The notes beneath the pieces are model-generated. The model saw only the letters and a program-made list of their open reading frames with translations, searched no databases and was not told the origin of the DNA. DNA of 64,000 nt, taken from Roseimicrobium sp. ORNL1 (lineage in GTDB: Bacteria; Verrucomicrobiota; Verrucomicrobiia; Verrucomicrobiales; Verrucomicrobiaceae). How positions within the stretch are numbered: the stretch's first letter is position 1; each line of letters begins with the position of its first letter. Made by a program: the position numbers and the translations under genes. Positions 1-64,000 of the stretch are shown here, piece after piece. The stretch spans positions 6,634,001-6,698,000 of the forward strand of contig NZ_CP049143.1 of NCBI RefSeq assembly GCF_011044495.1, written 5' to 3'.

Positions 1-1
1 G

Positions 2-1321
2 CGGCACATCTTCGGCGCGCTGTGGCTGGTGGCCTTCGGCATCACGATGGCCCTCTACTTCCACGACCTGAAGAATGAGGTGGACCCGGCGTTCGCCTAC
101 AAGCAGCAGGACGGCCACGAGACGCTGAAGAGCGACATTGTCGGGTTCATGAAGGAGCCAGGAAGGGCGATTCCCTATGTCCTGCGATTCCTCGGCGGGC
201 ATCTGGGACGCGGCACCAGCCTGAGCGTGATGCAGGCGAGCCTCTACGCAGGCGCCATTTCCGTCGCTCTGTATCTGGCGGCGGTGGTGTACCTCTTCTG
301 GCACTGGAAGCGTCAGGACCTGCGCGCGAAGCTCCTCCCGTGGCTGATGTTTGGCGCCTATTCCATCGGGACCGCGTGTCTCGTGGCGTTGGGCCGCATG
401 TGGGCCTCCACCAGCGGGGACAATGCTATTGCGCCCCGCTATGCCATCCATCCCATCCCACTCACGGTTTCCATCATCGTGCTCACCTGGCTGATGGTGC
501 GCGACTGGCAGAAGCGCCGCGAACATCCCCTGCCCACGGTGAATCGCGCCATGCTGGCCATGGCCGTGGTGCTCGTCTGCGTGCAGGCGGCCTCCTGGGT
601 GCACGGCCAGCACCTCATGGAGATGTGGCAGTCCTCGCGCCTGCGTGGCGCGGTGACCACGCGCTTCGTCAAAGTGATGCCCCAGATGGATAATGTGGTG
701 CCGGTGAATCCGCACTACGCGATCCTCGCGGATAAGCTGGGCCTCCTGGATCCGCCCCTGCTGAAGGATACCCAACTCAACAACTTCCGCCTGGCGCCGA
801 GGTTGCTGAGTTCCAACACGGCCAAATTCAAGAACATCGAGATCGGCGTGGATGATGATGGATTCTATGGCATTGCCGAAGGCTATGCGTGTCTGGCTTC
901 ACGTGAGCGTGTGGCGGACGGCGTCTTCCTCACGCGGCGTATTCCGCGGGAGGGTCGCTGGGAGATTTTCCACGTGGAGCAGGTCACGGGCATGCCGCTG
1001 TTCCTCGGTGAAATGTTTTTCAAGGACACCCAGTTCGTGCACCTGCCGGGGCAAAGCGTCACCCAGGAGGTGCTGGCGGGATTCTCAGGACGTTTCCGGC
1101 TGAACCAACTGCCGCCGGGCCTGCATGACATCATGGCCTGGGCCTACGACTCCAAGAAGAAGACGGTCTTCCCCATCGCAGGATTCTTCGAACTGGATAC
1201 GCGAGGTTCACGACCCAAGCTCAAGCGCTTGGGAACCAATCCCGCCGCGGTGCACCTGAGCAAATTCCTCGAGGGCGGAAAGCCTCAAGAGAAAGAGGAG
1301 AAGGAAAAAGAAAAAGAGTAA
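2..1321 (+). CDS. Polytopic membrane protein, 5'-truncated by the window edge
   Basis: The frame is open from base 2, so the true start lies upstream; 439 residues are visible. The N-terminal half has about five hydrophobic segments, roughly at visible residues 1-20, 82-101, 111-131, 153-166 and 183-200, with a short conserved-looking stretch GDNAIAPRYAIHP before the fourth. That arrangement resembles the end of polytopic glycosyltransferase-like membrane proteins, but I cannot name the family. The remaining ~230 residues are soluble and probably periplasmic. The extreme C-terminus is a run of Glu/Lys (KPQEKEEKEKEKE) that is likely disordered. Function unknown. Confidence 0.75.
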   Translation, partial: RHIFGALWLVAFGITMALYFHDLKNEVDPAFAYKQQDGHETLKSDIVGFMKEPGRAIPYVLRFLGGHLGRGTSLSVMQASLYAGAISVALYLAAVVYLFWHWKRQDLRAKLLPWLMFGAYSIGTACLVALGRMWASTSGDNAIAPRYAIHPIPLTVSIIVLTWLMVRDWQKRREHPLPTVNRAMLAMAVVLVCVQAASWVHGQHLMEMWQSSRLRGAVTTRFVKVMPQMDNVVPVNPHYAILADKLGLLDPPLLKDTQLNNFRLAPRLLSSNTAKFKNIEIGVDDDGFYGIAEGYACLASRERVADGVFLTRRIPREGRWEIFHVEQVTGMPLFLGEMFFKDTQFVHLPGQSVTQEVLAGFSGRFRLNQLPPGLHDIMAWAYDSKKKTVFPIAGFFELDTRGSRPKLKRLGTNPAAVHLSKFLEGGKPQEKEEKEKEKE

Positions 1322-1447
1322 GCGGGAAGGAAGTGCCGGGCGGGTTGAGGCTGCGTCTTCCTGACTCTGGTCCCGCTTCGGGCATCATCGTCAGGTTAAG
1401 AAAGCGTGATGCTTGCGAGTGATTCGGACGCTCTGACGCGAAGCGTC

Positions 1448-1620
1448 CTTGGACTGCGTGCAGCCCTGCTGCCGCTTTCCAGAGTCCACAGCCTGCTGTG
1501 GCGATGGTGGCACTCGCTGGCAGGGTGATGCGTTCAGAAAAGCTTGGCGACTGCGTCGCAGTGAAGCGTGCAGCAGGCTGCACTTCAGAAAAGCGGCAGC
1601 AGGGCTGCGCGCAGTCCAAG
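1448..1620. repeat. Family I palindromic element, copy 1
   Basis: A 173-bp element bounded by ~33-bp inverted arms (1448-1480 and 1588-1620) that differ at only a few bases. Inside are two further perfect small hairpins, CCACAGCCTGCTGTGG (about 1495-1510) and GTGCAGCAGGCTGCAC (about 1568-1583). A second copy lies at 16875-17045 in the opposite orientation and aligns along its whole length, including the non-palindromic core near 1540-1560. The element sits in a 606-bp gap (1322-1927) in which I see no gene. The rest of that gap holds only a short sequence at 1815-1838 that recurs at 50741-50764. Confidence 0.85.
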
Positions 1621-1927
1621 GTGGCTTCGCCACACAAGTCATCCTATGGGGCGGGATGGCGATGTCATGAGAATGCGATGTCCGACCCCTCACGGGAGAC
1701 TTCATTAAATGCGCTATGCTATATCCTGATGCACATGCGCGTAGCGGGATCACGCACTCCAAGGCGCTTCGCGCAAGGTGGAGCCCGTCCAGGAAGCCTC
1801 CTGGCCGATTCGCACCGGACACGTCACGAGACATGCCGATGATGCCTTCGGCATCTCGCTGATAAGTTCTGACGCAGCCCCGTTCTCAGACCTGCGCTGA
1901 CCTTGCTTCCTTCGCTATCGGCACCAC

Positions 1928-3184
1928 CTACTGCTCGCCGCCGGTGGTTTCCACCCCGGGTTTCAAGCGGAAGCCCTGGATGCTCGTCTGGCCTTCGTAG
2001 GAGTAGATGCGCTGCACGTCGCTGATTTTCATCAGCAGCCAGGGGGAGGCCATGTTCTCGCCGTTCTTGGTGTAGACGATGTCATCCGCGATGTAGACAC
2101 AGGAGTGGATGGCATTGCCCTGGGCATTGAGGAACATGAGAACGTCGCCAAACTCAAAGGGGGCTTCAATCCGGTTGTAGTTCTCCAGCACCGCGCTCGT
2201 GGCGAGACGGGTGTCCAGGTAATACTCCCTGGGCTTGTAGTTGAAAAAATTCAGCGAACTCCAGTGGCAGTCAGGCATGCGGCCCATGACCGCCAGTTCC
2301 ATGGGAGGATAGCCATAGAGATAACGGCGGGCGAGTGAGGGCAGCAGGTGGATGATGTCCAACTGGTTCGTGCCTTCGGTCTCGATGGTCGAGGTGACCA
2401 GCGGTTCGATGTCCTTGTTGCGCTTGCGGCCGCTCCAGTAGCGGATGACGCTTTTCAGATCCGTGTTGTCGTCAACAACCAGCCTGACCATGAGGGACCG
2501 GGTACGCGTCATGGTCTTGAAAAAGTCCTTCGCCTCGGCGTCGGTCTTCACATAGTTCAGCACGGCCGAGAGGTCGCTGAAGGCCAGCACCTCCCCACGC
2601 ATGTAGGTGAACTTCTTGATGATCTCCCGCAGTTCAGGAGTGAGGCGGGACTGGCCGAGCCACTGGTCCACACTGCCGCTGGTGATGAACACCGGGTTCA
2701 CGTAAAACTCATTTTCAGGAGCCCTGGCCAGCTCCGCGTAAATGATGGAGCGCTGGGCCGGCGTCATGACGGACAGGTCCGGCAGCGGCGGAAAGACGGT
2801 GATGCGGCCATCCCGGTTGACGCAATTTTTGGAATCGAGGAGGTAATCCTGCAGGGCCTGAGGCAGGGAGGCGCGGGTGAAAAGATTGCGCAGGCCAGCC
2901 TCCGTTTCCCCGGGGAATTCCCATTTGGTGACGGAATTCGGCATCGGGAAATGCTCAATAAGGCTCGGGGGTGCCTCAAGGTAGATGTAATAGTACTCCA
3001 GCTGGCCCCAAGGTCCCGGGTGGCACTGGTACATCTTTCCAAAGACCTCCGAAGTGGAGTCTGGAGAAGACGGCAGGGGCGTCCCGGCCTGCACAGGAGC
3101 AGGGGCGGTGAGCCATGGCATCACCAGGGCGATGGCGCTGACAAAGGTGGTGAAAGGAAATTTCGGGGACGTTCGGGACATCAT
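1928..3184 (-). CDS. Secreted protein with NlpC/P60-like (papain-fold) C-terminus
   Basis: Predicted 418-residue exported protein. I start it at the Met at 3184 (or the adjacent one at 3181), because this gives a signal peptide ending near APVQA; the longer upstream frame only reads into the divergent promoter. The middle is unrecognised. The C-terminal ~120 residues carry DCHWSSLNFF followed by FEFGDVLMFLNAQG and HSCVYIADDIVYTKNG. This Cys, then GD-V, then His order is typical of NlpC/P60 and related papain-like folds, which act on cell-wall peptides or amides. Catalysis is an inference from the Cys/His pattern. It is transcribed away from the secretin gene. Confidence 0.55.
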   Translation of the reverse strand: MMSRTSPKFPFTTFVSAIALVMPWLTAPAPVQAGTPLPSSPDSTSEVFGKMYQCHPGPWGQLEYYYIYLEAPPSLIEHFPMPNSVTKWEFPGETEAGLRNLFTRASLPQALQDYLLDSKNCVNRDGRITVFPPLPDLSVMTPAQRSIIYAELARAPENEFYVNPVFITSGSVDQWLGQSRLTPELREIIKKFTYMRGEVLAFSDLSAVLNYVKTDAEAKDFFKTMTRTRSLMVRLVVDDNTDLKSVIRYWSGRKRNKDIEPLVTSTIETEGTNQLDIIHLLPSLARRYLYGYPPMELAVMGRMPDCHWSSLNFFNYKPREYYLDTRLATSAVLENYNRIEAPFEFGDVLMFLNAQGNAIHSCVYIADDIVYTKNGENMASPWLLMKISDVQRIYSYEGQTSIQGFRLKPGVETTGGEQ

Positions 3185-3343
3185 TGAAGGAGCGGCGGGA
3201 GGCAGCAAAGGGGGCCAGATACTGGACTGAAACGGATGGCCTTTGTCAATCATAGGTGTCCAAGCGTTGAAAACTGCTTTTCGCGCAGCAGAAGATTGTC
3301 ATTCTCCGGCAAATACGCTCTAATCGCGGCCTTGATCAGAAAA

Positions 3344-5848
3344 ATGCCAGGAGGTACCCCCCCACCCCCACTCTTAAACTCCGCCAGGAGGGCGCTCTGC
3401 CCTCTCCTAATGGCTGGCGGTGTGTGGTGTGGGTCCATGTCCATTCTCCACGCTGGTCCGGCGGGCGCCGGGACCGCCACATCCTCTGTGGCCGAGAGAG
3501 AGGTGGCACGCCGTGCCGCCTTGTTGCAACAGGCGAAGACCTACATCGCGGAAGCCGCTGTCCTTGAGAGCAAAGGCGACTACGCAGATGCCGCCTCCCA
3601 TTATCGCGAGGCTTGGAATCTCCTTCCCAATGCGCCCATGGCGGCCACGCTGCGTGCCGAAGCCCGGGATGGCTACTCCCGCACCGCCGTGCAGCATGCC
3701 CGGAAGCTGGCCAAAGAAGCGCACTATAAGGAAGCACGCGCGCTGCTCGCGACCGTGCTCGCCCCGGATTTCAACCCTGGCTACGCCGATGCGGTACGCC
3801 TTGAGAAAGAGCTGGATGACCCGGACCGGTACGAGCCCGCCCTCACTCCTGGGCACCTCGCCAAGGTGGCCGAGGTAGAAGACGCCCTGCGCAAGGGCTG
3901 GAGCTTCCTGAATCTGGGCAACTACGACAAGGCCAACGATACCTTTAAAGAGGCGCTGAGAATCGACCCCTACAACAAGGCCGCTCGCAGAGGCATGGAG
4001 CAGGCCGAGCAGTACCGGGCTCAGTACTTCGATGTCGCTCGCGACCACACCCGGGCGAAGATGCTGGCCACCGTGGATGCCCAGTGGGAGGACGCGGTTC
4101 CTGCGGATCTCTCAAAGCTGTTTGGCACAGCAGGCCAGCTCGGCGTCATGGGCGGCACGCGTGAATCCAATCTCCTGAAGCTGCGCACTTTCATGGTGCC
4201 TATCGTAGAGCTTCAGGGAGCTGGCCTTGAGGAGGTCATCGAGTTCCTGCGCATCCGCAGCCGGGAGCTCGATCCCCAGAAGAAGGGCGTGGACTTCGTA
4301 CTGAAGGTCTCCCCGGAAATCGCCAACAAGCCCGTGTCCCTCAATATGGTAGGGGTGCCGCTCGAGGAGGTGCTCCGGTACGCCACAGAAATGACCGGCA
4401 CCATCTACCGGGTGGATGAGTACGCCGTGACCATCACCTCCCGCGCGGAGCGGTCGGATACCCTCATCTCCCGCAGCTACCGCGTGCCGCCGGATTTCCT
4501 CCAGAATGCTCCTGCCGGTGATGTGGGCGCCGCACCTGCCAATCCTTTCGACCCCAAGCCCGCAGGTGGCGGCACCGGATTGACCATCCGCCGCATGGGT
4601 GTCCGTGAGTTCCTTGAGCAGCGCGGGGTGAAGTTCCCCGAAGGTGCCGGAGCCTCTTACAGCCCTGCCACCAACATCCTTTCCGTCCGCAACACGGAAG
4701 AGAACCTGGTCTTGGTGGACACCATGGTGGATGAACTATCCAACGCCGTGCCCAAGCAGGTGGAGATTCAGGTGCGGATGATTGAGGTCAATCAGACCCA
4801 CTTCAATGAGCTGGGCTTTGACTGGATGCTCGGTCAGTTCAATCTCCCCGGCACCGAACGAGTCTTCGCCAGCGGCGGTACGGGCGGCAACCAGCGCAGC
4901 GGCGCTTTCACCTCGGCTGACTTCAGCACGACTTATCCTGGCTCAGGTGGCCTCCCCGTGGGGGTAAACCCTGTCACCGCCGGCCTGCGCAGTTCCGGTG
5001 CCATTCTTGGAACACCCTCCATCGACGGCCTGATTGGCCAGCAGCAGTCGGTAGGCCTGGACTCCCGCTCGCCCGGCACCTTTGCCATCACCGGGGTGTT
5101 CACCGACCCGTCGTTCCAGATGGTGTTGCGCGCGATTCACCAGAGCAAGGGCATCGACTTCATGGCAGCTCCCAGCGTGGTGACCAAGAGTGGCCAGCGC
5201 TCCCGCATCTCGGTTTCGCGTGAGTTCATCTATCCCACCGAGTTCGACCCGCCCCAGATTCCGCAGACTCTCTCGGCCCTGTTCATCTACGACGCACTGA
5301 CCGGCTTTCTCATCGACGTGGGCATGCCGCCAGTGGTACCGGTAACTCCCTCGACGCCAACGGCCTTCGAAATGCGCGAAGTGGGCGTGACCATGGAGGT
5401 GGAACCCGTGGTGGGACCGGACAATCGTACCGTGGAACTCAACCTCGTGCCCAGCCTGACCGAGTTTGAAGGGTTCATCAATTACGGCGAACCGATCACC
5501 CTGGCCGGACAAAACGTGCCGCCAAACACCGTCGCCACCCCCAACGACATCCTGCAGCCTGTCTTCCGCTCCAACAAGATCTCCACCAATGTTACGGTGT
5601 ATGACGGCTCGACCGTGGTGCTCGGCGGCGTGATGTACGAGAAACGCCAGGACATCAACGACAAGGTGCCCATCATCGGGAACATCCCCATCGTGGGCCG
5701 CGCCTTCCAAAGCCAGCTCGACCAGGTGGAAAAGAAGAACGTTCTCTTCTACGTGACCGTCAAAATCCTCGATCCCGGCGGCAATCGCGTAACTCCGGAA
5801 GCTGCACCTCTGGATGCGGCAGCGGCGGAAGCGACGGTGGCGCGGTAG
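3344..5848 (+). CDS. TPR-containing secretin (Amuc_1098-like pilus/type II outer-membrane protein)
   Basis: 834-residue protein when started at the ATG at 3344, which gives an N-terminal export segment; the longer frame from 3236 overlaps the divergent gene. Order: signal/TM, TPR-like helices (about 45-230), an STN/N0-like region (VSLNMVGVPLEEVLRYATEMTG), a secretin N-type domain, then the secretin barrel region with VEIQVRMIEVNQTHFNELGFDWM and the terminal VLGGVMYEKRQ...DKVPIIGNIPIVGRAF block. This matches the verrucomicrobial type IV pilus secretin family exemplified by Akkermansia Amuc_1098. It would form a multimeric outer-membrane pore. No pilin or secretion ATPase gene accompanies it here, so it is an orphan locally. 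Confidence 0.85.
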   Translation: MPGGTPPPPLLNSARRALCPLLMAGGVWCGSMSILHAGPAGAGTATSSVAEREVARRAALLQQAKTYIAEAAVLESKGDYADAASHYREAWNLLPNAPMAATLRAEARDGYSRTAVQHARKLAKEAHYKEARALLATVLAPDFNPGYADAVRLEKELDDPDRYEPALTPGHLAKVAEVEDALRKGWSFLNLGNYDKANDTFKEALRIDPYNKAARRGMEQAEQYRAQYFDVARDHTRAKMLATVDAQWEDAVPADLSKLFGTAGQLGVMGGTRESNLLKLRTFMVPIVELQGAGLEEVIEFLRIRSRELDPQKKGVDFVLKVSPEIANKPVSLNMVGVPLEEVLRYATEMTGTIYRVDEYAVTITSRAERSDTLISRSYRVPPDFLQNAPAGDVGAAPANPFDPKPAGGGTGLTIRRMGVREFLEQRGVKFPEGAGASYSPATNILSVRNTEENLVLVDTMVDELSNAVPKQVEIQVRMIEVNQTHFNELGFDWMLGQFNLPGTERVFASGGTGGNQRSGAFTSADFSTTYPGSGGLPVGVNPVTAGLRSSGAILGTPSIDGLIGQQQSVGLDSRSPGTFAITGVFTDPSFQMVLRAIHQSKGIDFMAAPSVVTKSGQRSRISVSREFIYPTEFDPPQIPQTLSALFIYDALTGFLIDVGMPPVVPVTPSTPTAFEMREVGVTMEVEPVVGPDNRTVELNLVPSLTEFEGFINYGEPITLAGQNVPPNTVATPNDILQPVFRSNKISTNVTVYDGSTVVLGGVMYEKRQDINDKVPIIGNIPIVGRAFQSQLDQVEKKNVLFYVTVKILDPGGNRVTPEAAPLDAAAAEATVAR

Positions 5849-5921
5849 TCTGGATGGTCTAGATCTGGTGAGCCCAAAGGGGGATTGCCCACAGGTTCCT
5901 ACGCGTTCGTGAGACGCTCGT

Positions 5922-6023
5922 GCGACCTTTCAGGCCGCGATGCCGAGGGGCATGGACCCAGGGCGGCGGTCGCTGGGGCTCTCTTGCCCTGGGCTGGAAT
6001 CGTGTGACCCTTCGGGCCACGAG
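5922..6023. repeat. Family III element, single half-copy
   Basis: About 100 bp that aligns with the right half of the full element at 21871-22111. Shared blocks occur in the same order: a GACC(C)TTTCAGG hairpin, a CCCAGGG..CGGTCGC block, CCCTGGGCTGG, and a terminal ACCCTTCGGGCCAC hairpin. It occupies the 630-bp gap 5849-6478 together with the family II copy at 6146-6299. I see no gene in that gap. Confidence 0.55.
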
Positions 6024-6145
6024 ACTCGGGCTGCGAAGGGAACTTCGGGGAGCGTAGACCTTGTGAGCCAAATATTCTTTGATAGCAGGACGAGTTGAAA
6101 ACAGATCGCTTAAACGCGACGAACTTACCCAGCGTGTCGCAGAAG

Positions 6146-6299
6146 GCCCAAGGATCGGGAACGCCTCGTTCCCGTCAGCGCTCAACACGCCTGGTGACGT
6201 CGCATGTCGAGCACCCGTGGTGATCCAAAAGAGTGCTTCGACGGATACACGCCATAGACCTTTTCACCCACGGGAACGAGGCGTTCCCGATCCTTGGGC
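6146..6299. repeat. Family II nested palindrome, copy A (short form)
   Basis: Perfect 30-bp inverted repeat: 6146-6175 pairs with 6270-6299. Each arm also contains its own hairpin, CGGGAAC-GCCTC-GTTCCCG. Flanks at 6088-6145 and 6300-6396 are clearly homologous to those of copy C (24453-24510 and 24829-24931), so the element proper spans about 6088-6396. Copy A lacks the inner CGCAGGGAGCGGCACTAG palindrome present in copies B, C and D; only 94 bp separate its arms. Confidence 0.9.
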
Positions 6300-6478
6300 C
6301 TGTGTCACGTCCATGTTCCATGGATGCACTTGTCGCATGAACCACTCCAGGTAGCCGACGTCCTTCACAGAAAGACTCGGTTTCAACATTCCTTGGTGTC
6401 ACTCATTGCCCAGAGGTTATATCACGTGTGACTGCTCCGCACTGACCGCACACGGAGTGGTCGGACCACCATGCCCAC

Positions 6479-7837
6479 CTACCACAGCTGAATCTGCTGG
6501 CCGCCTTCCGGAGCCATCACTTCTGACGACTGGGGAAGTTCGCGGGCCAACGTCTGCTGGAACCAGGCCTGGGCGGGTGGGTCGCCGTGCACGAGGAGCA
6601 CCTTGGCAGGTGCAACCTGCTTCACGTAGTCCACGATGGATTCGCGGGTGGAATGCGCGCTGAAGTCGTAGCTTTCGACACGGCAATGCACTTCCACGGC
6701 GGGGAGCTTGGGGTCAAGGACCACGGGCTCTCCGGGCTTGGCATTCCTCACACGGTAGCCGGGAGTTTCCGGGTCCGTGTAGCCGACGAAGGCCACGGTG
6801 TTGCGCGCGTTGGGCAGGAACTGGCGGGCGAACTGGTTGGACGTGGTGCCTTCGCTCATCATGCCACTGGAGAGGGCATAGATGGTCTGCGGGTTGTAGG
6901 TCAGTTCCTTCTTGCGCTTGCGCGGGGCGACGAGGGTGCGCATGTCTTGCAGAATGCGGAAGCCCTCGTAGTTGCGCCGGGTCTTGTGCGCGTACTGGTC
7001 ATACATCACGGTGACCTTCGTGCTCAGGCCACCGATGACCACGGGCGCGGGTGGGATGAGCTCCATCTCCACCAGCTCATGCATCATCACGAGCACTTCC
7101 TGGGATTTACCCAGGGCGAAGACGGGAATGAGCACCGCGCCATTGACCTCGAACGTCTCACGGATCGCTTTGCCCAGGCGCTCCTTTTCACCGCGCCGGG
7201 AGAAGTCCTCGGGTCGCTGGTAGTCGCCACGCGTGGTCTCGATGATGAGTGCATCGATGCCTTCCGTGGGGAAGTCCGCGCCTTTCGTGATGGTCTGGGA
7301 TTCGAAATTGACGTCGCCGGAGTAGAAGAGCGTCTTGCCCCCGTGCCGCAGACGCACGCCCACGGAGCCCATGATGTGACCCGCATCGTAGAACGTGCAC
7401 TCCACATCGGTGCCCGGGAGCATGAAGGGCTTGCGCAGGTCGCGGTAGTCCCACTGGGAGACGATGCCGTCGATTTCCTTGTGCGTGAAAAGCGGGTACT
7501 CGTGGATCTGCAGCTCATCGCGCTGGCTGGACATCACGTTTACCGAATTGTGCAGCATGCCGGCGGTGAGCTCGCCGGTGGCCTCGGTCATGAAGACGGG
7601 CGTCTTCGGCTGCTGGCGCTGGAGCACCGGCAGCGAGCCGATGTGGTCATGGTGCGCGTGGGTGATGATGATGGCGTCCGCACTGTTGTACGGCACGGCG
7701 CTGTGGTTCGGCAATGAGTCCAGGCCCTTCTCACGGGGATGCGCTCCGGCATCCAGAATGATGCGGCTGCCGCCGGCTTCGATGAGGTAGGAGTTTGCGC
7801 CGATTTCCTTGCGGCGCAGCAAACTGCGAAAAGTCAT
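6479..7837 (-). CDS. Beta-CASP metallo-beta-lactamase-fold hydrolase (predicted RNase)
   Basis: 452 residues, the usual size for CPSF73/YSH1-like bacterial beta-CASP proteins. The zinc-binding signature HAHHDH is at residues 60-65 (HxHxDH). Further metal ligands are likely in GSVGVRLRHG...FYSGD. The beta-CASP part carries SSGMMSEGTTS and, near the C-terminus, SAHSTRESIVDYVKQVAPAKVLLVHGDP. Family members are cytoplasmic endo/exoribonucleases acting on RNA. It stands alone on the minus strand between two repeat-filled gaps. The fold is secure; the substrate is inferred. Confidence 0.9.
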   Translation of the reverse strand: MTFRSLLRRKEIGANSYLIEAGGSRIILDAGAHPREKGLDSLPNHSAVPYNSADAIIITHAHHDHIGSLPVLQRQQPKTPVFMTEATGELTAGMLHNSVNVMSSQRDELQIHEYPLFTHKEIDGIVSQWDYRDLRKPFMLPGTDVECTFYDAGHIMGSVGVRLRHGGKTLFYSGDVNFESQTITKGADFPTEGIDALIIETTRGDYQRPEDFSRRGEKERLGKAIRETFEVNGAVLIPVFALGKSQEVLVMMHELVEMELIPPAPVVIGGLSTKVTVMYDQYAHKTRRNYEGFRILQDMRTLVAPRKRKKELTYNPQTIYALSSGMMSEGTTSNQFARQFLPNARNTVAFVGYTDPETPGYRVRNAKPGEPVVLDPKLPAVEVHCRVESYDFSAHSTRESIVDYVKQVAPAKVLLVHGDPPAQAWFQQTLARELPQSSEVMAPEGGQQIQLW

Positions 7838-8068
7838 GAGAGAGAGGTCTAACTGAATCGCGCCTCAGCGCGAGCCTGCACCCCTACGGGCAAAAAAGGA
7901 TGTTGGCAAGGCGGAGCTGATATCCGGGGGGGGTTGGGAGGAGCGGGGCGGAGCGATCCAGCCGACCGGGCAAATACGGTTGGGTGAGTTTGGGTGCAGG
8001 GTGTTCAACGCAGCGCCGAGCGGAGCGAGACGACTGCGAAGCAGCCCGAAGGGTGAGGACGGCAGGAC

Positions 8069-8267
8069 GAATCAAACACAGAGACGCAGAGGAACTTCGG
8101 AGACTGAAACTGAAAATACCGTGCGCGATACGCGGGACATGGATTCCTTCCGGGCGGAATCACGCGCGGCGCGTCTTCGGATTTAGCAATCTCATTCTCA
8201 GTCTCCGAAGTTCCTCTGCGTCTCTGTGTCTCTGCGTTGAATCCCATGCAGGTGACCACACCCATAC
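8069..8267. repeat. Family IV palindromic element, copy 1
   Basis: Inverted arms at 8074-8113 and 8198-8238 share CAGAGACGCAGAGGAACTTC and the following CGGAGACTGA. The right end continues into GTTGAATCC-ATGCA-GTGACCACACCC, which matches the end of copy 2 (13684-13870). It lies in a 444-bp gap (7838-8281) with no gene visible. The centre has a separate GC-rich imperfect hairpin around 8126-8176. Confidence 0.75.
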
Positions 8268-8281
8268 CTGCCGCCCCAACG

Positions 8282-9613
8282 CTACACTGCCGCCGAACCC
8301 TCAGCCACGGCAGGTGCATCCTTCCCGACCTCATCCACAGGAATGACCTTCCGATACGGCCAGAGGAAGCAGAAGAGCGTGGTCGTGGCGAGCACCACGG
8401 TGGCGGAAGCGGGGGACCACCACCAGAGGGAGGACTGGAAGGTGAGCATGCACACGATGGCGGCCAGGGCTGCGAGGAGCACGCCGGCCAGCAGGGCCTT
8501 GATACGCCCCCGGTGAAACTGCCACAGCGAGAAGAGCGCCACAGCGCCGGCAAACGCCCAGTCACCCCACACCGGAGCGCGGTGCAACTGCGGCACCGCA
8601 AGCGCCTGTGCGATGGCCTGGGCCTGCGACGCAGCCACGGCTCCCGTACCAATCACCAGTACCTTCCCCTTGCCCAGGGTCTGCGCCGTGGCCGCGAGGG
8701 TGGGCTCATCCGCCAGTGGGTCGAAGAGCCCAAGGGCATCCAGCGTGGGTACGGAGGGTTTCTTCAGCAGCTTCATGGTCCCGCCTTCCTCCAGCGGCAC
8801 GATGTGGGCATCACTGAGACTGAGGCGGGCTCCCTGGCCAAAACGAAGGCTCAATTCAGAAGACGCCATGCGGCGGAAACGTGAAACCGCCTGTGCCGCA
8901 AGCGAGGGTACGAGGTGGGTGCCATCATTGGCAACAAAGGGGAATGATGCTGACCCAGCGCTCTGCTTCTTGTCCCTGTCCTTGTCCTTGTCTCCCTCGG
9001 TCGCAGGTGCAGGTGCAGCCGAAGACACGCGCGCAATGCCCATCTCCTCAGTGCCGATGCGCAAGACCTTGTCCGGAAGGCGGGTGATACTCTTGAAGGA
9101 GGCGGTCGCTGCTGCGGGATTGCCCGCGCCTTCCTCGTTGAAGGAGGGCATGCCGCGCTCCAAAAATTCCTTCTGCTCAGGGGACATCTCGATGGCCTCC
9201 GTGGAAACATCGAACCCGAGAATCAGCGAAGGCACCGGAAGCAGCGCGACTCGAAGCTGCTGGATGAATTCCGCGTTAGCCCCCTCCCACCGGAGTGGCT
9301 CCGTAAAGGCCAGCACGCTGGGCTCCGCGGGTGAGAGCTTCTTCAGGAGCATGATGTAGTCCAGAGGCGCCGGCGGCCACGCTTCGAACTCCGCCTTGTC
9401 CTCCTCGCGGAAATCGATGAAGACCACCTCCGACGAAGTTTCCGGCACGGCCTTCGCAAAGCTGTCCTGCGAATTTGCCACGAGGAAATCCAGGAAGCCC
9501 TGCTCATACTCGTGGACACGCGCCCGATATTCCGGCGACAGGCGCAGTCCCACGACATGCCCCACCAAGGCCGCCGTGAGCAGGACAGCAAAGGTGATGA
9601 CGCGTGCTTTCAT
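8282..9613 (-). CDS. CHASE2-like sensory membrane protein lacking an output domain
   Basis: 443 residues from the Met at 9613, chosen because MKARVITFAVLLTAALVGHVVG is a classic N-terminal anchor. The extracytoplasmic part includes SSEVVFIDFREEDKAEFEAWPP and LDYIMLLKKLSPAEPSVLAFTEPL, which resembles CHASE2 domains (one anchor, a large extracytoplasmic sensor, then a three-helix bundle). Near the C-terminus are about two or three hydrophobic helices (WGDWAFAGAVALFSLW, ALLAGVLLAALAAIVCML, SATVVLATTTLFCFLW). No kinase, cyclase or regulator domain follows, and a Glu/Asp/Lys-rich low-complexity linker sits mid-protein (EGDKDKDRDKKQ). The ligand is unknown. CHASE2 assignment is by pattern only. Confidence 0.5.
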   Translation of the reverse strand: MKARVITFAVLLTAALVGHVVGLRLSPEYRARVHEYEQGFLDFLVANSQDSFAKAVPETSSEVVFIDFREEDKAEFEAWPPAPLDYIMLLKKLSPAEPSVLAFTEPLRWEGANAEFIQQLRVALLPVPSLILGFDVSTEAIEMSPEQKEFLERGMPSFNEEGAGNPAAATASFKSITRLPDKVLRIGTEEMGIARVSSAAPAPATEGDKDKDRDKKQSAGSASFPFVANDGTHLVPSLAAQAVSRFRRMASSELSLRFGQGARLSLSDAHIVPLEEGGTMKLLKKPSVPTLDALGLFDPLADEPTLAATAQTLGKGKVLVIGTGAVAASQAQAIAQALAVPQLHRAPVWGDWAFAGAVALFSLWQFHRGRIKALLAGVLLAALAAIVCMLTFQSSLWWWSPASATVVLATTTLFCFLWPYRKVIPVDEVGKDAPAVAEGSAAV

Positions 9614-9687
9614 GAGAGAGTGGGGACGGAACGGAAAACGAAAGTAGAAGGCCGGGGAGAGTGCATCTTCTTCAGCAGGCACCTCGC

Positions 9688-11655
9688 TTACACTTCAATG
9701 CGGAACAGATGCATGAAGGTGGCATTCGGATCAAGGTGCACAAAATTGGAACTGCCCTGCCAGGTGTAGCTGTTGCCATGCAGCACATCATGCACCTGAT
9801 ACGGCCGGTCATTCGGCAGCCCCAGCGCGGCCATGTCCAGATGCACCATGGTGGAGACGCCATGGTGTGGATTGATATTGATGATGGCGAGTGTGCGGCT
9901 CGACCAGTCGGGTGTCGCCTTGCTGAAGGCAATCACGTCGGGGTGCTCCGCATTGTGGAAGCGCAGGTTATCGTAGAGCTGCAGCGCGCGGTTCTCATTG
10001 CGGGCGCGGTTCACTTCGCGGATGAAGCCCTTGATGTTGTTGGGTGAGTTCCAATCACGCCATGCGAGCTGGAACTTCTCCGAGTCCAGGTACTCCTCGC
10101 GACCGGGCAGCGGCTTGCCCTCGCAGAATTCATAACCCGAGTACATGCCCCAGCTCGGCATGAGCAGCGCAGCGAGTGCGGCGCGAATCTTGAAGGCGGA
10201 CGCGGGCGCATTCTGCAGTGGGAAGGGCAGGATGTCCGGCGTGTTCGGCCAGAAGTTCCCGCGGTAGTAGTGCTTCATCTCACCGGCACTGAGTTCGGTG
10301 GCATACTCGGTGAGGCCCTGCTTCTCCTCGCGCCAGGTGAAGTAGGTGTAGCTCTGGCTGAAGCCAATCTTCCCGAGGGCCTGCATCATGCGTGGCTTCG
10401 TGAAGGCCTCTGCGAGGAAGATGACCTCCGGGTCACGCGCCTGCACCTCGGCGATGAGCGTCTCCCAGAAGGCGACGGGCTTGGTGTGCGGATTGTCTAC
10501 GCGGAAAATCTTCACGCCGTGACCCACCCAGAACAGCACTACGTCGATGAGCTCACGCCACAGCGCCTTCCAGTTCGGGTTGTGGAAGTTCAGCGGGTAG
10601 ATGTCCTGGTACTTCTTCGGCGGATTCTCCGCGTAGCGAATGGAGCCGTCCTCGCGCTGGTAGAACCACTCCGGATGCTCCGCGACATACGGGTGGTCCG
10701 GGGAGCAGTTGATGGCGAAGTCGAGGGCAATTTCCAGGCCGCGATTCCGCGCCTCCTGCAGCAGCCACTGGAAGTCCTCCATGGTGCCCAGGGCGGGCTC
10801 GATGGCGCGATGCCCGCCCTCTGCGGAGCCGATGGCCCACGGGGACCCCACGTCACCGGGATACGCCTTGAGCGTGTTGTTCTTCCCCTTGCGATTGCTC
10901 ACGCCAATCGGGTGAATCGGCGGGAAGTAGATGACATTAAAGCCCATGTCCTTCGCGTCGTCGAGACGGGGAAGGCAATCGCGGAAGGAGCTGTGCTTGT
11001 CTCCCCTGCCCTCGGCGCTGCGGGGGAAGAACTCGTACCACGCGGAGAAGCGGGCCCGCTCACGCTCCACAATCACGCGGAACCCGCGCGAGATGGTGCT
11101 GAGGCTGCGGTCCTGATGCCGGTCCAGGATGGATTGCAGCGCGGGGCCGAGCAGGATTTCGATGAGCTCCGAGGCAGGCAGCACGCGGAGCATCTCGGCG
11201 AGCTGGGTGATTTCCACCGCGGTATCCGCGGCACCGGCCGCACGGGCACGCTGCGCTGCGCCGTCCAGCAGGCGGGCTCCTTCGCGGGCCTCGATGCCGA
11301 GTTCGGGGTCATTCGCATCGTACTTGGCCTTGAAGTGCTTCTTCCAGGTGAGCCACTCGTCTGCCCAGGCCTCCACCACATACTCCCAGCGGCCTGCCTT
11401 GGGGAAGCTGCACTGGCCGGTCCAGCGGTCATTCTCCATCGGCTTCATGTTCGCCTCGTACCAGCGGCTGCTGCCAGCGGGGCGCCACTTCAGCACGGCG
11501 CAGAGGATGACGTGGCCGTCCGTGAAGATATCCGCGAAGACGTCCAGCGGCTCGCCGATGACACGCTTGATGAGATAGTTCTCCGCCCCGAGGTCGGGGA
11601 AGAAGTTCTCAATGACGCAGGTGGGGGCGTGAGCGGGACGGACAGTAGACTCCAT
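9688..11655 (-). CDS. glgE: Alpha-1,4-glucan:maltose-1-phosphate maltosyltransferase (GlgE)
   Basis: 655 residues from the Met at 11655; the longer frame reads backwards through a repeat. The family transfers maltose from alpha-maltose-1-phosphate to glucan ends (GH13_3) in the cytoplasm. Visible signatures: FSAWYEFFPRS, GFNVIYFPPIHPIGVSNRKG, ALDFAINCSPDHPYV, VKIFRVDNPHTKP (nucleophile Asp in RVDN) and VIFLAEAFTKP (acid/base Glu). Length agrees with characterised GlgE proteins of about 650-700 residues. Its usual partners (TreS/Pep2 maltokinase, branching enzyme) are not in the window. It runs toward the CHASE2-like gene, 74 bp apart, and may be cotranscribed. Confidence 0.93.
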   Translation of the reverse strand: MESTVRPAHAPTCVIENFFPDLGAENYLIKRVIGEPLDVFADIFTDGHVILCAVLKWRPAGSSRWYEANMKPMENDRWTGQCSFPKAGRWEYVVEAWADEWLTWKKHFKAKYDANDPELGIEAREGARLLDGAAQRARAAGAADTAVEITQLAEMLRVLPASELIEILLGPALQSILDRHQDRSLSTISRGFRVIVERERARFSAWYEFFPRSAEGRGDKHSSFRDCLPRLDDAKDMGFNVIYFPPIHPIGVSNRKGKNNTLKAYPGDVGSPWAIGSAEGGHRAIEPALGTMEDFQWLLQEARNRGLEIALDFAINCSPDHPYVAEHPEWFYQREDGSIRYAENPPKKYQDIYPLNFHNPNWKALWRELIDVVLFWVGHGVKIFRVDNPHTKPVAFWETLIAEVQARDPEVIFLAEAFTKPRMMQALGKIGFSQSYTYFTWREEKQGLTEYATELSAGEMKHYYRGNFWPNTPDILPFPLQNAPASAFKIRAALAALLMPSWGMYSGYEFCEGKPLPGREEYLDSEKFQLAWRDWNSPNNIKGFIREVNRARNENRALQLYDNLRFHNAEHPDVIAFSKATPDWSSRTLAIININPHHGVSTMVHLDMAALGLPNDRPYQVHDVLHGNSYTWQGSSNFVHLDPNATFMHLFRIEV

Positions 11656-11706
11656 GACGGGCTGGAAGATGGGCAGGAACGCCGCCCGCGCAACCAGCAC
11701 GGGGTG

Positions 11707-11874
11707 GGAGGAGGGTTGATAGTCTATGGTCGATGGTTGATAGCCTGAGCCTGAATCTGAAGGCAGCCCATGGTCTGTGGCCGTGGAGCCATCCCTGGAC
11801 GAACGCAGCACATGACGGTGCTCCCTTCAGTTTCAGGCTATCAACTATCGACCCTCAACCATCAACTCCCCTCC
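11707..11874. repeat. Family V inverted repeat (GTTGATAG-rich)
   Basis: Imperfect ~50-bp inverted arms (about 11707-11762 and 11825-11874), each made of reiterated GTTGATAGT/CGATGGTTGATAG words ending in GCCTGA(A/G). It fills the gap between glgE and the SprT-like gene and explains why the glgE frame stays open upstream of its true start. Confidence 0.75.
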
Positions 11875-11877
11875 AGT

Positions 11878-12597
11878 TCAGTCCTTTTTCCCAATCAGCA
11901 GGAACTGAAAACGGACGTCATACCGGCCGTGGTTGTGCATCTTGCAGCAGGCGAGGCAGGCGGTGTGGCGCTGGAACTTCCTCACCCTCTCCACTTTGAC
12001 GGCGCAGGAGGGGCACTGGTAGGTGAAGTTCCGCGTCTGCTTCGACCGCGGGAGTGGCAGGGTGTGCCGGGCGGATTCGTCAGGAATGCCGAGGTCCGCA
12101 CACGCCTTCCGCCACTCCTTGCCGTGCGGGTCGATGCGTTTCCGTCCCGCGCGGGCGTAGGCGATGAGGTGGGCCAGCTCGTGCTTCAGGGTGCGGTCCA
12201 CCTGCCCGGGGAAATCCGCCAGGAGGGGGTTCAGCTCGACCTTCCACATGGGCCACTTCGCGTACCCGGCAGTGCTGCGGAGCTTGCGATTCCACTCCAC
12301 CTTCAGCTTCATGGCCCCTTCGTGCAGGCCCAACCGGTCCAGCCAATCCCGCGCCTGCTTCTCTAATACCGCATCCCGGCCGCGACGCTCGAGGGAGGTC
12401 GAAATCTCATTCCCTTGCTCGTGCTCCTGCTCTTGCTCTGACTCGGCAGCAGTTCCATCCACCACCGGCGGCTCCTGCAGATGCTGCTTCAGGATGGGCA
12501 GCGTCCTCGCCTCCCGGCGCGCCGGAAGCCGCGTCTTCATCGATTCCAAAAAGCTGAACCACAACTGCCGCACCGCAGACGGCGACTCACGTTCCAT
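11878..12597 (-). CDS. SprT-like zinc metalloprotein
   Basis: 239 residues from the Met at 12597 (MERESPSAV). The SprT core includes the zinc signature HELAHLIAYARAG and the later DPHGKEWRKACADLG, in which His is the usual third ligand. A C-terminal zinc-ribbon-like CPSC...CLACC follows. The N-terminal ~80 residues are Glu/Gln-rich and probably unstructured. SprT/Spartan-type proteins are HExxH proteins; Spartan cleaves DNA-protein crosslinks, while bacterial SprT functions are poorly known. The gene is divergent from the unknown gene at 12723. Confidence 0.85.
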   Translation of the reverse strand: MERESPSAVRQLWFSFLESMKTRLPARREARTLPILKQHLQEPPVVDGTAAESEQEQEHEQGNEISTSLERRGRDAVLEKQARDWLDRLGLHEGAMKLKVEWNRKLRSTAGYAKWPMWKVELNPLLADFPGQVDRTLKHELAHLIAYARAGRKRIDPHGKEWRKACADLGIPDESARHTLPLPRSKQTRNFTYQCPSCAVKVERVRKFQRHTACLACCKMHNHGRYDVRFQFLLIGKKD

Positions 12598-12722
12598 ATG
12601 CGCGAAAGGTTCTGTAACCCAGCAGAATTTGCAACTGGCGGGAACGAAGTAGCGCGAACTAAAGATGGAGGTCGGGGATTGACAGAGGGTCGGTTTCGCG
12701 GCGGGATGCATGGCACCTACTC

Positions 12723-13628
12723 ATGAGCACCGTCTTCGAATCCGTCCTGAAGCACCTGAAAGCCCGGCACCATGATGAGGGGGAACTCGCGAGGCTGGTG
12801 CACGAAGATGTGGTGATTGACGATCCCACTTCCTCCGAGCCCGCTCCTCTGGAAGAATTTCTCAAGTGGTGGCCGCACGAGGTCAGCATCCTGCACTCCG
12901 TAAGCTCGGAGACGGATGGCGCGGTCGTGTTTGAACATCTCCACAGTGGAACGGGCATGCCCGCTCGCACGTCGTGGCACCTGGAATTTCATGATCAGCG
13001 CATCTCGAAAGTCGTGGTCGGCGGGCAACACGCGCACATCCTCTACGATAGGAGCCTGCACAGGAAAAGGGACCGTCTGTTGTCGGACTTTGGCTTTCGT
13101 CATTTCGACGCGACACGGGATTCACGAGAGCTCCTGAAGCGCGCAGATGCAGCCCTGGAAGAGGAGCGTGGGTGTCCGCTGGAATACAGTTCCTCCGACG
13201 TCCTGCTGAATGAAGAACTGCTTTACATTCCCTTCCCGTTCCTTTCCGTCGGCAGTTCAGGGTACCTGGTGGACCGCAAGACCTTTCATGCCGAATCGCT
13301 GGGTTCCGCGTTCGACGTCGCTATTCACGTGTGGGCGCACTACCGTGGCTTTGCGAAGGGACTCACGGGAGATGAACGCGGCAATGATTTGGTCATCACG
13401 GCTGTGCGCGACTGGCGTGCGACGGAGAATCTGTTTCGCAACATCTTCGGAGGCAAAGCGTGGAAGGAGTTCCTTCCAGGATTGAAGAACCTGCCCTTCA
13501 GAATTTGCAATGTCGACCTGTACCGGGAAAGGGACAACCTCTGGAAAGCAGAACTGCGTGGGTGGTTCCGCTTTGAGATCACGCCACCAACGGTGACCAA
13601 CGAGGATGCTGACGAAAATGCATCGTAG
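12723..13628 (+). CDS. Unknown protein with NTF2/SnoaL-like N-terminus
   Basis: 301 residues, no signal peptide, rich in charged and aromatic residues, so probably cytoplasmic. Residues about 1-100 (VLKHLKARHHDEGELARLVHEDVVIDD, ending in WHLEFHDQRISKVVV) look like an NTF2/SnoaL-type cone fold. The remaining 200 residues match nothing I recognise. The start ATG lies 126 bp from the divergent SprT-like start, so the two may share a promoter region. It ends just before the family IV repeat at 13684. Function unknown. Confidence 0.7.
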   Translation: MSTVFESVLKHLKARHHDEGELARLVHEDVVIDDPTSSEPAPLEEFLKWWPHEVSILHSVSSETDGAVVFEHLHSGTGMPARTSWHLEFHDQRISKVVVGGQHAHILYDRSLHRKRDRLLSDFGFRHFDATRDSRELLKRADAALEEERGCPLEYSSSDVLLNEELLYIPFPFLSVGSSGYLVDRKTFHAESLGSAFDVAIHVWAHYRGFAKGLTGDERGNDLVITAVRDWRATENLFRNIFGGKAWKEFLPGLKNLPFRICNVDLYRERDNLWKAELRGWFRFEITPPTVTNEDADENAS

Positions 13629-13683
13629 CCTGCGACCACCGATTCCCATGGGTTTCTGGCAGACCACGCAATGGAATGGCACT

Positions 13684-13870
13684 GGGCGTGGTCACGTGCA
13701 TTGGATTCAACACAGAGACACGGAGACGCAGAGGAACTTCGGAGACTGAATTGAAACTGAGATCGAAGCTGAAACTGCCTCCCCTCAATGCAAGCGGGAG
13801 CTCTACTGTATTTCTCAGTCTCTGTGCGCTCTGCGTCTCTGTGTTGAATCCAATGCACGTGACCACACCC
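13684..13870. repeat. Family IV palindromic element, copy 2
   Basis: Outer inverted repeat of about 36 bp with one mismatch: 13684-13719 pairs with 13835-13870. The arms contain GTGGTCACGTGCATTGGATT and CAACACAGAGAC. Inner parts repeat CAGAGGAACTTCGGAGACTG as in copy 1. It fills the space between two convergent genes, so a role as a bidirectional terminator is possible but unproven. Confidence 0.85.
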
Positions 13871-13878
13871 ACTCCCCC

Positions 13879-14781
13879 CTAGCTCGCCCGCTTCTTCGAC
13901 TTGTCCAGCATGCGGAAGTCCTGGTCACCCACGGCGAGCAGGGTATCCGCCGCGATGCTGTGCATGAGGAAGACATTCGCGCCAATAGTGCTGCGCGCGC
14001 CGATGGTGGTATCGCCACCAAGGACGGTCACGTTGGGATAGATGGTCACGTGGTCCTCGACATTCGGGTGACGCTTGATGCCCTTCACGGGATTGCCCTT
14101 TTCATCCTTGGCAAAGCTGCGCGCACCAAGGGTGACGCCGTGGTAGAGCTTCACGTGATGGCCAATGACACACGTCTCGCCGATGACGACGCCGGTGCCG
14201 TGGTCGATGAAGAAATGCGTGCCAATCTGCGCGCCGGGGTGGATATCGATGCCGGTGCGGCTATGCACCCACTCCGTCATCATGCGCGGGATGAGCGGTA
14301 CGCCCATCTTGTAGAGCTCATGCGCGGCGCGCTGGATGGCGATGGCCTCCAGTCCGGGATAGGCGAGGATGATTTCCTCGTAGCTCTTCGCCGCAGGATC
14401 GCCCTCATACGCGGCCTCCACATCCGTCTGAAGCACGCAGCGGACTTCGGGCAGCTTCGAGAGGAACTTGCAGCAGTAGTCCTGTGCCAGCGCCTTGCTG
14501 CCGGAGCCGTCGCCATTTTTGTAGCGCAGGCTGTGGGCGATTTCTTCGCTCAGTTGCGAGCGCACATTGGCCACCAGTTCATTGGCAGCGAGCGGCAGTT
14601 CATCGGCAGAGACGGCCTCTTCAGAATAGAAACCTGGAAAGAGCAGGTGCAGGAGGTCATCACACAAGATCGCGATGACATGCTTCGAGGGCAGGTTCGT
14701 CCCATCGAAATGATTGATGCCACCGATTTCCTGGTAGGACTTGAGCAGTCCCGTAACGATTTCTTCCTGACGGCAATCCAT
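13879..14781 (-). CDS. cysE: Serine O-acetyltransferase (CysE/EpsC type)
   Basis: 300 residues from the Met at 14781. Catalyses acetyl-CoA + L-serine to O-acetylserine, the first step of cysteine synthesis, in the cytoplasm. The C-terminal left-handed beta-helix hexapeptide repeats are clear: GIDIHPGAQIGTHFFIDHGT, GVVIGETCVIGHHVKLYHGV, TLGARSF, KRHPNVEDHVTIYPNVTVLG. The His in FIDHGTG and YHGVTLG are the expected active-site residues. The helical N-terminal domain is long, as in EpsC-type enzymes. No cysK is adjacent. The upstream gap (14782-15379) carries only short repeats. Confidence 0.93.
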   Translation of the reverse strand: MDCRQEEIVTGLLKSYQEIGGINHFDGTNLPSKHVIAILCDDLLHLLFPGFYSEEAVSADELPLAANELVANVRSQLSEEIAHSLRYKNGDGSGSKALAQDYCCKFLSKLPEVRCVLQTDVEAAYEGDPAAKSYEEIILAYPGLEAIAIQRAAHELYKMGVPLIPRMMTEWVHSRTGIDIHPGAQIGTHFFIDHGTGVVIGETCVIGHHVKLYHGVTLGARSFAKDEKGNPVKGIKRHPNVEDHVTIYPNVTVLGGDTTIGARSTIGANVFLMHSIAADTLLAVGDQDFRMLDKSKKRAS

Positions 14782-15058
14782 GGATATGAAGCAGTTGCTT
14801 TTCACCGCCGACCGAAGCCAGCGGGACGGGCACTTTACCGCAGCTGGCCGTTTTGGCACTGAAAAGTTGCAGGGGGTCGGGGTTGTGAGTGGGAGCCGAC
14901 TTGGAGGATACGTCCAGGGGTGCGGAGGTGAGGCTGCCGGGAACGAAGAAGCACCGGGAAAGGCAGGTAGCCCGGAGGGCCTTCGACTGCGCGTTCATAG
15001 GATGGCTGCCCGTTGGGCTGACGGTGGGCGTGCCTGCGGGAGCTGATGGAGGCGATGA

Positions 15059-15366
15059 TGGTCAGGCCGGAGGCCTAACGCCCACTGTCAGGCGGGACGC
15101 CTAACCTCCGGTCGCTGCCACATCAAAAGCGTAGAGAAATGTTCCTGCGCGTCTCTGCCTCCTTTGCGTCGAGGTCTACCACGCCGAGGTACATCCACGA
15201 TCCTCCCACCCTACCCTTCCATCCTCTGCGTCCTCTGCCTCTCTGCCCCTTTGCGGTTAACCGGAAGCGTCCTTGTGGTGTGATAGGTGAAGGCAAAGGC
15301 GCGGGAGGTGTTGCTGGTCAGGCGGGACGCCTAACGACCGCTGTCAGGCGAGGACGCCTAACCTCC
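15059..15366. repeat. Family VII: two pairs of short CAGGCG-GGA-CGCCT palindromes
   Basis: Four ~21-25-bp units at 15059-15079, 15085-15109, 15314-15335 and 15341-15366. All have the form GTCAGGC-(g)GGA(c)-GCCTAAC and are arranged as two pairs with the same 27-bp period. Between the pairs, about 15128-15260, is a CTCTGCGTC-rich stretch reminiscent of family IV. The whole 598-bp gap 14782-15379 lies between two minus-strand genes and I see no gene in it. Four units without regular spacers do not make a CRISPR. Confidence 0.7.
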
Positions 15367-15379
15367 TGGAGCTCTCCAC

Positions 15380-16774
15380 CTACCCCTGCACGAACTTGCC
15401 CGGATTCAGCAGCCCGAGGGGGTCCAGCGCGGCCTTGAGGCGACGGTGTGTGGCGAGAGCCCCCTCCCCCACGGCCTCGGGGAACCAGCGCTGCTTCGCG
15501 ATGCCGATGCCGTGCTCGCCGGTGATGGCACCGCCGAGCTCCAGCACCTTGTGGAAGAGGCGGTCCAGCGCCACCTCGGCGCGCTCGCTCTGGGCCGGGT
15601 CATTCATGTCCGCGACCATGATGTTCACATGGATGTTGCCATCGCCTGCATGGCCGAAGCAGGCCACGGGGAAACCGCTCTCCTGCTGGAGCAGCTCGGC
15701 AAAGGTGACGAGTTCCACGAGCTTCCCGCGTGGGACCACGATGTCTTCATTCAGCTTCGTGAGCCCCGTGGCGCGCAGGCTGTAGGAGAACTCGCGACGG
15801 AGCTTCCAGAATTTCTCGCACTCGGCATCGCCCACCGCCGTGTTGACTTCGAGTGCGCCGAGCGACGTGAGCAACACGCGCAGGTTCTCAATTTCCAAAG
15901 GCACGGCTTCCGGCTGGCCATCCACTTCCACGATGAGATGCGCATCGCCGGAGGGCACGCCCTCGCCCAGGTAGTTCCGCGCGGCCTGCAGCGTGAAGCG
16001 GTCGCTGATTTCCAAAGCAGAAGGAAGGTGCCCGCTGCCAAGGATGCGCTGTACCGCCGTGGCGGCATCGGCGAAGTTCGCGAACCCGGCACCGAGCATG
16101 GCCCGCAGCGGTGGATGCGGGATGAGGCGCAGGGTGATCTCCGTTACGATGCCCAGCATGCCCTCGCTGCCCACGAAGAGGCCGATGAGGTCGAAGCCTG
16201 TCTTGTTCTTATGACAGCGACCACCGGCGCGCAGCACGGTGCCATCGGCCAGCACAGCTTCGAGACCCAATACGTAGTGGCGCGTGACGCCGTACTTCAG
16301 GCAGCGTGGACCACCCGCATTCGTGGCGATGTTTCCGCCCAGGGAGCACTCGCGCAGGCTCGCGGGGTCAGGCGGGTAAAACCAACCCTGCGAGCGTGCC
16401 GCATCCTGCAGGTCCCCCGTGATCACGCCCGGCTGCACCACCGCGAGGCCATCGGCGATGTTCAGCTCCAGAATCTTGTTCATACGCGCCAGCGAGAGCG
16501 CGATGCCTCCCTGCAGCGGCACGCAGCCTCCCACATACCCCACGCCCGAGCCACGCGGTGTCACTGGGATGCGGCGCTCCGTGGCGAACTTCATGAGCGC
16601 GCTGACCTGTGCGGTGCTCTCCGCAAAGACCACCACCTCCGGCGGGTGCGAAGCGAACCACTTGTCCGTGCTGTGCACCGCCAGCGTACCCTCCTCCGTG
16701 GAGACATTCGAAGGACCGAGCAGTGCGATGAGTTCAGGAAGCCAGGCAGGTGGCTGTGGCTGGGAAGAGGGCAT
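15380..16774 (-). CDS. FAD-linked oxidase, GlcD/D-lactate dehydrogenase type
   Basis: 464 residues, typical for GlcD. The FAD-binding PCMH region shows VTPRGSGVGYVGGCVPLQGG, CSLGGNIATNAGGPRCLKYG and GLFVGSEGMLGIVTEITLRL. The C-terminal oxidase domain has CFGHAGDGNIHVNIMV and ITGEHGIGIAKQRWF, both hallmark motifs. Members oxidise D-2-hydroxy acids such as glycolate or D-lactate and feed electrons to the respiratory chain. The usual GlcE/GlcF partners are absent, so this may be a single-subunit D-lactate or 2-hydroxyglutarate-type dehydrogenase; substrate not determined. Confidence 0.88.
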   Translation of the reverse strand: MPSSQPQPPAWLPELIALLGPSNVSTEEGTLAVHSTDKWFASHPPEVVVFAESTAQVSALMKFATERRIPVTPRGSGVGYVGGCVPLQGGIALSLARMNKILELNIADGLAVVQPGVITGDLQDAARSQGWFYPPDPASLRECSLGGNIATNAGGPRCLKYGVTRHYVLGLEAVLADGTVLRAGGRCHKNKTGFDLIGLFVGSEGMLGIVTEITLRLIPHPPLRAMLGAGFANFADAATAVQRILGSGHLPSALEISDRFTLQAARNYLGEGVPSGDAHLIVEVDGQPEAVPLEIENLRVLLTSLGALEVNTAVGDAECEKFWKLRREFSYSLRATGLTKLNEDIVVPRGKLVELVTFAELLQQESGFPVACFGHAGDGNIHVNIMVADMNDPAQSERAEVALDRLFHKVLELGGAITGEHGIGIAKQRWFPEAVGEGALATHRRLKAALDPLGLLNPGKFVQG

Positions 16775-16874
16775 GTTGATTCCTAGCAGGGGAAGGCGGG
16801 GTGGGCATCTGGAAATCGAGAGGGGGTGAGACAGCTAAGGCATCCGATTGAGGGCGGCGGAGCGACGCCGAAGG

Positions 16875-17045
16875 CCCTGGACTGCGTGCAGCCTGCTGCC
16901 GCTTTCCCTCAGTGCAGCCTGCTGCACGCTTCACCGCGACGAAGTCGCCAAGCTTTCAAGGCACATCATACTACGAGCAAGTAGCATCATCGCCGCAGCA
17001 GGCTGCGGACTCTTCAAAGCGGCAGCAGGCTGCCGCAGTCCAAGG
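16875..17045. repeat. Family I palindromic element, copy 2 (inverted relative to copy 1)
   Basis: Arms at 16875-16906 and 17014-17045 pair over about 30 bp. Internal hairpins GTGCAGCCTGCTGCAC and CCGCAGCAGGCTGCGG correspond to those of copy 1 in reverse order, and the GCGACGAAGTCGCCAAGCTT core matches copy 1's reverse complement. It sits between two divergently arranged genes (gap 16775-17139); no gene is seen in that gap. Confidence 0.85.
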
Positions 17046-17139
17046 ACGCTGCGCGTCAGCTTCAGGACACGATTTCTCTTCGTTTACTCTAACCTTTCCA
17101 TGTTACATCATATCGCCGCATACCCTTCCTGCCTTCCCC

Positions 17140-17757
17140 ATGACCCCGCAGCAAGTCGCCCAGAGCTACGACCAGATCGCGTCCGTTTGGAACAGCGATG
17201 ACTTCCACCGGGCCAATGGCATCCCACAACACGAGCGGGCCATTCGATTCTGCGACAACAAAGGCAATGGCACTGCCACCGCTACGGCCATCGATATCGG
17301 CTGCGGCAGCAGTGGGCGCATCATCGACCTGTTGTTACAAAGGGGCTTCGTGGTCGAGGGACTCGATATCTCCACCGAGATGCTAAAGCTCGCAAAGCAG
17401 CGACATCCGGAGGTGACGTTTCATCAGGCAGATATCTGCACGTGGGCATTCCCTCAGAAGTATAACTTCATCTCCGCCTGGGACAGCATCTGGCATGCAC
17501 CACTCGCCGAACATGAACAGATTCTCCGCAAGCTGTGCGATGCGCTGACTGCAGGAGGCGTGCTCATCTTCACCAGCGGCGGCGTGGACCAACCGGGAGA
17601 CACCACCAACCCCTGCGAAGGCCAACCGATGTACCATGCCGCGTTGGGAATACCCAAGCTGCTGGAGGTCGTTTCACAGCAGGGCTGTGTCTGTCGGCAC
17701 CTGGAGTATGATCAGTTTCCGGAGCTGCACGTGTATTTGATTGTGCAGAGGAGTTAG
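17140..17757 (+). CDS. Class I SAM-dependent methyltransferase
   Basis: 205 residues from the ATG at 17140 (MTPQQVAQSYDQIASVWNSD); the longer frame runs back into a family I repeat. Motif I is AIDIGCGSSGRIIDLLL (SAM glycine loop), followed by the acidic motif VVEGLDISTEMLKLAKQRHP and the post-motif HQADICTW. The C-terminal GGVLIFTSGG completes the Rossmann-like fold. The methyl acceptor is unknown. It is a single gene bounded by repeats on both sides. Confidence 0.85.
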   Translation: MTPQQVAQSYDQIASVWNSDDFHRANGIPQHERAIRFCDNKGNGTATATAIDIGCGSSGRIIDLLLQRGFVVEGLDISTEMLKLAKQRHPEVTFHQADICTWAFPQKYNFISAWDSIWHAPLAEHEQILRKLCDALTAGGVLIFTSGGVDQPGDTTNPCEGQPMYHAALGIPKLLEVVSQQGCVCRHLEYDQFPELHVYLIVQRS

Positions 17758-17800
17758 AGCGTAGGCATCGAGTTGCATTCATTGAGCCGTGCCATCCTCT

Positions 17801-18117
17801 CAAGGAGTGGGGCCATTCCTGGCCCCATTTGAGGTGTGCTACGCCCCCAAGACACAAGCACCCATGCATGTGAACGAAGCGATGGCTTCGCAGGGAGCGG
17901 CACTAGCCTAGTGCCGTCATAGGCAGCGTGGCCACGCAAAGACCTTGGAAGCGCCCGTTAAGCTTCGGAAGATGGGCTCCGCACCCCGTTTTGCCCACCA
18001 CCGGCACTAAGGCTAGTGCCGCTCCCTGCGAGCCGGCCTATCCACTTTTAGAGATGCGCATCCTCAATGGTGCTCATCACGCGCCAAAATGGGGCCAGGA
18101 ATGGCCCCACTCCTTGG
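17801..18117. repeat. Family II nested palindrome, copy B
   Basis: Outer arms 17801-17829 and 18087-18117 (CAAGGAGTGGGG...), each with a local hairpin GGGGCC-ATTCCT-GGCCCC. Inner arms 17889-17916 and 18002-18030 (CGCAGGGAGCGGCACTAG...), each with a local hairpin CGGCACTA...TAGTGCCG. Non-palindromic words such as GTGCTAC and GTGAACGAAGC between outer and inner arms are shared with copies C and D. The element fills the 395-bp gap 17758-18152; no gene seen there. Confidence 0.92.
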
Positions 18118-18152
18118 GACTGACGCCATGCTTCCTGGGATGGTCCACGCAT

Positions 18153-20312
18153 TCACTTCCTACCACCCAGCGCCTCCACCACATCCACCCCATCCGGCAG
18201 CTTCTCCTTCAGCAAGGCATACAGCGAGGGCTTCCACGGGTCCAGGTCCACGATGATGCTGCTGGTGTTCCCGAGATACTTCCCCGTGCGCAGGTCATAC
18301 ACATGCGCCGGTTCCGCGAGCAGGGCCTGCGTTTGAATGGGCTTCTCCAGTGTTTCGTTCCCACCGGCCTGGGCGAGGTCCTCGCTCATGTGGTAGTCGA
18401 TGTTCCGCTCGAAGGCGACGAGCCTGGCGTTATTCCCAAGCTTGTAGCGGTGAATGCGCACGCAGTCGTCGGGGGCCACGCGGATGGGTGGTGGATCGAT
18501 GCCAACGGAAGTGTTCGCCAAGTCAGGCATGGACTCCCGCTCCTCCGCGGTCATCTCACCCAGCCGATTGGCCGGATAGCTCGCCATGTCGTACGGAGAG
18601 CCATAACCGGGCTCTTCCCCCCTTTTGAACTGACTCCCAGATTGCCCGACAGTACGGGACAGGTAGGGCAGCAGATGTTGCCTGGGACCTGTGTGCCTGC
18701 CATGACCATCGAAGCTTCCGGTGGGATTGCTTGCCACCAGTCGCCAGTGGTCATCCGGTTGACTATCACGCCAGCGATAAATGGCCAAAGCCTCCTTGTC
18801 AGTGATGGCATAACTCTGCGGCATCACGAACATGCGGTAGCCGCCACTCTCCAACGCTCCATTTTCAATCTGCTCCGTGCTGAGGAAGCGCGGTGAATAG
18901 CCTTGGTCCTGCAGACGCTTCACCCAGCCGTTGCGCACCCGCGCATGCCGGTTGTGCTTTCCCTCATGGCTGCTGAAACGTCGCGGCCATGTGCGACCAT
19001 CCGCCGTGCTCTCAATGAGCCATGCCACCTGGATGCTCGCCTGTGAATAGTGAATAGCGATGGGGTCGTATTCCTTCTCCGCGCCCAGGAAGAGCTTCGC
19101 CAGCGGTGAGGTCATCTCCTTCAATGTGGGCGCAAGGGCCTTGCCTTTGTCCGTGAGTGGCGCATCGGGCTTCGACATGTCCACGCAGTCCTCGCTCCAC
19201 CAGATGATGCATCCTTTGTCCCCTTCCAGAAGGAGATGCCACAGGCGACGCATGGCGTGATTCGTATCCTTCTCGAAGAGCGTGCATACGACAGGCTTTC
19301 CCGGCATGAAGCTGCCAAAGATCTCACGCGCATTTGCCACGTCATAGGGCTCCACCCAGTCGAGGCTTTGCGACAGCTTCCACAGGTCGTAGCCACCAAA
19401 CGCATGCGGCATCTGCGTGCCCTCGATGCCGACAGGCGTGGCGGCATCTACCTCGCGCGCGGACTGGCGCAGCGTATGCAGCGTGCGTGCGAGCACGCTG
19501 TCCATGTAGGTGCGGAAGTCGCACCACGGGGAGAAGTTCCAATTCACGACCTGTTGCTGGGCCGTGATAGGCAGATCCAGTTTCACCCGCTTCAGCGCGC
19601 TCCAGTCCGGCGGGGACTTCGGCATGCGCTCGCCCGTGACCATGCGCGCCTTGATTTGGTCCGTGGTGAAGGGGCGCACGTCTTCCCACGTGGCGAAGTC
19701 CGAGTCCCACTGATCGTTCAGCTTCTCAAGGGTGCTGTACTGTTCCTTCAGCCAGGCACGGAATCCTTCGAGGCTCTTCGGCGAGAAATCATAGTCGAAG
19801 GGATTTGCCGAGGTGGTGACGGAGAGTTCATCCCGCAGGTCATACAACAGCGGCTGATGCTCGCGATGTTTCGTGGCGGCGCGCACCACTTCCTTCTTCG
19901 ACTGCTCCAGCCATGCCTCGTCCTCCAGGCAATAGGGGCGCACCAAGGCAGCCGCATCCTCCCGGTTCTCCATCCAGCCATTGATGAACCCGCTCCAGTC
20001 CGTGACGGGCGAGCGGAATTTCAAATACAGGCCGGTGCGGACAATATTCTCCACATAATAAGGCAGGCCCGCTTTCAGATAAGCGGCTGGGTCGCCCTCA
20101 CCCGTGACCATGCCTGCGGTCACGCCCATCTCGCCTGCGCGCTGCAGGAAGAGCGGCACGCGCTCCGGTTTCTCCACCGACTTGCCACTCACCCAGAGGA
20201 TGACCTGGTATGCAGGCCACGGCCTCAGCGTCGCCTCCTCAGCACACGCCCTGCCTGTCAGGATACCGGACAGCAGGGCTCCGAGGATGGCGACGATAGG
20301 GCGGCAATTCAC
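18153..20312 (-). CDS. Secreted GH42-like (beta-galactosidase-related) glycoside hydrolase
   Basis: 719 residues with a GTG start at 20312 and a signal peptide ending near GRACA. The catalytic (beta/alpha)8 part resembles GH42: FDYDFSPKSLEGFRAWLKEQ, then LEKLNDQWDSDFATWEDVRP, the diagnostic 'nascent tract' of beta-galactosidases of this type. Later CIIWWSEDC and GGYRMFVMPQSYAITDKEA fit the domain-2 trimerisation fold. The start codon overlaps the stop of the oxidoreductase gene by 4 nt (GTGA), so they are translationally coupled. The substrate is not evident; family-level confidence only moderate. Confidence 0.7.
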   Translation of the reverse strand: MNCRPIVAILGALLSGILTGRACAEEATLRPWPAYQVILWVSGKSVEKPERVPLFLQRAGEMGVTAGMVTGEGDPAAYLKAGLPYYVENIVRTGLYLKFRSPVTDWSGFINGWMENREDAAALVRPYCLEDEAWLEQSKKEVVRAATKHREHQPLLYDLRDELSVTTSANPFDYDFSPKSLEGFRAWLKEQYSTLEKLNDQWDSDFATWEDVRPFTTDQIKARMVTGERMPKSPPDWSALKRVKLDLPITAQQQVVNWNFSPWCDFRTYMDSVLARTLHTLRQSAREVDAATPVGIEGTQMPHAFGGYDLWKLSQSLDWVEPYDVANAREIFGSFMPGKPVVCTLFEKDTNHAMRRLWHLLLEGDKGCIIWWSEDCVDMSKPDAPLTDKGKALAPTLKEMTSPLAKLFLGAEKEYDPIAIHYSQASIQVAWLIESTADGRTWPRRFSSHEGKHNRHARVRNGWVKRLQDQGYSPRFLSTEQIENGALESGGYRMFVMPQSYAITDKEALAIYRWRDSQPDDHWRLVASNPTGSFDGHGRHTGPRQHLLPYLSRTVGQSGSQFKRGEEPGYGSPYDMASYPANRLGEMTAEERESMPDLANTSVGIDPPPIRVAPDDCVRIHRYKLGNNARLVAFERNIDYHMSEDLAQAGGNETLEKPIQTQALLAEPAHVYDLRTGKYLGNTSSIIVDLDPWKPSLYALLKEKLPDGVDVVEALGGRK

Positions 20313-21715
20313 ACAGGCGTGACTTCAAATCCTTTCCGGTACTCGCGGGTGAGCATGGCCTGCGCAGGCGCACTGTCAACGGCACCACGGCTGATCTTCA
20401 TCTGGGCCGCATCCCACTCCAGCGTCTCACCGGGGAAGCGCGCGGCGACGTTGCCAAGCTGCACCGTTTCCGAGAGCGGCGCGGCGTAGTGGAAGCCATC
20501 GCTGGTCTTCTTGCCTTCGAAGATGGCATCCACCCAGACGTGACGATGGTTGAGGCCCACGACATCCTTGGGATAAGCAAAGGTCTGGAACTTCTCCTGC
20601 GGATACATGCGCGGCCCAGCCACGTGCGGCAGAATCATATTCCCGCCTTCACCGATGATGAGCGAGCCCGCCTTGGGCAGGCTGAGGTTGTCCGGCATCT
20701 GCGCGAGTTCCTTCGGCGGCTGCAGCTTGCCATCATACCAGGTCACGGGAATCGTCTTGCCCGCGGTGAAGTTCGTACCGGGGAAGGTGTAGTACACCCT
20801 CTCAGGACCTGGCCACACCTCCTTGTTCGTGCCGGAGTGCTCGGCGCGAATCGTCGTGGGCGCGGTGAGTTCCAGCGCGGTGAAGATGGGGTCCAGGATG
20901 TGGCAGGCGAAATCACCTAGCGCGCCCGTGCCGAAGTCCTGCCAGTCACGCCACACAAAGGGGTGATAGGCATCCGACACATAGGGACGCATGGGCGCGG
21001 GCCCAATCCACAGGTCCCAGTTCACATTCGCCGGAGGCGCGGACTCCAGGCTCTTCGGCGGACGGTCGTCGAAGCTGGTGCGCTCACGGCCATCCACACT
21101 CACCCAGGAGTGCACTTCCTTGATCTTGCCAATCGCTCCCTCACGCAGCAGGCGCACGCCCAGGCGGTAGGCGAGGTCTGAGTGGATTTGATTTCCCATC
21201 TGCGTGATGACGCCGGTCTTCTCCGCCCAGAGTTTCATCTGGCGGCACTCCCACACCGTGTGGGCGAGCGGCTTCTGGCAGTACACATGCTTGCCACGCT
21301 TCATGGCCTCGATGCTGGCACGCGCATGGGAATGGTCTGGCGTGGCCACGCACACGGCGTCCAGGCCATCACCCAGCTTGCTGTACATCTCCATGTAGTC
21401 GGCGAAATGCGCCACACCCGGGAAGGCCTTGTCCGCCTTCGCGAAGCGGTTGCTGTCGATATCGCAGAAGCCCACGAACTTCACCTTCTCGTGCGAGCCC
21501 ACGTTCGTCATGTCGCTGAAGCCCATGCCGTCCGCGCCAATCACGGCCAACTGCAGGGTGGAGTTCAGCGGCTTGGAAAAGGAACCGCTGGGCAGGATGA
21601 AAGGAGCACCAATGGCAGCAGCTGCGGTCTTGAGGAAACCACGGCGCGAAGGGATGCGAGAAGCAGATGCGGGCGCAGGTGCGGATGCAGAGGTCGGGGT
21701 CGTGTGATGACGCAT
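20309..21715 (-). CDS. Tat-exported Gfo/Idh/MocA family oxidoreductase
   Basis: 468 residues. The N-terminus SRRGFLKTAAAAIGAPFI is a Tat signal (RR-x-FLK). The Rossmann domain follows: LQLAVIGADGMGFSDM..., VKFVGFCDIDSNR, AVCVATPDHSHARASIEAMK, and the catalytic EKP-equivalent KHVYCQKPLAH. The C-terminal substrate domain includes GNQIHSDLAYRLG and DFGTGALGDFACHILDPIF. Exported members are expanded in Planctomycetes/Verrucomicrobia and act on sugars or inositols with NAD(P). The downstream coupled GH42-like enzyme suggests glycan or glycoside turnover. Confidence 0.9.
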   Translation of the reverse strand: MRHHTTPTSASAPAPASASRIPSRRGFLKTAAAAIGAPFILPSGSFSKPLNSTLQLAVIGADGMGFSDMTNVGSHEKVKFVGFCDIDSNRFAKADKAFPGVAHFADYMEMYSKLGDGLDAVCVATPDHSHARASIEAMKRGKHVYCQKPLAHTVWECRQMKLWAEKTGVITQMGNQIHSDLAYRLGVRLLREGAIGKIKEVHSWVSVDGRERTSFDDRPPKSLESAPPANVNWDLWIGPAPMRPYVSDAYHPFVWRDWQDFGTGALGDFACHILDPIFTALELTAPTTIRAEHSGTNKEVWPGPERVYYTFPGTNFTAGKTIPVTWYDGKLQPPKELAQMPDNLSLPKAGSLIIGEGGNMILPHVAGPRMYPQEKFQTFAYPKDVVGLNHRHVWVDAIFEGKKTSDGFHYAAPLSETVQLGNVAARFPGETLEWDAAQMKISRGAVDSAPAQAMLTREYRKGFEVTPV

Positions 21716-21870
21716 GATGAGGATACTGGGAAGCGCCCGGGATGTTTCAGGCCCAAGGTGACGGAAACTCGTACAAATGTCCCATGGGGGTGAAGAAGAC
21801 GCAACCCAACCAAGGTGGCCTTTCCCGTCTGCGGATGGATATCTCGACCAGGCATCCGAAGTTGCAGCCT

Positions 21871-22111
21871 GAAGGGCTGCAGGAGCCCAGCCCAGGGTTA
21901 GGGAGCCTTAGCGACCGACACCCTGGGTGGTGTATTAGGATGTATTCGACCCTGAAAGGGTCGCGGAGTCGTCGCACAGCCGATGCGGCACAGCAGACCA
22001 AGTACACCCTCTCCCCGACCCCTTCAGGGTCGCATGACTTCTTTGGGAGCCGTCCCAGGGTGTCGGTCGCCTGAAGCTCCCTAACCCTGGGCTGGGCTCC
22101 TGTGCCCCTTC
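21871..22111. repeat. Family III full-length palindromic element
   Basis: Inverted arms of ~95 bp: 21871-21963 and 22016-22111. Matching blocks in reverse order are GAAGGGCTGCAGGAGCCCAG / CTGGGCTCCTGTGCCCCTTC, GGGTTAGGGAGC / GCTCCCTAACCC, CGACCGACACCCTGGG / CCCAGGGTGTCGGTCG, and terminal CGACCCTGAAAGGGTCG hairpins. It lies in the 636-bp gap 21716-22351 between divergent genes. A half-copy is at 5922-6023. No gene seen in the gap. Confidence 0.9.
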
Positions 22112-22351
22112 AGGGCACGGCGTCCATGCTCATACCGGTGAAGGAGACTGTCGCACCAGCCCTCTATTCCGCGTCTCCCCTGAAACATCCCCCTGCGGAC
22201 AGATTACCAAGCCGCACCCTTGCATTGTGCACCATCACGCCTAGAAAAGCGTCACATCCACTGCGCCCTGCACAAACATCCGGTACAGGCGCATCGCTCA
22301 TCGGCGAAGCGCCTGCTTCATCTCAGTTCCACTTCCCTTTTCCTTCTTTCC

Positions 22352-22918
22352 ATGAACTCAAAGCACTCACCGCGTCGCAGGGCCATCCTCCTGGCTGCGG
22401 TTGGACTTTTCCTCATTCCCGTCGCAGGCATCACCCTCGCCGAGTCTCCCACTCCTGCGAACACCGACACGCCCACGGCCGCCGCGAAGGCTTTCTACGA
22501 CATCCTGATCAAACACAAAGTCTCCGGTCTCCCCACCAAGGATGCCTGGAAGGAACTGCAACCGCGCCTTTCCTCGAAGCTCATCTCCCTGCTGGAAGCC
22601 GCCCGCGCGGAGCAGGCTGCCTTCATCAAAAAGAACCCTGACGAAAAGCCGCCCTATATCGAAGGCGACCTTTTCAGCAGCCTCTTCGAAGGCCCCCAGA
22701 CTCATGCTGAAGGAGAGGCCAGCGTGAACAGTGACACGGCGGAAGTGCCCGTGAGCTTCACCTACACCGAAGGCGGCAACACCACCAAGTGGACGGACAC
22801 ACTCATCTTCGTCAGAGGCCCTCTCGGCAACTGGCTGGTGGACGACGTGCGCTACGGCGGCGGCTGGGACTTCGCACCGAAGGGCACACTCTCCGAAGGA
22901 CTGAAGGCGCGCGAATAA
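22352..22918 (+). CDS. Small secreted protein, DUF3828-like
   Basis: 188 residues from the ATG at 22352, giving signal peptide MNSKHSPRRRAILLAAVGLFLIPVAGITLA. The mature part (AAKAFYDILIKHK, PRLSSKLISLLEAARAEQ, EGDLFSSLFEGPQTHAEGEA, then a WLVDDVRYGGGWDF end) has the helix-then-sheet pattern of DUF3828/NTF2-like periplasmic proteins. No catalytic residues are obvious. It is followed after 65 bp by another secreted protein on the same strand and is probably cotranscribed with it. Confidence 0.7.
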   Translation: MNSKHSPRRRAILLAAVGLFLIPVAGITLAESPTPANTDTPTAAAKAFYDILIKHKVSGLPTKDAWKELQPRLSSKLISLLEAARAEQAAFIKKNPDEKPPYIEGDLFSSLFEGPQTHAEGEASVNSDTAEVPVSFTYTEGGNTTKWTDTLIFVRGPLGNWLVDDVRYGGGWDFAPKGTLSEGLKARE

Positions 22919-22983
22919 CTTAGCTCATCACGCTGCCACCTGCGTCACATCGTTCATCCACATCACCACATTTCCCTCCCGTC

Positions 22984-24393
22984 ATGAAACTTTTCCCCGC
23001 GCTCCTGAGCCTGGCCATCGCTGGAGTCGTCTGCGGCCGCAATGCATGGGCTGCCGACGCGAAACCTGCCGCCACTCCCACGGCTACTGCCGAGGCCGAG
23101 ACACTCCAACGACTGGCTGACATGCATCGCCAGCAGGTCCAAAAGCTCGGCGAGCTCGAAATCCTGCGTCAGGATCACACGCACCCGAATTCCTTCCCTC
23201 CCGAATCCCAGACCCTGGTGCTTCGCCTGGGGAATGGCGTGGAAGTGGTGACCGAACGCCGCATGGAAAACAACGTCGTGGTGCAGAAGGACTACTTCCT
23301 CAATGACAACCGGGTGTACGCCTACCGCGTCACCCGCCATGACCCCAGCATGGACGACAAGACCAAGCGGGTCTCGGAAAGCCAGTTCCTCTTCGACAAG
23401 GGCAATCCAGTTTACAACGTCCTGGTCGCAGTCCGCGTGCCCATGAATGAGGAATCGCCGAGCTTCGCCAAGGCAAAAGAACAGGTGCTCCCCATCCCCG
23501 CCGGTCTGGAAGGCTGGGGTGACAAGCTCACCGTCCGCGCCTTCGATATCGCCCGCGGCTTCCGGTCGGGTGTTGGGCGTTATGCGTTCGGTGACTGGGA
23601 CGGGTGGCTCCTGAAGAAGGCACCGCCGGAGGACAAGACTCCCCAGACTCAAAGAGAGCGCCCCAAGGACTGGCTGCCTTCACCCGACACCCTGGTGCTC
23701 CCCATCGCAGACTCGCTCAGCCCGGACGGTCTTTATGAAATCGGCTGGGGTTATGAGAAAGGTCCCGTCGACTGGAAGAAGCTCGCCTTCATGGAAGGCC
23801 CAGACGACGGCCCGAACTATCCCACCTTCTCCACGAAGCTGGCGGACGGCCCCCTCACGCCCGAGATGGAGGAAGACGGCGACTTCGTGGTGAACCACGT
23901 CACCGGCAAGACTCTGGTGAAGCTCGACATGGATTACCCCGGCGAGCGCCAGCGTTTCAACCATGATGAGCTGAATGCGCACTGGTCCCCCTCCTCCACC
24001 TGCTTCGTCGTGCAGGCCGAGCAGAAGTGGTCCACCGAATATGCCCAGGTCGGCTGGATCAAGGACGGCTCCTGCGAGGGGGCTTATCACATCCTCGAAG
24101 TCCTCGAACACGCCGCCGAGGATGCCGTGAAGAAATCCAAGCACCCCGCCGCCGCACGCCTGAAGAAGACCGGCGATGAACACGAGGGATATTCTTTCAC
24201 CCTCTCCAAGATCATGGTGGAAGATGACGGCAGGTTCGAAGCACGCGTCGTGGGGCAGATTCCCAAGGACGACCTGCCCAGCGGTCTCTACGAAGTCATC
24301 CTCGAAGGCGCCTTCTCACCCGGCGAAAAAGGCGGCCCCGCCAAGCTCAAGGTGGGCAAGACGCGTGTGCTGCCACCGATGAAAAACGAGTAG
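22984..24393 (+). CDS. Secreted protein of unknown function
   Basis: 469 residues with a signal peptide ending near RNAWA. The mature protein is acidic, with no cysteine pair or catalytic motif that I can name. Recognisable stretches are VLRLGNGVEVVTERRMENN, KLDMDYPGERQRFNHDELNA and STCFVVQAEQKWSTEYAQVG. The C-terminus is KVGKTRVLPPMKNE. A short decayed match to this C-terminus lies downstream at about 25561-25611, implying a former duplicate. Function unknown. Confidence 0.7.
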   Translation: MKLFPALLSLAIAGVVCGRNAWAADAKPAATPTATAEAETLQRLADMHRQQVQKLGELEILRQDHTHPNSFPPESQTLVLRLGNGVEVVTERRMENNVVVQKDYFLNDNRVYAYRVTRHDPSMDDKTKRVSESQFLFDKGNPVYNVLVAVRVPMNEESPSFAKAKEQVLPIPAGLEGWGDKLTVRAFDIARGFRSGVGRYAFGDWDGWLLKKAPPEDKTPQTQRERPKDWLPSPDTLVLPIADSLSPDGLYEIGWGYEKGPVDWKKLAFMEGPDDGPNYPTFSTKLADGPLTPEMEEDGDFVVNHVTGKTLVKLDMDYPGERQRFNHDELNAHWSPSSTCFVVQAEQKWSTEYAQVGWIKDGSCEGAYHILEVLEHAAEDAVKKSKHPAAARLKKTGDEHEGYSFTLSKIMVEDDGRFEARVVGQIPKDDLPSGLYEVILEGAFSPGEKGGPAKLKVGKTRVLPPMKNE

Positions 24394-24510
24394 AGTGTCT
24401 CAGGCATCTCCACTTCCATGCGGACGTTTTCATCGGGCCGCGAGTAGTACCAGGACGACTTGAAACAGGCCTTTAACGCGACGCACTTACCCAGCGTGTT
24501 GCGACAGACC

Positions 24511-24828
24511 CAAGGAGTGGGGGCATTCCTGCCCCCATTTTTTGCGCGTGAAGAGCACCACTGAGATCGCACCTCTCTATACAGTGGACAGGCCGGCTCG
24601 CAGGGAGCGGCACTAGCCTTAGTGCCGATGGTGAGCAAAATGGGGCGCGGAGCCCACCTTCCGAAGCTTTATGGGTGCGTCCAAGTTCTTTGCGTGGCCA
24701 CGCTGCATGTGACGGCACCAAGCTAGTGCCGCTCCCTGCGAAACAGTCGCTTCGTTGACATACATGGTTGAAGGGTGATCCCATCCGTAGCACACCTTTA
24801 ATGGGGACAGGAATGTCCCCACTCCTTG
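24511..24828. repeat. Family II nested palindrome, copy C (long form)
   Basis: Outer arms 24511-24539 (local hairpin GGGGGC-ATTCCT-GCCCCC) and 24800-24828 (GGGGAC-AGGAAT-GTCCCC); inner arms 24599-24627 and 24713-24740 with CGGCACTA hairpins. The core reads in the opposite orientation to copies B and D. Flanks 24453-24510 and 24829-24931 match those of copy A, so the full repeat is about 480 bp and nearly reaches the acetyltransferase start. It fills the 583-bp gap 24394-24976; no gene seen. Confidence 0.92.
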
Positions 24829-24976
24829 GGCCTATGCCATGCTCGTGTTCCATGGATACCCTGGTGGCATGAACCGCTCTAAATGGTCTGACGTCGTTCT
24901 GATAAAGACTCGATTACAACCTCTCCCTTGGTATAGCCTGACACGTGACTCCGACGAGCCGCTCCGACAAAAACAA

Positions 24977-25504
24977 ATGCAGCCCACCATCATACTGCGC
25001 CAGTGGAATGACTCTGACATGGAAGCCTTCGCTTCCATGAATGCCGATGCGGAGGTGATGCGATTCTTCGCGCGCCGATGGACGGCGGAGGAATCCCGGG
25101 AGGCCATGCAACGGTTTCGGCAGGGGATTGAGCAACGAGGCTGGGGCCTGTGGGCAGTCGAGGTGGATGGTGATTTCGCGGGGTTCACGGGCTTGTCGGA
25201 ACCCAAGTTTTCAGCTCACTTCACTCCATGTGTCGAAGTAGGCTGGCGATTCCGGCAGGAGTATTGGGGCCGCGGCATCGCCTTCGCTGCCGCTCAACAG
25301 GCGGTCGATTACGCCTTTTCGGTTTTGCGCCTCAAGCAGTTAGTCTCCTTCACCACAGCCTCCAATCTGAGATCACGCAAGCTGATGGAGCGCTTGGGGT
25401 TCACTCACGACCCAAGCGAGGATTTCATGCATCCTCTGCTGGAGGCAGACCACCCACTGCGGCATCATGTCCTGTACCGAAAATGGGCCGACTCTGATGA
25501 TTAG
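24977..25504 (+). CDS. GNAT-family N-acetyltransferase (RimJ/RimL type)
   Basis: 175 residues from the ATG at 24977 (MQPTIILRQWNDSD); the upstream frame is repeat sequence. Typical order: LRQWNDSDMEAFASMNADAEVM, then GLWAVEVDGDFAGFTGLSEP, VEVGWRFRQEYWGRGIAFAAA (acetyl-CoA-binding Q/RxxGxA-like loop: EYWGRGIAFAA), and SNLRSRKLMERLGF. Transfers acetyl from acetyl-CoA to an amine; the substrate is unknown (ribosomal-protein or small-molecule acetylation are both possible). Confidence 0.88.
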   Translation: MQPTIILRQWNDSDMEAFASMNADAEVMRFFARRWTAEESREAMQRFRQGIEQRGWGLWAVEVDGDFAGFTGLSEPKFSAHFTPCVEVGWRFRQEYWGRGIAFAAAQQAVDYAFSVLRLKQLVSFTTASNLRSRKLMERLGFTHDPSEDFMHPLLEADHPLRHHVLYRKWADSDD

Positions 25505-25560
25505 TTAGATGACGTACAGAAGTTTAGAGTGTGCGGGAAGAGCGTGACCTGCATCAGGAT

Positions 25561-25611
25561 AACGTGCGCAAGTCACGAGTGCTGTCTCCGATGAAGAACA
25601 AGCAGGTGTGA
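25561..25611 (+). pseudogene. Possible remnant of the C-terminus of the 22984-24393 gene
   Basis: Read in frame, this stretch encodes NVRKSRVLSPMKNKQV followed by a stop, close to VGKTRVLPPMKNE at the end of the 469-residue protein. The DNA also aligns (GTGCTG, CCGATGAA and AAC blocks in step). No recognisable homology extends upstream, so at most the last ~15 codons remain. This is a short match and could be chance. Confidence 0.35.
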
Positions 25612-25651
25612 TGGCAGGATGAAGGCGCTCCACCTAGTACAGTAGTCGCTT

Positions 25652-26059
25652 CTATACTGAGTACCTCTCCCGCCAACCTATGTGAGCGATCCAACTCCGA
25701 AGGTCGGCCACAAACACCTCTCTATCGAAGTCGGGGATTCTGTATCTTTCAAGCACCTCCGGCACTTCATCAAACAACCGCTGCATCACTTCCTGCTTTC
25801 GAGCTTCCGGCGTTGCGGCGCTCATTGCCGGGAGATCCAACATGATGTCCATGTAAACCTTCGATTCTTTCCTCGAATAACGAAGACGTCGTTTGAGGTT
25901 TAAGGCCGAATCCTGGCACATCAAAACCACCACTATCTCGCTCAATCCTTCCCCATAGTTTTTCGGAGCAAAATGCTTCCTGCACGGGCCTGAAAGCTCT
26001 TCAATCACTGAGCCGATTCCCGATTCAACATCCGTGTCCCCAGTCACACGAAAATGCAT
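25652..26059 (-). CDS. Small protein of unknown function, possibly immunity-protein-like
   Basis: 135 residues from the Met at 26059 (MHFRVTGDTDVES), 8 bp after the M28 peptidase stop, so probably the last gene of that operon. Features: KNYGEGLSEIVVVLMCQDS and LKRRLRYSRKESKVYMDIML, then a helical C-terminus. The RYSRKEKxxYMDIML-like segment reminds me of Imm44-type immunity proteins, but I cannot verify this. No toxin gene is adjacent. Cytoplasmic. Confidence 0.55.
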   Translation of the reverse strand: MHFRVTGDTDVESGIGSVIEELSGPCRKHFAPKNYGEGLSEIVVVLMCQDSALNLKRRLRYSRKESKVYMDIMLDLPAMSAATPEARKQEVMQRLFDEVPEVLERYRIPDFDREVFVADLRSWIAHIGWRERYSV

Positions 26060-26067
26060 AGTCCGCT

Positions 26068-27009
26068 CTACTTCCCCTCCAGCTTCATCAACTCCGTCAC
26101 CACCGTGGCCACAAGGACCTGGGTGACCTGCAGCAGGAACGTATAGTTCAGCGTCGTCGGCAGGTCCGTGAGCTGGTGGTAGTGCGGATTCCGGAACTCC
26201 GCTGTGTCCGTCCACATGATGGAGGGCACGCCCGCCTCCCAGAAGGAAGCATGGTCACTGCGATGCAGCACCGGGAAGAGAGGCTCCATCCCGGGACCCA
26301 GCGGCAGGCCCAGCACGGGAAATTTTGGCAGGTAGGTGCGTGCCACCGTCAGCACATTCATCATGTGCAAGGCACTCTGGGAATTGGCCACGAGGGCGAT
26401 GAAATTCCCCTGGCTGGGAAGACGCACCGGCAGACCCAGCGGCACCTTCTGCGTGTTGTACTTGTGGTCGGCATAGCCCACCATCTCCAGCACGTGCACG
26501 CACCGGATGCTCTTGCGCTCCTCCGGTGAAAGCGCGTTCACATACTCTTCACTCCCCAGCAGGCCGTCCTCCTCCCGGTTGAAGGCGACGAAGGCCACGG
26601 GAAGGTCCGGCCGCCAGTTCCGGCAGGTCCAGGCACAGGCGAGCATCGCGGCCACGGCGCTGCCATTGTCGTCCGCGCCGGGCATGTTTGGCACGCTGTC
26701 GTAGTGCGCCGCCACGAGGAGGACCGGACGAGTGACTCCCGGCGGACGCGCGACCACATTCTTGTACTCGCCCTGAAGATCCACCTGGTACCCCCAGGCG
26801 GAGAGCTGGGTGGCGAGCCAGCGGGCGGCGGCCTGGTTCGCCTCGGCATTCGCACTGTAGTGCCGGGGCAGGCTGATGCCTTCCACCCACTTCCTCAGCC
26901 AGTCAGGTGAGATCGAAGATATGAGTGCAGCCAGTTCCGGCACCACCTTTCCGGGGGCTGACTGTTCCGCACTCCTTAGCTCCATAAGACAATTTGGGGG
27001 GCGCATCAT
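26068..27009 (-). CDS. M28-family zinc aminopeptidase
   Basis: About 313 residues (start at 27009; a Met at 27006 is equally plausible). The di-zinc ligands of M28 peptidases are in order: VAAHYDSVPNMPGADDNGSA (His and Asp), FNREEDGLLGSEEY (catalytic Glu-Glu), ...RSDHASFWEAGVPSIMWTDT and the terminal HYHQLTDLPTTL. It has no signal peptide, so it may be cytoplasmic. It lies between the ADP-ribosylglycohydrolase gene (50 bp upstream) and a small unknown gene (8 bp downstream). Confidence 0.9.
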   Translation of the reverse strand: MMRPPNCLMELRSAEQSAPGKVVPELAALISSISPDWLRKWVEGISLPRHYSANAEANQAAARWLATQLSAWGYQVDLQGEYKNVVARPPGVTRPVLLVAAHYDSVPNMPGADDNGSAVAAMLACAWTCRNWRPDLPVAFVAFNREEDGLLGSEEYVNALSPEERKSIRCVHVLEMVGYADHKYNTQKVPLGLPVRLPSQGNFIALVANSQSALHMMNVLTVARTYLPKFPVLGLPLGPGMEPLFPVLHRSDHASFWEAGVPSIMWTDTAEFRNPHYHQLTDLPTTLNYTFLLQVTQVLVATVVTELMKLEGK

Positions 27010-27059
27010 TCCCCGGACCCTCCTTTTATACAACCGTGAAAATAGGTTCCTTGTGTCTT

Positions 27060-27977
27060 TTACTTATCGAAGGGTAAACGTTCACGCTCAGCCAGCCAGC
27101 GAACCGGGATTCCCTCCCTCCCCACACTCAGGGCCACGATGCCCCCAGCCATGGCGGCAATGGTGTCGCAATCCCCTCCCCCGCTGATGGCGGCGCTGAC
27201 CGCTCCGGAGAAATCGCGCAGATGGGTGGCGGCGCACCACACGGCGAAGGGCACGGAATCCGGCGCGGTGACGAGCGCGCCATTCCCCAGCGCACGAGCA
27301 GCGTCCTCCACGGAGGCACCTGCCATGCCTGCGGCCTTCTCAAGGCCACGCTGCACCTCCCCGGGAGGTGTGTAGTTGATGACGGACTGGAAGAAGGTCT
27401 TCCACCGCAGCTCAGGTTCCATGTCGCGCGTCTGCCACGCCATGGCTGCGGCAATGGCCACCGCGACAGCTCCGGCGATCCCCTCGGGATGCCGGTGCGT
27501 GACTTCGGAGGACAGGCGCGCCTCCGCACATACCCGCAGCAGGTCCTCCGCAAAGTACCCACCCAGGGGCGCCACGCGCATGGCACTCCCATTTCCCATG
27601 GAACCCCGCCCACTGAAAGCCGAGCCCGAGGCGACATACCACGGAGTACCTTCCAGCACGCTACGCAATTGCATGCGTGTCATCTTTCCATACCCACGAT
27701 CCGGGTCCGCATCGAACCGCCTCGCGAAATAGAAGGCCAGCGTGTCCTGGTGCACGCTGCGTGCCAGCCGCAGGGTTTCCACCAGAGCGATGGCCATCTC
27801 CGTATCATCCGTATGAAACCACGGTCCGGCAGGCATGGCATCTTCCCGAATTTTCCGGGCAGCCTCATGGTATTGGTAGGACAGCATCTCTCCCAGCGCA
27901 TCTCCGATGGCAAGGCCGTCGAGGCTGAGCAGGGCGCGCTCCAGTTCGGCGGATAGGACGGAAACAGTCTGGCTCAT
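27060..27977 (-). CDS. ADP-ribosylglycohydrolase (DraG/ARH) family protein
   Basis: 305 residues from the Met at 27977 (MSQTVSVLSAELER). Family motifs: LDGLAIGDALGEMLS, the metal-binding WFHTDDTEMAIAL, GRGSMGNGSAMRVAPLG, and C-terminal GGGDCDTIAAMAGGIVA (second Asp pair). Such enzymes use two Mg/Mn ions to remove ADP-ribose from proteins or small molecules. First gene of a short minus-strand run with the M28 peptidase. The target is unknown; no ADP-ribosyltransferase is visible nearby. Confidence 0.9.
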   Translation of the reverse strand: MSQTVSVLSAELERALLSLDGLAIGDALGEMLSYQYHEAARKIREDAMPAGPWFHTDDTEMAIALVETLRLARSVHQDTLAFYFARRFDADPDRGYGKMTRMQLRSVLEGTPWYVASGSAFSGRGSMGNGSAMRVAPLGGYFAEDLLRVCAEARLSSEVTHRHPEGIAGAVAVAIAAAMAWQTRDMEPELRWKTFFQSVINYTPPGEVQRGLEKAAGMAGASVEDAARALGNGALVTAPDSVPFAVWCAATHLRDFSGAVSAAISGGGDCDTIAAMAGGIVALSVGREGIPVRWLAERERLPFDK

Positions 27978-28170
27978 GGATTCAGGTTTACCATGCCTTG
28001 CCAAAACCTTGCACAAGAAGTTCGCTCATGACGCGGAAAGGCATTCCCCATGGAATGGAGCGAGCGTCCATCAGGGCACCCGTTCAAAATAGTTCCAGAA
28101 CCCCTCCTCCGTGACACAGGTCGACTCCATGTAGATAACGCGGCCTCTACGGACAAAGACACGCGCATGA

Positions 28171-28194
28171 CCGGAGAGCGGGCGAGCTCTCCGG
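28171..28194 (-). terminator. Hairpin downstream of the glycosyltransferase gene
   Basis: Perfect 9-bp stem CCGGAGAGC / GCTCTCCGG with a 6-nt loop, placed 8 bp beyond the glycosyltransferase stop (minus strand). There is no T-tract, so intrinsic termination is uncertain. The 224-bp gap it sits in (27978-28201) shows no gene. Confidence 0.4.
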
Positions 28195-28201
28195 CCTCAC
28201 A

Positions 28202-29245
28202 TCACCGCCGGCGCAGCCACCGGAGCCACTTCGGCCCTTTGTTTTCCTGCTTCAGCCGGTCCACTTCATCCTTCAGGCGTTTCAGTTTCGCATCCCGTTC
28301 GGAGAGCTTGGTCTGGAGGACGCCCTTCTGCTCACGGAGCGCCTGGATTTTTCGGTCGAGTTCGGCCACCGGAGCCAGTCCTTGCTGGGCCGACAACTGC
28401 AGCTCCAGATGCCAGGCGTAGGTCATCACCGCATGACGGCAAGCGTCCCGTAGTTGGGGCACGATTTCCGGTGCGGCTCGGAGACGCCGCCAGAATGCCT
28501 CCTGCTCGCTCATGCCCGGTGGCACCGCCCAGCGCATGACATCCGGCAGACGCCCCGGCTCCCGGTGCAGTTGCAGCCAGACAGGTTCGGTATCAGGAGC
28601 AAGGTCACTCAGCCGCCAGAGCGCGCGAAAGTGCATGCAGGTCATCACCGACACGCTTCGTATGGCGTCCGTCCCATAGTTCCGGATGATCCGTCCCCAG
28701 AGTTCCATATCGCCTCCACGCGGCATTTCGTCATTCCACCAGCCAACGTCCTCGAACGCCTTGCGCCGGTGCATGGTGCACGTGGACGGGATGCGATTCC
28801 AGCGCCTCGCGAGGTACTCCTCGCGCATGGTCTGGTCCTCAAGATGGTAGACCGTCGGCACCATGGCGCCGTCGCGCCCCACCCACATGGCCTCGCTATA
28901 CACAAAATGAGCACCGGGATCCTCCATGGCCTGCACCAGCAGGGCAAAGTGATCGGCGGTCACGAGATCATCGTCCGCCATGAATCCGATGAGCTCACCC
29001 CGGGCTTCGCGGAGCACGTGATTGCGGTTCGCATATCCAAAACCCAGCGCCTTGGGCAGGTCAAACCAGCGGACCCGGGAATCCGCAGCCACATAACGTG
29101 AGGCGACCTCCCGGGTGGAATCACTGCAGCCGTCTCCGCAAATCAACAGCTCGAAGTCGGCAAACGACTGCGCGAGCACGGACTCGATGGCGAAAGGAAG
29201 GACATCAGGCCGGTTGTGCGTCGGCAGCAGGATGCTCAGCTTCAT
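28202..29245 (-). CDS. Family 2 glycosyltransferase with C-terminal coiled coil
   Basis: 347 residues. GT-A fold start KLSILLPTHNRPDVLPFAIESVL, then LLICGDGCSDSTREVA and the metal-binding GFMADDDLVTADHF; the acceptor side has PRGGDMELWGRII. The last ~60 residues (about 285-345) form a heptad-rich coiled coil (ALREQKGVLQTKLSERDAKL, KRLKDEVDRLKQENK) ending in basic residues. It would transfer a sugar to a glycan or lipid acceptor in the cytoplasm. Its start overlaps the stop of the cupin gene by 4 nt (ATGA), so they are coupled. Confidence 0.9.
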   Translation of the reverse strand: MKLSILLPTHNRPDVLPFAIESVLAQSFADFELLICGDGCSDSTREVASRYVAADSRVRWFDLPKALGFGYANRNHVLREARGELIGFMADDDLVTADHFALLVQAMEDPGAHFVYSEAMWVGRDGAMVPTVYHLEDQTMREEYLARRWNRIPSTCTMHRRKAFEDVGWWNDEMPRGGDMELWGRIIRNYGTDAIRSVSVMTCMHFRALWRLSDLAPDTEPVWLQLHREPGRLPDVMRWAVPPGMSEQEAFWRRLRAAPEIVPQLRDACRHAVMTYAWHLELQLSAQQGLAPVAELDRKIQALREQKGVLQTKLSERDAKLKRLKDEVDRLKQENKGPKWLRWLRRR

Positions 29246-29799
29246 GACTCACCCTTCACATGTCGAAAGCGATACGGGATCAAATCCGTATCCAGCGGCA
29301 GGCGAATCTTGTCCGGCGCGGAGTGATCATACTGGATGGTGGGGAAGTTCACCACGAGCGCATCCTTGTCGCCGATGTTCTCATCCGCATGCCACACGCC
29401 CACGGGAACATTCACCAGCTGCCGGCGCTGCTCGGAGAGAAAAATCTCGCTGACCAGACCGCGCGTCGGTGAGTCCGGCCGCGCATCGTACAGCACCACC
29501 TTCATTTCACCCTGCAGCAGGCAGTAGCGGTCCTCATGACATTGGTGCATGGCCCAGCCCTTCACCCAGCCTGGACGGACGGTGAAGTAGTAGGCAAACA
29601 CCAGCGGATCCTCATGCCAGCCCCAGCGCGGGTCGAACATCTCACAAACCGTTCCGCGCGCATCTGTGTGCAGCGTGAGATCGCGAATCTTCATCCCGTG
29701 CACCAGCGTGCGGCAAGACTGTCCACTTGCATCAACAGTTTGCGAATCCGCCACGCTGGCAGCAATGAGACGGTCCTGAATTTCTTCCGAGTCTGGCAT
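29242..29799 (-). CDS. RmlC/WxcM-like sugar epimerase-type cupin
   Basis: 185 residues from the Met at 29799 (MPDSEEIQDRL). Cupin core: LTLHTDARGTVCEMFDPRWG, YFTVRPGWVKGWAMHQCHED (metal/substrate His), YCLLQGEMKVVLYDARPDSP, VPVGVWHADENIGDKDALVV. This order is that of dTDP-4-dehydrorhamnose 3,5-epimerase and related enzymes. Overlap with the glycosyltransferase start suggests joint work in nucleotide-sugar conversion and transfer. It may instead be a non-catalytic RmlC-like protein. Confidence 0.8.
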   Translation of the reverse strand: MPDSEEIQDRLIAASVADSQTVDASGQSCRTLVHGMKIRDLTLHTDARGTVCEMFDPRWGWHEDPLVFAYYFTVRPGWVKGWAMHQCHEDRYCLLQGEMKVVLYDARPDSPTRGLVSEIFLSEQRRQLVNVPVGVWHADENIGDKDALVVNFPTIQYDHSAPDKIRLPLDTDLIPYRFRHVKGES

Positions 29800-29854
29800 G
29801 TACCAGCTTGTAGGCGAAAGCGTTGATTGTAGCAACAGGAACGAGAATATCACC

Positions 29855-30631
29855 TCAGCCTGAGCAGTTCGTCGCCTCCTGTATCCTGACCGCCAGGAAC
29901 TCATCATACTCCAACTTCATCGGCAGTTCGAGATCCACTTTCAGTCTCCGTCGGCTAGCTTTCATCGTCTGGCCAGTCTTGGGATTGAAGCCTTCCTTCT
30001 CAAAGGTTTCCCAGTACACACCTGACCCGCGCTTCTGCCAGGCAGGGAGATCATTGAAGTTCACTCCGCGCTGGAAGAGCAGTTCGTTTTTCTCAGCCCG
30101 GCTCAGGTTCTTCAAGGCGTTGGTGGCTGAGGAAGCGGACTTGCCTTCCTTCCGCAGTGTCCAGTAGCAGTGCGCATTCAGCGCATTGCGCGAGGCATCC
30201 TCCTGTCTCCAGCGGAAGTACTCGCGCACCAACTCAGCATTGGGCAACTGGCTGATACGGCAGTCAAAACATCCCATCGCACCCAAGCGCAGCGAGAACA
30301 CCGCGCTCGCCTCCGCAGCGAGGATGGAATCCAGCTTGCGAAGTTTTCGGTTAAACAAGTCTGCCTCCAGTTGGAAGAGGAGCGAGATTTCATCGCTCTG
30401 TGTGTAGCCATACACCACGCGAAAATCCGCACCCACGAGGTGCTGCACCACCGCGAGCATGTGATCACGGAAGCGCTCGTCAAAGGGTGCCTCAAACTTG
30501 TGCACTTCCTTGGTAAGCCTGGTGAAGCCACGTCCATCGAGGCGCGCGACCATGTAGACGCCCGGCAGCACACAGAAATCGTGGCTGGTTTCAAAGACGC
30601 GCATCTTGGCGTCCAAATCATCAAAATTCAT
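29855..30631 (-). CDS. Thg1-like 3'-5' nucleotidyltransferase (tRNA-His guanylyltransferase family)
   Basis: 258 residues from the Met at 30631, which overlaps the preceding kinase stop (ATGA). The palm-domain metal residues are visible: Asp32 in ARLDGRGFTRLT and Asp80-Glu81 in YGYTQSDEISLLF; further conserved segments are VFSLRLGAMGCFDCRI and RNALNAHCYW. Thg1 adds G to tRNA-His 5' ends in eukaryotes; bacterial Thg1-like proteins repair truncated tRNA 5' ends by templated 3'-5' addition. Bacteria normally encode G-1, so repair is the likelier role here. Full-length, no broken motif. Confidence 0.9.
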   Translation of the reverse strand: MNFDDLDAKMRVFETSHDFCVLPGVYMVARLDGRGFTRLTKEVHKFEAPFDERFRDHMLAVVQHLVGADFRVVYGYTQSDEISLLFQLEADLFNRKLRKLDSILAAEASAVFSLRLGAMGCFDCRISQLPNAELVREYFRWRQEDASRNALNAHCYWTLRKEGKSASSATNALKNLSRAEKNELLFQRGVNFNDLPAWQKRGSGVYWETFEKEGFNPKTGQTMKASRRRLKVDLELPMKLEYDEFLAVRIQEATNCSG

Positions 30632-31077
30632 ACTTTCCAATCTTCCACTACAAATTGATTTCCCTCCGCGAGTCGCACAAAGAAGAGCTTCTCGAACCCC
30701 TCCTCCATCGCAGGCAATTCCAACTTCCCGCTCGCTCCGTGAATAGCGCCATCGGGCAGACGCTCCTCTCCTTCACGCAAGGCATTGCGAAGCTTCGCAT
30801 CTGCCACACGGGACTCGAAGAAGTAGCCATGCACTTCGTATCCCACTTCACGAGCAGGCGTGATGTAGCGGGCACGGCGGGCCTTGGTGAGGTTCGTACT
30901 ATCAATCACCACCTGCGTCTTGCTCTCCAGGCATGCGGTATACAGCAACTGCTCACGGTGACGGGTGCGCAGCATGTCCAGATTCAGACGCAGATGCGTG
31001 CGGTAGAACCGCTCTTTGTAGAAGCTGGACTTCCCGGTGCCCGGAATGCCAATGAAGAGGATGAGCTGCATAACCAT
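30628..31077 (-). CDS. P-loop kinase of polynucleotide-kinase type (AAA_33)
   Basis: 149 residues from the Met at 31077 (or 147 from 31071; no clear ribosome-binding site decides). Walker A is LILFIGIPGTGKSSFYKERF; the PNK-like second motif is VVIDSTNLTKARRARYI, followed by GYEVHGYFFE. This is the compact fold of T4-Pnk-like 5'-kinases and related small kinases. Its stop overlaps the Thg1-like start by 4 nt. Coupling to a 3'-5' polymerase suggests it phosphorylates RNA 5' ends before repair; that is an inference, and other substrates are possible. Confidence 0.82.
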   Translation of the reverse strand: MVMQLILFIGIPGTGKSSFYKERFYRTHLRLNLDMLRTRHREQLLYTACLESKTQVVIDSTNLTKARRARYITPAREVGYEVHGYFFESRVADAKLRNALREGEERLPDGAIHGASGKLELPAMEEGFEKLFFVRLAEGNQFVVEDWKV

Positions 31078-31111
31078 GGTGATTTTTCTGGATGCCGCTG
31101 AATCGAGAACA

Positions 31112-31148
31112 ACAAAAAACCGGCAGCCAGTCACCTGGCTGCCGGTTG
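31112..31148 (-). terminator. Intrinsic terminator of argG
   Basis: 13-bp stem AACCGGCAGCCAG / CTGGCTGCCGGTT with a 4-nt loop (31118-31147), followed on the minus strand by six T residues (31114-31119 read as A on plus). It lies 37 bp past the argG stop, in the correct orientation. Confidence 0.9.
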
Positions 31149-31184
31149 TGAGTGAAAAAACAGACTCGGCTGTGAGGTGACTAT

Positions 31185-32447
31185 CTATTTGGCTTTGCCT
31201 ACGTTGCCCAGGTTCTTCGCGCCGTTCACCTGGGAGTTCACGCGCAGACGCAGGCCGTTGAGGCGGATGAATCCGGTCGCGTCGTCCTGGTTGTACGCCT
31301 TGGTGGGGTCCGCTTCCATCGTGGCGATGTGCGGGTTGTACATGCTGAACGGGGACTTGCGACCCGCGGCATGGATGCCGCCCTTGAAGAGCTTCACGCG
31401 GACGGTGCCGGTGACATTCTTCTGGCTCTCGGTCACGAGGGCCTGGATGGCCAGGCGCTCGGGAGCGTACCAGAAGCCGTTGTACACGAGCTCCGCGTAC
31501 TTCGGAATCAGGCTGTCACGCAGATGCATGACTTCGCGGTCCATGGTGAGGCTCTCAATCTGGCGGTGCGCGAAGTGCAGGATCGCGCCACCGGGAGTCT
31601 CATACACACCGCGGCTCTTCATGCCCACGAAGCGGTTCTCCACCATGTCCACGCGGCCCACGCCGTGCTTGCCGCCCAGCTTGTTGAGCGTCTGCATGAC
31701 CTTGAGAGGGGACAGTTCCTTGCCATTCACGGCCACGCAATTGCCCTTCACGAAATCCAGCGTGACGTATTCGGCCTTGTCCGGGGCGTCTTCGGGGAAC
31801 ACGGACAGCACGGTGAAGTAGTCCTTGTTCTTCTTGTCGCCCGCGTCGAACCACGGGTCCTCCAGGATGCCCGCCTCATACGAGATGTGCAGGAGGTTGC
31901 GGTCCATTGAGAAGGGCTTCTTCGCGCTGGCCTGCACGGGGATCTTCTTCTCCGCGCAGTAGGCAATCATTTCCGCACGGCCGGGGAACTCATTGCGGAA
32001 GCGCTCATCACGCCAGGGGGCAATGATGTCGAGGTCCGGTGCGAGCGCGGCCGTGGTGAGCTCGAAGCGCACCTGGTCATTGCCCTTGCCCGTGGCGCCG
32101 TGGCCAATGGCGGTGGCGCCTTCCTTCTTGGCGATTTCCACCATGCGCTTCGCGATGAGCGGGCGCGCAATGCTGGTGCCGAGGAAGTACTGGCCTTCAT
32201 AGATGGCGCCGGCCTGCATCATGGGGAAGATGAAGTCGCTGGCGAACTCGTCCTGGAGGTCGTCGATGTAGATCTTGCTCGCGCCGGTCTGCTTGGCCTT
32301 CTTTTCAAGGCCCTTGAGTTCGTCTTCCTGGCCGATGTTCGCGCAGAAGGCGATCATCTCGGCGTCATAGGTGTCCTTGATCCAGGAGAGGAGCACGGAG
32401 GTGTCGAGACCGCCGGAGTATGCGAGAACGATTTTTTGTTTGGCCAT
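31185..32447 (-). CDS. argG: Argininosuccinate synthase
   Basis: 420 residues. Joins citrulline and aspartate using ATP in arginine synthesis, cytoplasmic. The N-terminal PP-loop is [21 protein letters not shown]; other hallmarks are [28 protein letters not shown]-equivalent [20 protein letters not shown] and [32 protein letters not shown]. Length is normal. A strong intrinsic terminator follows, and the start faces a divergent FAD oxidoreductase across 137 bp. No other arginine genes are adjacent. Confidence 0.97.
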
Positions 32448-32584
32448 GGTCGGAGAAATGAGAGGGCCGGGAAGAAACCACGGATCTGCCCAGTCTCAAG
32501 AGCGAAGGCATTTCTGTCACACAAAACCGGGCCGCGCGGCTCAGCCTGCAAGAAACTCCCCCGGGGGCAATTAGTCCTCTGACC

Positions 32585-34042
32585 ATGCCTTTTCCGTCCC
32601 CCACCCCCAGCTCCAGCTCTCCCACGGGCGCAAACGCGAATCGCCGCAACTTCCTCGCAGGCGCCTTAGCGGGACTCGCTGGTGCGCCTCTTCTCGGAGG
32701 CCGGGCCCTGGCGGAGAACGCACCTGCCGCGACAATCGGCGGCCTCCAGGAGCCTGCCCGCCAGGTTTCCATCGCGGATGATGTGGATGTCATCGTGTGC
32801 GGTTCCGGTCCGGCAGGCATCGCTGCAGCGGTCATGGCAGCCCGTACCGGGGCCAAGGTGCGCCTCTTCGAAGTGCACGGCTGCCTCGGCGGGGTGTGGA
32901 CTGCGGGACTGCTGAGCTATGTGCTGGATGCGAAGAACAGCGGCTTCAACCAGGAAATCATCGACAAACTCAAGGAACGCTCTTCCTACAACCCGAACGG
33001 CACGAAGGCATACTTCTACGACCCCGAGGAGATGAAGCGCCTGCTGGAGGAACTGTGCGTGCAGTCCGGTGTGAAGGTGCAGCTCTTCAGCCGAATCGTG
33101 GCTGCTTACAAGGACAGCGCCAATCGCCTGACCACCGTGGTCACCGAATCACAGTCCGGTCGTCAGGCATGGAAGGCGCGTGTCTTCATCGATGCCACCG
33201 GCGATGGCGACCTCGGAAATCTCGCGGGTTGTGAGTGGGAGCTGGGCGAAAGCAACGCGTGCCCCTGCCAGCCCATGACGATGATGGCCATGGTCACCGT
33301 GCCGGACCCGGAGAAGCTGCGCCCCTTTGCCTCCCACTACGGTTCACCCTCGTGGCGCAAGGAACCGGTGGAGAATTTTCGCAAGGAACTGGCCCGCTTC
33401 GGCCACACGCCGACCTATGGCACGCCCTCGCTCTTCCACGTGCGGGATGGCCTTTTCAACCTGATGATTAATCACGAGTACGCCGTGCGTGCCGACGACG
33501 CGGCTGCCATCACCGAGGCGACCTTCCGCGCGCGCAGTGAGATTCACACGATCACGCGCGGCCTGCGTAAACTCGGTGGCTCGTGGGACGGACTTCTGCT
33601 CGTGGCCACCGCGGAGCAGATTGGCGTGCGGGACGGACGCCGCATCAAAGGGCGCTATGTGCTGAGCAAGGACGACCTCATCGAAGGCCGCCAGCAGGAG
33701 GATGGTGTGGTGACCGTAACCTTCAATGTGGACATCCACGCCGTGAGCAAGAAGGCCAACGAAACCGCTGCCTATCACAACGCCGGCGTGAAGACCAAGC
33801 CGTACCACATCCCGTTGCGCGCGCTCATCGCAAAGGACGTGGACGGTCTCATGATGGCCGGACGCTGCATCAGCGGCGACTTCATTTCCCACGCCAGCTA
33901 CCGCGTCACTGGCAATGCCGTCGCCATGGGCGAAGCCGCAGGTGTCACCGCGGCCCTCGCTGCTGCGAGCAAACATCAGCCGCATGAAATCGAGTGGAAG
34001 GATGCTTCGGCGAAGCTCGCGCAACTCAACAGCAAGGCCTGA
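32585..34042 (+). CDS. Tat-exported FAD-dependent oxidoreductase (FAD_oxidored family)
   Basis: 485 residues. Tat signal NRRNFLAGALAGLAGAPLLGG, then the dinucleotide-binding DVDVIVCGSGPAGIAAAVMA and FEVHGCLGGVWTAGLLSYVLD, the signature of the FAD_oxidored family common in Planctomycetes/Verrucomicrobia. A second FAD contact is VFIDATGDGDLGNLAGCEWE and the C-terminal GLMMAGRCISGDFISHASYRVTGNAVAMGEAAGVTAALA. The substrate is unknown. The next secreted-protein gene starts 5 bp after its stop, so they form an operon. Confidence 0.88.
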   Translation: MPFPSPTPSSSSPTGANANRRNFLAGALAGLAGAPLLGGRALAENAPAATIGGLQEPARQVSIADDVDVIVCGSGPAGIAAAVMAARTGAKVRLFEVHGCLGGVWTAGLLSYVLDAKNSGFNQEIIDKLKERSSYNPNGTKAYFYDPEEMKRLLEELCVQSGVKVQLFSRIVAAYKDSANRLTTVVTESQSGRQAWKARVFIDATGDGDLGNLAGCEWELGESNACPCQPMTMMAMVTVPDPEKLRPFASHYGSPSWRKEPVENFRKELARFGHTPTYGTPSLFHVRDGLFNLMINHEYAVRADDAAAITEATFRARSEIHTITRGLRKLGGSWDGLLLVATAEQIGVRDGRRIKGRYVLSKDDLIEGRQQEDGVVTVTFNVDIHAVSKKANETAAYHNAGVKTKPYHIPLRALIAKDVDGLMMAGRCISGDFISHASYRVTGNAVAMGEAAGVTAALAAASKHQPHEIEWKDASAKLAQLNSKA

Positions 34043-34047
34043 GAATC

Positions 34048-35346
34048 ATGATGGCGAAAACATGGTGTAGTGAGGTGATGAGATTCTCTTTTGTTCTTCC
34101 CAGCCTGTTGTTCGTGGTGAGCCTTGCTTCCGCGCATGCGGAGACATCGTCTGCCAATGCGAGTCTTGAGTCCAAGATGAATGAAGCGTGGGACGTGGCG
34201 TGGACCCGATTCTTCCAGAAGGACGTAGAAACCTTCATGGACTACCTGAGCAGCTACGAGCCCGGGAAGGAACAAGCCCACCTGCCCACTGCGGAAGAGG
34301 TGAAACGCCAATATCCCAATCCCTGCGGCTACAGCACCGGCATGGAGGACGGCATGATTCTGGGTGGGGCGGTGCTCAGCATGCTCTGCGACCGCTATGC
34401 CGTGACGAAGGAGGAAGATCTGCGCGCAAAGGCCGCGCAAGTTTTCAGCGGCATGAAACGCTGCGGCACCGTGCATGGCGTGCCTGGCTATGTGGCGCGC
34501 AACGTCTGCCCCGAGGACCGCAAGAGCGTGTACATCAACTCCTCTCGCGACCAGGTCACCCATTATGTCCACGGCCTGTGGAAGTACTACCACAGCCCAC
34601 TGGTGGATGAACCCACCAAGGCGGAAATCCGCAAGCTGTGCGCCGAGGTCGCCGAGCGCATGATTGCCTTCGTCACTCCGGAGAATGACTACGACTTCTG
34701 CCGCGCCGATGGCCAGCGCTGTCCCTTGGGCATCTGCCGCATGTGGAATGTGCAGGCTCACGAAGCCGCCCGCCTTCCCATGATCTACGCCGCCGCGTGG
34801 GACGTCACCCAGAACGAACGCTACCGCGAGCAGTGGCGCAAATATGCCGCTGATGCCATCGCCCAATCCACGACTCCCGTGGAAACCAAGCCTGCCTATG
34901 CCCTCCTGCAAATGCAGGCCTCGCTGGAACTTCTCTACGCCCTGGAACCCGACAGTGCTCTGAAGAATCAAATCCGCGAGATCATGCAGAAGGTTGGCGG
35001 CCTCGGTGAGAAGCGGCTGGACCACACCGTGAAGATCATCGCGAAGAAAACACCCGAAGAAATGCGCATGCTCGGCCCCGATTGGCGCACGGTCCCGGTA
35101 TGGAAGAATCAAAAGGGCTATCCCAATCCGCAGTGGGGACCATACCGAGAGATCTGGCACATCACCCGCGAGGCCGGTGAAGCTTCGCTGCTGCCGCTGA
35201 TGGCCGACCCTCCCACGATGTCCGCGCCACAGAAACAGCAACTGCAGGACGTCATTCTCCATACCGACTACCTGCACAACTCCAGCTGCGGCATCATCTA
35301 CCACCTCGCCGCGTACTGGAAGGCGAGGCGGGCTGGGGCGCTGTGA
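34048..35346 (+). CDS. Secreted protein, probably alpha/alpha-barrel, unknown function
   Basis: 432 residues from the ATG at 34048, 5 bp after the oxidoreductase stop; a start at 34078 (MRFSFVLPSLLFVVSLASAHA) would give a cleaner signal peptide. The mature protein is helical, with repeated motifs such as YSTGMEDGMILGGAVLSML, HYVHGLWKYYHSPLVDE and MWNVQAHEAARLPMIYAAAW. This resembles (alpha/alpha)6 toroid glycan enzymes such as unsaturated glycosidases or lyases. No catalytic residue can be assigned. The operon with an exported flavoprotein suggests joint periplasmic glycan catabolism; inference only. Confidence 0.7.
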   Translation: MMAKTWCSEVMRFSFVLPSLLFVVSLASAHAETSSANASLESKMNEAWDVAWTRFFQKDVETFMDYLSSYEPGKEQAHLPTAEEVKRQYPNPCGYSTGMEDGMILGGAVLSMLCDRYAVTKEEDLRAKAAQVFSGMKRCGTVHGVPGYVARNVCPEDRKSVYINSSRDQVTHYVHGLWKYYHSPLVDEPTKAEIRKLCAEVAERMIAFVTPENDYDFCRADGQRCPLGICRMWNVQAHEAARLPMIYAAAWDVTQNERYREQWRKYAADAIAQSTTPVETKPAYALLQMQASLELLYALEPDSALKNQIREIMQKVGGLGEKRLDHTVKIIAKKTPEEMRMLGPDWRTVPVWKNQKGYPNPQWGPYREIWHITREAGEASLLPLMADPPTMSAPQKQQLQDVILHTDYLHNSSCGIIYHLAAYWKARRAGAL

Positions 35347-35359
35347 ATCAGATGCTCTC

Positions 35360-35379
35360 GCAGGGACAATTTTCCCTGC
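35360..35379 (+). terminator. Hairpin after the FAD-oxidoreductase operon
   Basis: 7-bp stem GCAGGGA / TCCCTGC with a CAATTT loop, 14 bp after the stop at 35346. It has no T-tract after the stem, so it is a weak terminator candidate. Confidence 0.4.
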
Positions 35380-35397
35380 ATAAGCGCCACAGCATGC

Positions 35398-35714
35398 CAA
35401 GGAGTGGGGGCATTCCTGCCCCCATTGGAGATGTTGCTACATGCCTGGCCATAGAGTTACTCATGTGCGTGAACGAAGCTCTTGTCTCGCAGGGAGCGGC
35501 ACTAGCCTAGTGCCGTCATCTGCAGCGTGGCCGCGGCATCGCATGATGAAGCATGCTTTGAGCTTTCATGATCGGGCTCCGCACCCAAATGCTCACCGCC
35601 GGCACTAATGCTAGTGCCGCTCCCCACGACTCGGATCGCACCCTTCTAGGGACGTGAAAAATGGGAGGTTATCTTCACGCGCTCCAATGGGGACAGGAAT
35701 GTCCCCACTCCTTG
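35398..35714. repeat. Family II nested palindrome, copy D
   Basis: Outer arms 35398-35426 (local hairpin GGGGGC-ATTCCT-GCCCCC) and 35684-35714 (GGGGAC-AGGAAT-GTCCCC); inner arms 35488-35515 and 35600-35628. Same orientation as copy B, with the shared interior word GTGAACGAAGC. It fills the 405-bp gap between two convergent genes (35347-35751), where no gene is seen. Confidence 0.92.
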
Positions 35715-35751
35715 ACATGCAGCAACACGCCGGGGCGAAGGTCTGCAAATC

Positions 35752-37041
35752 TCAGAACGTCACCCCCATCTGCACCCCCACTACGAACGCATCTCCAATC
35801 TTCCCCGTGCCACCTGGTCGCACCACATACTGCACACCCGGCTGGATGTAGGAGAACTTCGTGAGTTGATACCGATATGCGGCCTCCAGCACCATCTCAT
35901 AGTCGGGCCTTCCATCGCCGCGCGCCTCGACCGCGTCGGCATAGTCATCGCTGAATGAGCCATAGGCCATGCCGAAGATAAGATTGTCCGCATCACGTCC
36001 CGGAATCAGACCCGTGTACACTGCGCCCACATTGAGTTGCCACGGCATGATGGCGATGTTCTCATTCGGGTCGTGTGTGAACGCGCTCCACAGAATCAAT
36101 CCCTGGTCACTCCCGGCACGCTCGCGATAGACCATCTGATCCGCATGAATGTAGAAGCCGTAGGAGCCATCGGTTTTCTCCGTGCTCTTGAACTGGCTGA
36201 AACCATCCCACGGTGAGTAGTAGGCACCCACCCAGTAGTGCCCCGGCAGTCCGGTGTCCTTGTCTCCACCAAAGGTCGGCGTCCATCCCAGCTGCGTGAC
36301 CATCCACACGCCATCACCAGATTCGAACTGGAAGTCCACGCCATGCTTGTCGCGATCGAACACATCATCCTGCGCCTGGAAGATGCCAAACTGGAAGTTC
36401 GTCTCCGGCGTGGGATCCAGCCTCAGACGCGCCGCCCACGTGGCAAACGGATAGGCGGAGAACTGCGTATTGAAGAGCACCGCACGCAGGTTGCCATCGA
36501 ACGCATTGCTCATGTAGTACCCGTAGAGCGATGATGTATTGAAATCATCCGACGCACCAAAGCGCCCGATGCGAAGGGACGCCTTGTCATCCGCAAACTT
36601 CTGCTCGAACGCGACCTGATACAGGAAAATGGTCTGGCCACCGACGACCTGCATGGAATCAAACTGGCTGCCCACATACTCCTGCGTGATGCTGCGTCCC
36701 GAGCGGTTGATGGCGCTGATGAGGAAGGTCGCGCCATCCCAGTCCATCATGGTCTCCAGGTCGAACAGCAGACCAAGATAAAAATTGTCCGCAAACTCCG
36801 CGCCCTGGTCAAAGCCACCGCTCACATTGCCCGCGGCATTGATCACGTAATAGGAGTCCACGGTGAGCCCGGATTCCTTGAGCAAAGTGCGAAGGCCGCC
36901 CCAGTCACCCGTGGCATACTTCTGGTCCTGCCATCGCAACGGCGGCAGCGCGGTAGTTGGAGTGGTGTTGGCGACAGGTTCTCCAGCCACCATCGCAGTC
37001 GCGCAGAGGAGGCTGGCAAGGGGAAGGCAGGTGCGTTTCAT
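35752..37041 (-). CDS. OprB-family carbohydrate porin
   Basis: 429 residues from the Met at 37041, giving signal peptide MKRTCLPLASLLCATAMVAG. Beta-rich, with the OprB pattern: WGGLRTLLKESGLTVDSYYV, NFYLGLLFDLETMMDWDGAT, VAFEQKFADDKASLRIGRFG, and a terminal aromatic strand ending GVQMGVTF, as expected for an outer-membrane barrel. OprB proteins admit sugars across the outer membrane. It is the last gene of the fructose PTS cluster, 171 bp after fruK, so it probably brings fructose or fructosides to the PTS. Confidence 0.88.
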   Translation of the reverse strand: MKRTCLPLASLLCATAMVAGEPVANTTPTTALPPLRWQDQKYATGDWGGLRTLLKESGLTVDSYYVINAAGNVSGGFDQGAEFADNFYLGLLFDLETMMDWDGATFLISAINRSGRSITQEYVGSQFDSMQVVGGQTIFLYQVAFEQKFADDKASLRIGRFGASDDFNTSSLYGYYMSNAFDGNLRAVLFNTQFSAYPFATWAARLRLDPTPETNFQFGIFQAQDDVFDRDKHGVDFQFESGDGVWMVTQLGWTPTFGGDKDTGLPGHYWVGAYYSPWDGFSQFKSTEKTDGSYGFYIHADQMVYRERAGSDQGLILWSAFTHDPNENIAIMPWQLNVGAVYTGLIPGRDADNLIFGMAYGSFSDDYADAVEARGDGRPDYEMVLEAAYRYQLTKFSYIQPGVQYVVRPGGTGKIGDAFVVGVQMGVTF

Positions 37042-37212
37042 AAAGGGAGACATCGGGTGCATGACTGGGGGCGTGGTGAATGAGAAATGGGCATGAGGAT
37101 CCCCGGCACCGACGTGCTGCCGGTGAAGAGGGACGGGCGTATGAGCCCGGGGTGCAGGTCGCAGGTCTGTGCCTGCAGGGAGGCTGTCAGGCGCCGCCTG
37201 AAGCGTGCGGCA

Positions 37213-38145
37213 TCAGGTGATCATAACCGTGGACATGAGAGGTTCAAAATCTGGAACCGCGATGGCGCTGCTGAAATTTTTGGCGAGCACCCGCATGGAG
37301 GATGCCGTGGCAAGACGAGCCTGGTCCGCGAGCGACAGTCCACGAAGCTCCCCGGAGATGATGCCCGCCACCATGGCATCTCCCGCGCCCACCGTGCTGC
37401 GCACCTCCATGGCCGGTGGCGCAGCATGGATGCATTCGTCCTTCGTCACGAAGACCGCTCCCTCCGCACCCATGGAGACCACCACGAGTTCCACACCATG
37501 CTGTTGGAGGATTCCTCTCGCGGCCTCCACCACCAGTTCTCGTGTGTTCAACTCGGCTCCCATGAGCGTCGCGAGTTCATCGATGTTCGGCTTGATGATT
37601 TGCGGTCCGGCTTCCAGCGCATGGCGCAGCGGCGCACCGCTCGTATCCAGCGCCACCTTGCAACCACGCTGGCGCAGCAAACGGATGAGCGATTGGTAGA
37701 TGGTGACATCCACGCCTTCCGGCAAGCTGCCAGAGAGAACAAACCACGAGGCCGCCAATTGCTCCATGCCCGAGCGCAAAAGCCTCAAGGCATTGCTCGT
37801 AGGCGCGAGACCTGGGAAGTTGATGTCAGTCGTCTCCTTTTTCTCAGCGTCCACAATCTTGATGCCCACACGGGTGCTCCCCGCGAGATGCACAAAGTAG
37901 TCCGCCACCCGGGCCTCGTGAAAAGCCTGGTCGAACAAGGCGCGATTCTCCTCGCCGAGGAAGCCCGTGACGGCCACACGATGCCCCATGCCCGCCAGTG
38001 CGAGCGCGACATTCACGCCCTTGCCACCGGGGCGGTGTTGCACGGTCTCCACACGATTCACCCCGCCAGCCGTGAAACCGGGAATGGTGACGGTGCAATC
38101 CACCGCGGGATTCAACGTAAGCGTGACTGCTTCCAAGACGGACAT
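37213..38145 (-). CDS. fruK: 1-phosphofructokinase
   Basis: 310 residues, PfkB/ribokinase family. Converts fructose 1-phosphate to fructose 1,6-bisphosphate with ATP. Motifs: TLTLNPAVDCTVTIPGF at the N-terminus, QHRPGGKGVNVALALAGMGH (substrate and PfkB signature 1), GVELVVVSMGAEGAV, and the C-terminal anion hole and catalytic Asp in STVGAGDAMVAGIISG. Lies 31 bp after the EIIA-HPr-EI gene, in the fru operon, which fixes the assignment over other PfkB sugar kinases. Confidence 0.95.
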   Translation of the reverse strand: MSVLEAVTLTLNPAVDCTVTIPGFTAGGVNRVETVQHRPGGKGVNVALALAGMGHRVAVTGFLGEENRALFDQAFHEARVADYFVHLAGSTRVGIKIVDAEKKETTDINFPGLAPTSNALRLLRSGMEQLAASWFVLSGSLPEGVDVTIYQSLIRLLRQRGCKVALDTSGAPLRHALEAGPQIIKPNIDELATLMGAELNTRELVVEAARGILQQHGVELVVVSMGAEGAVFVTKDECIHAAPPAMEVRSTVGAGDAMVAGIISGELRGLSLADQARLATASSMRVLAKNFSSAIAVPDFEPLMSTVMIT

Positions 38146-38176
38146 GAGAGATGCAGGTGAAGTTTATTGACCAGAT

Positions 38177-40696
38177 TCACGCGGGCTGCAGCGCACGCAC
38201 CTGTTCCGCGGTGGAACATTTCAGCGCCATTCGAGCAAGGTTCTTCGCGGCGGGCAGAGACAGTTCACGCAATCGCGACTTCACCGCAGCGACGCTGGGC
38301 AGGGACATGCTCAACTCTGAAACACCGAGTCCCGTGAGAATGCTGGCGCCCAATGGGTCACCGGCCACACCGCCACACACACCGACCCACTTGCCCTCCT
38401 GAGTCGCCGCCTTCACCGTGAGATCGATGAGACGCAGTACGGCAGGATGCAAACCATCCACATGCTTGGCCAGCGCCGGATGCAGACGGTCCATGGCCAG
38501 TGTGTACTGGGTGAGGTCGTTGGTGCCGATGGAGAAGAAGTCCACCTCCTTCGCAAACTCCACTGCCATGAGCACGGTGGATGGCACCTCCACCATGATG
38601 CCCATCTCCACCGGAGCGACCCCGAGTTCCGCGCGCACCTTCTCAGCAGCTTCGCGCGCCGCATGGAAGTCCTCCAGCGTGGCGATCATGGGGAACATGA
38701 TCTTCACAGGCCCATGCTGTGCGGCGCGATAGATGGCGCGCAGTTGCGGAATGAAGAGGTCTGGACGACGCAGGCACAAACGGATGCCACGTACGCCGAG
38801 GAAGGGATTCTCCTCTTCCGGCAGAGTGAGGTATGGCAGTGCCTTGTCACCCCCGATGTCAAGCGTGCGGATGATGAGTGGCAGACCATTCAGCGCACGC
38901 ACCATCTCGGTGTAAGCCTGGTACTGCTCCTCTTCCGTCGGAGGCGCTGCGCGATCGAGGAAGAAGAACTCCGTGCGCAGCAGGCCGATGCCTTCCGCGC
39001 CTGCTTCCACCGCAGCCGCGGCTTCGGCAACCTTGCCGATGTTCGCCACGACTTCCACGCGATGACCATCGGTGAGGATGGCGGGCTTGTATCGGTTTTC
39101 ATTTTCCACATCGCGACGCACGCGCAGGTCTTGCTGGAAGGCCTTGGCAGATTCCAAGTCCTCCTGGCTCGGCTCTACATAAAAGAGGCCCGCACTTCCA
39201 TCGAGCACGCAGGTGAGACCCGCCTTCTGCTCCAGCACCGCAGGCCCGGCTCCCACCACGGCGGGAATGTCCAGCGAGCGGGCAATGATCGCCGTGTGCG
39301 AGGTGGGACCACCGGAGGCGGTACACAGACCCAGCACCTTGCGTGGATCCAGCTTGGCGGTGTCCGAAGGTGTGAGGTCATCCGACACGAGAATCACCGG
39401 CTCATCTGGCAGCGTGGCTTCGGCATGTTCGGCTCCTGCCAGAAGGCGCAAGACACGCTGCCCCACATCATGCAGATCCACCGCACGCGCGGCGATGTGC
39501 TCATCCGCGATGCCACGCATCTCGACCACTCGACGCTCGATGCCCGTCTGCCACGCCCATGCGGCACTCTTGCCGGTCTCAATGCGCAGCTTCACTTCGG
39601 AGAGCAGTTCATCATCCTGGATCATGGCCTGATGTGCGCGGAAGATGGCGGCATTCCCCTTGCCACTGCGAGCGCTCACCGCATCGTAGATTTCTTCAAG
39701 CTGCAACTCCGCCGCCTCCAGTGCACCGGCAAGTTCCCGACGTTCCAGTTCCTCCCCACGTCCCTGCTCCACCACTTGCAGCACCGTGGCCTGGAAGATG
39801 TGCAGACGACCAACGGCCAGTCCGGGAGAAGCGCACACACCCGCGATGGACCTGCCTTGTGAGGCGGGAGTCCACACCTGGGCATTGGCCGCAGGCGTGG
39901 TGGCATGTTCATCCGGCAGGTCGTCCAACCCCGCAGCCACGGCATCGCGCAAAGCCTGCAGTGCTTCGGTTTGGTCGGATCCGGAAGCCTGAATCACCAT
40001 GCGGCCACCTCCGGGCACACCGAGCTTCAACAGCGAGGCCATTGCCTTTCCATTCGCCACCTTGCCACCGAACTTCACGCGCACATTCGACTCAAACTCG
40101 CCTGCGACGGAAGCGAACGTGGTGGCCGGACGTGCATGGAGCCCTGCCTCACCGATGATGGCAACTTCTATCTGCTCACCGTCCACCAGCTCTTGAGTGG
40201 CCACACCCTTGGGTTGCTGACGATTGAGAGCATCCACGATGTCACTCACCTGCGTCGTCGTGGAGAGACGCTGCGCCGCTGCAGGATCATCCAGCACATC
40301 GGTGAGCGCGGCAAGAACACCAAGATGCTCGTCCGATTTCGCAGCAATACCGACCACGAGGTGCGCGGTGGAGCCATCATTCCATGTCACACCCTCGGGA
40401 ATCTGGACCACGCATACGCTGGTCTTCTTGATGAGCTCGCGGTCCTGGGGCATTCCATGTGGGATGGCAATGCCATGGCTGAGATAGGTGTTCGCCTGGC
40501 GTTCGCGCCCCAGCATGCTCTCCACATAGCCGGGCTCGATGCAGCCACTCTCCACGAGCACCTGGCCCGCAGCGCGGATGGCTTCTTCCTTCGTCTTCGC
40601 GCTCACGCGAAGGCGGACATTCTCAGAGGTGAGGGAAATCATGGCGGCAGGAAGGGTGCAGGATGACGAAGGCGGTGGTGTGTTGCGGGCGCTCAT
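38177..40696 (-). CDS. Fused PTS EIIA(Fru)-HPr-EI phosphotransferase
   Basis: 839 residues starting at the ATG at 40696, whose ATGA overlaps the fruA stop; the longer frame antisense to nothing but out of frame inside fruA is not coding. Domains: fructose-type EIIA (about 20-160, phospho-His in [12 protein letters not shown]), HPr (about 180-265, [13 protein letters not shown]), enzyme I (about 285-835, phospho-His in [15 protein letters not shown]-binding [10 protein letters not shown]-terminal CGGVAGDP). One chain therefore carries phosphate from PEP to the IIB domain of fruA. Triple fusions of this kind are known in proteobacterial fructose systems. Confidence 0.95.
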
Positions 40697-42465
40697 GCTG
40701 CGATCGGTTTCTTGAGAAAGAAGATGGCACCCGCGGTCACCCCAGTGCCGGCCACGATGGCCACGAGGTAGGCGAGCAGATGCGTCACCGCACCTGGGAT
40801 GATGGCTGCGAAGATGCCACCGTGCGGCACGAGGAACTGAACATTGCTCATCATCGAAATGGCTCCTGCCGTGGCGGACCCAAGGATGAGTGCGGGTATC
40901 ACTCGCAGTGGGTCCTTCGCCGCAAAGGGAATCGCGCCCTCCGTGATGAAGGACAGTCCCAGCACCAGAGCAGGTGCACTCGCACTCCGTTCGTCCGCGT
41001 CGAAGCGGTTCTTGAAGAGGAATGACGCGAGTGCCAACCCGAGCGGAGGTGTCATGCCTGCAGCCATCACGGCTGCCATGGGTGTGTACACTTTGCTGGC
41101 CAGCAAGCCAACTGCGAACGTGTACGCCGCCTTGTTCACCGGGCCACCCATGTCGAAGGCCATCATGGATCCGAGGATGATGCCCAGCAGCGCCGCATTC
41201 GTGCCACGCATGCCATTCAGCCAATCCGTCATGGCCGTGAGGATACCCTGCACCGGTGGTGCAATGACATAGATCATCGCCAGCCCCACAATCACCGTGG
41301 AGAGGAACGGCAGGATGAGCACCGGCTTCAAGCCCTCCAGCGTGGTCGGCAGCTTGATCTTCTCCGCGAGGAACTTCGTGAGATAACCTGCGAGAAATCC
41401 CGAAGCAATACCGCCCAGGAAACCCGCACCTAGATTTTGCGCCAGCAGTCCACCCACCATGCCCGGCGCAATGCCCGGACGATCCGCGATGGAAAACGCA
41501 ATGAATCCCGAAAGCACCGCCACAAACAAATGAAAGGCCGCGCCTCCACCAATCTGACTCAGCGCTGCGGCAAGCGTGCCTTTTTGATCACCGGCAAAGA
41601 TGCCGCCAAAGGCGAACGCCAGTGCGATGGCCAGGCCACCTGCAATCACGATAGGCAGCATGTACGACACACCAGTCATGAGATGCTTGTAAGGCCCTGT
41701 GCGTGCCGCGGACCGTGCGGCCTTCGCGGCTTCCACACTGGAGGCCAGATCCATGCCACCCACTGCTGCTTCAGGTTGCTTCAAGGCCGTCTCAATCACC
41801 TCGCGCCCACTGTGCATCGCGTGCTTGGTGCTCGTCATAAAGAGGCGCTTCCCGACGAAGGGCGCGGTATCCACCTTCGTCTCCGCAGCCACCACCACCG
41901 CGTCTGCTGCAGCGATGTCTTCCGGTGTCAGCTTGTTCTTCGCGCCCACGGAGCCCTGCGTCTCCACCTTAATCTCATAGCCGAGAGCCTTCGCCGCCTT
42001 CTGCAGGGCTTCCGCTGCCATGAAGGTGTGAGCAATCCCCGTGGGACAGGAGGTGATGGCCACGATGCGCTTGATTCCTCCAGTGGTAGTCGTCGTGGCA
42101 GCAGCGGTCACCGGCGCAGAAGCGGGTACAGGAACTGGAATGGGCGCGACCACTTCCGCAACAGGCGCTTTTGCCAGAGCCTGCTCGATCACGCGGCGCG
42201 TCTCGCGGATGGCCTCGCTCACCGGTACCTCCAGCGTGGGCTTGCCCGCGAAGCGACTCGTATCCACCCGGATGTCTGTGGCGAAAATCACCACGTCCGC
42301 CGCCGCGATTGTCTCATCGCTGAGCACATCACGAGGGCCGCTGGCACCCTGGGTTTCGACGTGGATGGAGTGCCCCATGACTTGGGCCGTCTTCTTCAAG
42401 GCTTCCGCTGCCAGGAAGGTATGCGCTATCCCCGTGGGGCAGGAAGTGAGGGCGACGATTTTCAT
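40693..42465 (-). CDS. fruA: PTS fructose transporter IIB'-IIB-IIC
   Basis: 590 residues. Two tandem IIB domains: [20 protein letters not shown] (Cys9) and [20 protein letters not shown] (about residue 140), joined by a Pro/Ala/Thr-rich linker; the first may be the duplicated non-essential B' domain but keeps its Cys. The IIC part (about 255-590) has ~8-10 membrane helices ([41 protein letters not shown], ...). Imports fructose with phosphorylation to fructose 1-phosphate. First gene of the operon, divergent from the DeoR-type regulator, with which it shares the operator region. Confidence 0.95.
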
Positions 42466-42469
42466 TGTT

Positions 42470-42550
42470 AATTTCGTGAATTAACGAAATTCTGCGAAAT
42501 TTTTCGAAAAATGTCGAGACTTTACTTTCGAAAACTTTCGATTCATCCAG
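42470..42550. promoter_or_regulatory. Candidate operator/promoter region of the fru regulon
   Basis: AT-rich, in contrast to its surroundings. Contains a perfect inverted repeat AATTTCGT-N6-ACGAAATT (42470-42491) and CGA motifs starting at 42485, 42495, 42505 and 42515, exactly 10 bp apart, then another pair at 42529 and 42539, also 10 bp apart. Four of these six continue as CGAAAA/CGAAAT. It lies between divergent fruA and the DeoR-type gene, the expected place for DeoR/FruR-type binding. Binding itself is inferred. Confidence 0.65.
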
Positions 42551-42594
42551 ATGTGGACCTTACGGTTTCTTTCGTTTAACCTTCGATACCTTCC

Positions 42595-43422
42595 ATGAGC
42601 CTCCCCAAAGGAAAGTCTGCAAAACCCTCCGCTTCAGCCGGGGACTCCGCTCCCATGACGCTGCAACGCCGCGGCCAGATCGTGGAGCTGGCCAATGAGC
42701 GCGGTTCCGTCCGGGTCGTGGAGCTGGCCGAGCGCTTCCGTGTTTCGGAGGTGACCATCCGCACCGACCTGGACCACTTGGAGCGCGAAGGCCGCATCGT
42801 CCGGGATCGTGGCGGCGCTCTTCCCGCAGCGCACACCCGCTCCGTGAGCACGCTGCCCGGCATGGAGCACCGCTCCCGTCTGAGCGTGGATGCGAAGCGC
42901 CGTATCGCAGTCGCTGCCACCCACCGCGTGAAACCGGGGGAAGCCATCCTTCTCGATGCCGGCACGACGGTGGTGGAAATGGTGCGCCACCTCACTGGCA
43001 CGAACGGCCTCACGATTGTCACGAATGCCCTGAACGTGGCCCACGCCGCCGTCGCTGCGACGGATGCCCGCGTCATCATGCTCGGTGGCACCGTGGGCCG
43101 CGACTCCGGCAGCACGCTCGGTCCCATGGCGGAGGACATGATGCGCCACCTGGTGATCGACCAGCTCTTCCTCGGAGCGCAGGCCGCCGACCTGGAGCAC
43201 GGCCTCACGGATACCAATATCGAAATCGCCCAGATCAAACGCGCCATGATCCAGTGCTCCCGACGCGTGACCCTGCTCATGGACTCCAGCAAGTGGGACG
43301 CCGCCGGCTTCATCCGCGTAGCGCCGCTCACCGCAGTGCACTGCATTATTACAGACCAGGGGTTGCCGGAGCAGGCTCGCACGGCCATTGAGAACTTGGG
43401 GATTGAAATCGAAACCGTCTGA
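42595..43422 (+). CDS. DeoR/GlpR-family transcriptional regulator of the fructose operon
   Basis: 275 residues. N-terminal HTH (about 22-75): RRGQIVELANERGSVRVVEL, then FRVSEVTIRTDLDHLEREGR (recognition helix of the DeoR HTH). C-terminal DeoR sensor domain: GEAILLDAGTTVVEMVRHL, TIVTNALNVAHA, VIMLGGTVGRDSGSTLGPM and LLMDSSKWDAAGFIRVAPL, with the sugar-phosphate-binding pattern. Divergent from fruA across 129 bp of phased CGAA motifs. By family and position it most likely represses fru genes and is released by fructose 1-phosphate. Confidence 0.9.
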   Translation: MSLPKGKSAKPSASAGDSAPMTLQRRGQIVELANERGSVRVVELAERFRVSEVTIRTDLDHLEREGRIVRDRGGALPAAHTRSVSTLPGMEHRSRLSVDAKRRIAVAATHRVKPGEAILLDAGTTVVEMVRHLTGTNGLTIVTNALNVAHAAVAATDARVIMLGGTVGRDSGSTLGPMAEDMMRHLVIDQLFLGAQAADLEHGLTDTNIEIAQIKRAMIQCSRRVTLLMDSSKWDAAGFIRVAPLTAVHCIITDQGLPEQARTAIENLGIEIETV

Positions 43423-43437
43423 TCCTCTTTCATCTCG

Positions 43438-44205
43438 ATGTTCGACTGGCTGACGCAGTACACCCTCATTGATACCCAACAGGCCTTCCTGCTTGCCGCC
43501 CTTGGGGCGCTCTGCATCGGCATGGCCAAGGCAGGACTCAGCGGCTGTGGCTTGGTAAGCGTGCTGCTCTTCGCCGAGGCCTTTGGCGCCAAGGCATCCA
43601 CGGGCATCGTGCTACCCCTGCTCATCTCGGCAGATTTCATGGGTTACTTCCTCCTGCGTCGAGGCGGGAAATGGCGGCAGATCATTCCGCTCGTGCCGCC
43701 GGCGCTCCTCGGCGTGGTCATCGGCTGGTGGCTCCTGGACAAGCTGGACAATCACCTTGCGCGCCTCGTCATCGGCTGGCTCATCCTCGCCCTCCTTGCG
43801 CTGAAGCTCCTGCTCGACTGGAAGCGGGATCAACTCAAGGAACTGCACAAGCATCAGGTCTTCACGTGGTTCCTCGGCGTCGCAGCGGGCGTCGCCACCA
43901 TGCTGGCGAATGCGGCCGGTCCCGTGATGACCGTCTACCTCCTCGCCCAGCGGTTTGAGAAGAGTGAATATCTCGGTGTGTTCACGCGGTTCTTCCTGTT
44001 CATCAATCTGGTGAAAGTCCCTTTCAGCGCCAACATTGGACTGATCCATCCCACGTCCTTGCTGACCAATCTGGTGTTGCTGCCGGCGGTGATCCTCGGC
44101 GCGGTGCTGGGGTGGAGGCTGGTGAAGGTGATGTCACAACGCGTGTTTGAGTGGGTTATTTTTTCCTTCGCCCTGCTCGCAGCTGCCCGGCTGGTGCTTG
44201 GGTAA
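43438..44205 (+). CDS. TauE/SafE (sulfite exporter) family membrane protein
   Basis: 255 residues, about seven or eight membrane helices. N-terminal TauE half FLLAALGALCIGMAKAGLSG and second-half repeat FTWFLGVAAGVATMLANAAGPVMTVYLLA are the diagnostic paired motifs. Family members export sulfite, sulfoacetate or related anions. The start is 15 bp after the DeoR-type stop, so it may be read through from that gene, but functionally it fits the sulfur genes downstream better (sigma-54 activator, methanethiol oxidase). Substrate not proven. Confidence 0.85.
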   Translation: MFDWLTQYTLIDTQQAFLLAALGALCIGMAKAGLSGCGLVSVLLFAEAFGAKASTGIVLPLLISADFMGYFLLRRGGKWRQIIPLVPPALLGVVIGWWLLDKLDNHLARLVIGWLILALLALKLLLDWKRDQLKELHKHQVFTWFLGVAAGVATMLANAAGPVMTVYLLAQRFEKSEYLGVFTRFFLFINLVKVPFSANIGLIHPTSLLTNLVLLPAVILGAVLGWRLVKVMSQRVFEWVIFSFALLAAARLVLG

Positions 44206-44241
44206 AACTCTGCCATTGCGGAGACGTGCGGCGGGGGCATC

Positions 44242-46197
44242 TTGGCTCCGGTGAAGAACAAGTCCGACAGCTTGAGCGAGGAGGCGGCCCTGCGTCTCAT
44301 CGTGGAGGGCACTGTGTCCGAGACAGGCACGGAGTTTTTCCGCGCGCTCGTGAGAAATCTCGCCGCCGCCGTGCAGACGGACGGAGCCTGGGTCACAGAG
44401 TACCTGCCCGATGCCAACCGTCTGCGTGCCCTCGCGTTCTGGTTTGGGAACGAGCACCTGGACGACTATGAACATGATGTGCCGGGCACGCCCTGTGAGG
44501 CCGTGCTGACCGAGCGGAAGCTGGTGCACTATCCGGATCGCATCGTGGAGATCTACCCGGAGGAACCGGACCTGCGAAAGTTCAACGTGGTGAGCTACCT
44601 CGGCGTGCCTCTCTTTGATGCGCGTGGTGAAATCATGGGCCACCTCGCGGTGATGGATACCAAACCGTTGCCATCCGAGCCACGCATCATCTCCCTTTTC
44701 GAGATCTTTGCCGCACGTGCCGCGGCGGAACTCCGCCGCCTGCGCACGGAGCGCGAGCTGCGCGCTCGTGAGGAGCAAGTGTCCGCGCTGCTGCAGAGCG
44801 TGATGGACGGTGTGGTTGTGCTCGATGCCTCCCTGCGCATTGCGAGAGTGAACCCCGCGGCGGAAAGACTCACGGGTTACACCGCGGAAGCGCTCATCGG
44901 GCAGGACTCCAAGTGGTTCCTCGCCGGTGAGAGCGCCAAGTTGATCGCCAACTGTACGAAGGAACTCGCGGGCATGCCACATGATGCGCGCCACTTGTGG
45001 ATTCCCTCCCAGCTCACGGTGCTACGTGCGGACAGGACCCGCTTCCCCGCAGAAGCCACGCTGTCCTGCTTCGAGAGTCAGGGGGGGCCTTTCTACACCC
45101 TCATCCTGCGCAATGTGGATGACCGCCTCACCGCCGAGCGCCAGATTGCGCTGCTCTCCGCGGAGCGCGAGTACCTGCGCGGCGAGCGCGCCCAGGAGTC
45201 CGTGCTGGGTGAGTTGATTGGCGCGAGCCGCTCCATGCAGGAGGTGCGCTCAGCCATCAAACAGGTGGCAGTGACCGATGCCACAGTGCTCATCCATGGA
45301 GAGACAGGCACAGGAAAGGAACTGGTCGCAGAGGCCATTCACGCAGCCAGCACTCGCAAGACGAAGCCGCTCGTACGAGTGAACTGTGCGGCGATCCCCG
45401 CCTCGCTCATGGAGAGCGAATTCTTCGGCCACGAGAAAGGCGCCTTCACCGGTGCGGTGGCGAAGCGTGAGGGCCGCTTCAGTCTCGCGGATGACGGCAC
45501 CATCTTCCTGGATGAAGTGGGCGAGCTGCCGCTGGACTTGCAGGCCAAGCTCCTGCGCGTGCTGCAGGAGGGTGAATTCGAACCTCTGGGCAGCACGAAG
45601 ACGAAGAAGGTGGACGTGCGCGTGGTCGCTGCCACCAATCGCGACCTTGCGGAAATGGTGAAGGAAGGAACCTTTCGTGAGGACCTCTACTACCGACTGC
45701 ACGTCTTCCCCATCGTGGTGCCACCGCTGCGTGAGCGAGGCGATGACGTGGTGCTGCTGGCAAATGCCTTCCTGCAGCGCTTCTCCGAGCGCATGGGTCG
45801 TCAGCTCGATCCACTGCATCGTGAGGATCTGCATCGCCTTTCCAGTTACGACTGGCCGGGAAATATCCGTGAGCTGCAAAATGTCATCGAGCGCGCCATC
45901 ATCCTAACGCATGGCACCCGCGTGAATGTGGCCGGCGCCCTGCCCGTGGCCGGTGTATCATTTCCTGATAGCATATCCGGCAGCGACGTTTCCGCCAAAC
46001 CTCGCATCCTCACCGTGGAAGAACTTGAGGCCTTGGAGCGTGAGAACCTGCGACGTGCCCTCGATGCCTGCGGCGGCAAAATCTCCGGTGCAAGCGGAGC
46101 CGCGCAACTGCTGGGCGTACCCGCCTCCACCTTCAGCTCACGCATGAAGGCGCTCGGTGTCGTACGCCAGGGTGAACAAGAGAAGCGGTCGGGCTAG
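44242..46197 (+). CDS. Sigma-54-dependent activator, GAF-PAS-AAA+-Fis HTH
   Basis: 651 residues from a TTG at 44242 (a GTG at 44251 is equally possible). Order: GAF (about 10-170; RALVRNLAAAVQTDGAWVTE, PCEAVLTERKLVHYPDRI), PAS (about 180-300; LLQSVMDGVVVLDASLRIAR), AAA+ (about 320-560; Walker A GETGTGKE at ~353, sigma-54 contact loop GAFTGA at ~400, Walker B GTIFLDEVGEL), and a Fis-type HTH (GASGAAQLLGVPASTFSSRM). No receiver domain, so the GAF/PAS part must sense a ligand or redox state. The gene stops 26 bp before a cluster of TCGCGA palindromes. Confidence 0.95.
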   Translation: MAPVKNKSDSLSEEAALRLIVEGTVSETGTEFFRALVRNLAAAVQTDGAWVTEYLPDANRLRALAFWFGNEHLDDYEHDVPGTPCEAVLTERKLVHYPDRIVEIYPEEPDLRKFNVVSYLGVPLFDARGEIMGHLAVMDTKPLPSEPRIISLFEIFAARAAAELRRLRTERELRAREEQVSALLQSVMDGVVVLDASLRIARVNPAAERLTGYTAEALIGQDSKWFLAGESAKLIANCTKELAGMPHDARHLWIPSQLTVLRADRTRFPAEATLSCFESQGGPFYTLILRNVDDRLTAERQIALLSAEREYLRGERAQESVLGELIGASRSMQEVRSAIKQVAVTDATVLIHGETGTGKELVAEAIHAASTRKTKPLVRVNCAAIPASLMESEFFGHEKGAFTGAVAKREGRFSLADDGTIFLDEVGELPLDLQAKLLRVLQEGEFEPLGSTKTKKVDVRVVAATNRDLAEMVKEGTFREDLYYRLHVFPIVVPPLRERGDDVVLLANAFLQRFSERMGRQLDPLHREDLHRLSSYDWPGNIRELQNVIERAIILTHGTRVNVAGALPVAGVSFPDSISGSDVSAKPRILTVEELEALERENLRRALDACGGKISGASGAAQLLGVPASTFSSRMKALGVVRQGEQEKRSG

Positions 46198-46222
46198 GAG
46201 TGTGCGAGCGCACTCCCGGTTT

Positions 46223-46269
46223 TTCGCGAAGAAACCCACGGATTCTCGCGAATCGCGAAATCTCGCGAG
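46223..46269 (+). promoter_or_regulatory. Candidate activator-binding sites (TCGCGA cluster)
   Basis: Four TCGCGA hexamers begin at 46224, 46246, 46253 and 46263; the first lies in TTCGCGAA and the last in CTCGCGAG. They sit about 70-115 bp upstream of the -24 element at 46339, the usual distance for a sigma-54 activator site, and just after the activator gene. Binding is inferred. Confidence 0.55.
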
Positions 46270-46338
46270 TCCTAAGCCAATTTACCTGGAGGACGCAGCT
46301 CGCAGAGCATCAGCCACTTAGCCCATGGCACCACCTGC

Positions 46339-46355
46339 TGGCACGGCATTGGCAA
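46339..46355 (+). promoter_or_regulatory. Sigma-54 (-24/-12) promoter
   Basis: TGGCAC-N5-TGGCA. The invariant GG (46340-46341) and GC (46352-46353) are separated by exactly 10 bp, as required for sigma-54. The -12 element has TGGC rather than the consensus TTGC. Predicted transcription start near 46364, which leaves about 60 nt of leader before the methanethiol oxidase ATG at 46424. Confidence 0.65.
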
Positions 46356-46423
46356 TAAAGACCTGCATCCATGCCAGCACTCTGCCACGCATGGGACCAT
46401 TACAGAACCCACGCAACAATCTT

Positions 46424-47743
46424 ATGTTGAAACGAACTTGGTGTTTCTCCCGCAGCGGCTTCTCCGCTGCTGCTGCCCTGCTCACTCTCGCATCCGCCAG
46501 TCCGGCGAGCGCGGATGAGACCTGCTCTTCCCCCTACCTCGCCCGCATCGAAGGACAGGAGGAATTCGTCTATGTCTGGACCTTGGGAGATGAGGCTGTG
46601 GGTGATGGCTCCGACAAGCTGGTGACCATCGATGTGAAGCCCGGCTCACCCACTTACGGGAAAGTCATTCACACCCACTCCCTGGGTAGTCGCAATGAAG
46701 CCCACCATGGTGGCTTCACCGATGACCGCCGCCAGCTCTGGCTCTCCGGCCTGGAGAGCAGCCGCCTCTTCATCTATGATGTGCACACCAATCCCTCGAA
46801 GCCGAAGTTCGTGAAGAGCATCGATGATTTCGTGGAGAAGAGCGGTGGCGCTGTCGGTCCCCATGGCGTGTATGCCCTCCCCGGGCGTGTGCTCGTTCCC
46901 TGCCTCTCGAATGCGCAGGACAAGAGCGGCCGCACCGCGCTGGTTGAGTACACGAATGATGCCCAGTACATCACCACGCACTGGATTCCCTCTCCAAAGG
47001 ACACACGGGGTGTCGCGAATGCCGAGCTCGCCGATGGTTATGGCTATGACGCCCGTGTCCTGCCGCGGAAGAATGTGCTGCTCACCACCTCCTTCACCGG
47101 CCTGGACAACTACATGACCGCCTTCGGCAAAGTGGCGGCGAATCCGGAAGCCATGAAGCGCTTCGGTGGGACCATGGTGCAGTGGGACTTCCACACGCGC
47201 AAGCCCAAGAAGGTCTTCGCCGTGCCAGGTGCCCCGCTGGAAATCCGCTGGGCCTGGGGTGACAAACACAACTATGCCTTCACCGCGACCGCGCTGACCT
47301 CGAAGCTCTGGCTCTTCTATGAAGATGAAAAGGGCGAGTGGCAGGCGAAGGAGATTGCGCACATCGGCGACCCCAAGAGCGGGGTCATCCCTGTCGACAT
47401 CAGCCTGAGTGCGGATGACAAGACGCTCTTCGTGGACTCCTTCATGGACGGGAAATGCCGCGTGTATGACGTCTCCAACCCACACCAACCCAAGCTGATT
47501 CACGAGAACGAGATTGGCCGCCAGCTCAACATGGTGTCCCAGAGCTGGGATGGAAAGCGTCTCTACTTCAGCAGCTCCCTGCTGGCGAAGTGGGACAAGG
47601 AGGGCGCGGACAATGAACAGTTCGTTCGTGCCTACGCCTGGGATGGGAAGCAGCTCACACCGAAGTTCGAGCTGGACTTCACCGCGCTGAAGCTGGGACG
47701 ACCGCATCACATGCTCTTCGGTTCCACCAAGGTCGGCAACTAG
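46424..47743 (+). CDS. mtoX: SBP56-family methanethiol oxidase (selenium-binding protein homologue)
   Basis: 439 residues from the ATG at 46424, giving an export signal that ends near ASPASA; an earlier in-frame start would lie upstream of the predicted -12 promoter box. Family hallmarks: CSSPYLARIEGQEEFVYVW, SRNEAHHGGFTDDRRQLWLSG, GPHGVYALPGRVLVPCLSN, GYGYDARVLPRKNVLLTTSF, GGTMVQWDFHTRK, SLSADDKTLFVDSFMDGKCR, RPHHMLFGS. Characterised bacterial homologues are periplasmic copper-dependent enzymes that oxidise methanethiol to formaldehyde, sulfide and H2O2. The adjacent SCO1-like gene supports a copper enzyme. Specific activity here is inferred. Confidence 0.88.
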   Translation: MLKRTWCFSRSGFSAAAALLTLASASPASADETCSSPYLARIEGQEEFVYVWTLGDEAVGDGSDKLVTIDVKPGSPTYGKVIHTHSLGSRNEAHHGGFTDDRRQLWLSGLESSRLFIYDVHTNPSKPKFVKSIDDFVEKSGGAVGPHGVYALPGRVLVPCLSNAQDKSGRTALVEYTNDAQYITTHWIPSPKDTRGVANAELADGYGYDARVLPRKNVLLTTSFTGLDNYMTAFGKVAANPEAMKRFGGTMVQWDFHTRKPKKVFAVPGAPLEIRWAWGDKHNYAFTATALTSKLWLFYEDEKGEWQAKEIAHIGDPKSGVIPVDISLSADDKTLFVDSFMDGKCRVYDVSNPHQPKLIHENEIGRQLNMVSQSWDGKRLYFSSSLLAKWDKEGADNEQFVRAYAWDGKQLTPKFELDFTALKLGRPHHMLFGSTKVGN

Positions 47744-47812
47744 GGCCGATCCTTGCGGGCAGGGCGCGGGACAGCTTCGTCTTGTCTATATCATTTTATA
47801 CTATTTTATATC

Positions 47813-48526
47813 ATGAACACGTTTCAGTTGTATGTGCTCGGACTGGCCAGCCTTGTGGCGCTGCTCCACGTGCAACCGGCCGAACCTGAGCCGGAAGCGC
47901 AATCCTCCCCTCTCCTGCGACGCAGCCCCTGGAGGGACTATGAGGCGCCCAAGCCCGGCACCTACACGCTGCCGGTGGTGAAGCAGGCGGCTGATGGCGA
48001 GGTACTGGATGCCAGGGGCAGAGTCTACCACCTGGCGGATCTCACCAGGGGCCGTGTCACGGTGATGAGCTTCATCTACACGCGCTGCACCGATGCCACC
48101 GCTTGCCCCATGGCGACTGGCATCCTGAATGAGCTGCACCAGCTCAGCACCGGTGATGCGGATCTCGCGCGTGGCATGCGGCTCATCAGCATGAGCTTCG
48201 ATCCAGTTGCGGACACCCCGGAGCGCATGGGCGAGTACGCCAAGATCATGAGCGGGCGCAAAAGTGGTGCGCCGTGGACCTTTCTCACCACCGAATCCCC
48301 GGCAGCGCTTGGACCCATCCTCAAGGGCTATGACCAGGCCGTGAGCCCGAAAAGAAATCCCGCTGACCCGGCCGGTCCGCTCAATCACACCCTGCGTGTC
48401 TATCTCATCGATTCCCAGGGTCGCATTCGCAACATCTACAGCAGCGGCACGCTCGACCTGCGGCTGGTGATCGCAGATGTGCGGACACTCCTTCTCGAGG
48501 CGCCCACGTCTTCGAAGTCTTCGTGA
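47813..48526 (+). CDS. SCO1/SenC-like copper chaperone, CX5C variant
   Basis: 237 residues from the ATG at 47813, with an N-terminal anchor (FQLYVLGLASLVALLHV). Thioredoxin-like SCO domain: LADLTRGRVTVMSFIYTRC, RLISMSFDPVADTPERM, and the copper His192 in LNHTLRVYLID. The cysteines are Cys92 and Cys98 in RCTDATACP, i.e. CX5C instead of the classic CX3C. SCO proteins deliver copper to cytochrome oxidase; those beside methanethiol oxidase genes are thought to mature that enzyme. It follows mtoX by 69 bp; the leader is unusually AT-rich. Confidence 0.88.
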   Translation: MNTFQLYVLGLASLVALLHVQPAEPEPEAQSSPLLRRSPWRDYEAPKPGTYTLPVVKQAADGEVLDARGRVYHLADLTRGRVTVMSFIYTRCTDATACPMATGILNELHQLSTGDADLARGMRLISMSFDPVADTPERMGEYAKIMSGRKSGAPWTFLTTESPAALGPILKGYDQAVSPKRNPADPAGPLNHTLRVYLIDSQGRIRNIYSSGTLDLRLVIADVRTLLLEAPTSSKSS

Positions 48527-48562
48527 ATTAAAAAAAGAAACATCACGCCCCCCACACTTCTC

Positions 48563-49399
48563 ATGCATGCAAGTTTGCTTACCCCCACATCGATCATCGC
48601 CTCTGTGAAAGCCCAGCAAAAGGCCGCCTGGGAGAGCGGCAACTTCGGCAAGGTGGCCCTCTACAATGAGCCCACGGCCGAGGAGTTCATGTCACGCCTC
48701 CCGATCACTTCGAGCATGACGGTCCTTGATGCCGCCTGCGGAACGGGAAATCTCGCGGTTATCGCGGCACAGCTCGGCTGCAAAACGAGCGGCATCGACT
48801 TCGCATCCAATCTCATCGCTCAAGCCCGGCATCGCGCCAACCACCTTGGGTTGAACATCAGCTTCATGGAAGGCGATGTAGAAGAGCTGCCATATGCCGC
48901 CAACAGTTTCGATGCGGTGGTGAGCATGTTCGGCGTGATGTTCGCACCACAACCTCGCAAGGTGGTGCAGGAGCTTCTGCGTGTGACAAGGCCCGGCGGC
49001 GTGATCGCGCTGGCCTGCTGGACGCCCGAGGGTTTCATCGGTCACATGTTCAGTATCTTCCGCAGGCATCTCCCTCCTGCACCCCTGCCCACTTCCTCGC
49101 CGCTGGAGTGGGGCAACGAGTCCGTGGTTCGTGAACGCCTGTTCCAGGGCATCGGACTCCTCCGCACCACCCGGCACACCACGCATCTGCGTTATCCCTT
49201 TTCGCCGGCGGAAACGGTGGACTTCTTCCGCGAATACTACGGCCCCACCCGGAAGGCATTCGAGGCCCTGGACGCAGCAGGCCGAAAGGCCCTGCACGTC
49301 GACCTGGTCCGCCTGCAGGAGGAGCACAACATCTCCGGCAATCCCGATGTTACGGACACGCCAGCGGAATACCTCGAAATCGTGGCGCGTCGCATCTGA
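48563..49399 (+). CDS. Class I SAM-dependent methyltransferase (UbiE-like)
   Basis: 278 residues. SAM motifs: MTVLDAACGTGNLAVIAAQL, KTSGIDFASNLIAQARHRAN, SFMEGDVEELPYAANSFDAV, SMFGVMFAPQPRKVVQELLRVTRPGG. These are the UbiE/Methyltransf_11 pattern. A C-terminal ~90 residues (HLRYPFSPAETVDFFREYYG) may shape the acceptor site. It follows the SCO gene by 36 bp and is likely cotranscribed with mtoX. A role in thiol or sulfide methylation would fit the neighbourhood but nothing in the protein proves it. Confidence 0.85.
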   Translation: MHASLLTPTSIIASVKAQQKAAWESGNFGKVALYNEPTAEEFMSRLPITSSMTVLDAACGTGNLAVIAAQLGCKTSGIDFASNLIAQARHRANHLGLNISFMEGDVEELPYAANSFDAVVSMFGVMFAPQPRKVVQELLRVTRPGGVIALACWTPEGFIGHMFSIFRRHLPPAPLPTSSPLEWGNESVVRERLFQGIGLLRTTRHTTHLRYPFSPAETVDFFREYYGPTRKAFEALDAAGRKALHVDLVRLQEEHNISGNPDVTDTPAEYLEIVARRI

Positions 49400-49464
49400 C
49401 AGCGGATACGGCGGCAGCATATATCATGTCCTGATACTCCAACCATTTTATTTTGACACATCAT

Positions 49465-49944
49465 ATGAAGATCATGCCCTTGTATAGAGAGCCCATCTGG
49501 TGGGCGTGGCTCGCCACTGCCATCTCGATTGCCATCGGACTCGCCGGATATAAAGCGGGGTTCTATGCCGCCATCGCCCTTTCCGCGTTGCAGATCGTGT
49601 GGCTTGCGATGGTCGAGCGCTCTGTCTGGACCCTGCCGGTGCAGGTCCGCATTGCCTACACGGCGTGCTTGATAGGCTACGAAGTCCTCGCCTTTCGCGG
49701 TGGTTATTGGTTCACCGCAATGGGCACTACAGCGTTTCTTGTCTTCGGCTACTGCCTGCTGGCGCGCCTGCTGTCCCTCATGCCGTGGAATCTGCGGGAA
49801 CCCATGACCGTGCCCCTGGTACGCCGCACCTTCCTCACGCCTCCTGCCTTGGGAAATGTGTACCAGGGCATGCCTCGTGTCAGCGGTATCTGCCATGGCG
49901 AGGCGGGCATTTGCCGCATGACGAGCAGCAGCAGCAACGGGTGA
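49465..49944 (+). CDS. Small membrane protein, four predicted helices
   Basis: 159 residues from the ATG at 49465. Hydrophobic helices at about 10-30 (WWAWLATAISIAIGLAGYKA), 33-48, 62-76 and 82-103. After the last helix comes a soluble tail with two cysteines in GICHGEAGICRM and a Ser-rich end. The CHGEAGIC spacing (CX6C) with a His could bind a metal, but this is speculative. It follows the methyltransferase by 65 bp on the same strand. Family not recognised. Confidence 0.6.
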   Translation: MKIMPLYREPIWWAWLATAISIAIGLAGYKAGFYAAIALSALQIVWLAMVERSVWTLPVQVRIAYTACLIGYEVLAFRGGYWFTAMGTTAFLVFGYCLLARLLSLMPWNLREPMTVPLVRRTFLTPPALGNVYQGMPRVSGICHGEAGICRMTSSSSNG

Positions 49945-50013
49945 CCGGAACCCCTGCAACGCGGGTGGAACGCCGCCTTGCCAAAGGGTTGCACCCGAGT
50001 GCATGGTGAGGCC

Positions 50014-50610
50014 ATGCGGAAAGTCTGGCTTCTAGTGCTGCTGGCACTCGGCGGTGTGTATGTCTGGCGACAATGCACACCCGTCAGGCATGCACCGGTC
50101 GAACTCGTCTCGAACGAACCGGCACAGGTGAATTTCACCACACCCCAAGCCCCCATCCAGAAGGACGGATGGACCTTGCAACCGCTGGCCACGATCTCCC
50201 TGAAGGCTCGCGTGCTGGGCATCACCCACTATGATGACGGGCCGACGGGTGCGCTCGCTCCCTTTGACCTCGCCCTTGGCTGGGGACCCATGTCGGATAC
50301 CGGAGTGCTGGAGCGGCTCGACATTCAGCAGAGTCAACGCTTCTACCACTGGACCTTCTGGGGCAATCCTCCGATTCCGGAGAGTGACATCATTTCTCAC
50401 AGCACCAATGCGCACATCATCCCGGCGAATGAGGACATGTTGCAGAAATTGAAGACGCTGAGAGAAGGCGCCATCATCCAGCTCACCGGTGTGCTTGTAG
50501 AAGCCACGCATCCCAAGGCGGACAAGCCCTGGCGCAGTTCCCTGAGCCGCACCGATACCGGCGGGGGCTCCTGCGAGATCATCTATGTGAAGTCGTTGAT
50601 CGTGGAGTGA
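50014..50610 (+). CDS. Single-pass anchored periplasmic protein of unknown function
   Basis: 198 residues from the ATG at 50014 (MRKVWLLVLLALGGVYVW: N-terminal anchor with no obvious cleavage site). The rest is soluble: WTLQPLATISLKARVLGITHY, APFDLALGWGPMSDTGVLERL, QRFYHWTFWGNPPIPESDII, and NANE-like ANEDMLQKLKTLREGAIIQLTG. The WGPMSD and FYHW segments recur in a family of uncharacterised bacterial proteins, but I assign no function. Last gene of the plus-strand run that begins with mtoX. Confidence 0.65.
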   Translation: MRKVWLLVLLALGGVYVWRQCTPVRHAPVELVSNEPAQVNFTTPQAPIQKDGWTLQPLATISLKARVLGITHYDDGPTGALAPFDLALGWGPMSDTGVLERLDIQQSQRFYHWTFWGNPPIPESDIISHSTNAHIIPANEDMLQKLKTLREGAIIQLTGVLVEATHPKADKPWRSSLSRTDTGGGSCEIIYVKSLIVE

Positions 50611-50860
50611 TGCCAAGGACCCACCTGAGCGGTTCACGGAGCTTTCGCAATCCCACGAACGTCTCGTGACAACAACACACCATGTCAGGATGACGGTCCC
50701 CTTGGCGAACCACCTTGCATTTGAAAGTCCAATACTCGACACACCGGACACATCACGAGACGTGCAAACAATCTTTGAATAGTGCTTAACCTCACGCACG
50801 TGACCCACTCGTCTCATGCACAGAGACGCATCTCTCATCCTTCGTGGTGTAACCCAACAA

Positions 50861-52426
50861 TTACTCCCACGCGCTCCAGTCGGCCTTCCCCTCCTTATAT
50901 TGGATCCACTGCGCCGCGGCACTGATGAGATGCGCATAACCACCGTTGTCTGAGAATTCATCCCAGACAACGCCCGGCATGGCGCTCTGGCAGCCGATGC
51001 CAGTGGGGATGTAACCGTACTCATTGAAGACTGCCTCCCACGTGCGCAGTCCACCGCCTAGTTCTCGCTCCAGCCACTTCTTCACATCAGCATTGGGAAT
51101 GGGCTTGCCGGACGTTTCCTCCACCATCTTTGCGACCGTCGCCGTCATGTTCGGATCGATGAAAGCGGCCTGCAATGCCCAACCACATACAGCCATGTTC
51201 TGCGGGCCAAATCGGGAACCTATGGGAATTGGTCCACCACGAGGCCCCTTGCGCTGGGACCTCACATGTTCCGGCCTCCCATCGATGAAATTAATCGAGG
51301 TGAGGTCGAAGCGGTTCACGCCTGGGGGCACGGGCCCATCGTCTGAGTATGCTTGCCACAACAGCGGAATGCTGAAGGCATCGAACGCAAGTTTGGTGGC
51401 GAGCGGCCATGTTATTCCACGATGCTTCGAGACACCGGTATAGTAGGTGTACATGGCATCGTCCGCAAAGGCAGGAATGGCGAGCTTCTGCCCCGGTTTG
51501 AATTCGGAGACCGCCTTCGTGAAGGCATTCTTGAAATGCACCGGCTGTGTTTCATCCCAGGACTCGAGGCGTTTCAGCATGGACTCGTCTCCGTTGAGTA
51601 AACCACACGCAGCCAGCACCACGGGAATGTTGGGACTGCCATGCCGGGCACGGCATTCCTGGAGATTTTTCGCCGCCAATGCGCAGGCGGCAGCGAGATC
51701 CTGATCCGCCTTGTCCGGTGACTCATGCAGCAGCAGCCATGATTGGATCAAGAGAATCGCGAGATCCTGCGCCAGGTGATTCGAGCTTCCATGGGACCAC
51801 CCCTTCAGGCGGAACTCAGGATTCGGCTGGCCGGCAAAAGCGTTCGTGCAGGGAAAGAAGGGCCGCTCGGATTTCTTGCCCAACATCTCCAGGCTCACGG
51901 ATTCACCGTCGTCCCACCAGTAGGGGACAAAGCCCTTCTCACTTCCCTGAAGCAGCCATTCCTTGGCGTTCTTCCAGGTGTCCTTGGCTTCATCCCGCAC
52001 ATCCACCTGCTTGTTGTCGAAGAGCGTGTCACTCTCATTCAGCATCTTGAGGTAGAAGGGCAGTTGCCACTTCACGAGCACCTCCTTGTAGTACGCATCG
52101 CCGGTCGCGCGGTGCGCATTCGCCATGGCACAGGCGAACCATGAGCCGTCATGCATGGTATCCAACGCTTCTCCCTGGATGAACCCACCGGGCTGGCCCT
52201 GCTTCTTCCACCACACGTACTCGTACATCATCCCACGCTGCGGCGAGTCCGCCTTCTTCATGTGATGCTCCACCGCATGCTGGGCGAGCCGCTTCATGAA
52301 AGCGCGCGCCTCATCGGCAGTCATCGGCCCCCGTTCATCCGCTGCACGCGTCCAAGCGGGCTCTGCGGAAGTTTGTGCGTAAAGCGTGGTGGCCAGGTAA
52401 ACGGCAGCGAGGCAGGAGCGGAGCAT
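50861..52426 (-). CDS. Secreted alpha/alpha-barrel-like protein, unknown function
   Basis: 521 residues from the Met at 52426, giving signal peptide MLRSCLAAVYLATTLYAQTS. The mature protein is largely helical with recurring aromatic segments (HDGSWFACAMANAHRATGDA, KVLVKWQLPFYLKMLNESD-like, WSHGSSNHLAQDLAILLIQS), as in (alpha/alpha)6 glycan enzymes. No catalytic residues can be assigned. It lies 84 bp downstream of the PQQ-like propeller gene and is probably cotranscribed with it. A glycan-related periplasmic function is a guess from fold. Confidence 0.65.
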   Translation of the reverse strand: MLRSCLAAVYLATTLYAQTSAEPAWTRAADERGPMTADEARAFMKRLAQHAVEHHMKKADSPQRGMMYEYVWWKKQGQPGGFIQGEALDTMHDGSWFACAMANAHRATGDAYYKEVLVKWQLPFYLKMLNESDTLFDNKQVDVRDEAKDTWKNAKEWLLQGSEKGFVPYWWDDGESVSLEMLGKKSERPFFPCTNAFAGQPNPEFRLKGWSHGSSNHLAQDLAILLIQSWLLLHESPDKADQDLAAACALAAKNLQECRARHGSPNIPVVLAACGLLNGDESMLKRLESWDETQPVHFKNAFTKAVSEFKPGQKLAIPAFADDAMYTYYTGVSKHRGITWPLATKLAFDAFSIPLLWQAYSDDGPVPPGVNRFDLTSINFIDGRPEHVRSQRKGPRGGPIPIGSRFGPQNMAVCGWALQAAFIDPNMTATVAKMVEETSGKPIPNADVKKWLERELGGGLRTWEAVFNEYGYIPTGIGCQSAMPGVVWDEFSDNGGYAHLISAAAQWIQYKEGKADWSAWE

Positions 52427-52510
52427 GGTGCTGTGAATACAACCGCGCAGCCGGGTTTGTTGCACCGGGTCACGATAGTCCATCACACTTGCATCCCGCC
52501 TTCAGGGTCC

Positions 52511-54070
52511 CTACGGGGCTTTTGCGGGAATCTCAAAACACACGGCTTCACGGTCATTGCGCACCAGCAGGTAGCGACCTGCAAGCGTGGGTGGATTCCA
52601 GGTCTTGGAGCTTAGGGCCTTGATCCTGCCCATTTCTTCCAGCTTCTCCGGATTGGCTTTCACCAGCACGACATCGCCCGGCTCCGTTTGAATGAGAAGA
52701 TGATCGCCCACCACAAGATGCTGGCCGAAGCCGTAGCGCCCGTCACGCCACACGCGCTCACCATCGGCGAGGTTCACACACGCGAGCGTCCCTTCATCCA
52801 GGGCATAGGCATGGTTACCAATCACCGCCGCGCTGCTGAACTTCGTGCGCGGTGTGGTGCTGGTCCAGACGGGCGCGCAGGAGAACTTGCCACTGCCATC
52901 CTTCGTGATCTGCAGCAGATGACTCTTCATGCCGTAGCTGGCGGTGACCAGCAGGCGGTCTGTGCCTACAAGAAGTGGCTGCCCGACTTTCGCATAGGCA
53001 TTGGGCGGCCAGTCAAACGTCCAGAGCACATCACCTGTGGCAATGTCATGGCCGGTCACCGAGCTGGCATTCACGCTGACGATCTGTTCCTTGCCGGCAA
53101 GCGTGCGCACTACTGGTGAACTGTAGCTCGCGCCATCCACGCCGGCCTTCCACACGATCTCGCCCGTATCCTTCTTCATCGCGAGCAGCGTCGGCGCGCC
53201 AGTGCCACCGCTGACCACCACGAGTTCACCCACGAGCAGTGGCGCGATGCTCTTCGCCCACACCAGATTCTCCGTGCCGGACTCACTGAGGATGTTCCGG
53301 CTCCACACCAGCTTTCCAGTGTCGAGTTCCAGGCAATTGAGGATGCTGGTCGCGCCGTAGGAATAGACCAGCTTTTTCTCCAGGTCGAGCGTGGGGGTAG
53401 CGCGTGGTCCATCGCCGCCCATGCCTTCGGTGAATCTTGCGTGGTCCTTGTGTGACCACAGCAGCGAGCCGTTGGTGATGTCATAACAGGTCACATACTC
53501 CTCCTCACCGCGCTGTTCCTGCGTGACGGCACGCCGCCCCGCCACCGCGAAGCCCGGCCAGCCCAGGCCGATGGAAATCCGCCACAACTCACGTGGAGCA
53601 TGCGTCTTCCAGTCCGTCTGGATGCCTGCATCGGGGATGACGCCATCGCCATTCACGCCCATGAACCGGGTGAAGTCTGCCACCCCGGCAGGCGGCGCTC
53701 CCACATCTGCTTTGGGTGCCGGTGTTTCAGCAATGGCTGGAAGCTCTACCACATCCGGCTTGGTCCAGCGCCAGGTGAATTTTGGAAACGCCGTGCCATC
53801 GGCAGAACCTTCACGCCTCACGGTGAATGCAAGCACAGCGGCCATCACCACTCCCACCAGAACCACAACACCCAGTCGCTTCAGCCTCCTGCCTTTTCCC
53901 CGCAGCACCCACCACACGGCGGTGAGCACCACCCACAGCGCTGGCAGCAAGATGAGCGCTGCCGAGCGTGCCACATGCCCATCAATCCAGGTCCAGGCGA
54001 TTACACTTCCAAGGATGAGCGCGGCGATGACCGGGAAGCTCAGGAGAAATCGGAGCGGAGAGGAGTTCAT
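52511..54070 (-). CDS. Membrane-anchored PQQ-like beta-propeller protein
   Basis: 519 residues. About three N-terminal helices (FLLSFPVIAALILGSVIAWTW, SAALILLPALWVVLTAVWWVL, LGVVVLVGVVMAAVLAFTV) are followed by an extracytoplasmic beta-propeller. Blade repeats of the YVTN/PQQ type recur: VTCYDITNGSLLWSHKDHAR, LNCLELDTGKLVWSRNIL, LLAMKKDTGEIVWKAGVDGA, VTGHDIATGDVLWTFDWPP, LACVNLADGERVWRDGRYGF. No PQQ-ligand or catalytic residues are evident, so it may be a scaffold rather than a dehydrogenase. Confidence 0.85.
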   Translation of the reverse strand: MNSSPLRFLLSFPVIAALILGSVIAWTWIDGHVARSAALILLPALWVVLTAVWWVLRGKGRRLKRLGVVVLVGVVMAAVLAFTVRREGSADGTAFPKFTWRWTKPDVVELPAIAETPAPKADVGAPPAGVADFTRFMGVNGDGVIPDAGIQTDWKTHAPRELWRISIGLGWPGFAVAGRRAVTQEQRGEEEYVTCYDITNGSLLWSHKDHARFTEGMGGDGPRATPTLDLEKKLVYSYGATSILNCLELDTGKLVWSRNILSESGTENLVWAKSIAPLLVGELVVVSGGTGAPTLLAMKKDTGEIVWKAGVDGASYSSPVVRTLAGKEQIVSVNASSVTGHDIATGDVLWTFDWPPNAYAKVGQPLLVGTDRLLVTASYGMKSHLLQITKDGSGKFSCAPVWTSTTPRTKFSSAAVIGNHAYALDEGTLACVNLADGERVWRDGRYGFGQHLVVGDHLLIQTEPGDVVLVKANPEKLEEMGRIKALSSKTWNPPTLAGRYLLVRNDREAVCFEIPAKAP

Positions 54071-54161
54071 TCCAGTGCAGTGTACGACTGCTGGCCAGCT
54101 TGTGGAGGTGAATTCCTTGAAAGGCAGCCCCCCTCACGCCTGTCTCTATTCACCCAACCTC

Positions 54162-55214
54162 ATGCATTCCCTCGTTCCCGCCCGACTCTTTTCGCTCTTC
54201 GCCTGCGCGGCGATGCTGCCTTCGGCCTTCGCAGCCACGCCCTACAACGACCCCAATCCCCAGCGCTACGAGCTGACCGCGCGTGCCAGCGAGATTGACC
54301 CGAACGCGAAGGAGCACCCGGAAATCGATTTTGTCTTTACCAAGAACGGCAAGCCCAGTGACACGGAGAAGGCGGTGGTGGACACGCGCGTAGCTCCGCA
54401 GGGCAAGCTGGTCATCTGGCTCATGGGCTACAGCGCTCCGTTGTTTGAGCGCGTGTCCGGCTACGGCCTGCATGGCATCCAGGTGCACTATGCCAACGGA
54501 TGGTTCGGCAAGCTCTCGAAGCTGGCCGGCGATGACGACAAATACACTGGCAAGATCCGCCTCGAAGCCGCCACGGGTGAGGACTTCACCCCCGCCGTGA
54601 CCATTCCCAAAGCCGACGGCATGATGGAGCGCTCGTATCAGTTTGTGAAGTGGCTCTCCCAGAAGAATCCCCAGGGGAAATGGGAACAATTCCTCACGGA
54701 GGACGGCAAGGGGCTGCGATGGGACAAGGTCATCATCTCCGGCAGCTCCCATGGCTCGACTACCTCCGCACGCTTTGCGCTGCATCAGAAGGTGGACCGT
54801 GTGGTGATGTTCTGTGGTCCGCGTGACCAGTTGGAGAACTGGCAGGCGCTGCCCTCCGCCACCCCGAAGAATCGTTTCTTCGGCTTCAGCCATGTGCTCG
54901 ACGGTGGCTGGACAGGCGACCACTACTGCCGCTCGTGGGAGCTGCTGGGCCTGCATCAGTTTGGTCCCATCGTGAACGTGGACAAGGTGAAGGCTCCCTA
55001 CGGCAGCACCCGCCGCTTGATCACGGATGCAGATGTAAAGAACGACGCCAAGAAGGCCCACAGCAGCGTGGTGCCAGGGGGCGCGGCCGTGAAGGATGCC
55101 GAGGGCAAGTTCATCCACGAGGATGTGTGGCGCTATCTCTTCCTGCATCCGGTGGAGGAAACCGGAAGCGCGGTGCCTGCTGACCCGGAATGCCTGAAGG
55201 AACAAAAGAAATAA
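54162..55214 (+). CDS. Secreted alpha/beta-hydrolase-like protein (BPSS1187-like)
   Basis: 350 residues from the ATG at 54162, with signal peptide ending at PSAFA; the longer frame overlaps the divergent propeller gene and is not coding. The hydrolase fold is suggested by the nucleophile elbow DKVIISGSSHGSTTSARFA (GxSxG-like, Ser), a following VDRVVMFCGPRDQLENW and a late His in KKAHSSVVPGG. NCBI-style BPSS1187 proteins share this layout. An ester or amide substrate is probable but unknown. It is divergent from the propeller gene. Confidence 0.75.
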   Translation: MHSLVPARLFSLFACAAMLPSAFAATPYNDPNPQRYELTARASEIDPNAKEHPEIDFVFTKNGKPSDTEKAVVDTRVAPQGKLVIWLMGYSAPLFERVSGYGLHGIQVHYANGWFGKLSKLAGDDDKYTGKIRLEAATGEDFTPAVTIPKADGMMERSYQFVKWLSQKNPQGKWEQFLTEDGKGLRWDKVIISGSSHGSTTSARFALHQKVDRVVMFCGPRDQLENWQALPSATPKNRFFGFSHVLDGGWTGDHYCRSWELLGLHQFGPIVNVDKVKAPYGSTRRLITDADVKNDAKKAHSSVVPGGAAVKDAEGKFIHEDVWRYLFLHPVEETGSAVPADPECLKEQKK

Positions 55215-55412
55215 GCCTGTGCTGCCATGCGCAGATCCTGCAAATGCTTGTAAAAAAGCAATCTTGACGAAGCAGGGTCTGCGTGATGCAATTTTCCATC
55301 GCTGAGTGAGCACTCCCCCGGGCTCGCGTCTGAACTACTGACGTCGAACAAGAACGAGACTGCCATGCGTGCTACCCACCACACCACCGACTGGAAAGCT
55401 GCGACTTTCAGG

Positions 55413-56384
55413 ATGAAATGCCAGACTCTCGCCACGGTCGCGGCCCTGACTCTGGCGCCTGCCTTCGTTACCCTGGCAAATGATCCAACACCAGCCCAGC
55501 GACTGGATGAACTCCAGGCGCAGTTCACCGAGACCCTTGATCGCGAGGTGCTGACGGCCCATGAAGCAGCCGCCGCGAAGCTGCGTACAAGCTACCTTGC
55601 GGCGCTGGAGCAGGCGCTGGGCTCATCCACCAAAGCCGCAAATCTGGGCGACGCCCTTGCCTTGCGTGAAGAGATCAAACGCCTCAAGAATGATCCCGAG
55701 GCGAAACCTGCCTCCACGGAACCCCCGCCTCCCGTGCTGGCCAATCTGAAGGAAAAATACGAGGGAGGGCTCGCCAGGCTGGAAGCAGAGAAGGCAAAGA
55801 AGAGCCAGCCGTACTACGCCATGTACGCGACGGTGCTGACCAACTACCAGAAGGACCTCACCAAGAAGGGAGATCTGGACGGAGCATCGAGCGTGCAGGA
55901 GCGCATCAAGGAAGTGGCGCAAAAGAAGCCCATCGAAGTTGCAAAGCCAGGGGACACCCGCCAGGCAAAAGTCGACATCGAGAATGTGAACATGGAGTTC
56001 TTCAAGAAGGGTGGCCAGGTGTATGGAGACACAGACAGATACACGTGGGAAGTGATTCCCGAACGTTTTGCGGGATACCGTTTCTCAAGGCCCAAGGACC
56101 GCTACATCGCCTTCCTGCGCTTCAAGGTGGTTTCCGATGGCGCGGTCACCATTGCCTGTACCAATCGCTGGGCAGATGGTGGAAACGATGGCCCCTGGAA
56201 GAATGAAGTCGTTTCACAGGAACAGCTTGAATCGCAGGGGTGGAAACCCGTCGAGGTCGAAGCTGCCCGGGCGCTGAATGAGAGTCACTCCTGGGTATTC
56301 CTAACCCGCGACTGCAAAGCCGGTGAATCCTTCGCCATCCGCACGGAGAAGTATGCGAGCCCGCTCGTGCTGCTGAAGAACTGA
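55413..56384 (+). CDS. Secreted protein with helical N-terminus, unknown function
   Basis: 323 residues from the ATG at 55413 (signal peptide KCQTLATVAALTLAPAFVTLA); a start at 55365 is possible but less likely. The N-terminal ~150 residues are helical and charged (RLDELQAQFTETLDREVLTA, KLRTSYLAALEQAL, ALREEIKRLKND), as in a family of Verrucomicrobia/Planctomycetes secreted proteins. The C-terminal ~120 residues look like a beta-sandwich (YTWEVIPERFAGYRFSRPKD, ... CKAGESFAIRTEKYASPLVLL). Function unknown. Confidence 0.7.
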   Translation: MKCQTLATVAALTLAPAFVTLANDPTPAQRLDELQAQFTETLDREVLTAHEAAAAKLRTSYLAALEQALGSSTKAANLGDALALREEIKRLKNDPEAKPASTEPPPPVLANLKEKYEGGLARLEAEKAKKSQPYYAMYATVLTNYQKDLTKKGDLDGASSVQERIKEVAQKKPIEVAKPGDTRQAKVDIENVNMEFFKKGGQVYGDTDRYTWEVIPERFAGYRFSRPKDRYIAFLRFKVVSDGAVTIACTNRWADGGNDGPWKNEVVSQEQLESQGWKPVEVEAARALNESHSWVFLTRDCKAGESFAIRTEKYASPLVLLKN

Positions 56385-56439
56385 TCGCAGCCGCGGTCCA
56401 TCAAGAAACGACCATCCTTCATCGGCCTCGCGACACCTA

Positions 56440-56457
56440 ACCGCGCACGTGCGCGGT
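56440..56457. other. Perfect 18-bp palindrome
   Basis: ACCGCGCACGTGCGCGGT, 56 bp past the stop of the preceding gene and 54 bp before the SGNH hydrolase. No T-tract on either strand. It could be a weak terminator or a regulator site. Confidence 0.4.
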
Positions 56458-56511
56458 GAAGATTCATATTGCTTCGCGCCACGCCTTGCGTAGTGCTGAC
56501 GCAATTGATTG

Positions 56512-57165
56512 ATGAAGACGATTCTCTGCTACGGTGACTCGAATACTTGGGGCTATGACCCCGTGGCCTCCGCCGGCTCTCCCTACGCCATCCGCCACCC
56601 GCATGATGTGAGGTGGACTGGTGTGCTGGCCCGTGAACTCGGCGAAGGGTATCGGGTCATCGAGGAAGGTTTTAATGGCCGCACTACCGTGCTGGACGAT
56701 CCCATCGTGCAACACCGCAACGGACGCACCTACCTCCCTGCCTGCCTGGGTTCGCACAAGCCCATCGATCTCGTGGTGCTGATGCTCGGCACCAATGATC
56801 TCAAGGTGATGTTCAACCTGCCCCCGGGCGAAATCGCCAATGGAGCAGGAGAACTCGTAAAGCTGATCAAGCAGAGCGAGTGCGGCCCCAAGGCTGGAGC
56901 ACCACGCATCCTGCTCGTGAGCCCGGCACTGGTCGGCGACTTCTCACGGGTGCCGGACATTGAGGAGAAGTTTGTGGGAGCGCTTGAGAAGACACAGCGG
57001 TTTCCCGCCCTGTACGAGGCGATCGCCCAGCAACACGGCTGTGCGTTCCTGAACATCCAGCCCCATGCCAAAGCGAGTGACTGGGATGGTCTGCACTTCG
57101 AGGCGGATCAGCACACCAGCATCGGTCTCGCCATGGCGGCGGCGGTGAAGCGGGTGCTTGGCTGA
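56512..57165 (+). CDS. SGNH/GDSL-family hydrolase
   Basis: 217 residues from the ATG at 56512. SGNH blocks in order: I ILCYGDSNTWGYDP (nucleophile Ser in GDSN), II RVIEEGFNGRTT (oxyanion Gly), III LVVLMLGTNDLK (Asn in GTND), V SDWDGLHFEADQHTSIG (catalytic Asp and His). No signal peptide, so cytoplasmic esterase or arylesterase; the GDSNTWGY form is that of the TesA/acyl-CoA-thioesterase-like arylesterase group. Substrate unknown. Confidence 0.93.
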   Translation: MKTILCYGDSNTWGYDPVASAGSPYAIRHPHDVRWTGVLARELGEGYRVIEEGFNGRTTVLDDPIVQHRNGRTYLPACLGSHKPIDLVVLMLGTNDLKVMFNLPPGEIANGAGELVKLIKQSECGPKAGAPRILLVSPALVGDFSRVPDIEEKFVGALEKTQRFPALYEAIAQQHGCAFLNIQPHAKASDWDGLHFEADQHTSIGLAMAAAVKRVLG

Positions 57166-57200
57166 CAGAAATGCACTCTCAAGGCGAAGCGCGAGGAATT

Positions 57201-57369
57201 GCAAAGGAGCGCGGACACTCTTGTCCGCCATCCCTGACACACCACACTCTTTCATTTGGCGGGCAAGGCCACATGCCACCAGCTGCTCCAGAAGAGTCAC
57301 CAGCAACTTGCACACAAAGTAAGTCGCTACGCAATAGAACGGCGGACAAGAGTGTCCACGCTCCTTTGC
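57201..57369. repeat. Family VI palindromic element
   Basis: 29-bp inverted repeat with one mismatch: 57201-57229 (GCAAAGGAGCGCGGACACTC...) and 57341-57369. Each arm also contains its own GGACACTCTTGTCC-type short palindrome. The 111-bp interior has no coding potential. It fills the 261-bp gap between two convergent genes. Confidence 0.9.
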
Positions 57370-57426
57370 CGAGTCCTTCTCTCCTTGCACAAAGCCCCTC
57401 TTTCAACCGGGCGATGAGATCATAGC

Positions 57427-58341
57427 TCAGCCTGCCGTGACTTCCTTAAGTGCCTCCACGAGTGCCCGTGTTGAGCTGGGAGCACGACCTCGCTGCCAGA
57501 GCACGATGAAATCCCACCGTGCCCGTTCATCCGTAATGGGCACGAAGGTCACACCTGGATGCTGGGATTTCAGGAAGTAGTCCGGCAGGAGGGTCACCGC
57601 GGACTCAGAGACCACCTGGGAAAGGACGTTGGTGATGCCATCCACAATCACCACGAAGCGTGCTTTGAAGCCGGCGGCCTTGCACAGCCCTGCCATCCAA
57701 CGATTCCGCCCCGGCATCTGCTCCTCGTCCACACCGATGAAGTCACGTTCCTTCAGTTCTTTGAGGGAAATACTCGTCCGTTGTGCGAGCGGGTCTCCAG
57801 CACCTACTGCAACGCAAACGCCGAAGGACCGAAGCTTGGCATGGTGAAAGTCCTCCGCCGCCACCGCACCCTCCTGCCCGATGAGTGCGATATCCAGCTC
57901 GCCCGCGCGCAAGCCATCGATCTGCTCCCGTGGAGACATGTCATGCAGTTTCAGCTTCACTGCGGGATGTGACTTGCGCAGCCGCGCCAGAGCAGGCGTG
58001 AGCACCGATTGCGCCGCGGAAACGAGGTAACCCACGCGCAGCTCAGCCCGCTCTCCCCGTGCTTCCCGACGGAGATTCGCCAGCGCGACATCATACGACT
58101 TCACGACGGGACGCATCGCTTTTACCAAGGCGTGGCCCAGTGCGGTGGGTGACACCCCGCTGGCCTCGCGCTCCAGCAGCCTGCCGCCGATTTCATCCTC
58201 CAGCGCCTTCATCTGGCGGCTCAGCGCAGGCTGGGTGATGCGCAACCTCAGGGCGGCACGGTTTACGCTGCCTTCTTCAATCACCATGAGCAGCGCACGA
58301 ATGCGGTCGATCATGCTGTCCAGGTTATGCATTTTCGGCAT
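57427..58341 (-). CDS. LysR-family transcriptional regulator
   Basis: 304 residues (starts at 58332 or 58314 are also possible). The N-terminal HTH is IDRIRALLMVIEEGSVNRAALRLRITQPAL followed by SRQMKALEDEIGGRLLERE, the LysR signature. The rest is the two-lobe effector domain (ELRVGYLVSAAQSVLTPALA, ELDIALIGQEGAV, SFGVCVAVGAGDPLAQR, ...TNVLSQVVSESAVTLLPDYF). It is divergent from the PPOX-type gene across about 80 bp, so that gene is its most likely target. Confidence 0.95.
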   Translation of the reverse strand: MPKMHNLDSMIDRIRALLMVIEEGSVNRAALRLRITQPALSRQMKALEDEIGGRLLEREASGVSPTALGHALVKAMRPVVKSYDVALANLRREARGERAELRVGYLVSAAQSVLTPALARLRKSHPAVKLKLHDMSPREQIDGLRAGELDIALIGQEGAVAAEDFHHAKLRSFGVCVAVGAGDPLAQRTSISLKELKERDFIGVDEEQMPGRNRWMAGLCKAAGFKARFVVIVDGITNVLSQVVSESAVTLLPDYFLKSQHPGVTFVPITDERARWDFIVLWQRGRAPSSTRALVEALKEVTAG

Positions 58342-58422
58342 ATCGGCAACGACGAACCGGCATTACCCGCCACGCTCCATCGCGTGCATCGTACACTCGT
58401 TCAACAACAGCTCGTTAACACT

Positions 58423-59028
58423 ATGGCTGACCGTTTCATGCATACTGTGCTCACGCCCTCCGTCCTGGAGGCGGAGCGCCACTACTACGGACGCACCTAT
58501 CCGACGTTCGATACCGAGCCGAAAAGCGATGCCTTCACCGGAGGTGAGATAGATTTCATCCAGAGCCGGGACTCGTTTTACATGGCCACCATCACCGAGA
58601 ACGGCTGGCCGTATCTCCAGCATCGCGGTGGCGCCAGGGGATTCCTGCGGGTTACCGGTCCCAACGAACTCATGTTCGCGGACCACGGTGGCAACCGGCA
58701 GATGATCAGCGTGGGCAGCCTGGCGGTGAATGACCGGGTGAATCTCTTCCTTATGGACTACCCAGCGCGCGAGCGGCTGAAGATTCTCGGTCATGCCAAA
58801 GTGCTGGATGCGCGCGAACACCCTGACCTTGTGGAAAAGACGAAGCCGCCCGGTGGTCACGCCGCAAAGGTGGAGCGCATCTTCGTCATCAACGTGCTGT
58901 CCTATGACTGGAACTGTCCCAAGTTCATCACACCACGATTCACCGTCGAAGAAGTCACGGAAGCAGTAGCTCCGCTCAAGGCCCGCATCGCGGAACTTGA
59001 GGCCCAACTCAAACGGCAGTCGTCATGA
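58423..59028 (+). CDS. Pyridoxamine 5'-phosphate oxidase (PPOX) family flavoprotein
   Basis: 201 residues from the ATG at 58423 (MADRFMHTVLTPSVLEAERH); the longer frame reads into the divergent LysR promoter. Split-barrel FMN fold with SFYMATITENGWPYLQHRGG, MFADHGGNRQMISVGSL and the C-terminal VLSYDWNCPKFITPRFT. That DWNCPKxITPR ending is typical of the PPOX subgroup whose members are often regulated by an adjacent LysR protein. FMN or F420 reductase activity on an unknown substrate. A short coiled coil ends the protein. Confidence 0.88.
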   Translation: MADRFMHTVLTPSVLEAERHYYGRTYPTFDTEPKSDAFTGGEIDFIQSRDSFYMATITENGWPYLQHRGGARGFLRVTGPNELMFADHGGNRQMISVGSLAVNDRVNLFLMDYPARERLKILGHAKVLDAREHPDLVEKTKPPGGHAAKVERIFVINVLSYDWNCPKFITPRFTVEEVTEAVAPLKARIAELEAQLKRQSS

Positions 59029-59039
59029 ACCGGCGGCAC

Positions 59040-59066
59040 AAAAAAGCGGTGGCTAAAAGCCGCCGC
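59040..59066 (-). terminator. Intrinsic terminator of the DUF1501/DUF1553 operon
   Basis: 9-bp stem GCGGCGGCT / AGCCACCGC (one G-T wobble) with a 3-nt loop, followed on the minus strand by six T residues (59040-59045). It sits 24 bp past the DUF1501 stop. On the plus strand no T-tract follows, so it serves the minus-strand operon. Confidence 0.85.
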
Positions 59067-59089
59067 TCCTTGGGAAGCAGGTCGCGTGC

Positions 59090-60550
59090 TTACGCAATCA
59101 GATCGTGGATCACCTTTGGCCCGTCCTCCACGCCGGTGAGGCGGTAGTCGAGGCCGGCATAGCGGTAGGTGAACTTGTGGTGATCAAAGCCCAGCAGATG
59201 CAGAATGGTGGCGTGGAGGTCACGCACGTGCATTGGATTCTCCACCGCCTGGAAGCCGAACTCATCGGTGGCGCCGTAGACGGTGCCACCCTTCACGCCA
59301 CCGCCGGCCATCCACGTGGTAAAGCCCCAGTGGTTGTGGTCACGGCCGCGCTGCTTGCCGGCATTGGATCCCGGCGTGGGAAGCTCGACAGAAGGGGTGC
59401 GGCCGAATTCACCGCCCCAGATGAGCAGCGTTTCATCGAAGAGACCACGCTGCTTCAAGTCGGTCATCAGCGCGGCGATGGGACGGTCCGTCTGGTCCGC
59501 GAGACGCTTGTGGTCGAGGATTTCATCGTGGTTGTCCCACGGCTGGCCTTCACCCGTCCAGAGCTGCAGGAAGCGCACACCACGTTCCAGGAGGCGGCGC
59601 GCGATGAGGCACTGACGTGCAAACGCTTCCTTCCCCTTGCCCTGGATGCCGTACATCTGGCGCACGGACTCCGGCTCCTTCATGATGTCAAAGGCATCAC
59701 TGGCCTCCATCTGCATGCGGTAGCCGAGCTCATAGCTCTGGATGCGTGCATCAAGCTGGCCATCGCGCTGACGCTCGATCATGTGGCGCTGGTTCAGCTC
59801 AAGAAGCAGATCAAGCTGACGGCGCTGTTGTTTGAGGTCGAGCGACGTGTTGCGCACAAACTCCACGAGCTTGTCCACCTCGAGGTTCTCCGAGTCCACA
59901 TAAGTGCCTTGATACACGCTGGGGAGGAAGGCCGCCTGCCAGTTCTTGGAACGGCGGATCGGCATGCCATTCGGGCACATCACGATGTAGCCCGGCAGGT
60001 TCTGGTTTTCCGAACCGAGACCGTACGTGATCCACGAACCCATGCTGGGGCGATTGAGACGGCTCTCACCGCAGTTCAGCAGGCCAAGCGAAGGCTCGTG
60101 GTTCGGCACGTCCGCGTGCATGGAGCGGATGACGCACATGTCGTCCGCGTGCTGCGCGGTATTCGCAAAGAGCTCACTGACCTCAAGACCGCTCTTCCCG
60201 TATTTTTGGAAAGTGAAGGGCGATTTGAAGCCTGCTCCCGTGGGACGCTCCGTCTTGAGCGTATTCGGCAGCATCTTGCCGTCCAACTTCGTGAGCATCG
60301 GCTTCGGGTCGAAGGTGTCCACATGGGAGGGGCCACCGTTCATGAAGAGATGCACCACCCGCTTCGCCTTGGGAGTGAACTGCGGGACCCTTGCGCCAAA
60401 CGGGTCCTGCACCGTAGCCGGAGCAGCCTGCGCTCCAGTTTCATGCATCAGTTTCCCAAGCGCCATGGAGCCGAAGCCCATGCCGATGCGCGAAAGCAAT
60501 CCGCGGCGGGTCAGGAAATGATGTTCAAGATTGGGGGCGTGATGGGACAT
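59090..60550 (-). CDS. Tat-exported DUF1501 protein
   Basis: 486 residues. Tat signal LTRRGLLSRIGMGFGSMALG, then the DUF1501 core: KAKRVVHLFMNGGPSHVDTF, LPGYIVMCPNGMPIRRSKNW, FLQLWTGEGQPWDNHDEILDHK, LIWGGEFGRTPSVE, and DHNHWGFTTWMAGGGVKGG, with Asp/His residues in the alkaline-phosphatase/sulfatase-like metal positions. Very common in Planctomycetes and Verrucomicrobia, nearly always next to a DUF1549/DUF1553 cytochrome gene, as here (17 bp upstream, same strand). Activity unknown; phosphatase or sulfatase is predicted from fold. Confidence 0.95.
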   Translation of the reverse strand: MSHHAPNLEHHFLTRRGLLSRIGMGFGSMALGKLMHETGAQAAPATVQDPFGARVPQFTPKAKRVVHLFMNGGPSHVDTFDPKPMLTKLDGKMLPNTLKTERPTGAGFKSPFTFQKYGKSGLEVSELFANTAQHADDMCVIRSMHADVPNHEPSLGLLNCGESRLNRPSMGSWITYGLGSENQNLPGYIVMCPNGMPIRRSKNWQAAFLPSVYQGTYVDSENLEVDKLVEFVRNTSLDLKQQRRQLDLLLELNQRHMIERQRDGQLDARIQSYELGYRMQMEASDAFDIMKEPESVRQMYGIQGKGKEAFARQCLIARRLLERGVRFLQLWTGEGQPWDNHDEILDHKRLADQTDRPIAALMTDLKQRGLFDETLLIWGGEFGRTPSVELPTPGSNAGKQRGRDHNHWGFTTWMAGGGVKGGTVYGATDEFGFQAVENPMHVRDLHATILHLLGFDHHKFTYRYAGLDYRLTGVEDGPKVIHDLIA

Positions 60551-60567
60551 GGGGGATTCTATCTATC

Positions 60568-63500
60568 TTAGTCTACGAACTGGAACTCGTTGCTCATCAA
60601 AAGAACCTGGACGAGCTGGGAAAGGGGATTCTGCGGGCGCGGGCGCTTGATGGGCCAGTGGCTGGCATCGTTGAAGTCGTCGTCGGACTTGGTCAGCAAG
60701 GTGGTCTTCCCGTTGATCTCATCGATTCCGTAAATCGCGGGACGCCAGTCGAAAGCATCGCTGTTGGTGTCACCGTTCTCTGAGTCCACCACGAAGTCGA
60801 TGACTTCACCGCGGGTCACGTTCAGGCTGGCGATCTCCATGTTCTTTTCCGATTTGGGAGCGACCATGTCATTGATCAATACGCCCTGCTTGTTGGAAAT
60901 GACGAGGCCGCGAATGCCATTGCCGTTCGGACTGTCGCGATCCAGCCTGCCGGAGATGCGGATGGTGCCATCGAAGGGAGAGGTCCAGCGCAGGACAGCC
61001 GCATGCTGGCTGCCGGGGTGACCGCCGCCCTCCGACCACTGCGTGTAGCTCCACTGCTTGTCCGGCATGTCCTTGCTCATGCTCCACCACTTGCGGCTCT
61101 TGCTGGCGCCGTTGTAGGTGGCGAAGGGAATGAACTCATAGCCGGTGATTTTCCCGCTGGCATCGCGCTGCTGCTTGCCGGCGCCGTACTTCCAGAGGAA
61201 GGGCGGCTTGTCCTGCAGATCGGTCGCATCGTTGACGAACCGCTGGGCCAGTTCCACCTCCTCCGGCTTGGGTTCACGAAGGAGCACCTTGCGGTACAGG
61301 GCGGTGATGGTCTGCGAATCGATGGCGCTGCCCTCTTGTGGCAGTTTCGTGGCAAGTTTGCCAGACTGATCCCGCATGAAGGGTGAGTTCATGAGGAACA
61401 GCGCCTGCTGCGGCACCGTGGTGTTGTAGCGCTGCGGGCTGTGCGTGTCCGGATTGGCGAAGTCGAACATCGCCGGCACCGTCGCCTGGTTGAAGCGGTC
61501 GACGATGAGATAGAGGCTGCGGCGTGAATTCACATCACCTGCATTGAGTGCCACGGGGCGGCCACCCATCTTCGAAGCATCGAGCGTACCCGTTACGCCG
61601 ATCATGGCGTCGCGCATGGCCTCGTAGTCGAGACGCTGGCGGCTCTGGCGACTGAGCAGCGTGTTGTCCGCATCCTTCAAATCCTTGTCCTGAGTCGACA
61701 CCGCACTCTGCTGCCAGGTACGTGAGTTCAGAATCATGCGATGCAGGCTCTTCAGGCTCCAGCCCTGCTCCATGAAGTTCGCGGAAAGCCAGTTCAGCAA
61801 GTCAAGCTGCACCGGAGCGGGAGTCTGCACGCCGAAGTCGCTGGTCTGGCTCACGAGCGGTGAACCAAAGTGCTGCAGCCACACGCGATTCACGATCACA
61901 CGAGGTGTCAGAGGATTGTCGCGACTGGCAATGGCGTTGGCGAGCTCTTCACGTCCGCTGCCATTGGTGAACTTCTGTCCGCCCAGGAACGTCAGGAAAC
62001 CACGCGGTGCCACTTCACCGGGGCGCCCCTGATTGCCGCGGATGAAGATGCGCATATCGCCCGGCTTCTCCTTGTCATTCATCACCATGGCGCGTGGAGG
62101 TGCGCCCGGGGAGCTCAGCTCGATCTTCTTAATCTCATTGCGGAAGCGGGTCATGGTCTCCGTGTCCTTCCGGGTAAAGAACTGATCCACCTGGTCCACC
62201 GGCACGGCCATGGGAGACTGGGGCTCCAGCAACACGCTGCGCACCGCCTGCCAGTCCGCGTTGTCAGGTTCCTTTCCGGAAATGCAGGTCACAAACACGT
62301 CAGCGTACAGGCCCAGCACATCGTCCATCGACTTGGGCGCGGGGCGCTTGGCGAGTTCATTGCGGATGACGGCGTTCGTGGGGCTGCCTTCCTTGGTGAG
62401 CTTGTCTTTCAGGCCTGCGGACGCCTGCTCAAAACCTTCCTTCGGCAGTGAGGAGAATTCCTTCCACGCCACCATGACGGCATGCGGCTTGGAAGTGGCG
62501 GTATGGCGCTTCACAAACTCACGCCAGCGCGAAGCCACACGGTCGCGCAGCTTGAGCTGGCCTGCCTTTCCGCGGAAGGCATCGCCGTTGAGGTCTTCCT
62601 TCACCGACTGCTGGGCAAAGGCGAGGTACTCACGCATGCGATCCGCCTTGCGCATGTCCTCGAACACTTCCTTGCGGAAGACATTCATCTTTTCCTCCAC
62701 CTTCGAGACCTCACCACGATAAGCGGCATACTCCACCTCACTGGAGGCCTTGCCGATCACCGGCAGATCCTCGGGGATCTCGCTGCTGTTGAAGACACCG
62801 TAGAGCGCGTAGTAGTCCTTCGTGGGAATCGGGTCAAACTTGTGATCGTGGCAGCGCGCGCAGGTGACCGTAAGACCCAGCGTACCGCGGGTGAGCACAT
62901 CGATCCGGTCATCCGTCTGCAGGTCCTTGTTGGAGATGAAGGTGTCTCCCACCGTCAGGAAGCCAAGCGCCGCGAGATTCTTGGAGCCTGTGTCCGCCCC
63001 TGCGATGCGATCCGCAGCAATCTGGTGCTTCAGGAACTCATCATACGGCATGTCCGCGTTCAATGAGTCCACCACCCAGTCACGGTAGGTGAAAGCGTAG
63101 GGGAAACGATAATCCTTCCCACCGACCTGATAGCCTTCCGTGTCCGAATAGCGCGCCACGTCCAGCCAGTAGCGGCCCCAGCGCTCGCCGTAGTGAGGGG
63201 AGTTCAGCAGATCATCGATGAGCTTCGCCGGCGCATTGGGTGACGGATCATTCACAAACGCCTGCAGTTCTTCAAACGAAGGCGGCAGACCGGTGAGTGT
63301 CACATAAAGGCGACGACCGAGGACGGCGCGATCCGCAGGCGGGGCAAACTCAAGACCGGCTTTCTCCAACTTCGCGGCGACAAAGGCATCGACGGGATTA
63401 GCCGCTTTCAGCTTGGGACTGGCGATGGCAGGCACGGGCGGCTTGGCCACCTTCTGGAAAGCCCAGTGGTCTTCCCACGCCGCATGATGATCGCCTGCAG

Positions 63501-63945
63501 CCTCCTTCGGCCAAGGCGCACCCATTTTCACCCACTGTACCAGCGCATCGATCTGATTCGCCGCGAGCTGCGGCTTCTTGGAAGGCATGGGCTCCGCGCC
63601 CGCCGCGTGACGGATCGCCTTGATGAGCACACTGTTCTCCGGGTCGCCGGGAATGATGACCTTCTTGTAATCCGTGCCGCGCATGACGCCGGCGCGGCTG
63701 TTCAGCATGAGGCCGCTCTTGGCCTTGTGCCCCTCGTGGCAGGAGTAGCAATTCTCCGCCAGCACGGGCCGGACATTCTTCTCAAAGAACGTGATCTGCT
63801 CTGCCGTGAAGACCGGCTCGGCCTCGGGCTTCGTTGAGGCTGAATACAATGATGCCGTGCAGGCGGCGGAGACGCCGCCCATCAGCATCAACCGGAGGGT
63901 CAAGGAGAAGGCCATTTTTGAGGTCGTCCGCGGCAGGGTTTTCAA
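60568..63945 (-). CDS. Secreted cytochrome-c/DUF1549/DUF1553 protein with an inserted beta-rich domain
   Basis: 1125 residues. N-terminal signal/anchor, then a PSCyt1 cytochrome domain with the heme motif CYSCH (Cys66, Cys69, His70); DUF1549 (about 180-400), with a second CxxCH, CARCH, near 362 and WGRYWLDVARYSDTEGY; then DUF1553 (about 650-905), with LTPRVIVNRVWLQHFGSPLV and SRQSRQRLDYEAMRDAM. The terminal DUF1553 strand PLSQLVQVLLMSNEFQFVD comes only at the very end: about 190 residues (~910-1100) are inserted before it, including DGTIRISGRLDRDSP and GEVIDFVVDSENG, which resemble a jelly-roll sugar-binding fold. Partner of the DUF1501 gene. Confidence 0.93.
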   Translation of the reverse strand: MKTLPRTTSKMAFSLTLRLMLMGGVSAACTASLYSASTKPEAEPVFTAEQITFFEKNVRPVLAENCYSCHEGHKAKSGLMLNSRAGVMRGTDYKKVIIPGDPENSVLIKAIRHAAGAEPMPSKKPQLAANQIDALVQWVKMGAPWPKEAAGDHHAAWEDHWAFQKVAKPPVPAIASPKLKAANPVDAFVAAKLEKAGLEFAPPADRAVLGRRLYVTLTGLPPSFEELQAFVNDPSPNAPAKLIDDLLNSPHYGERWGRYWLDVARYSDTEGYQVGGKDYRFPYAFTYRDWVVDSLNADMPYDEFLKHQIAADRIAGADTGSKNLAALGFLTVGDTFISNKDLQTDDRIDVLTRGTLGLTVTCARCHDHKFDPIPTKDYYALYGVFNSSEIPEDLPVIGKASSEVEYAAYRGEVSKVEEKMNVFRKEVFEDMRKADRMREYLAFAQQSVKEDLNGDAFRGKAGQLKLRDRVASRWREFVKRHTATSKPHAVMVAWKEFSSLPKEGFEQASAGLKDKLTKEGSPTNAVIRNELAKRPAPKSMDDVLGLYADVFVTCISGKEPDNADWQAVRSVLLEPQSPMAVPVDQVDQFFTRKDTETMTRFRNEIKKIELSSPGAPPRAMVMNDKEKPGDMRIFIRGNQGRPGEVAPRGFLTFLGGQKFTNGSGREELANAIASRDNPLTPRVIVNRVWLQHFGSPLVSQTSDFGVQTPAPVQLDLLNWLSANFMEQGWSLKSLHRMILNSRTWQQSAVSTQDKDLKDADNTLLSRQSRQRLDYEAMRDAMIGVTGTLDASKMGGRPVALNAGDVNSRRSLYLIVDRFNQATVPAMFDFANPDTHSPQRYNTTVPQQALFLMNSPFMRDQSGKLATKLPQEGSAIDSQTITALYRKVLLREPKPEEVELAQRFVNDATDLQDKPPFLWKYGAGKQQRDASGKITGYEFIPFATYNGASKSRKWWSMSKDMPDKQWSYTQWSEGGGHPGSQHAAVLRWTSPFDGTIRISGRLDRDSPNGNGIRGLVISNKQGVLINDMVAPKSEKNMEIASLNVTRGEVIDFVVDSENGDTNSDAFDWRPAIYGIDEINGKTTLLTKSDDDFNDASHWPIKRPRPQNPLSQLVQVLLMSNEFQFVD

Positions 63946-64000
63946 TCAACACCACGGAAGCAGTAAACGTGCTGGGATAGGGCGATTTTTCAACGGTGAC

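Follow-up and report, generated by a model that had tools for sequence, protein, structure and literature searches.

The 64-kb window analysed here (positions 6634001-6698000 of the single 7.96-Mb contig that makes up the genome) holds, between an ORF for a putative methyltransferase and a convergent ORF, an element of 317 bp that is built as a palindrome within a palindrome (Table 1). Its outer inverted arms (CAAGGAGTGGGGCCATTCCTGGCCCCA) enclose inner inverted arms (CGCAGGGAGCGGCACTAGCCTAGTGCCG), and every arm is itself a self-folding hairpin, with the tetranucleotide GGAG, hereafter the guide, located immediately 5' of a 7-8 bp stem-loop. The left outer arm has a sharp conserved edge at YC (17800-17801), two bases 5' of AAGGAG. 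An earlier note on this DNA had placed a nested palindrome at exactly these coordinates and it is indeed found there, together with the stem pairs that were listed: GGGGCC/GGCCCC in this element, GGGGGC/GCCCCC and GGGGAC/GTCCCC in those at 24511 and 35398, and GGGAAC/GTTCCC in the one at 6146. These four had been taken for copies of one nested family, which holds for the elements at 17801, 24511 and 35398 but not for the one at 6146, which belongs to another hairpin family and has no inner arms. A fifth inverted pair, beyond the four first noted, was found at 57204-57366.

Table 1. Elements and ORFs of the window (window positions), followed by RAYT genes of this genome.
Feature	Position	Strand	Details
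Putative methyltransferase ORF (by eye)	16912..17757	+	upstream; ends 43 bp before the 17801-18117 element
Composite (nested) REPIN	17801..18117	+	outer REP pair around inner REPIN; one of 17 aligned copies
Left outer REP	17802..17827	+	AA-GGAG; guide 17804-17807; 7-bp-stem hairpin 17808-17827; 43.5 bits
Left inner REP	17893..17916	+	GGGAG, then hairpin CGGCACTAGCCTAGTGCCG
Right inner REP, long-loop form (CCTTAG)	18002..18026	-	genome 6652002-6652026; 0 mismatches
Right outer REP	18090..18115	-	43.5 bits
Convergent ORF	18153..20312	-	downstream; stop 35 bp past the 17801-18117 element
Second composite REPIN	24511..24829	-	outer arms 24512-24537 (+) GGGGGC and 24802-24827 (-) GGGGAC
Third composite REPIN	35398..35714	+	outer arms 35399-35424 (+) GGGGGC and 35688-35713 (-) GGGGAC
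Simple REPIN, other family	about 6146..6301 (repeat scan: from 6144)		GGAT guide, GGGAACGCCTCGTTCCC hairpin; without inner arms
Simple REPIN, third family (AAGGAGCGCGGACACTCTTGTCCGCC)	57201..57369		pair at 57204-57366; family copies surround the RAYT at genome position 7340639
RAYT L035	1038500-1039147		outer REPs 86 bp upstream (+) and 91 bp downstream (-)
RAYT L026	30193-30807		four inner REPs, on both sides
RAYT L095	159869-160738		GT class; GTAG/GTGG + CGACTTTCTCCGAAAGTCG hairpins
RAYT L102	5300673-5301590		GT class; GTAG/GTGG + CGACTTTCTCCGAAAGTCG hairpins

With up to 3 mismatches, the outer arm was found at 139 sites genome-wide (71 forward, 68 reverse; 0 for a reversed-pattern control), so that the copies first noted are far from being the only ones, and the long-loop form of the inner arm was found at 29 (15 forward, 14 reverse; control 0). 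A near-identical outer pattern, with up to 2 mismatches, had 119 sites here, 20 in the sister genome G001 and a single one in each of two among the other 36 relatives searched. A covariance model of the outer arm, built from arms of this genome, gave at least 131 matches here (all 131 scored candidates matched), 60 in the sister genome and at least one match at E 0.001 in 51 of the 59 genomes of the family. In 109 outer and 70 inner arms, chosen at up to 2 mismatches to the consensus, each base of GGAG was conserved at 97-100%, and some copies carry GGAT or other fourth guide bases. Being palindromes whose stem is preceded on its 5' side by a conserved tetranucleotide, these arms are REPs in the broad sense; since the guide is GGAG, they fall outside the narrow GTAG/GTGG REP superfamily. 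As expected of REPs, they are present in many copies and mostly extragenic, with 82 of 87 elements lying in gaps between called ORFs. Two composites are absent from the matching gaps of the sister genome, which have otherwise diverged and show no clean empty site or junction.

An exhaustive scan of 608 kb of fetched stretches, the window included, with up to 5 mismatches in the outer arm and up to 4 in the inner arm, gave 124 outer and 73 inner arms. These group into 89 clusters, namely 28 simple outer pairs, 11 inner pairs, 16 full nests (outer, inner, inner, outer), one nest with an additional arm and 33 others, 21 of them single arms. The inverted REP pair is thus a dispersed unit here, as in REPINs and BIMEs. 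Full nests measure 312-322 bp counted from the first AAGGAG, and the 17 nests of the first scan (one 460-bp cluster excluded) align end to end; their mean pairwise identity falls from 0.91-0.93 in the arms to 0.76 in the centre and is lowest, at 0.50-0.54, in the outer spacers. Simple outer pairs span 104-279 bp in total and hold several different interiors, some of them common to a few copies, and inner pairs resemble the nest centre entirely or partly. The conserved block of the outer arm starts abruptly at the boundary between YC and AAGGAG. Because the arms are constant and sharp-edged and the interiors variable, we regard the interior as cargo, and the cargo of the nest is the inner REPIN: the 317-bp unit is an inner REPIN carried within an outer REP pair, in other words one REPIN family riding on another. 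Amplification of the 317-bp unit would have followed an event in which an outer REP pair took up the inner REPIN as cargo. The nested double REPIN, apparently amplified as a unit, is one of the unusual features here.

The stems of the outer arm covary. Among 45 of the 48 distinct outer arms (three degenerate arms were omitted), six of the seven pairs change on both sides and 95.6% of the cells pair, an excess that none of 500 shuffles reached on any of the five measures used. At the variable pair, the left and right arms agree in 20 and differ in 24 of the 44 elements with two scored outer arms. The agreement exceeds the 13.3 elements expected from random pairing (P 0.014), as would fit arms of shared ancestry or a degree of conversion between them. 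Yet both arms self-pair in 22 of the 24 differing elements, strictly by Watson-Crick pairs in 14, showing that left-right conversion alone is insufficient. (An earlier best-match regular-expression scan, which could skip weaker matches, had given 46 two-arm elements, 25 of them differing and 23 of these self-complementary.) The earlier note had seen arms that differ from left to right and still remain self-complementary in two copies, and had considered that arm conversion might account for the covariation; the scan of the fetched stretches extends the first point and argues against the second. The unit that is kept is therefore the single arm and not the long left-right palindrome, and the proposal that selection acts on local hairpins, as a recognised DNA or RNA structure rather than decaying DNA, is supported by these elements and by the number of sites.

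A transition that breaks a Watson-Crick pair leaves G·T on one of the strands and A·C on its complement, and the mismatches left in the stems may be read accordingly. In 124 outer-arm sites, collected by sequence similarity alone, the six stem pairs counted show on the GGAG strand 20 G·T or T·G against no A·C or C·A, besides 4 other mismatches; the outermost pair, where 4 C·A cells occur, was left out of these counts. The exhaustive recount had raised the sites from 121 to 124 with the 20:0 unchanged, and brought the third family from 3:0 to 4:1. The sister genome adds 6 wobbles against no A·C and 1 other mismatch in 20 sites, making 26 against 0 over the two species, or 11 against 0 when distinct pair-by-type-by-species events are counted by hand. 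Wobbles at the variable pair concern 15 of the 124 sites and all of them pair on the GGAG strand; 7 lie on the plus and 8 on the minus strand of the genome, so that the direction of replication or transcription is no explanation for them. The bias is weaker in the inner family (6 wobbles against 2 A·C) and in the third family (4 against 1). It is absent in family E (GGGAAC), with 10 against 8 (3:3 in this genome, 7:5 in its sister), and the GTAG family D has neither wobble nor A·C in the 11 sites of the best-match regular-expression scan. All families pooled give 46 against 11 (two-sided binomial P 3e-6), a value to be read with the relatedness of the copies in mind, as many wobbles may share descent. 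The bias is thus not general, being absent in one of the four families counted.

For the outer family, the simplest reading of these counts suggests that the form that is recognised is the GGAG strand, single-stranded and folded. Compensatory stem changes would then persist since a hairpin has to fold on the GGAG strand to be recognised, and G·T wobbles would be tolerated intermediate steps. The E. coli transposase TnpA_REP is described as acting only on the REP strand, and its group-3 relatives as cutting mismatched stems poorly (PMC8266576). The strand-specific wobble record of the outer family is new or unusual, and counting wobbles offers a cheap way, from sequence only, to probe for the functional strand of a palindrome.

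Genes for a candidate recogniser are present in the same genome, which has 17 matches to PF01797 (Y1 transposase). Two of the RAYT genes form what is called a REPtron, L035 being flanked by outer REPs (the upstream one shorter by one base per stem half) and L026 by inner REPs; a further RAYT, at 7340639, lies near arms of the third family. In the sister genome, RAYT L199 carries the same inner REP as L026, and RAYT L198, 63% identical to L035, is flanked by the hairpin of the 6146 copy. The NCBIfam model REP_Tyr_transpos (NF047646) gives L035 and L026 75.8 and 75.9 bits, just below its cut-off of 80, and for both sequences the RAYT model scores above the IS200 model. The sole PDB sequence match of L026 at E up to 0.1 is 4ER8 (E 0.016), the structure of TnpA_REP with a REP hairpin. 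The same structure is the best Foldseek match (E 3.5e-7) of the AlphaFold model of RAYT L116, a relative 59% identical to L035 (in an alignment of 30; pLDDT 91.8); VIA gives Z 14.4 and rmsd 2.7 over 135 residues, the next-best matches being the IS608 and ISDra2 transposases (Z up to 12.2), so that the TnpA_REP fold is found in this model of a relative of L035 and L026. Thg1, viral Rep and ribosomal S6, which Foldseek and VIA also matched but which do not belong to the Y1 family, were set aside as having a ferredoxin-like arrangement in common.

For a wider comparison, we took the best 80 of 439 RAYT loci from a scan of genome contigs of many phyla, plus 11 RAYTs of this genome, and labelled 67 of these 91 by the tetranucleotide found before their flanking hairpins, with only G[GT][AG][GT] sought and 24 left unlabelled. 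This gave 31 GGAG/GGAT (GG class) and 36 GTAG/GTGG/GTAT (GT class) rows. Of the GG-class rows 30 of 31, and of the GT-class rows all 36, have the histidines of the HUH motif (columns 126 and 128), and the catalytic tyrosine is present (column 186, placed by alignment) in 30 of 31 and 35 of 36, as expected of RAYT/TnpA_REP enzymes.

Considering the observed anatomy, copy number, inverted pairing and sharp ends, the RAYT genes flanked by the same arms, the fold and catalytic residues of their relatives and the covariation of the stems, the composite REPIN is very probably a non-autonomous mobile unit bounded by REP hairpins, recognised and spread by a RAYT of its own genome. A RAYT (an HUH/Y1 enzyme related to E. 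coli TnpA_REP) would bind the GGAG-bearing strand when single-stranded and folded, cut beside the hairpin and spread the unit to intergenic sites, the L035 RAYT presumably moving outer REPs and the L026 RAYT inner REPs. Most probably, then, judging from the sequences compared, the hairpins are kept foldable by the recognition of a single-strand-cutting transposase encoded in the same genome. Since RAYT genes are flanked by the same hairpins, single-stranded DNA is favoured over RNA as the recognised form, and palindromes first seen only to covary gain a likely recogniser.

Of 87 elements, 49 lie in convergent, 30 in co-directional and 3 in divergent gaps, 4 overlap an ORF and one is at an edge, compared with 76 convergent gaps among all 360 called in the same stretches (the elements' own included). 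The ORF caller was crude and misses genes such as the one at 16912-17757; when this ORF is counted, the 17801-18117 element is convergent too. This placement agrees with that reported for known REPs (PMC3733652), most of which are described as lying downstream of genes and as probably transcribed. Both observations would also suit transcribed 3'-end structures, such as terminators, mRNA stabilisers or processing sites, with selection acting on the transcript. We hold this to be unlikely, because a REPIN has both arm orientations, so that no preference for G·T on the GGAG strand is expected, against the 26:0 of the outer family. Moreover, YC-AA-GGAG is as conserved as the stem while lying outside it (YC even lies beyond the pattern used to pick the arms), the same arms flank RAYT genes, and a search of the 64-kb window against Rfam gave no match at gathering scores.

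Template switching in hairpins and arm conversion are both known in general, and either could create matched stem changes without selection for folding. The above-chance agreement of left and right arms and the lack of strand bias in family E speak for such copying, but against it stand the 24 of 44 elements whose arms differ, nearly all self-complementary on both sides, and it has no evident reason to prefer one strand relative to GGAG, the strand on which every variable-pair wobble pairs whatever its genome strand; we find it less probable again than selection on a transcript. If the unit were a common type of MITE, with terminal inverted repeats on which a DDE transposase acts, it would likewise be short, multicopy, terminally inverted and of near-constant length, and several copies do lie within a larger common flanking repeat. 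We nonetheless give this explanation hardly any credence for the 317-bp unit: its arms are themselves hairpins with a constant 5' guide, they are found alone, nested or paired with several different interiors, and the transposase genes that the same arms flank are of the Y1 type.

Recognition by a RAYT also places these elements next to known systems. The REPINs and BIMEs of Pseudomonas and E. coli, as presented by Bertels and Rainey 2011 (PMC3116915), are likewise inverted pairs of short palindromes with variable spacers, extragenic and RAYT-linked. The compensatory changes reported there concern the REPIN hairpin as a whole, whereas here covariation is local to each arm, arms often differ, a second REPIN is nested inside and the guide is GGAG. 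The GTAG REP superfamily (Di Nocera et al. 2013, PMC3733652), which includes Opitutus terrae of the Verrucomicrobia, likewise combines a tetranucleotide with a stem-loop, forms dimers whose stems or loops differ, lies downstream of genes and includes REPtrons. In Anabaena variabilis some REP dimers are enclosed by longer palindromes, Stenotrophomonas has hybrid dimers, and Pseudomonas has TIRs that join degenerate REPs to unrelated stem-loops; these come nearest to nesting. The repeats described there carry GTAG, however, and in the text compared no composite is made up of two complete REPINs belonging to two RAYTs. The REPs of Pseudomonas fluorescens of the types GTGGGAG and GTAGGAG (Nunvar et al. 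2013, PMC3686654) have GGAG just before the palindrome, as here. In the text of that paper GGAG occurs 18 times, inside GTGGGAG/GTAGGAG-type REPs of Pseudomonas and never as AAGGAG; it overlaps GTGG or GTAG there, whereas YCAA or GCAG precedes it here, which makes the register of the guide arguable.

With E. coli TnpA_REP (4ER8), the best fold match, the comparison can be made by residue: the guide-region residues W94, Q95 and R104 have their counterparts in W165, Q166 and R175, which 66, 57 and 67 of the 67 labelled RAYT rows retain, while H101 is replaced by R or T in GGAG-linked RAYTs. The L116 model is longer, its residues 20-210 aligning with chain residues 2-145, and the E. coli REP has a bulge, unlike the stems found here. 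The strand-specific recognition of single-stranded hairpins proposed here is that described for TnpA_REP (PMC8266576). The IS200/IS605 TnpA transposases (IS608, ISDra2) have the same HUH/Y1 fold, but in this genome REPs far outnumber transposase genes.

We then asked how the guide is distributed over RAYTs. In a maximum-likelihood tree the guide label changes 5 times, compared with a shuffle mean of 22.4 (0 of 500 shuffles as low). L035 and L026 fall in one supported clade (97/92) of 15 RAYTs, all 11 labelled rows of which are GG, with 5 of these 11 labels among the 16 of 67 that were set by hand where the automatic one was missing or misplaced. As the GG label needs five changes, GG RAYTs do not form one clade; and since this genome has GT-class RAYTs (L095, L102) as well as GG-class ones, both guide classes coexist in it. 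Among the best 80 of 439 loci, GGA(G/T)-linked RAYTs come from many Verrucomicrobiota loci and from single or few loci that are named as Planctomycetota, Chlorobiota, Methylomirabilota, Pseudomonadota, Bacteroidota and Chloroflexota. A stem table across lineages gives 98% pairing, which is descriptive only, its rows having been chosen by hairpin detection. Column 172, which aligns with H101 of TnpA_REP, a residue listed in PMC6006769 (main text) among those of the guide region, holds R (27) or T (4) in the 31 GG rows, and H (29) or R (7) in the 36 GT rows. Its mutual information with the guide class is 0.62, above the largest value of 200 shuffles (0.50), which ignore kinship. We nevertheless set this column aside as the guide-determining residue, as four others separate the classes as well or nearly (183 with 0.63; 70, 20 and 179 with 0.59, 0.57 and 0.53). 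On the tree, the link between guide and residue was not significant over 4 independent pairs (2.9 the same way, 0 opposite, 1.1 without difference).

That these RAYTs follow a second RAYT-REP code, with GGA(G/T) as guide and R or T in place of H101, and that the nested REPIN of two RAYTs could be moved as one by either enzyme or both, is an idea we put forward tentatively and would not bet on; it is weakened by the GG label not forming one clade and by GGAG occurring inside Pseudomonas REPs. The string GGAG is absent from the main text, figures apart, of PMC3733652 and PMC6006769, and a search of literature text listed no paper that has RAYTs, words beginning with GGAG and the full name of REP elements together. 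The REP/REPIN plus RAYT kind is itself known; a GGAG guide with a supported RAYT clade is unusual, and widens REP/RAYT biology by a guide that the REP papers searched do not present as one. As natural variants of guide (GG or GT) and stem come with their cognate RAYTs, the recognition code can be tested by swaps of residues or oligonucleotides.

The GGGAACGCCTCGTTCCC family, to which the 6146 copy belongs and which lacks the wobble bias, has 47 sites here, and the sister genome has 68 (with up to 3 mismatches allowed; some few sites are read twice, once per strand). Its hairpins were not seen beside the RAYTs of this genome with listed flanks, and RAYT L198 of the sister genome carries them; it is possibly an orphan family in this genome. 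The REPINs at 6109-6347 and 24471-24879 are embedded in a larger common flanking repeat, the left part of which was found at nine places in the fetched stretches. A REP-like hairpin follows in eight copies and none after the copy at genome position 2304130; this REPIN-less copy hinted at a target duplication, but a single case proves nothing. Other repeats of the window include a palindromic one of about 190 bp at 1433-1630 and 16867-17059, with dozens of matches in the sister genome, and common inverted-repeat arms of 38-67 nt at 8076-8264 and 13678-13876.

Some of the RAYTs compared appear to lie in-frame within other genes, in the manner of inteins (L123:1625-5503, L131:1244-4435, L129:2-3742, L156:1862-3820, L140:704-5569, L138:146-4459, L179:2057-4969 and L187:1688-5578). 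The frame continues for at least 106 aa past the RAYT match in 27 of the best 80 of 439 loci, mostly from metagenome assemblies, L118 and L171 being left out of these 27 as long upstream only. A literature search on RAYTs in-frame inside host genes found nothing. In eight such loci, Pfam gave host domains around or across the RAYT insert (HsdR, leucyl-tRNA synthetase, carbamoyl-phosphate synthase large chain, exonuclease VII large subunit, Eco57I-type methylase, SNF2 helicase, PriA and class I tRNA synthetase), and the Y1_Tnp model passes in five of the eight. By eye, three LeuRS-like tails (L131, L143, L144) follow a RAYT insert at the same place.
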